A DNA stretch of 15,035 nt, from the NCBI GenBank assembly GCA_949284665.1, contig CASDWR010000159.1, forward strand, positions 1 to 15,035, read 5' to 3'. A program made the position numbers and the translations under genes. The notes beneath the pieces are model-generated. The model saw nothing but the letters and a program-made list of their open reading frames with translations. It searched no databases and was not told the DNA's origin. This DNA is from an uncultured Rikenellaceae bacterium (GTDB taxonomy: Bacteria; Bacteroidota; Bacteroidia; Bacteroidales; Rikenellaceae). Shown piece after piece: positions 1 to 15,035 of this stretch; the stretch's first letter is position 1, and every line of letters starts with the position of its first letter.

Positions 1-876
1 CACCGGACCGGAATAAAATTCATCGATTACGGGTGCTTTGCTGTATGCAACAAGCTCTTTTGCAAATTCATCGACCTTTTTCGAAAGACAATGTATACAG
101 GGTAACGTTTTGTCAGTCGGAGCATAAATGCAGAGATTGTCCGAATATTCGGAACCATCAGCGGCACGCACCGAAGCCTCGATCATTACCATGGCGTCGA
201 AGATTGGCTGACGCATAACGACACCTTCGGAAGTGGTTACATAGTAGGCAAAATCATTGGCATCGAGAGTCACCTTCGAGTCGAAAAGTTCAGGGTATTT
301 TTCGAAAATCTTGGAGAGTTGAGTAATCGTCTCCACCCATTTCTCACGATTGAGATCGAACTCGGGACTTTCCACCACCTTTTTCACTGCCTGAACAGGC
401 AACAAGTCAGGCAATTTTTCCTCCTCTGGAGTACGAATCCGTTGTTTGCGAATAGAGAGCTTGGTAGCATAGTCGGTTGCCATACGACGGTAAAGGATAT
501 CGCTGGTGTACCAGAATTCACGACGGATCTGACCATAATCGTTCTCGACAGCACTTTTTTCGGTCAGGAAACGATTGTTGTAATCGCAATCGCTCGTACA
601 GTCATAATCGCCGAGCAACATTTTGACACCATAGTTGCGAATCGGACGCTCATCAACTTTAATAACGGCTCCCAACGAGGCCTCGACGGTCAGTACATCG
701 CCGCTGAAGATCGCATACGACATATGGAACGGTTTCTCCACATTCTCCATTTTGAGCTCATTCATGTTACGGTCGAGCTCATCCTGCATTGCCTTGAATA
801 TCAAGTCATTTTCGCTTTGGGCGAACACGTTTGCGCACAGTAGCAGCGCAACAAACGAAATTACGGTTCTTTTCAT
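1..876 (-). CDS. Exported TldD/PmbA-family protein, N-terminal 292 residues (runs off the window edge)
   Basis: The reading frame opens with ATG at 876 and stays open to base 1, so the 3' part is missing. The protein begins MKRTVISFVALLLCANVFA, a signal peptide with likely cleavage after residue 19, so it should act in the periplasm. Its N-terminal part is clearly paralogous to that of the upstream gene at 927-2642: both have a mature helix ending in 'ELDRNMNEL' or 'ELKYEMEQL', then a strand segment and a conserved aromatic-D-(Y/F) motif near residue 95. The visible part ends with FYSGPV, which aligns with YTGPAL just before the HExxxH site of the neighbour, so whether this copy keeps metal ligands cannot be seen. 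It starts 50 bp after the upstream gene's stop and is probably co-transcribed. By analogy with TldD/TldE (PmbA), where one subunit is catalytic and the other is not, it may be the partner subunit; that is inference. Confidence 0.82.
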   Translation of the reverse strand, partial: MKRTVISFVALLLCANVFAQSENDLIFKAMQDELDRNMNELKMENVEKPFHMSYAIFSGDVLTVEASLGAVIKVDERPIRNYGVKMLLGDYDCTSDCDYNNRFLTEKSAVENDYGQIRREFWYTSDILYRRMATDYATKLSIRKQRIRTPEEEKLPDLLPVQAVKKVVESPEFDLNREKWVETITQLSKIFEKYPELFDSKVTLDANDFAYYVTTSEGVVMRQPIFDAMVMIEASVRAADGSEYSDNLCIYAPTDKTLPCIHCLSKKVDEFAKELVAYSKAPVIDEFYSGPV

Positions 877-926
877 CTATATCTGTTGTTTTTAATCTCT
901 GAATTGGACAAGTTATGTACGAGACC

Positions 927-2642
927 TTAAAACAGCATGGGATCTTCGCTGACGGAGGGTCTTTCGAGTACAGGCACAGTATTCATGCTCTTGCTCTTGC
1001 GTTGCAGTTCCACTTTCTTTACCAGAATAGCGGGAGAAGATGCGGTTACGGGAACCCAACCGGATTCTGCGCCGCAAGTACCGGTAAACACGCCTACTTC
1101 TCCACCGCCTTCTATAATACTGGAGAACATCGACAGCGGGGTACCGATCAGATCGACGCCGCGAACCAGTTCATCGGGACGACCATCCACGTAGATTCTG
1201 TACACTTCGAGCGGGGTTACATTGAAGGAGTTCGGAGACATACGTCCAGTCTGAGTAAAACCACCGGTTACGGTCTTGAAGAAATAAGCATACTCTTTTT
1301 TCTGGGCTTTGGCCTCTTTGATCAAAAGTTTGCGCAATTGTTCATCGGTCAAATGTTTGCTGGTTTCGATCACCAGATTGGATTGACGGGAGACAGGGTC
1401 ATAAGCCTCTGACGCACGGGCATGGCCATTCGACTGTCCGAACTCATCGGTCGGGACACGTGTCATCAGGAATTCATTAAGGATACCGTCTTTTACCACT
1501 TCGACACGACGACCGCGGACACCCTGATCATCAAACACGTAGTAACCGTTCATATCCTGTCCGTTGTAGTTTTTGAGTGTAGGATCGTCATAAGCGGAAA
1601 AGTGTTTCGGCAACACGTATTCACCTATCATCTTTTTGAATGTCTGGCCATCACTGTCGCGTTTCATGCGCTGTCCTTCGGTACGATGCCCGAATATCTC
1701 ATGGAAGAAAACACCGCTGGCCTCACCTGAGAGCAATGCCGGACCGGTATAGGGTTCTACAGCAGGGGCGGTACGCATTGCCTCGAGCGTAGCGATCAAT
1801 TCGCGCACGTCGGCCATGATTTTTTCATCGCTCGGAAGTCCTTTCGGATCAAAAGCATAATATGAAAGGTTCAACGGGAGTTCCATCCCGTCATCCGTTC
1901 TCATCATACCCGAAATAAAAATACGGCATGCGCGGGAGTTCTCGGCAATCTCTGCCCCCTCGCTCGAAACAAAATACCTACGAGTCGTATTGTAGCTTGC
2001 AGCTGCTTCGCCTTCTATAATGTTGGGGTTTTCAAGGAAAAGAGCACTGTATTTTTTCAATTTCTCTTCGAAGAGTTTAGCATCGAAGGCATTCAACTCT
2101 TCGGCCGTAAAGGGTTCCTCATAGTATTTTTCGGCTTGTGCATCGGAGAAGTCAGGCGCTTTATCGTCGGTTTTGGTATATACGTTGTCGGCAGCCTTGA
2201 GTTTTTCATAGGTTTCCACAGCATATTTGTAACGATCATTCACTTCGCTCCAGATAGCTTGCCGGATTGCGAGTTCTTCGTCGGTCTGGGGGATATAGCA
2301 GATCTGAGGTCCCATAAAGAAAGAGGTCGCCACACCGTTCACCTGACCGTGGAAGTTGTCGAAATCGTAGCTGCCGATTCGGATTTGAGGTACAAACGAA
2401 CGGACGGATTTGTTCGTCGAACTTACCAGCGTTCCGAAAGAGGCTCTCACCACATTGGAGGAGGTTTCCGCCACACGGTAATTCATATAATAAGGAGGAT
2501 ACTCCGTCTTACCGAGTTGCTCCATTTCGTATTTCAGTTCGGACTTCAGGATATCCATCAATTTATCCTGAGCCTGAAGCGAAACCGAAACAAAAAGTGC
2601 ACATACCAGTGCCACCGATCTGAAAGTTTGTGTCTTCATCAT
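927..2642 (-). CDS. Exported TldD/PmbA-family zinc metalloprotease-like protein
   Basis: 571 residues. Two adjacent ATGs (2642 and 2639) could start it; the choice changes one residue. Residues 1-25 form a signal peptide (hydrophobic ALVCALFVSVSL, cut near SLQAQ), unlike the cytoplasmic TldD of E. coli. The TldD signature is intact: YTGPALLSGEASGVFFHEIFGH at about 298-319 is represented by H314-E315-x3-H319 (HExxxH), and a C-terminal C523-G-A-E segment followed by VPV matches the third, cysteine metal ligand known in TldD. The N-terminal half is longer than in E. coli TldD. The family cleaves unfolded peptides and matures or degrades small peptides (microcin B17, CcdA) as a TldD/TldE heterodimer. 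Here a paralogous gene follows 50 bp downstream. A promoter-like element at 2723-2762 shared with fecR suggests control by the local ECF sigma factor. Family assignment is firm; the substrate is unknown. Confidence 0.92.
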   Translation of the reverse strand: MMKTQTFRSVALVCALFVSVSLQAQDKLMDILKSELKYEMEQLGKTEYPPYYMNYRVAETSSNVVRASFGTLVSSTNKSVRSFVPQIRIGSYDFDNFHGQVNGVATSFFMGPQICYIPQTDEELAIRQAIWSEVNDRYKYAVETYEKLKAADNVYTKTDDKAPDFSDAQAEKYYEEPFTAEELNAFDAKLFEEKLKKYSALFLENPNIIEGEAAASYNTTRRYFVSSEGAEIAENSRACRIFISGMMRTDDGMELPLNLSYYAFDPKGLPSDEKIMADVRELIATLEAMRTAPAVEPYTGPALLSGEASGVFFHEIFGHRTEGQRMKRDSDGQTFKKMIGEYVLPKHFSAYDDPTLKNYNGQDMNGYYVFDDQGVRGRRVEVVKDGILNEFLMTRVPTDEFGQSNGHARASEAYDPVSRQSNLVIETSKHLTDEQLRKLLIKEAKAQKKEYAYFFKTVTGGFTQTGRMSPNSFNVTPLEVYRIYVDGRPDELVRGVDLIGTPLSMFSSIIEGGGEVGVFTGTCGAESGWVPVTASSPAILVKKVELQRKSKSMNTVPVLERPSVSEDPMLF

Positions 2643-2722
2643 GTATGAAATTAGTTTGTGTAATTATCTCTGCCCTGTGATTCCGACCTGCCGCAACGAC
2701 ACGATCGAGGTGAGGAATTCAG

Positions 2723-2762
2723 TATAAAGACGAAACCCTCAACTGAAATCATTACAAATTTC
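2723..2762 (-). promoter_or_regulatory. Putative ECF-sigma promoter of the tldD-like operon
   Basis: Read on the minus strand this is GAAATT, TGTAATGATT, a 10-bp spacer, then GTTTCGTCTTT and ATA. The same arrangement with the same spacer length occurs upstream of fecR at 12780-12819: 28 of the 30 positions outside the spacer are identical, against 2 of 10 in the spacer. TGTAATGA would be the -35 element and CGTC the core of the -10 element. The CGTC ends about 86 nt before the tldD-like start codon. CGT-type -10 elements are typical of ECF promoters; assignment to the sigma factor at 12996-13547 is inference. Confidence 0.62.
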
Positions 2763-2773
2763 GGTTAATTCCG

Positions 2774-2807
2774 AAAAAAAGTGCGCCTTCTTTGCGGAAG
2801 ACGCACT
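2774..2807 (-). terminator. Intrinsic terminator of the SusC/D operon
   Basis: On the minus strand the transcript would form an 11-bp stem, AGTGCGTCTTC paired with GAAGGCGCACT (one G-U pair), around a 6-nt CGCAAA loop, followed at once by seven U residues. It lies 20 bp past the stop of the fimbrillin-like gene and just before the tldD-like promoter element, so the two operons are transcriptionally separated. Confidence 0.9.
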
Positions 2808-2826
2808 GAAATAATACCAGATTGAT

Positions 2827-3753
2827 CTACTTTACCGTAAAAGTCAGCGCTCCGTACATGTTGACGTTATTTTCATTCGACATCGACTCGCTAGGTTTGC
2901 CAGTAGCGGTAATCGTTTTGTTGTTATCGAACGTAACCTCTACCGTATATTCATACGAAAGAGCAGTTTCATAAGGTACGGCTACCATCAAATAAAGTGT
3001 TTCGAGAGTCATCCCCATACCCCAGGACGAATAATCGTTAATACCGATCTCACCAGTATAAGAGATAGAATTTACAGCTTCCCCCGAAATCGTTTCTTTT
3101 TCAAAATCAAACGTTCCGTTCTTGTAGGCAATTGGCTTATTGGCAGTAATCGTGCAGGAAGTAACCTTGGTTACTGTTCCCAATTCGTCGGGCAATTGGG
3201 CACTCGGCACGGTAACTTGAGCAAAAAGACTCTTAAAATCGCCCAGATCGGTAACGGCTACCGAATTTTCACTTACCGTTGCCGATGCATAACCGAAGTT
3301 GTATTGAAGTTTCGGGCAATAATCCTCCGTATTGACCTCCTGTACAGACAAATCAGGGATTACAACCTCATTGCAGGATTTCGAATCGGCATTGTAAGGT
3401 ACATAGGCATACACCTTATGTTCCCCAGCCTTAAATCCGGCAGCTGTTTCAACAGGGTTCAACACCACATTTCCAGCAGAAGTCCAGTCCGTTCCCCCAT
3501 ATCCGTTGTCTTCTCCGACTGCCACGGCAGAAGGTTTGTACAACAGGTTGTTTTGGGGCTGTCCGTCGGAGGTTACAAATACACCGATCTGCTCGCCTTC
3601 CATCCATCCGTTATTGTGGGAATAGGGTTTAAAATCACCCGAGATCTTGATTTCGCCCACTACCGGAAGATCCTGCTCGCCTTCTTCGTCTTTCTTACAA
3701 CTCCATGCCGATACGACAAGGGCAGCAAGTGCCAAACAATAAATTTTCTTCAT
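2827..3753 (-). CDS. Fimbrillin-like surface lipoprotein (tentative)
   Basis: 308 residues. The N-terminus is a lipoprotein signal peptide, MKKIYCLALAALVVSAWS followed by C19. The residues after the cysteine, KKDEE, resemble the lysine/acidic export signal that sends Bacteroidota lipoproteins to the cell surface. After a short linker come W50-x-E-G-E-Q-I-G-V-F-V and later 'KVYAYVPYN', a pattern seen in fimbrillin/Mfa-like proteins (tryptophan, then a G-(D/E)-x-I-G-V strand, then a YAYxPY strand). The rest is predicted to be beta-rich, ending MYGALTFTVK. It is the last gene before the terminator and lies 82 bp after the PKD-like gene, in a very AT-rich gap. It could be a surface adhesin, a pilus-like subunit or a substrate-binding accessory lipoprotein. 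Lipoprotein status is well supported; the fimbrillin assignment rests on motif similarity only. Confidence 0.6.
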   Translation of the reverse strand: MKKIYCLALAALVVSAWSCKKDEEGEQDLPVVGEIKISGDFKPYSHNNGWMEGEQIGVFVTSDGQPQNNLLYKPSAVAVGEDNGYGGTDWTSAGNVVLNPVETAAGFKAGEHKVYAYVPYNADSKSCNEVVIPDLSVQEVNTEDYCPKLQYNFGYASATVSENSVAVTDLGDFKSLFAQVTVPSAQLPDELGTVTKVTSCTITANKPIAYKNGTFDFEKETISGEAVNSISYTGEIGINDYSSWGMGMTLETLYLMVAVPYETALSYEYTVEVTFDNNKTITATGKPSESMSNENNVNMYGALTFTVK

Positions 3754-3835
3754 AACGTGTAATTTTAATAAATAAAAAGTTAAACAATATAAAAAAACAC
3801 CTAAAAGTTAGTTGTGTGTTCAAACATGTTGTTTA

Positions 3836-5542
3836 TCAATACTCTCCTTCGTAATTGGTACACCAGACTATTCCCTTTATATCACCGAAACCCTCAAAAG
3901 ATGCGAGTTCGAGTTGAGGCTGGAATCCTTCAAAAAGACTCACCATTTTGGTTTCGGCCACATCGATCACCGTAATCGTCCCATTTTCGAGCCCAAGGGC
4001 CAATCGCCAGTTCGGGTATTCGGAATGTCCACCGTAATCCTTGAACGGGCACTGTATCGGGCTGGCGCATATCTTTCGAATCGGCGACGAAGCGGTATAA
4101 GCCAATTTATAGGTATTGGTACGGATATCGTACACATAAAGATTCTTCTCCCCATCCGTAAAATAGGAATAACGGTTTGTATTGAAATCAGAAGAGAACA
4201 GGATCACGCTCCGGTCCGTAAGCAGATCGGCACCGGCAAACGGTACCTGGGAGGTTGATGCAATCAGATGGTTGCCATACGTAAGATTTTTAACGGCAAA
4301 CGAGTATATATAATAACTCCCCGCACCATCCAGATCCAGCAATGCGACATAATCTCCGTACGGATAGATCCCCCCGACTTCGCTGACATCGCACATTTGA
4401 TAGGCACTGATTGCAAGGCAACGCGTAGCGGTACCCAATGCATCGATAGGCCTTTGACCGGAAGGAACGACACAGTTTTCATCGTATTTCCAGAGTTTCA
4501 CGGCTACCGCCCGATAACTGTTTGCAGGATCGTCCTTAATGTATGGACCTTCCACAAAGGCATAGAAACAACCATTCACCCCGTCATATCCGAGACATTT
4601 GTCGGCGCTTTCAGGGACAAAACCATTCGCATAGGACACATTGGTAAACGGTGCCAAACAAGTAATCTTGCCTCCAGCCAGTTCTACGGATTGGGCGCTG
4701 TATTTCCCATAATAAGGAACATATTCGTTGGTGTAGTCGCCCGTCACGGCTCGCATGAACGTATCTCCTTCACGATCGTGAATCAGATAGAATCGTCCTT
4801 TGAACACGAACGTATCCATAAAGAGATTTTCCGGTTCCTGACCGTTTTCGAATTCGTCTCTCAACCACATGTCTTTCTGTAGGGTCCTGCCGTCGAGCGT
4901 CACGGTTCCACTTCCCTGATTAATAATAATTTTCGGCAAACCAGACACATACGACCCGGGGATGGAACCGTTGACATAATAGTAAAAAATTCCTCTCGGT
5001 TCGGTTCCGAGGCCACCTTCGATCGTCGTCTCGAGATTATGCAACGGTTTCAGATCGGGCGTTATGAAAGAGATGGCCGAATTGCCGTCGCCTCTGTCCA
5101 GCAACACCATCCATCCCCAGTCGAAACTGTTCTCGATCGTCAGGCCATACTCTTGGCTGATAAACCGTTCTCCGCTCTGGCGATTGGTCACCTTAAGAAT
5201 CAGGCCGTGCGTACCTGCCACATCAAACGTGTGACGAAAGACGGGATCGTTGCAAAAAAATTCACCATCCAGATACCATTCCACATCAAAGGTCTCCGCA
5301 ATGTCGACATCGGGATTCTCCAACGAGAAGGGAGCCTCGATCACTACCTCATCCCCCACCAGAAAGGCATAATTCATCTCTGTTGTAGAGAAGAACGTCA
5401 GATTGTTGGTCGCTTTGTAATCGTAGTTCCCCTTATCCTTGAAACAACTCCAACACAGGCATGCAGCCAAACAGACGATACCCGTGGTCAAATATCTTTT
5501 CAGACTACCATTCATAACCGCAAAACCTTTCTCCATCTTCAT
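3836..5542 (-). CDS. PKD-like family lipoprotein of a SusC/D locus
   Basis: About 568 residues from the ATG at 5542. That ATG overlaps the TGA of the DUF4843 gene (TGATG), which suggests translational coupling; ATGs at 5536 and 5515 are alternatives, and the last gives a more ordinary signal peptide length. The hydrophobic segment GIVCLAACLCWS precedes the lipid-attachment cysteine (residue 33), followed by FKDKGNYDYK, a start typical of the PKD-like lipoproteins found next to DUF4843 genes. Residues of about 45-140 look like an Ig/PKD-type beta domain (V-E-W-Y-L-D-G, then a G-T-H-G-L-I-L-K-V-T strand); the remainder looks like a beta-propeller with repeated Y-x-Y and D-x-(K/R)-T-N segments. 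The family is thought to be an outer-membrane accessory of SusC/D transporters. The exact role and ligand are unknown. Confidence 0.85.
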   Translation of the reverse strand: MKMEKGFAVMNGSLKRYLTTGIVCLAACLCWSCFKDKGNYDYKATNNLTFFSTTEMNYAFLVGDEVVIEAPFSLENPDVDIAETFDVEWYLDGEFFCNDPVFRHTFDVAGTHGLILKVTNRQSGERFISQEYGLTIENSFDWGWMVLLDRGDGNSAISFITPDLKPLHNLETTIEGGLGTEPRGIFYYYVNGSIPGSYVSGLPKIIINQGSGTVTLDGRTLQKDMWLRDEFENGQEPENLFMDTFVFKGRFYLIHDREGDTFMRAVTGDYTNEYVPYYGKYSAQSVELAGGKITCLAPFTNVSYANGFVPESADKCLGYDGVNGCFYAFVEGPYIKDDPANSYRAVAVKLWKYDENCVVPSGQRPIDALGTATRCLAISAYQMCDVSEVGGIYPYGDYVALLDLDGAGSYYIYSFAVKNLTYGNHLIASTSQVPFAGADLLTDRSVILFSSDFNTNRYSYFTDGEKNLYVYDIRTNTYKLAYTASSPIRKICASPIQCPFKDYGGHSEYPNWRLALGLENGTITVIDVAETKMVSLFEGFQPQLELASFEGFGDIKGIVWCTNYEGEY

Positions 5543-6291
5543 CAATCGCTAATTGTTTCATAAAGCGGCGTAATGCCATCAACCGCATAATATTGATAAT
5601 TGCCTTCTGCCCATTGTTCTTTCCACCATGCTTTGAAGTCGGTAATCAATTGTCCGAAGGCAATACCCGTATAGGCATCCAGGTTTTCAAGTATTTCACC
5701 ATCCATAAAGATGATAAAAACACGGTACTTGATATCGGAATATTCACCCAAACGGTTGGCCGTTGCGTTGGACCACCACGACGGTTCTTCCACGACATCT
5801 CTTACCCGGACAGTTGCCGTCTTGTATTCCGCAGGGCCTACCACACAACCGTCAACAGCGTCGAGTCTCAAAACGATCGTAAAATCCGTAGCCAGCAGAT
5901 CGGCATTGCGTTTCACCTCCAACCACAGGGTATCCACCACATTCTCCTTATGGAACACCCCCTGAGATACAGGCACGAAATCCGTATTCGCTACAGCTGT
6001 AGTGTTTTCCGGATCGACACTAAGGTAATAGGTTACATCCTGTGCGAGCATGAATCCCCACAACGAAAGCGACACGGGGACCTGACCGGTCATCTCAAGC
6101 GCAGCCTGTGTTGCAAAGTTGAATTCGTAGGTTTGTGCCGAGCGATCATTCATATAGGTAAAGAACATGTAATTATCCCCGTCATATGTTTTGATCTCAG
6201 CCTCCTTGCAACCGAAAGACATTGCCAGGACCGCCATTAAGGCCAAACTACGGATTGCCGTATTTTTCGAATATTTCATTTTGTTTTTCAT
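5542..6291 (-). CDS. DUF4843 domain lipoprotein
   Basis: 249 residues. ATG at 6291 is chosen; an in-frame ATG at 6279 is equally plausible and would remove four residues. The signal sequence ends MSFG-C28, a good lipobox. The mature part follows the DUF4843 pattern: an early YDGDNYMFF segment, a beta sandwich with YYLSVDPENTTA, then 'TDF' and 'RLDAVDG' strands, and a C-terminal helical region rich in tryptophan ('WWSNATANRLGEYSDIKY', 'AWWKEQW'). It starts 27 bp after the susD stop and overlaps the following gene by one base. Proteins of this family are nearly always encoded between SusD and a PKD-like lipoprotein, as here, and are presumed to be outer-membrane accessory lipoproteins. No biochemical function is established that I know of. 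Confidence 0.87.
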   Translation of the reverse strand: MKNKMKYSKNTAIRSLALMAVLAMSFGCKEAEIKTYDGDNYMFFTYMNDRSAQTYEFNFATQAALEMTGQVPVSLSLWGFMLAQDVTYYLSVDPENTTAVANTDFVPVSQGVFHKENVVDTLWLEVKRNADLLATDFTIVLRLDAVDGCVVGPAEYKTATVRVRDVVEEPSWWSNATANRLGEYSDIKYRVFIIFMDGEILENLDAYTGIAFGQLITDFKAWWKEQWAEGNYQYYAVDGITPLYETISD

Positions 6292-6318
6292 GTTTCAAAG
6301 TCGACAGTTTTCTTATCC

Positions 6319-7884
6319 TCAGTTGATCGACTCGCTTGTCGGCACAGGCAACACGTAACTGCCCGACATGTCGATCTGCGTACCTCCATCGTTCCCAGAA
6401 TCGATCATCGACATATTCAACCTCTTATAAAGGAAGAACGTCTGACCTTCGCCAAGGAACTCCTTGCGTGCATCCATGATGATCTCTTCCATAAGGTCAT
6501 CCGCATCCTGGACTGTCAGGCTGAGCGACCGTTCTGCACCACGTGCCCTGCGGACCGTTTCGAGATATTCGATTCCTTCGGAGATATTTCCCTCTTTGGC
6601 ACACAATTCAGCCAAGATGTGACAAACCTCACTGAAACGCATCACAGGAATTGTCGGATTTTCCATTTTCATCATCTGGTCATCGGTCGATTCGTTGTAT
6701 TTCAGTGTATAATAGCGGGAATTGGCCTCATTGGTCTGACCGATCAGATAGTCGAGTCGATAATCCGAATACTGACCGACGTTGTCGGCAGCAAACAGTG
6801 TCTCGATATTGGCCAACGGCAATCGCGTCGTATTGGATGACAGCGAGGTCCGCCACACCTTCTCCTGATAATCTTCCGTAAGGGTTTGCTTGTAAAGGCC
6901 GAACAACATATCGTCGATCACTTTCAAATGGCGCAATGAAATACCGCAGGTAATATTCGAGGCTTCCGTAAATCCGATCCATATTCTGTTTTTATAAAAC
7001 TGATCGTATAACTCCTTGGCACACGATCGGGCATTGAGGTAATATGTCTCGCCTCCATACATATATGCCCGGGCCATCAGCCCCAATACCGACATGTAAT
7101 TCATTCGGAAACCGCGGTACCAGAAGAAGATTCCCATTTCATCGATTGCCGAGGGGGCCAAACGGAAAAATGCTGCGTAATAGGCTGACGGTTCGGTCTT
7201 GCCAGAAGCATACATGGCTTCCGGATGCCATTCAAGGTCGACCTTTTTCAATAATTTGCCTGCCTCCTCGAAATCGGCATAAACCTTTTCGAGAAAAGCA
7301 CGGACAGTCAGTTTCGGAGCTACATTCGCATCGAACTCCACGCGATAAGGTAAGTAGGTACCGGTCGGATTACTTGCAGGCGAAGGAGCAAATAGACGCA
7401 ACAGGTCGAAGTGCATCATTGCACGCAGAGCAAGAGCCTCACCGTAAATCATATCCTTCTCTTCCTCTCCATACGCAAAAATAGAGGGGTCGGCCTCCTT
7501 GAGTTCGGCGAGCAGTTTATTCACGTTTGCAATCACCAGATACCCCTTTTCCCAAATATTTTTCACAACCGATTCTGTCTGGTCCGTATTGTACAGACGC
7601 AGTGCGGCATCACGATACAACGGAGATTCGACATCATCACCCTGCATATACTGCTGCCCGACAGCACTCAAAAAGCCCCAACTCAATTCACATCCGTAAA
7701 GATCCGGTTCGGCCAGATTAATGTAAATACCGTTCAAAGCGTTTCGAAATCCGTACCCCTCCTCGAAAAGATCGGAGTCGGCGATTGAGTTTTCCGGGGT
7801 CACATCGAGCCAATTATTGCATGCGGTCATCGACAACGCTCCGCAAGCGATCAACACATATCGATATATCTTATTCTTCATCAT
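6319..7884 (-). CDS. RagB/SusD-family nutrient-binding outer-membrane lipoprotein
   Basis: 521 residues. The lipoprotein signal is MMKNKIYRYVLIACGALSMT-A-C22, followed by NNWLDVTPEN, the usual SusD opening. The conserved N-terminal helix ALRAMMHFDLLRLFAPS is at about 152-169. Near the C-terminus are 'MRFSEVCHILAELCAKEG', 'ARKEFLGEGQTFFLYKRLN' and the ending YVLPVPTSESIN, all standard SusD landmarks. SusD lipoproteins sit over the SusC barrel as a hinged lid and capture the substrate. The gene starts 18 bp after the susC stop, so the pair is co-transcribed. The type of SusD accompanied by DUF4843 and PKD-like proteins is often found at loci with peptidases rather than glycosidases. No carbohydrate-active enzyme is encoded in this window, so the ligand may not be a glycan; this is inference. 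Confidence 0.95.
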   Translation of the reverse strand: MMKNKIYRYVLIACGALSMTACNNWLDVTPENSIADSDLFEEGYGFRNALNGIYINLAEPDLYGCELSWGFLSAVGQQYMQGDDVESPLYRDAALRLYNTDQTESVVKNIWEKGYLVIANVNKLLAELKEADPSIFAYGEEEKDMIYGEALALRAMMHFDLLRLFAPSPASNPTGTYLPYRVEFDANVAPKLTVRAFLEKVYADFEEAGKLLKKVDLEWHPEAMYASGKTEPSAYYAAFFRLAPSAIDEMGIFFWYRGFRMNYMSVLGLMARAYMYGGETYYLNARSCAKELYDQFYKNRIWIGFTEASNITCGISLRHLKVIDDMLFGLYKQTLTEDYQEKVWRTSLSSNTTRLPLANIETLFAADNVGQYSDYRLDYLIGQTNEANSRYYTLKYNESTDDQMMKMENPTIPVMRFSEVCHILAELCAKEGNISEGIEYLETVRRARGAERSLSLTVQDADDLMEEIIMDARKEFLGEGQTFFLYKRLNMSMIDSGNDGGTQIDMSGSYVLPVPTSESIN

Positions 7885-7902
7885 AACCTTACCCTCCGAA
7901 AA

Positions 7903-10900
7903 TTAGAACGAAATATTCAAAGACAAATCGAACGTCCTGGAAAACGGATAGTCCAATCCACGTTCCCGACGGATCGACGAGATGTAGAACAGATCGCCGA
8001 TATTGGCCGTTATCCGACACATACCGATTCCTGCCTTTTTGAGCCACTTCTGATTCAGATCGTAGCTCAACGACAGGGAAGTAAACTGCAAAGTATTGTC
8101 TTTCTGTATAAAACGGGATGTAGCGCCGGTCGTCTTGTTTCGATCCTTAATATCCTTGAGTGTTGTGATGTCACCCGCTTTCTGCCAGCGGTCCATCATG
8201 ACACGGCGGTCGACATTATCGTCGGCGATATTGGCGTTTTCCACGTTGTTGACCAGCGTATAGTTATAGCTGTCACCACCGAAATTGTAGAGGAATGCTG
8301 CGAACAGTACCCACTGTTTATAAGCGACCGTAAACCCGAACGATCCTTGTCCTTTCGGAGCGCTGTCACCGATAACCGACCACTCATCGGCAGACCATTC
8401 GTCGGTTACGTCCCCGTTTCGCTTCACGTAAATCTCTTTCCCGTTCGTCGGGCTGATTCCCAGTGATTTCATACCGTAAATCGAAGTCATCGAAGCTCCC
8501 TCGTAATACTTTACGTATGTTTGCGAATACTGGCTGTTTTCGGTTTGGCCGGACTCGAAGTCATCGAACAACTCTTCCACACGTCTGTTATAGTCACGCA
8601 TGGCCTCCGAAATTTCCACGATGGTGTTTTTGTTCCGGGCGAAATTGCCGTATACCGAGACGTTCCAGTTTTTGTTCCTTATCAGATTCAACCGGAGATC
8701 AATCTCGACACCCACGTTCTTCACCGACCCCATGTTTTCTTTGTAAGAGGTAAAGCCCGTCGACGACTGAATCGTATAATCGGTAATGAGATCGATCGTC
8801 TTCTCGTTATAGAATGATGTTTTCAAGTGGACCAGATCTTTCCACAAGCCCAGTTCGATTCCATAGTCGAGGGTATATTTCCTTTCCCACTTAAGGTTCG
8901 GATTCCCCATCTGATAGAGATAGACACCGTATCCTGACGGATACCAGGAATCGGTCTGGAGTTGATACATGTTTCGGGCGGCATCGAGTGTGAAATTCGT
9001 CTTACCGGTCAATCCATATGACCCTCGTATCTTCAACATAGAGATCACAGGGTGATTTTTCAAGAAACCGTAATTATGGATATTGAGTCCGAGTCCGGTT
9101 GCCCAGAATCCGGACCATCTACGGTCGGCTCCGAACTCAGAAGAACCGTCGACACGTCCCTGAAGGTCAAACAAATAAATATTGTCGTATGTATAATTGG
9201 CCCCCAGCACGGCCCCGATCAACCGGGTCAAATTATCCGAGTACTCGGGCTTGTCGGTAATATAAGCCGCATAGTTTGAGGAGATCAGTTCACCCCCGGG
9301 GAAACCGCGATACATGGCCGACGACGCGGAGGCGTTGGTTTGACGGATATTTCCGGCAAGGTTGAAATTGAGGTTATGTTTGCCGATATTGTTGTTGTAC
9401 ATCAGCATCAGGTTCCCGTCCACAATGGTGGAAGAACTGCTTGTCACGGTTTTTTCACCGTTATTGGCGGCATTGTTGGAAGAATAGGCCGCTGAATTGG
9501 GATCCTGATACGAATCGCCGCTTCCTGTTTTCGAACTGATCGAGAGGGTTCCGCGCAGCTTCAAATGGTTGACGATCTCCCAGTTTACACTAAGGTTGTT
9601 GGTCAGATCGTTATAGTCATCAATGATATAGCTGTTGTAGTTGTTGATTTCATAAAGCGGATTGACGACATTGCCCGAATACCCGTCAAAACTTTCCAAT
9701 CGACGCAAATAGTTGCCATCCTCGTCGTAAAGACGCAGATAGGGCAACATGTGCGAATAGTCGCTGAACGTATTGAAAGGGACGTCGCTGCTTTTGGTAT
9801 AGTCGTATGTGACCTGATTACGGATTTGGAAGCGTCCGATACGATAGTCTACCATGAATCCCCCCCCCGTTTTATTGCGGGAAGAGTGCTTCATTACGCC
9901 ATTGGTATTGTCGTAACGGAACTCCAGGCCCCACCGGAGGTCGTTTTCACCACCGTCGACATAAATCGAATGTTTGTGATTCACACTGGTACGCAGTCCC
10001 TGTGAAAGCCAATAGGTATCCACACCCGACAGCACGTTGTTGCGGCGCATGTAATAGGCATTCGTATAAGGGTCTACCTCGGGGGTTGAGCTGTCATACA
10101 AACCAGCCAGGCGTTCCGTTTCGAGTTTTTCTGCCGCATTCATCAGGTTGTAGGAAGAGAGATCGGGCATCTCCACCGAAAGGGTGGTATTGTATTGTAC
10201 ACGAAGTTTGCCCGCTTCCGGTGCACGGAGTTCGATCACGATGACTCCATTGGCTGCACGCGACCCGTACATGGCCGTTGCCGCAGCATCTTTCAGGATA
10301 TTGACGCTATGAATACGGGTCATATCGAGGTCGTACACCTTTTCCACATCCACTTCGAAACCGTCGAGGATGAAGATCGGGAGATTCGAATTCTGATTTC
10401 CGACCAGTTCCTGACGGGAGATACTCGATGTGGAGGACTGTTCGAGCTGTGTGACACCCATACCCGTCTGTCCCCGCAATACGAAATCGGGCATCACATT
10501 GGGGTTTGATCCGGCTGCCAGATTCTGTTGAATTCGGAACGAGGGATCGAAAGCCTGTATGGCACTGATTACATTATGGGGATTCACCCGCAACAACTCC
10601 TCTTTGGTCACTTTGGTGGTATTGCCGGAAAATCCCTCTTTGCGCAGGGGGGCATAACCGGTCACGATCACCTCATCGATACTTTCAGCCGCATCGACCA
10701 TCGTCACGTCAAGCACCCGCTGAGATTTCACTTCGATTCTCCGGGTTTCCATCCCCAGGTAACTAAAAACAAGCACGCCGCCATTCTTCGGTCGCGTGAT
10801 CGAATAGTATCCGTTCTTATCCGTAACAGCTCCGGTGTTTGAGTCCTCGAATGTCACAAAAACTCCTACGATCGGCTCTTTTGTGACTCGATGCGTTACG

Positions 10901-11319
10901 ATTCCCGTTACCTTGTCGTTGAGTGTGGCTACAGGTTTCTGGACTTTCTCTTCGGCGACCTTGATAACAATCGTATTGTCCTCTTCCACCCATACGAGCC
11001 CTGTCCCTACCAGATATTTATCCAACACATCAGCTACCCGCATATCGGATACGGACACATTGAGTCCTTTCACCTCGTGGGCCAAACGGGTATTGTATAA
11101 AATATACGTATTGGTCTGTTTCGTGATTTGTTCGAGCAGGTCGGCAAGTGTCGCATTTTCGAGTCGGATGGTTACCCGACTCTCCTTGTCGTTGACGGCC
11201 GCAGCCTGCGAGAAGGAAAACAAACACATGGCCGCCACCAGGAGGAACAACCGACACACCCTCTTCCCTTTCGATTTCCGTTCATTTTCCCATTTCGGAT
11301 CGAGACAAACTTTCGTCAT
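7903..11319 (-). CDS. SusC/RagA-family TonB-dependent transporter with STN signalling domain
   Basis: 1138 residues from the ATG at 11319. The open frame continues upstream to a TTG at 11346, but the ATG gives a normal signal peptide: charged residues to K19-R20, then a hydrophobic stretch to AAA at about 39-41. Domain order: STN (secretin/TonB short N-terminal) domain at about 48-122; carboxypeptidase-regulatory-like barrel at about 136-210 (VTGIVT, then DKNGYYSI); the IDEVIVTGYAP segment at 214-224; plug with LDGFEVD and the hallmark ILKDAAATAMYGSRAANGV; then the outer-membrane barrel ending in LNISF. The STN domain is what lets FecA-type transporters report substrate binding to a FecR anti-sigma factor, and such a factor is encoded just upstream. 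A run of nine G (plus strand C at 9860-9868) encodes T484-GGG and may be prone to slippage. The substrate is unknown. Confidence 0.95.
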   Translation of the reverse strand: MTKVCLDPKWENERKSKGKRVCRLFLLVAAMCLFSFSQAAAVNDKESRVTIRLENATLADLLEQITKQTNTYILYNTRLAHEVKGLNVSVSDMRVADVLDKYLVGTGLVWVEEDNTIVIKVAEEKVQKPVATLNDKVTGIVTHRVTKEPIVGVFVTFEDSNTGAVTDKNGYYSITRPKNGGVLVFSYLGMETRRIEVKSQRVLDVTMVDAAESIDEVIVTGYAPLRKEGFSGNTTKVTKEELLRVNPHNVISAIQAFDPSFRIQQNLAAGSNPNVMPDFVLRGQTGMGVTQLEQSSTSSISRQELVGNQNSNLPIFILDGFEVDVEKVYDLDMTRIHSVNILKDAAATAMYGSRAANGVIVIELRAPEAGKLRVQYNTTLSVEMPDLSSYNLMNAAEKLETERLAGLYDSSTPEVDPYTNAYYMRRNNVLSGVDTYWLSQGLRTSVNHKHSIYVDGGENDLRWGLEFRYDNTNGVMKHSSRNKTGGGFMVDYRIGRFQIRNQVTYDYTKSSDVPFNTFSDYSHMLPYLRLYDEDGNYLRRLESFDGYSGNVVNPLYEINNYNSYIIDDYNDLTNNLSVNWEIVNHLKLRGTLSISSKTGSGDSYQDPNSAAYSSNNAANNGEKTVTSSSSTIVDGNLMLMYNNNIGKHNLNFNLAGNIRQTNASASSAMYRGFPGGELISSNYAAYITDKPEYSDNLTRLIGAVLGANYTYDNIYLFDLQGRVDGSSEFGADRRWSGFWATGLGLNIHNYGFLKNHPVISMLKIRGSYGLTGKTNFTLDAARNMYQLQTDSWYPSGYGVYLYQMGNPNLKWERKYTLDYGIELGLWKDLVHLKTSFYNEKTIDLITDYTIQSSTGFTSYKENMGSVKNVGVEIDLRLNLIRNKNWNVSVYGNFARNKNTIVEISEAMRDYNRRVEELFDDFESGQTENSQYSQTYVKYYEGASMTSIYGMKSLGISPTNGKEIYVKRNGDVTDEWSADEWSVIGDSAPKGQGSFGFTVAYKQWVLFAAFLYNFGGDSYNYTLVNNVENANIADDNVDRRVMMDRWQKAGDITTLKDIKDRNKTTGATSRFIQKDNTLQFTSLSLSYDLNQKWLKKAGIGMCRITANIGDLFYISSIRRERGLDYPFSRTFDLSLNISF
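9860..9868 (-). repeat. G9 homopolymer inside the susC-like gene
   Basis: Nine consecutive C on the plus strand, read as G on the coding strand, encode the end of T484 and glycines 485-487. Mononucleotide G runs of this length are classical sites of slipped-strand mispairing. A gain or loss of one base would frameshift the barrel less than halfway through the protein. Confidence 0.85.
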
Positions 11320-11587
11320 AGGCTCTTCAGTTATTAAGTCATTCAATATCTTATCCTTTACCGCGCTACTGCATCTATTCGATACCGAAAACCGCCTGCA
11401 AAGTTCCGCATAAAAATTTGTAGCGACAATACCTACAATCGGGGATTTTCATCCCTCGACACTTTCCCTTCGTTCGGAAAGTTTCTCGTTGCAGCAAACG
11501 GCCCCACCCCACAGCATGCAAAAAGGTTATCGCATCACACCTTGCACGAACCCGCATCCGCCGAATCGACGGATGCTCCTTATTCTT
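11320..11587. other. 268-bp gap between fecR and susC with small inverted repeats
   Basis: No convincing gene. On the minus strand it contains three hairpin-forming repeats: GCATCCG/CGGATGC right after the fecR stop (11554-11576), ACTTTCC/GGAAAGT (11461-11482) and GGGAT/ATCCC (11442-11455). None is followed by a U run in the direction of transcription, so none is a standard terminator. I found neither a good Bacteroidota housekeeping promoter (TTTG and TAnnTTTG) nor a copy of the CGTC-type element here. Read-through from the fecR promoter is therefore the simplest way to express susC, possibly with attenuation or RNA processing in this leader. Confidence 0.5.
11554..11576 (-). repeat. Hairpin-forming inverted repeat after fecR
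   Basis: GCATCCG, a 9-nt loop, then CGGATGC, 11 bp past the fecR stop. It lacks a following U run on the minus strand, so it may be an mRNA 3'-stabilising or processing hairpin that lowers expression of fecR relative to susC, rather than a full terminator. Confidence 0.4.
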
Positions 11588-12688
11588 TCATTTGCGACCT
11601 GCTTGCTGACTGATGATACACACTTCGTCTTTGCATATCACGAATCGAAGTTCTCCGGTCATCTCCAACATACGGATCATATCGTCTACCGACCGGTATT
11701 TGCGGATATGACCTGAGAAATTTTTATCGAGTCCTTCTTCTGCAACGAACGGCACATTGTACCAACGTGTCAATTTCTTCGCAATCGACGCAATCGGTTC
11801 ATTCTGAAAAACGAACTCTCCCTGTGTCCAGGCTCCGTATCCGGAAGCATCGACCGAATCGATCCGAACCCCGAGGGTCTCGTTATCTATCACGAATCTG
11901 TCGTTTGGGACAAGGCTGTAATTCTCATTTGCCGTACGAACATCGACCCGGCCTCTTTCCAACACCACCTGTGTTCTCGAATCGTCCGGATAAGCACTCA
12001 CGTCGAACCGGGTTCCCAAGACTTTCACGACGGCATGAGAAGTTCTCACTTCAAAAGGAGTCTCACCTTTGGTAACATCGAAGAACGCCTCGCCGGTAAG
12101 GTGTACTGCTCTCGACTTCCCGGAGAACCGGGTCGGATAGATCAGTTCTGATCCGGCATTCAACCACACTTGGGTTCCATCGGACAAAATCACCTTGTAT
12201 TCTCCTCCGAGCGGGGTAACGATTTTGTTGATGGTCATCTCTTCCTCGCCGATGATATCCGTATCGTATTTCAGATCGGCCAAATCATAGGTAATAAAAT
12301 CGCTTCGGCGACCGATCTTCACATGACACGCATCCAGGATCTCCGTTGCTTCGGCATCATCCATTCGGCCCAATTCCAATTTCTCTCCCGAAGCAAGTTC
12401 CAACACAGCCTTTGTCGTACCTGCCATAGCATTGGATAGATCGAGTTTGCGCGTGGAGTCATAAAAATACCATACCCCCCAGGCACAAAAGGCAAAGAAA
12501 GCAGCGACAGCAGCATAACGGACGGCAGGGATTACCTTTGCAAAGGCACGTCTGCGTCGTTCTTTGCGAATGGCTTCAAGACATTCTGAATCATCATAGC
12601 TGTAAAACAGTTTCAGATCCTCTCTTTCCGAAGGAGTCAGATACGGGAGTGTGTTCTCCGTATCGTATATGTTCCTTTTTCCCTTCAT
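11588..12688 (-). CDS. FecR-family anti-sigma factor
   Basis: 366 residues from the ATG at 12688. The cytoplasmic N-terminus (1-53, rich in charged residues) should hold the sigma factor. One transmembrane helix follows at about 54-76 (VIPAVRYAAVAAFFAFCAWG), and the rest is periplasmic. The FecR domain spans about 158-252, with the signature TPLGGEYKVILSDGTQVWLN, then 'HLTGEAFFDV' and 'VLGTRFDVSAY'. A DUF4974-like domain occupies about 290-360 and would contact the STN domain of the transporter. Unlike the E. coli fecIRA arrangement, the sigma gene is not upstream in the same operon but divergent, about 300 bp away. FecR proteins either inhibit or activate their cognate ECF sigma factor in response to transporter occupancy; which applies here cannot be told. 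Expression probably starts at the element at 12780-12819. Confidence 0.95.
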   Translation of the reverse strand: MKGKRNIYDTENTLPYLTPSEREDLKLFYSYDDSECLEAIRKERRRRAFAKVIPAVRYAAVAAFFAFCAWGVWYFYDSTRKLDLSNAMAGTTKAVLELASGEKLELGRMDDAEATEILDACHVKIGRRSDFITYDLADLKYDTDIIGEEEMTINKIVTPLGGEYKVILSDGTQVWLNAGSELIYPTRFSGKSRAVHLTGEAFFDVTKGETPFEVRTSHAVVKVLGTRFDVSAYPDDSRTQVVLERGRVDVRTANENYSLVPNDRFVIDNETLGVRIDSVDASGYGAWTQGEFVFQNEPIASIAKKLTRWYNVPFVAEEGLDKNFSGHIRKYRSVDDMIRMLEMTGELRFVICKDEVCIISQQAGRK

Positions 12689-12779
12689 TTTTTCGTTTTA
12701 TTGCCGAATCCGCACAATCCCGTGACCGCCATTTCCATATTGGGACCTGCAGTCTTCGACAGGATATACTCTATCTCAA

Positions 12780-12819
12780 TACAAAGACGAAACAATGTAT
12801 GATAATCATTACACATTTC
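12780..12819 (-). promoter_or_regulatory. Putative ECF-sigma promoter of the fecR-susC-susD operon
   Basis: On the minus strand: GAAATG, TGTAATGATT, a 10-bp spacer, then GTTTCGTCTTT and GTA. It matches the element at 2723-2762 at 28 of the 30 positions outside the spacer, in the same orientation. The CGTC core ends about 97 nt before the fecR ATG, leaving a leader close in length to that of the tldD-like gene. The -35 part overlaps an inverted-repeat half-site (12800-12810), so a repressor bound there would block it. A housekeeping promoter here cannot be excluded. Confidence 0.65.
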
Positions 12820-12861
12820 AACTATTTTTATATGGGCATCAAACCACAACAATGATTATCA
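12800..12861. repeat. 11-bp inverted repeat with Fur-box-like core in the divergent promoter region
   Basis: TGATAATCATT at 12800-12810 and its exact reverse complement AATGATTATCA at 12851-12861, separated by 40 bp. Each arm is itself almost palindromic (TGATWATCA). The 11-mer is identical to the central part of the classical Fur box (GATAATGATAATCATTATC), but the flanks of both sites match it poorly. One arm overlaps the -35 part of the fecR promoter element; the other lies between the two divergent promoters. A binding site for a dimeric repressor is plausible; Fur itself is only a suggestion. Confidence 0.45.
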
Positions 12862-12914
12862 GCACGTAAAAGCGTCAGGAAATGTTTATGACAGGACAAA
12901 GTTATGCGTTTTTC

Positions 12915-12946
12915 TTTGAATTGTTAGATTTTTTTCTCTATTTTAC
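12915..12946 (+). promoter_or_regulatory. Putative housekeeping promoter of the ECF sigma gene
   Basis: TTTG at 12915-12918, a 20-bp spacer, and TATTTTAC at 12939-12946, close to the Bacteroidota primary-sigma consensus (TTTG at -33 and TAnnTTTG at -7). It is about 50 bp upstream of the sigma ATG. No copy of the TGTAATGATT/CGTC element is seen facing this gene, which suggests the sigma gene is not strongly autoregulated. Confidence 0.45.
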
Positions 12947-12995
12947 GCCTCCAAAACAACAATACAGGCACGTGAGAAAGGTTAATTGAGGAAGC

Positions 12996-13547
12996 ATGAT
13001 TCAAATTTCACTGATAGAAAGAGTATTCAAGAAGCATTATCGCAGTGCCGTATTTTATGCCCAACGCATCGTTCAGCGGAAAGAGGTAGCAGAAGATATC
13101 GTACAAAACGTATTCTTGAAATTCATGAGTGGCGAGATCACCGTCCGCGGCGACTTGAGTGTCTATCTATATACCGCCGTGCATAACCGATGTATCGATT
13201 ATATTCGGATGCGTCGGTTGACAGACACGACGACTGACGAGCTGGCAGAGGAATTGGAAGACATTGCTCCGGATTTTCATCCGGAGAATGAACTTTTCGT
13301 CCGTACGCTTCACATGCAACGCCTCTATGAAGCGATTGAGGATTTACCGCCCAAAAGACGCCGTATTTTCTGTATGATACAGCTCGAACGGCTTTCATAT
13401 GCAGAGACAGCCGATGCCCTTGGCATATCGATCAATAGCGTAAGGACCCAAATGTACCGGGCCATGCGTTTTTTGAAATCGACTCTCCGGAACGGTCACA
13501 CCTCCGGCCGAAAACATACCGATCGAGAGGAATCCGACAAAACCTAA
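12996..13547 (+). CDS. ECF RNA polymerase sigma factor (Bacteroidota expansion family)
   Basis: 183 residues from the ATG at 12996. Region 2 (about 10-75) contains AEDIVQNVFLKF and 'SVYLYTAVHNRCIDYIR', which contact core polymerase and the -10 element. Region 4 (about 108-162) contains LPPKRRRIFCMIQLERLSYAETADALGIS and 'NSVRTQMYRAMRFLK', a helix-turn-helix for the -35 element. The positively charged tail is short. These are the landmarks of the sigma-70 subfamily expanded in Bacteroides and relatives, whose members usually partner a FecR protein and a SusC transporter. It is divergent from fecR and is the natural candidate to recognise the two CGTC-type elements. It is the only convincing plus-strand gene in the window. 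Confidence 0.95.
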   Translation: MIQISLIERVFKKHYRSAVFYAQRIVQRKEVAEDIVQNVFLKFMSGEITVRGDLSVYLYTAVHNRCIDYIRMRRLTDTTTDELAEELEDIAPDFHPENELFVRTLHMQRLYEAIEDLPPKRRRIFCMIQLERLSYAETADALGISINSVRTQMYRAMRFLKSTLRNGHTSGRKHTDREESDKT

Positions 13548-13851
13548 CAAAACCTCTTCCCCGACTGTGGGAAAGAGATCAAATCGCCCAATCGGCCCGT
13601 TTTCGGGTGGACTGGAATTTCTTATCGCCGCAAAACGCAAAAATGCCGATATCCTTTGGGTATCGGCACATACGGTACGGGAATCGTGATTTAATCCGAA
13701 GACATCGTTGTGGTGTCATAAGCTACAAACAGGCCATTCAAAACAGCGTCTGACTTCCTGTCCTGGAGGGGTATCGCTCTGCTTTCCAAAGTTCGGACAA
13801 TTCGGAAACAATTATCGCTGCCGTTGTTTAACGGCATACGACACGGTTTCA
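13548..13851. other. 304-bp region between the convergent sigma genes
   Basis: Region between the stop of the ECF sigma gene and the stop of rpoD, which converge. It contains the likely rpoD terminator (13639-13667), a perfect 7-bp hairpin with a 4-nt loop (TGCCGTT/AACGGCA, 13819-13836) close to the rpoD stop, and a weak ORF (13691-13852). No clear terminator with a U run was found for the plus-strand ECF gene; an imperfect CTCTT/AAGAG hairpin just past its stop lacks one. Confidence 0.5.
13639..13667 (-). terminator. Intrinsic terminator, probably of rpoD
   Basis: On the minus strand a GCCGATA/TATCGGC stem, extended by two further G-C pairs past a one-base bulge, surrounds an AAAG-type loop and is followed by A and five U. 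It lies about 185 bp past the rpoD stop and converges on the ECF sigma gene. In the plus direction no U run follows. Confidence 0.68.
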
Positions 13852-13852
13852 T
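13691..13852 (-). CDS. Doubtful 53-codon ORF coupled to the rpoD stop
   Basis: An ATG at 13852 overlaps the rpoD TGA (TGATG) and opens 53 codons ending at 13691, before the proposed rpoD terminator. The product ([15 protein letters not shown] and onward) has no signal peptide, membrane segment or motif that I recognise, and its frame continues upstream inside rpoD, so openness alone means little. The overlapping stop/start and the position inside the rpoD transcript are the only support. A chance ORF is the more likely explanation. Confidence 0.15.
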   Translation of the reverse strand: MKPCRMPLNNGSDNCFRIVRTLESRAIPLQDRKSDAVLNGLFVAYDTTTMSSD

Positions 13853-14712
13853 CAACCGAGATAAGATTTCAAGAACTTGTTCCGGGAACTGTGGCGGAGA
13901 CGACGGATTGCCTTTTCCTTGATTTGACGGACACGTTCTCGTGTAAGCCCGAATTTTTCTCCGATCTCTTCGAGCGTCATCTCCGAGCATCCGATACCGA
14001 AGAAATAACGAATGATATCTCTTTCGCGATCGGTCAATGTGGAGAGTGCACGTTCGACTTCGGTGGAAAGCGACTCATTCATCAATCCACGGTCGGCATT
14101 CGGAGAATCTGTATTGACCAATACATCGAGCAGATTGTTGTCTTCCCCGTCAGCGAACGGAGCATCAACAGAGACATGCCGGCCCGAAACACGCAGTGTG
14201 TCGGAGACCTTCTCTTTAGGCAGATCAAGTGCCGTCGCCAACTCTTCGGGCGAGGGAGTCCGTTCGTTTTCCTGTTCGAAACGGGCAAAAGCTTTGTTGA
14301 TCTTATTGAGAGAACCTACCTGATTGAGCGGCAGCCGCACAATACGCGATTGTTCGGCCAGGGCCTGAAGGATGGATTGCCGAATCCACCAGACCGCATA
14401 CGAAATAAACTTGAAGCCACGTGTTTCATCGAACTTTTCAGCCGCCTTAATCAATCCGAGGTTTCCTTCATTGATAAGGTCAGGAAGGCTCAATCCCTGA
14501 TTTTGATACTGTTTTGCGACCGAAACCACGAAACGCAAATTGGCTTTCGTCAACTTTTCCAATGCTTCCTGATCACCTTTCTTGATCCGTTGCGCCAGTT
14601 CCACTTCTTCCTCCACCGTAATCAGGTCTTCCTTCCCGATCTCCTGCAAATATTTGTCGAGCGACGCACTCTCACGATTGGTGATGGACTTCGTAATTTT
14701 AAGTTGCCTCAT
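13852..14712 (-). CDS. rpoD: Primary RNA polymerase sigma factor (RpoD/SigA)
   Basis: 286 residues from the ATG at 14712. This is the usual length of the Bacteroidota primary sigma factor, which lacks the acidic region 1.1 of proteobacterial RpoD. Region 1.2 is at about 16-45 ([19 protein letters not shown]). Region 2 is at about 52-122, with [12 protein letters not shown], '[20 protein letters not shown]' and [10 protein letters not shown], the melting and -10 recognition part. Region 3 is at about 131-205. Region 4 is at about 217-277, with the helix-turn-helix [23 protein letters not shown]. It directs housekeeping transcription from the TTTG/TAnnTTTG promoters typical of this phylum. It seems to be a single-gene transcript, isolated by terminators on both sides. 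It is a conserved gene and probably has no functional link to the SusC/D locus beside it. Confidence 0.97.
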
Positions 14713-14749
14713 CTAACTATCTTTAAGTTTACACATCAGTCTCACTTTA

Positions 14750-14887
14750 CGGAACGACAACCGTTCCGGTTTTCGTTTTCAACGGGTAGCGTTTCCGAAC
14801 CTACGGTTTCGTCTATCATTCCGCCGGCATTCAGTCGGGCCTATCCGGATTTTTCGGACAAATGGGGAGCCGTCCTTCCCATTTCCG
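14750..14887 (-). promoter_or_regulatory. rpoD upstream region with two inverted repeats
   Basis: Between the terminator at 14898 and the rpoD ATG are 185 bp that must contain the rpoD promoter; no match to the consensus is good enough to mark. Two inverted repeats stand out: CGGAACG/CGTTCCG with a 5-nt loop at 14750-14768, 38 bp before the start codon and so likely in the leader, and a longer one at 14855-14887 (AAATGGG/CCCATTT extended by CGG/CCG past a 2-nt bulge). Confidence 0.35.
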
Positions 14888-14897
14888 AATCGAAGAC

Positions 14898-14935
14898 AAA
14901 AACCCCGGCCTCCTGCTAATGCATGGAAGCCGGGG
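14898..14935 (-). terminator. Intrinsic terminator of the gene at the right edge
   Basis: On the minus strand CCCCGGCTTCC pairs with GGAGGCCGGGG (11 bp, one G-U pair) around an 11-nt loop, followed by five U. It lies about 40 bp past the stop at 14974 and isolates rpoD from upstream transcription. Confidence 0.92.
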
Positions 14936-14973
14936 CAATATGACTCCTACATCCGATACATTACACTTCCGCC

Positions 14974-15035
14974 TTATCGGGTGATCGTATAGCTTGCCAT
15001 ACGTCCGTTGGGATAGACACCTTCGATCAATGTTA
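14974..15035 (-). CDS. C-terminal end of an unidentified protein (cut by the window edge)
   Basis: An open frame enters from the right edge and reads TLIEGVYPNGRMASYTITR before a TAA at 14974-14976. Only 19 complete codons are visible, too few to assign a family. The strong intrinsic terminator about 40 bp downstream on the same strand supports a real gene ending here. The other two minus-strand frames offer no such well-placed stop. Confidence 0.6.
   Translation of the reverse strand, partial: TLIEGVYPNGRMASYTITR

Follow-up and report, generated by a model that had tools for sequence, protein, structure and literature searches.

The window (the whole stretch of 15,035 nucleotides analysed here, from an uncultured Rikenellaceae bacterium) carries on its minus strand two copies of a bipartite element that very probably serves as a promoter recognised by the ECF sigma factor whose gene lies at 12996..13547, by which FecR/SusC signalling would reach two transcription units. 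The initial annotation of this DNA had suggested that the local ECF sigma drives both operons, and at the level of sequence this is supported by the cross-genus conservation of the element at the two operon heads, with exact copies nowhere else in either assembly, by a related version before fecR in eight SusCD relatives together with matching changes in the sigma regions, and by a terminator located just before the tldD promoter.

The gene content of the window has, as predicted from sequence, the anatomy of surface signalling. Read from right to left, the minus strand contains fecR, susC, susD, a DUF4843 gene, a PKD-like gene, a fimbrillin-like gene, a terminator, the tldD site, a TldD-like gene, and a partner gene cut by the contig end. 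The FecR anti-sigma factor (11588..12688, minus strand) matches PF04773 and PF16344 (FecR and FecR_C domains) above cut-off, and the ECF sigma factor (plus strand), the gene of which is divergent from fecR, matches TIGR02985 (Sig70_bacteroi1) with 132 bits against the NCBIfam cut-off of 126.4. The SusC/RagA-type TonB-dependent transporter (7903..11346, minus strand; TIGR04056) matches RagA and other SusC structures in sequence and has an N-terminal STN-like domain, so that a sigma factor, FecR, and an STN-type TonB transporter lie at one locus, with the STN match under the curated cut-off (25.8 vs. 28.4 bits). The remaining minus-strand genes of the unit encode a SusD-like lipoprotein (6319..7884; PF14322, PF07980), a DUF4843 lipoprotein (5542..6291; PF16132), a PKD-like lipoprotein (3836..5545; PF16407), and, in last place, a fimbrillin-like lipoprotein (2827..3753; PF13149); neither the DUF4843 nor the PKD-like protein had a match in the PDB. 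An intrinsic terminator with an 11-pair stem and a T run (2780..2807, minus strand) closes the susC operon. It is followed by the exported TldD-like metalloprotease (927..2642, minus strand; Pfam PF19289), which has the motif HEIFGH and matches the PDB TldD structure 5nj5 by profile, and by the partner TldD/TldE-like protein (1..876, minus strand), which has a 26% match to the TldD query and of which the cut piece gave no match in a Pfam scan. The signal-peptide-like N-terminus of TldD and the lipoprotein signals were judged by eye.

Contamination of the bin was considered and rejected. The RpoD-like protein encoded beside the locus in the window is 98% identical to that of six same-genus genomes and 95% to that of G230, with DNA-level values lying close together (78%–80%), and the protein identities place the contig in the same genus or a close relative. 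In G230, a related SusCD locus (G230:C1:88615-101307) is found within about 13 kb of an rpoD-like gene, as in the window, with a different order and orientation.

The two 40-bp blocks (minus strand, 2723–2762 and 12780–12819) are identical at 28 of 30 positions outside a 10-base spacer and at 2 of 10 inside it, as had been reported for them. Their common form, TGTAATGATT-N10-GTTTCGTCTTT, occurs on the minus strand at 2756–2726 and 12813–12783 with 0 mismatches, and no further match with up to three mismatches is present in the window; 200 dinucleotide shuffles of the window yielded a mean of 0.00 matches. The best bipartite identity between the tldD and fecR upstream regions is 21/21, against a maximum of 17 in 60 control pairs of upstream regions shuffled in blocks of two bases, and the identity of the two sites is far above chance. 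Both sites end about 83–97 nt 5′ of the start codons, which agrees with the distance first proposed. The primary-sigma −7 box TAnnTTTG is found neither in the 184 bases before tldD nor at the element; one such box lies at 12904–12897, farther upstream of fecR than the element.

An orthologous locus in G276, which belongs to another genus of the same family, delimits the part of the element that is conserved. The identity of its products to those of the window is 52%–54% for the sigma factor, 46% for FecR, 65%–71% for SusC, 52% for SusD, 53% for the DUF4843 protein, 43% for the PKD-like protein, 75%–76% for TldD, and 57% for the partner; the fimbrillin-like gene has a diverged counterpart (24%) in the corresponding place. 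As in the window, the sigma gene and fecR are divergent, and the partner protein, which is complete, has PF19289 and lacks the HExxxH motif that the window TldD carries, the window partner being truncated where the contig stops. In G276, fecR (L104:5022) and tldD (L104:14840) are each preceded by the exact core TGTAATGATT-N14-CGTCT, so the comparison of orthologous upstream regions advised in the initial annotation returned the element at both places. In the window, the −35-like box TGTAATGATT of the tldD promoter is at 2747..2756 and that of the fecR-susC promoter is at 12804..12813 (both minus strand and identical in G276), while the −10-like box CGTCT is at 2728..2732, 14 nt after the −35-like box, and at 12785..12789, respectively. 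The 15 core letters are present in two exact copies in the source genome (G000) and two in G276, and in none elsewhere in either assembly. Thus, two boxes are kept at a fixed distance around a free spacer at four sites in two genera, and the earlier remark that CGTC at −10 fits an ECF sigma holds for CGTCT at all four core sites, with GGTCT in one group of relatives.

Of the window element, the G276 locus repeats TGTAATGATT, the spacing, and CGTCT(N)T and nothing more, so the functional core is shorter than a comparison of the two window sites suggests. The conserved core, as judged by this comparison, is TGTAATGATT-N14-CGTCT, and the identity that extends past it in the window (GAAAT, GTTT, TTT, TA) is not conserved. 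The recognition sequence first put forward therefore stands as a two-box site with fixed spacing and has been shortened to this core, because G276 keeps nothing more. The same extended identity would be left behind if part of the fecR promoter had been duplicated before tldD and had decayed incompletely, but a copied block of this kind is extremely unlikely given the dissimilar spacers and the G276 pair of sites, which have the core in common and not the flanks; the original preference for a sigma-factor site over a copied block is borne out on the same grounds. Duplication may be the origin of the second site, but selection must then have retained the core alone.

Another feature of the fecR promoter region is an 11-bp inverted repeat (TGATAATCATT / AATGATTATCA) at 12800–12861 that spans the −35 box. 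The second half, a plus-strand sequence with CGTC after it, is oriented towards the sigma gene and has an 11/15 match to the core. In the window, this match is located 118 nt upstream of the start of the sigma gene; its counterpart in G276 is poor (10/15, at a different place and distance), and self-regulation of the sigma gene is not claimed.

The element is rare in the genomes scanned. The source genome assembly comprises 1,887,120 bases (1.89 Mb) in 281 contigs and is 77% complete. The scan with mismatches that had been proposed as a check recovered from it, for TGTAATGATT-N10-GTTTCGTCTTT, the two window sites and one 3-mismatch match on another contig, and for TGTAATGATT-N14-CGTCT two extra one-mismatch matches on other contigs, both overlapping open reading frames. 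Among nine genomes, the exact core occurs twice in the source genome, twice in G276, and in none of the remaining seven; with up to two mismatches, there are 28 matches against 14 control matches, most of which are meaningless. In 393 genomes of the order (a sample outside which G276 falls), the core was found at the two window sites and at one stray site, with three matches for the reversed control. Relaxing the motif to TGTAANGA-N16-CGTCT gave no enrichment in 268 family genomes (31 matches vs. 48 for the reversed control), which means that weak forms of the motif say nothing without context, and its use as a family-wide regulon finder was dropped. The form TGTAANGA-N16-SGTCTNT has nine matches in eight genomes, against three for the control, and 9/9 precede fecR or tldD at loci of this type; it was built from the sites themselves, so the informative part is the absence of other matches. 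Occurrence before many unrelated genes, which had been named as evidence against a sigma-specific site, was not seen in the 77%-complete source genome: the exact form is confined to the two operons in this assembly and in that of G276 (84% complete), and the relaxed form behaves as background.

Two further sets of matches were noted. In G066, six places (L011–L016) hold near-identical TGAAAAGATT-N10-GTTTCGTCTTT copies with two mismatches, two of which lie 43 bases away from the end of a contig, and this set looks like a mobile or repeat element. In G230, TGTAAGGATT-N14-CGTCT (G230:C3:20056-20084; L167:6056) is located about 35 nt before a 588-aa open frame with carboxypeptidase-regulatory-like domains, on a contig other than that of the G230 sigma locus; it is possible that this is a distant target of the G230 sigma.

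An ECF promoter may also be read by a different ECF sigma of the genome. There are 10 Sigma70_r4_2 matches in the source genome (nine above cut-off) and seven in G276 (six above cut-off), and in Bacteroidota an ECF sigma can regulate genes far from its own, as described for SigW-1 and PUL59 in the available part of one report (PMC12596196). However, the 31-letter element, with up to two mismatches, was found among the 268 family genomes in the source genome alone, apart from the repeat-like G066 set, and the 22 other genomes of the same genus, some of them incomplete, contain neither the element nor a tldD gene, where a sigma of the core genome would be expected to keep its sites. The sites instead track the local sigma across genera, which makes control by another sigma unlikely. 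Furthermore, only one FecR gene, the local one, was found in the 84%-complete G276 assembly, leaving one natural sigma/anti-sigma pair for both sites, and binding by the locally encoded sigma is what we infer.

The FecR upstream regions of related loci were scored for TGTAA-N(18-20)-CGTC, with 36 FecR-like frames reduced to 27 distinct regions. A score of 8 or 9 of 9 was obtained for 11 of the 27, namely, the window, G276, eight SusC relatives with 43%–51% identity (G230, G231, G048, G192, G198, G194, G185, and G188), and L030, whose match, at 4 nt from the start, probably arose by chance. The site is thus kept before the own anti-sigma/receptor operon in G276, and a related one is found there in the eight relatives; six more distant SusC relatives (L121, L124, L129, L131, L137, and L173) have no such site before fecR, and none of this type was found upstream of the three other FecR genes of the source genome. 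The sigma factors of six of the eight relatives were aligned, those of G185 and G188 being left out. In what we take, from the general structure of sigma factors, to be region 4.2, the predicted recognition helix is VRTQMYRA in the window and G276, both with the box TGTAATGATT; the six aligned relatives, with the box TGTAAGGA, have (V/I)KTHMYR(T/S) there. The segment placed as region 2.4 on the same assumption reads DYIR, DYLR, or DYVR with CGTCT and DYAS with GGTCT. Changes in the boxes thus appear to go with changes in regions 4.2 and 2.4, a match behind which there are few independent changes.

The two boxes are about two helix turns apart, a spacing that would also suit binding by a transcription factor such as SusR or an HTCS regulator, with the element then acting as an operator, and HTCS sites are described in part of one source as direct repeats about 21 bp apart (PMC3878776). 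The boxes of the present element are dissimilar and form neither direct nor inverted repeats, Pfam scans of ten window proteins revealed no such regulator, and CGTCT matches the CGT box at −10 that the available text on Flavobacterium proposes for an ECF promoter class (PMC9723704). An operator in place of a promoter is accordingly very unlikely.

The promoter reading extends to tldD as a predicted second target of the sigma. The tldD unit is shielded by a terminator in both the window and G276, and with a terminator preceding it, tldD needs a promoter of its own. In G276, the terminator (L104:14840-14890) consists of a 12-pair stem, the loop TATAT, and a T-rich tail, with the CGTCT box in its 5′ arm; the sequence of this box, being part of the hairpin, could thus have another explanation. 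The window terminator is separate, upstream of the −35 box, with no overlap with the promoter. By eye, a similar overlap of promoter and terminator was seen at the fecR upstream sites L117 and L118 (G185 and G188).

Control of this type is uncommon among exported TldD genes. A search of genome contigs with a single TldD protein gave no match, and one with the TldD alignment A1 gave at least 552 stretches encoding a relative. From a set of 83 regions (the best 80 of these at least 552 stretches and L102, L104, and L107, of which L107 and L027 are probably one contig), 80 exported-TldD upstream regions were used, and the element was found in L104 alone. The other 79 score at most 9/13, at or below shuffles, so that tldD seems to be under such control in two lineages only. 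In the loci examined, the tldD pair generally looks to be free of control by such a sigma, and the window and G276 are where it would have become part of the regulon. Seven tldD loci with SusCD neighbours (L030, L031, L032, L038, L045, L046, and L049) were compared by their tldD and fecR or susC upstream regions, with approximate start positions and 15 shuffles each, and no shared bipartite element stood out; their best scores are 13–17/21 against shuffle maxima of 15–17, with one case one above its maximum, and L104 reaches 18 against 17 by this measure. At E up to 0.001, the TldD gene was found in none of the other 22 genomes of the genus, and at E up to 1e-30 in four of the 268 family genomes, among them the source genome and G276, which has the whole locus. 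Among the matches listed, numerous Bacteroidota records as well as bins labelled Ignavibacteria encode exported TldD/TldE-like pairs, but these are rare in the family to which the window belongs. The distribution is patchy, and the locus probably moves or is often lost.

In the mechanism proposed here, FecR would hold the sigma inactive until a signal arrives. A substrate would be sensed by SusCD, and SusC, via its STN-like domain, would probably signal to FecR. The freed sigma would then read the core (−35 TGTAATGATT, 14 free bases, and −10 CGTCT), and two units would be transcribed: fecR-susC-susD-DUF4843-PKD-fimbrillin-like and, behind the terminator, the exported tldD/tldE-like pair. RagA imports peptides, and the other SusC structures that were matched are glycan importers. 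From the match of SusC to RagA and the profile match of TldD to E. coli TldD structures, we infer that SusCD may import a peptide or a fragment of a protein, which the TldD pair would then cleave. A broader idea, offered tentatively and with considerable doubt, is that one surface-signalling sigma links the outer-membrane uptake of a peptide-like compound with its breakdown by exported TldD/TldE, and that two lineages brought the tldD operon into the regulon via one promoter gain, which in one of them was written into the terminator of the upstream operon, where read-through is stopped and sigma-driven transcripts pass. As a sequence-based prediction, the regulon is solid and belongs to a known type, the second target being the uncommon part of it. 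The apparent design is that, in this gut-type bacterium, one small local regulator switches on an outer-membrane nutrient importer and an exported protease-like pair through a shared two-part signal, and this pairing points to a peptide-type substrate, which is directly testable.

Few of the ECF sigmas that are so numerous in gut Bacteroidota have a known recognition sequence. By 2020, no recognition motif was known for those of B. thetaiotaomicron, and EcfO of B. fragilis had been identified, according to the available text (PMC7366714). In 2025, a −30/−10 motif that differs from the present element was proposed for SigW-1 and SigH-1 (PMC12596196), and ECF promoter prediction without start sites is called challenging in part of another source (PMC3878776). 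Titles and abstract openings returned by literature searches contained nothing on a TGTAATGATT-N14-CGTCT element or on TldD control in Bacteroidota. Here, sequence alone yields a sharp candidate, single-copy relatives, matching sigma changes, and a second target operon.

The E. coli TldD/TldE pair (TldD structure 5nj5) is cytosolic. The window and G276 pairs resemble it in having a TldD domain with HExxxH and, as seen in G276, a paired partner without it, but differ in their signal-peptide-like N-termini and likely surface-signalling sigma control. Similar to the primary sigma promoter of Bacteroidota (TTTG at −33 and TAnnTTTG at −7, as given in part of PMC7366714), the element has two boxes and is located before the start codon, but it lacks TAnnTTTG. 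The SM6 promoter class of Flavobacterium psychrophilum is different in that its associated genes include T9SS components, and the TGTAATGATT box is not named in the available text (PMC9723704). The system is also close to FecI/FecR/FecA signalling and its Bacteroidota ECF/FecR/SusCD form, with which it shares the TIGR02985 sigma, FecR_C, an STN-like SusC, and a sigma-type promoter before fecR-susC, whereas it is distinguished by a sigma gene divergent from fecR and by a second operon, encoding an exported protease-like pair, with the same promoter.
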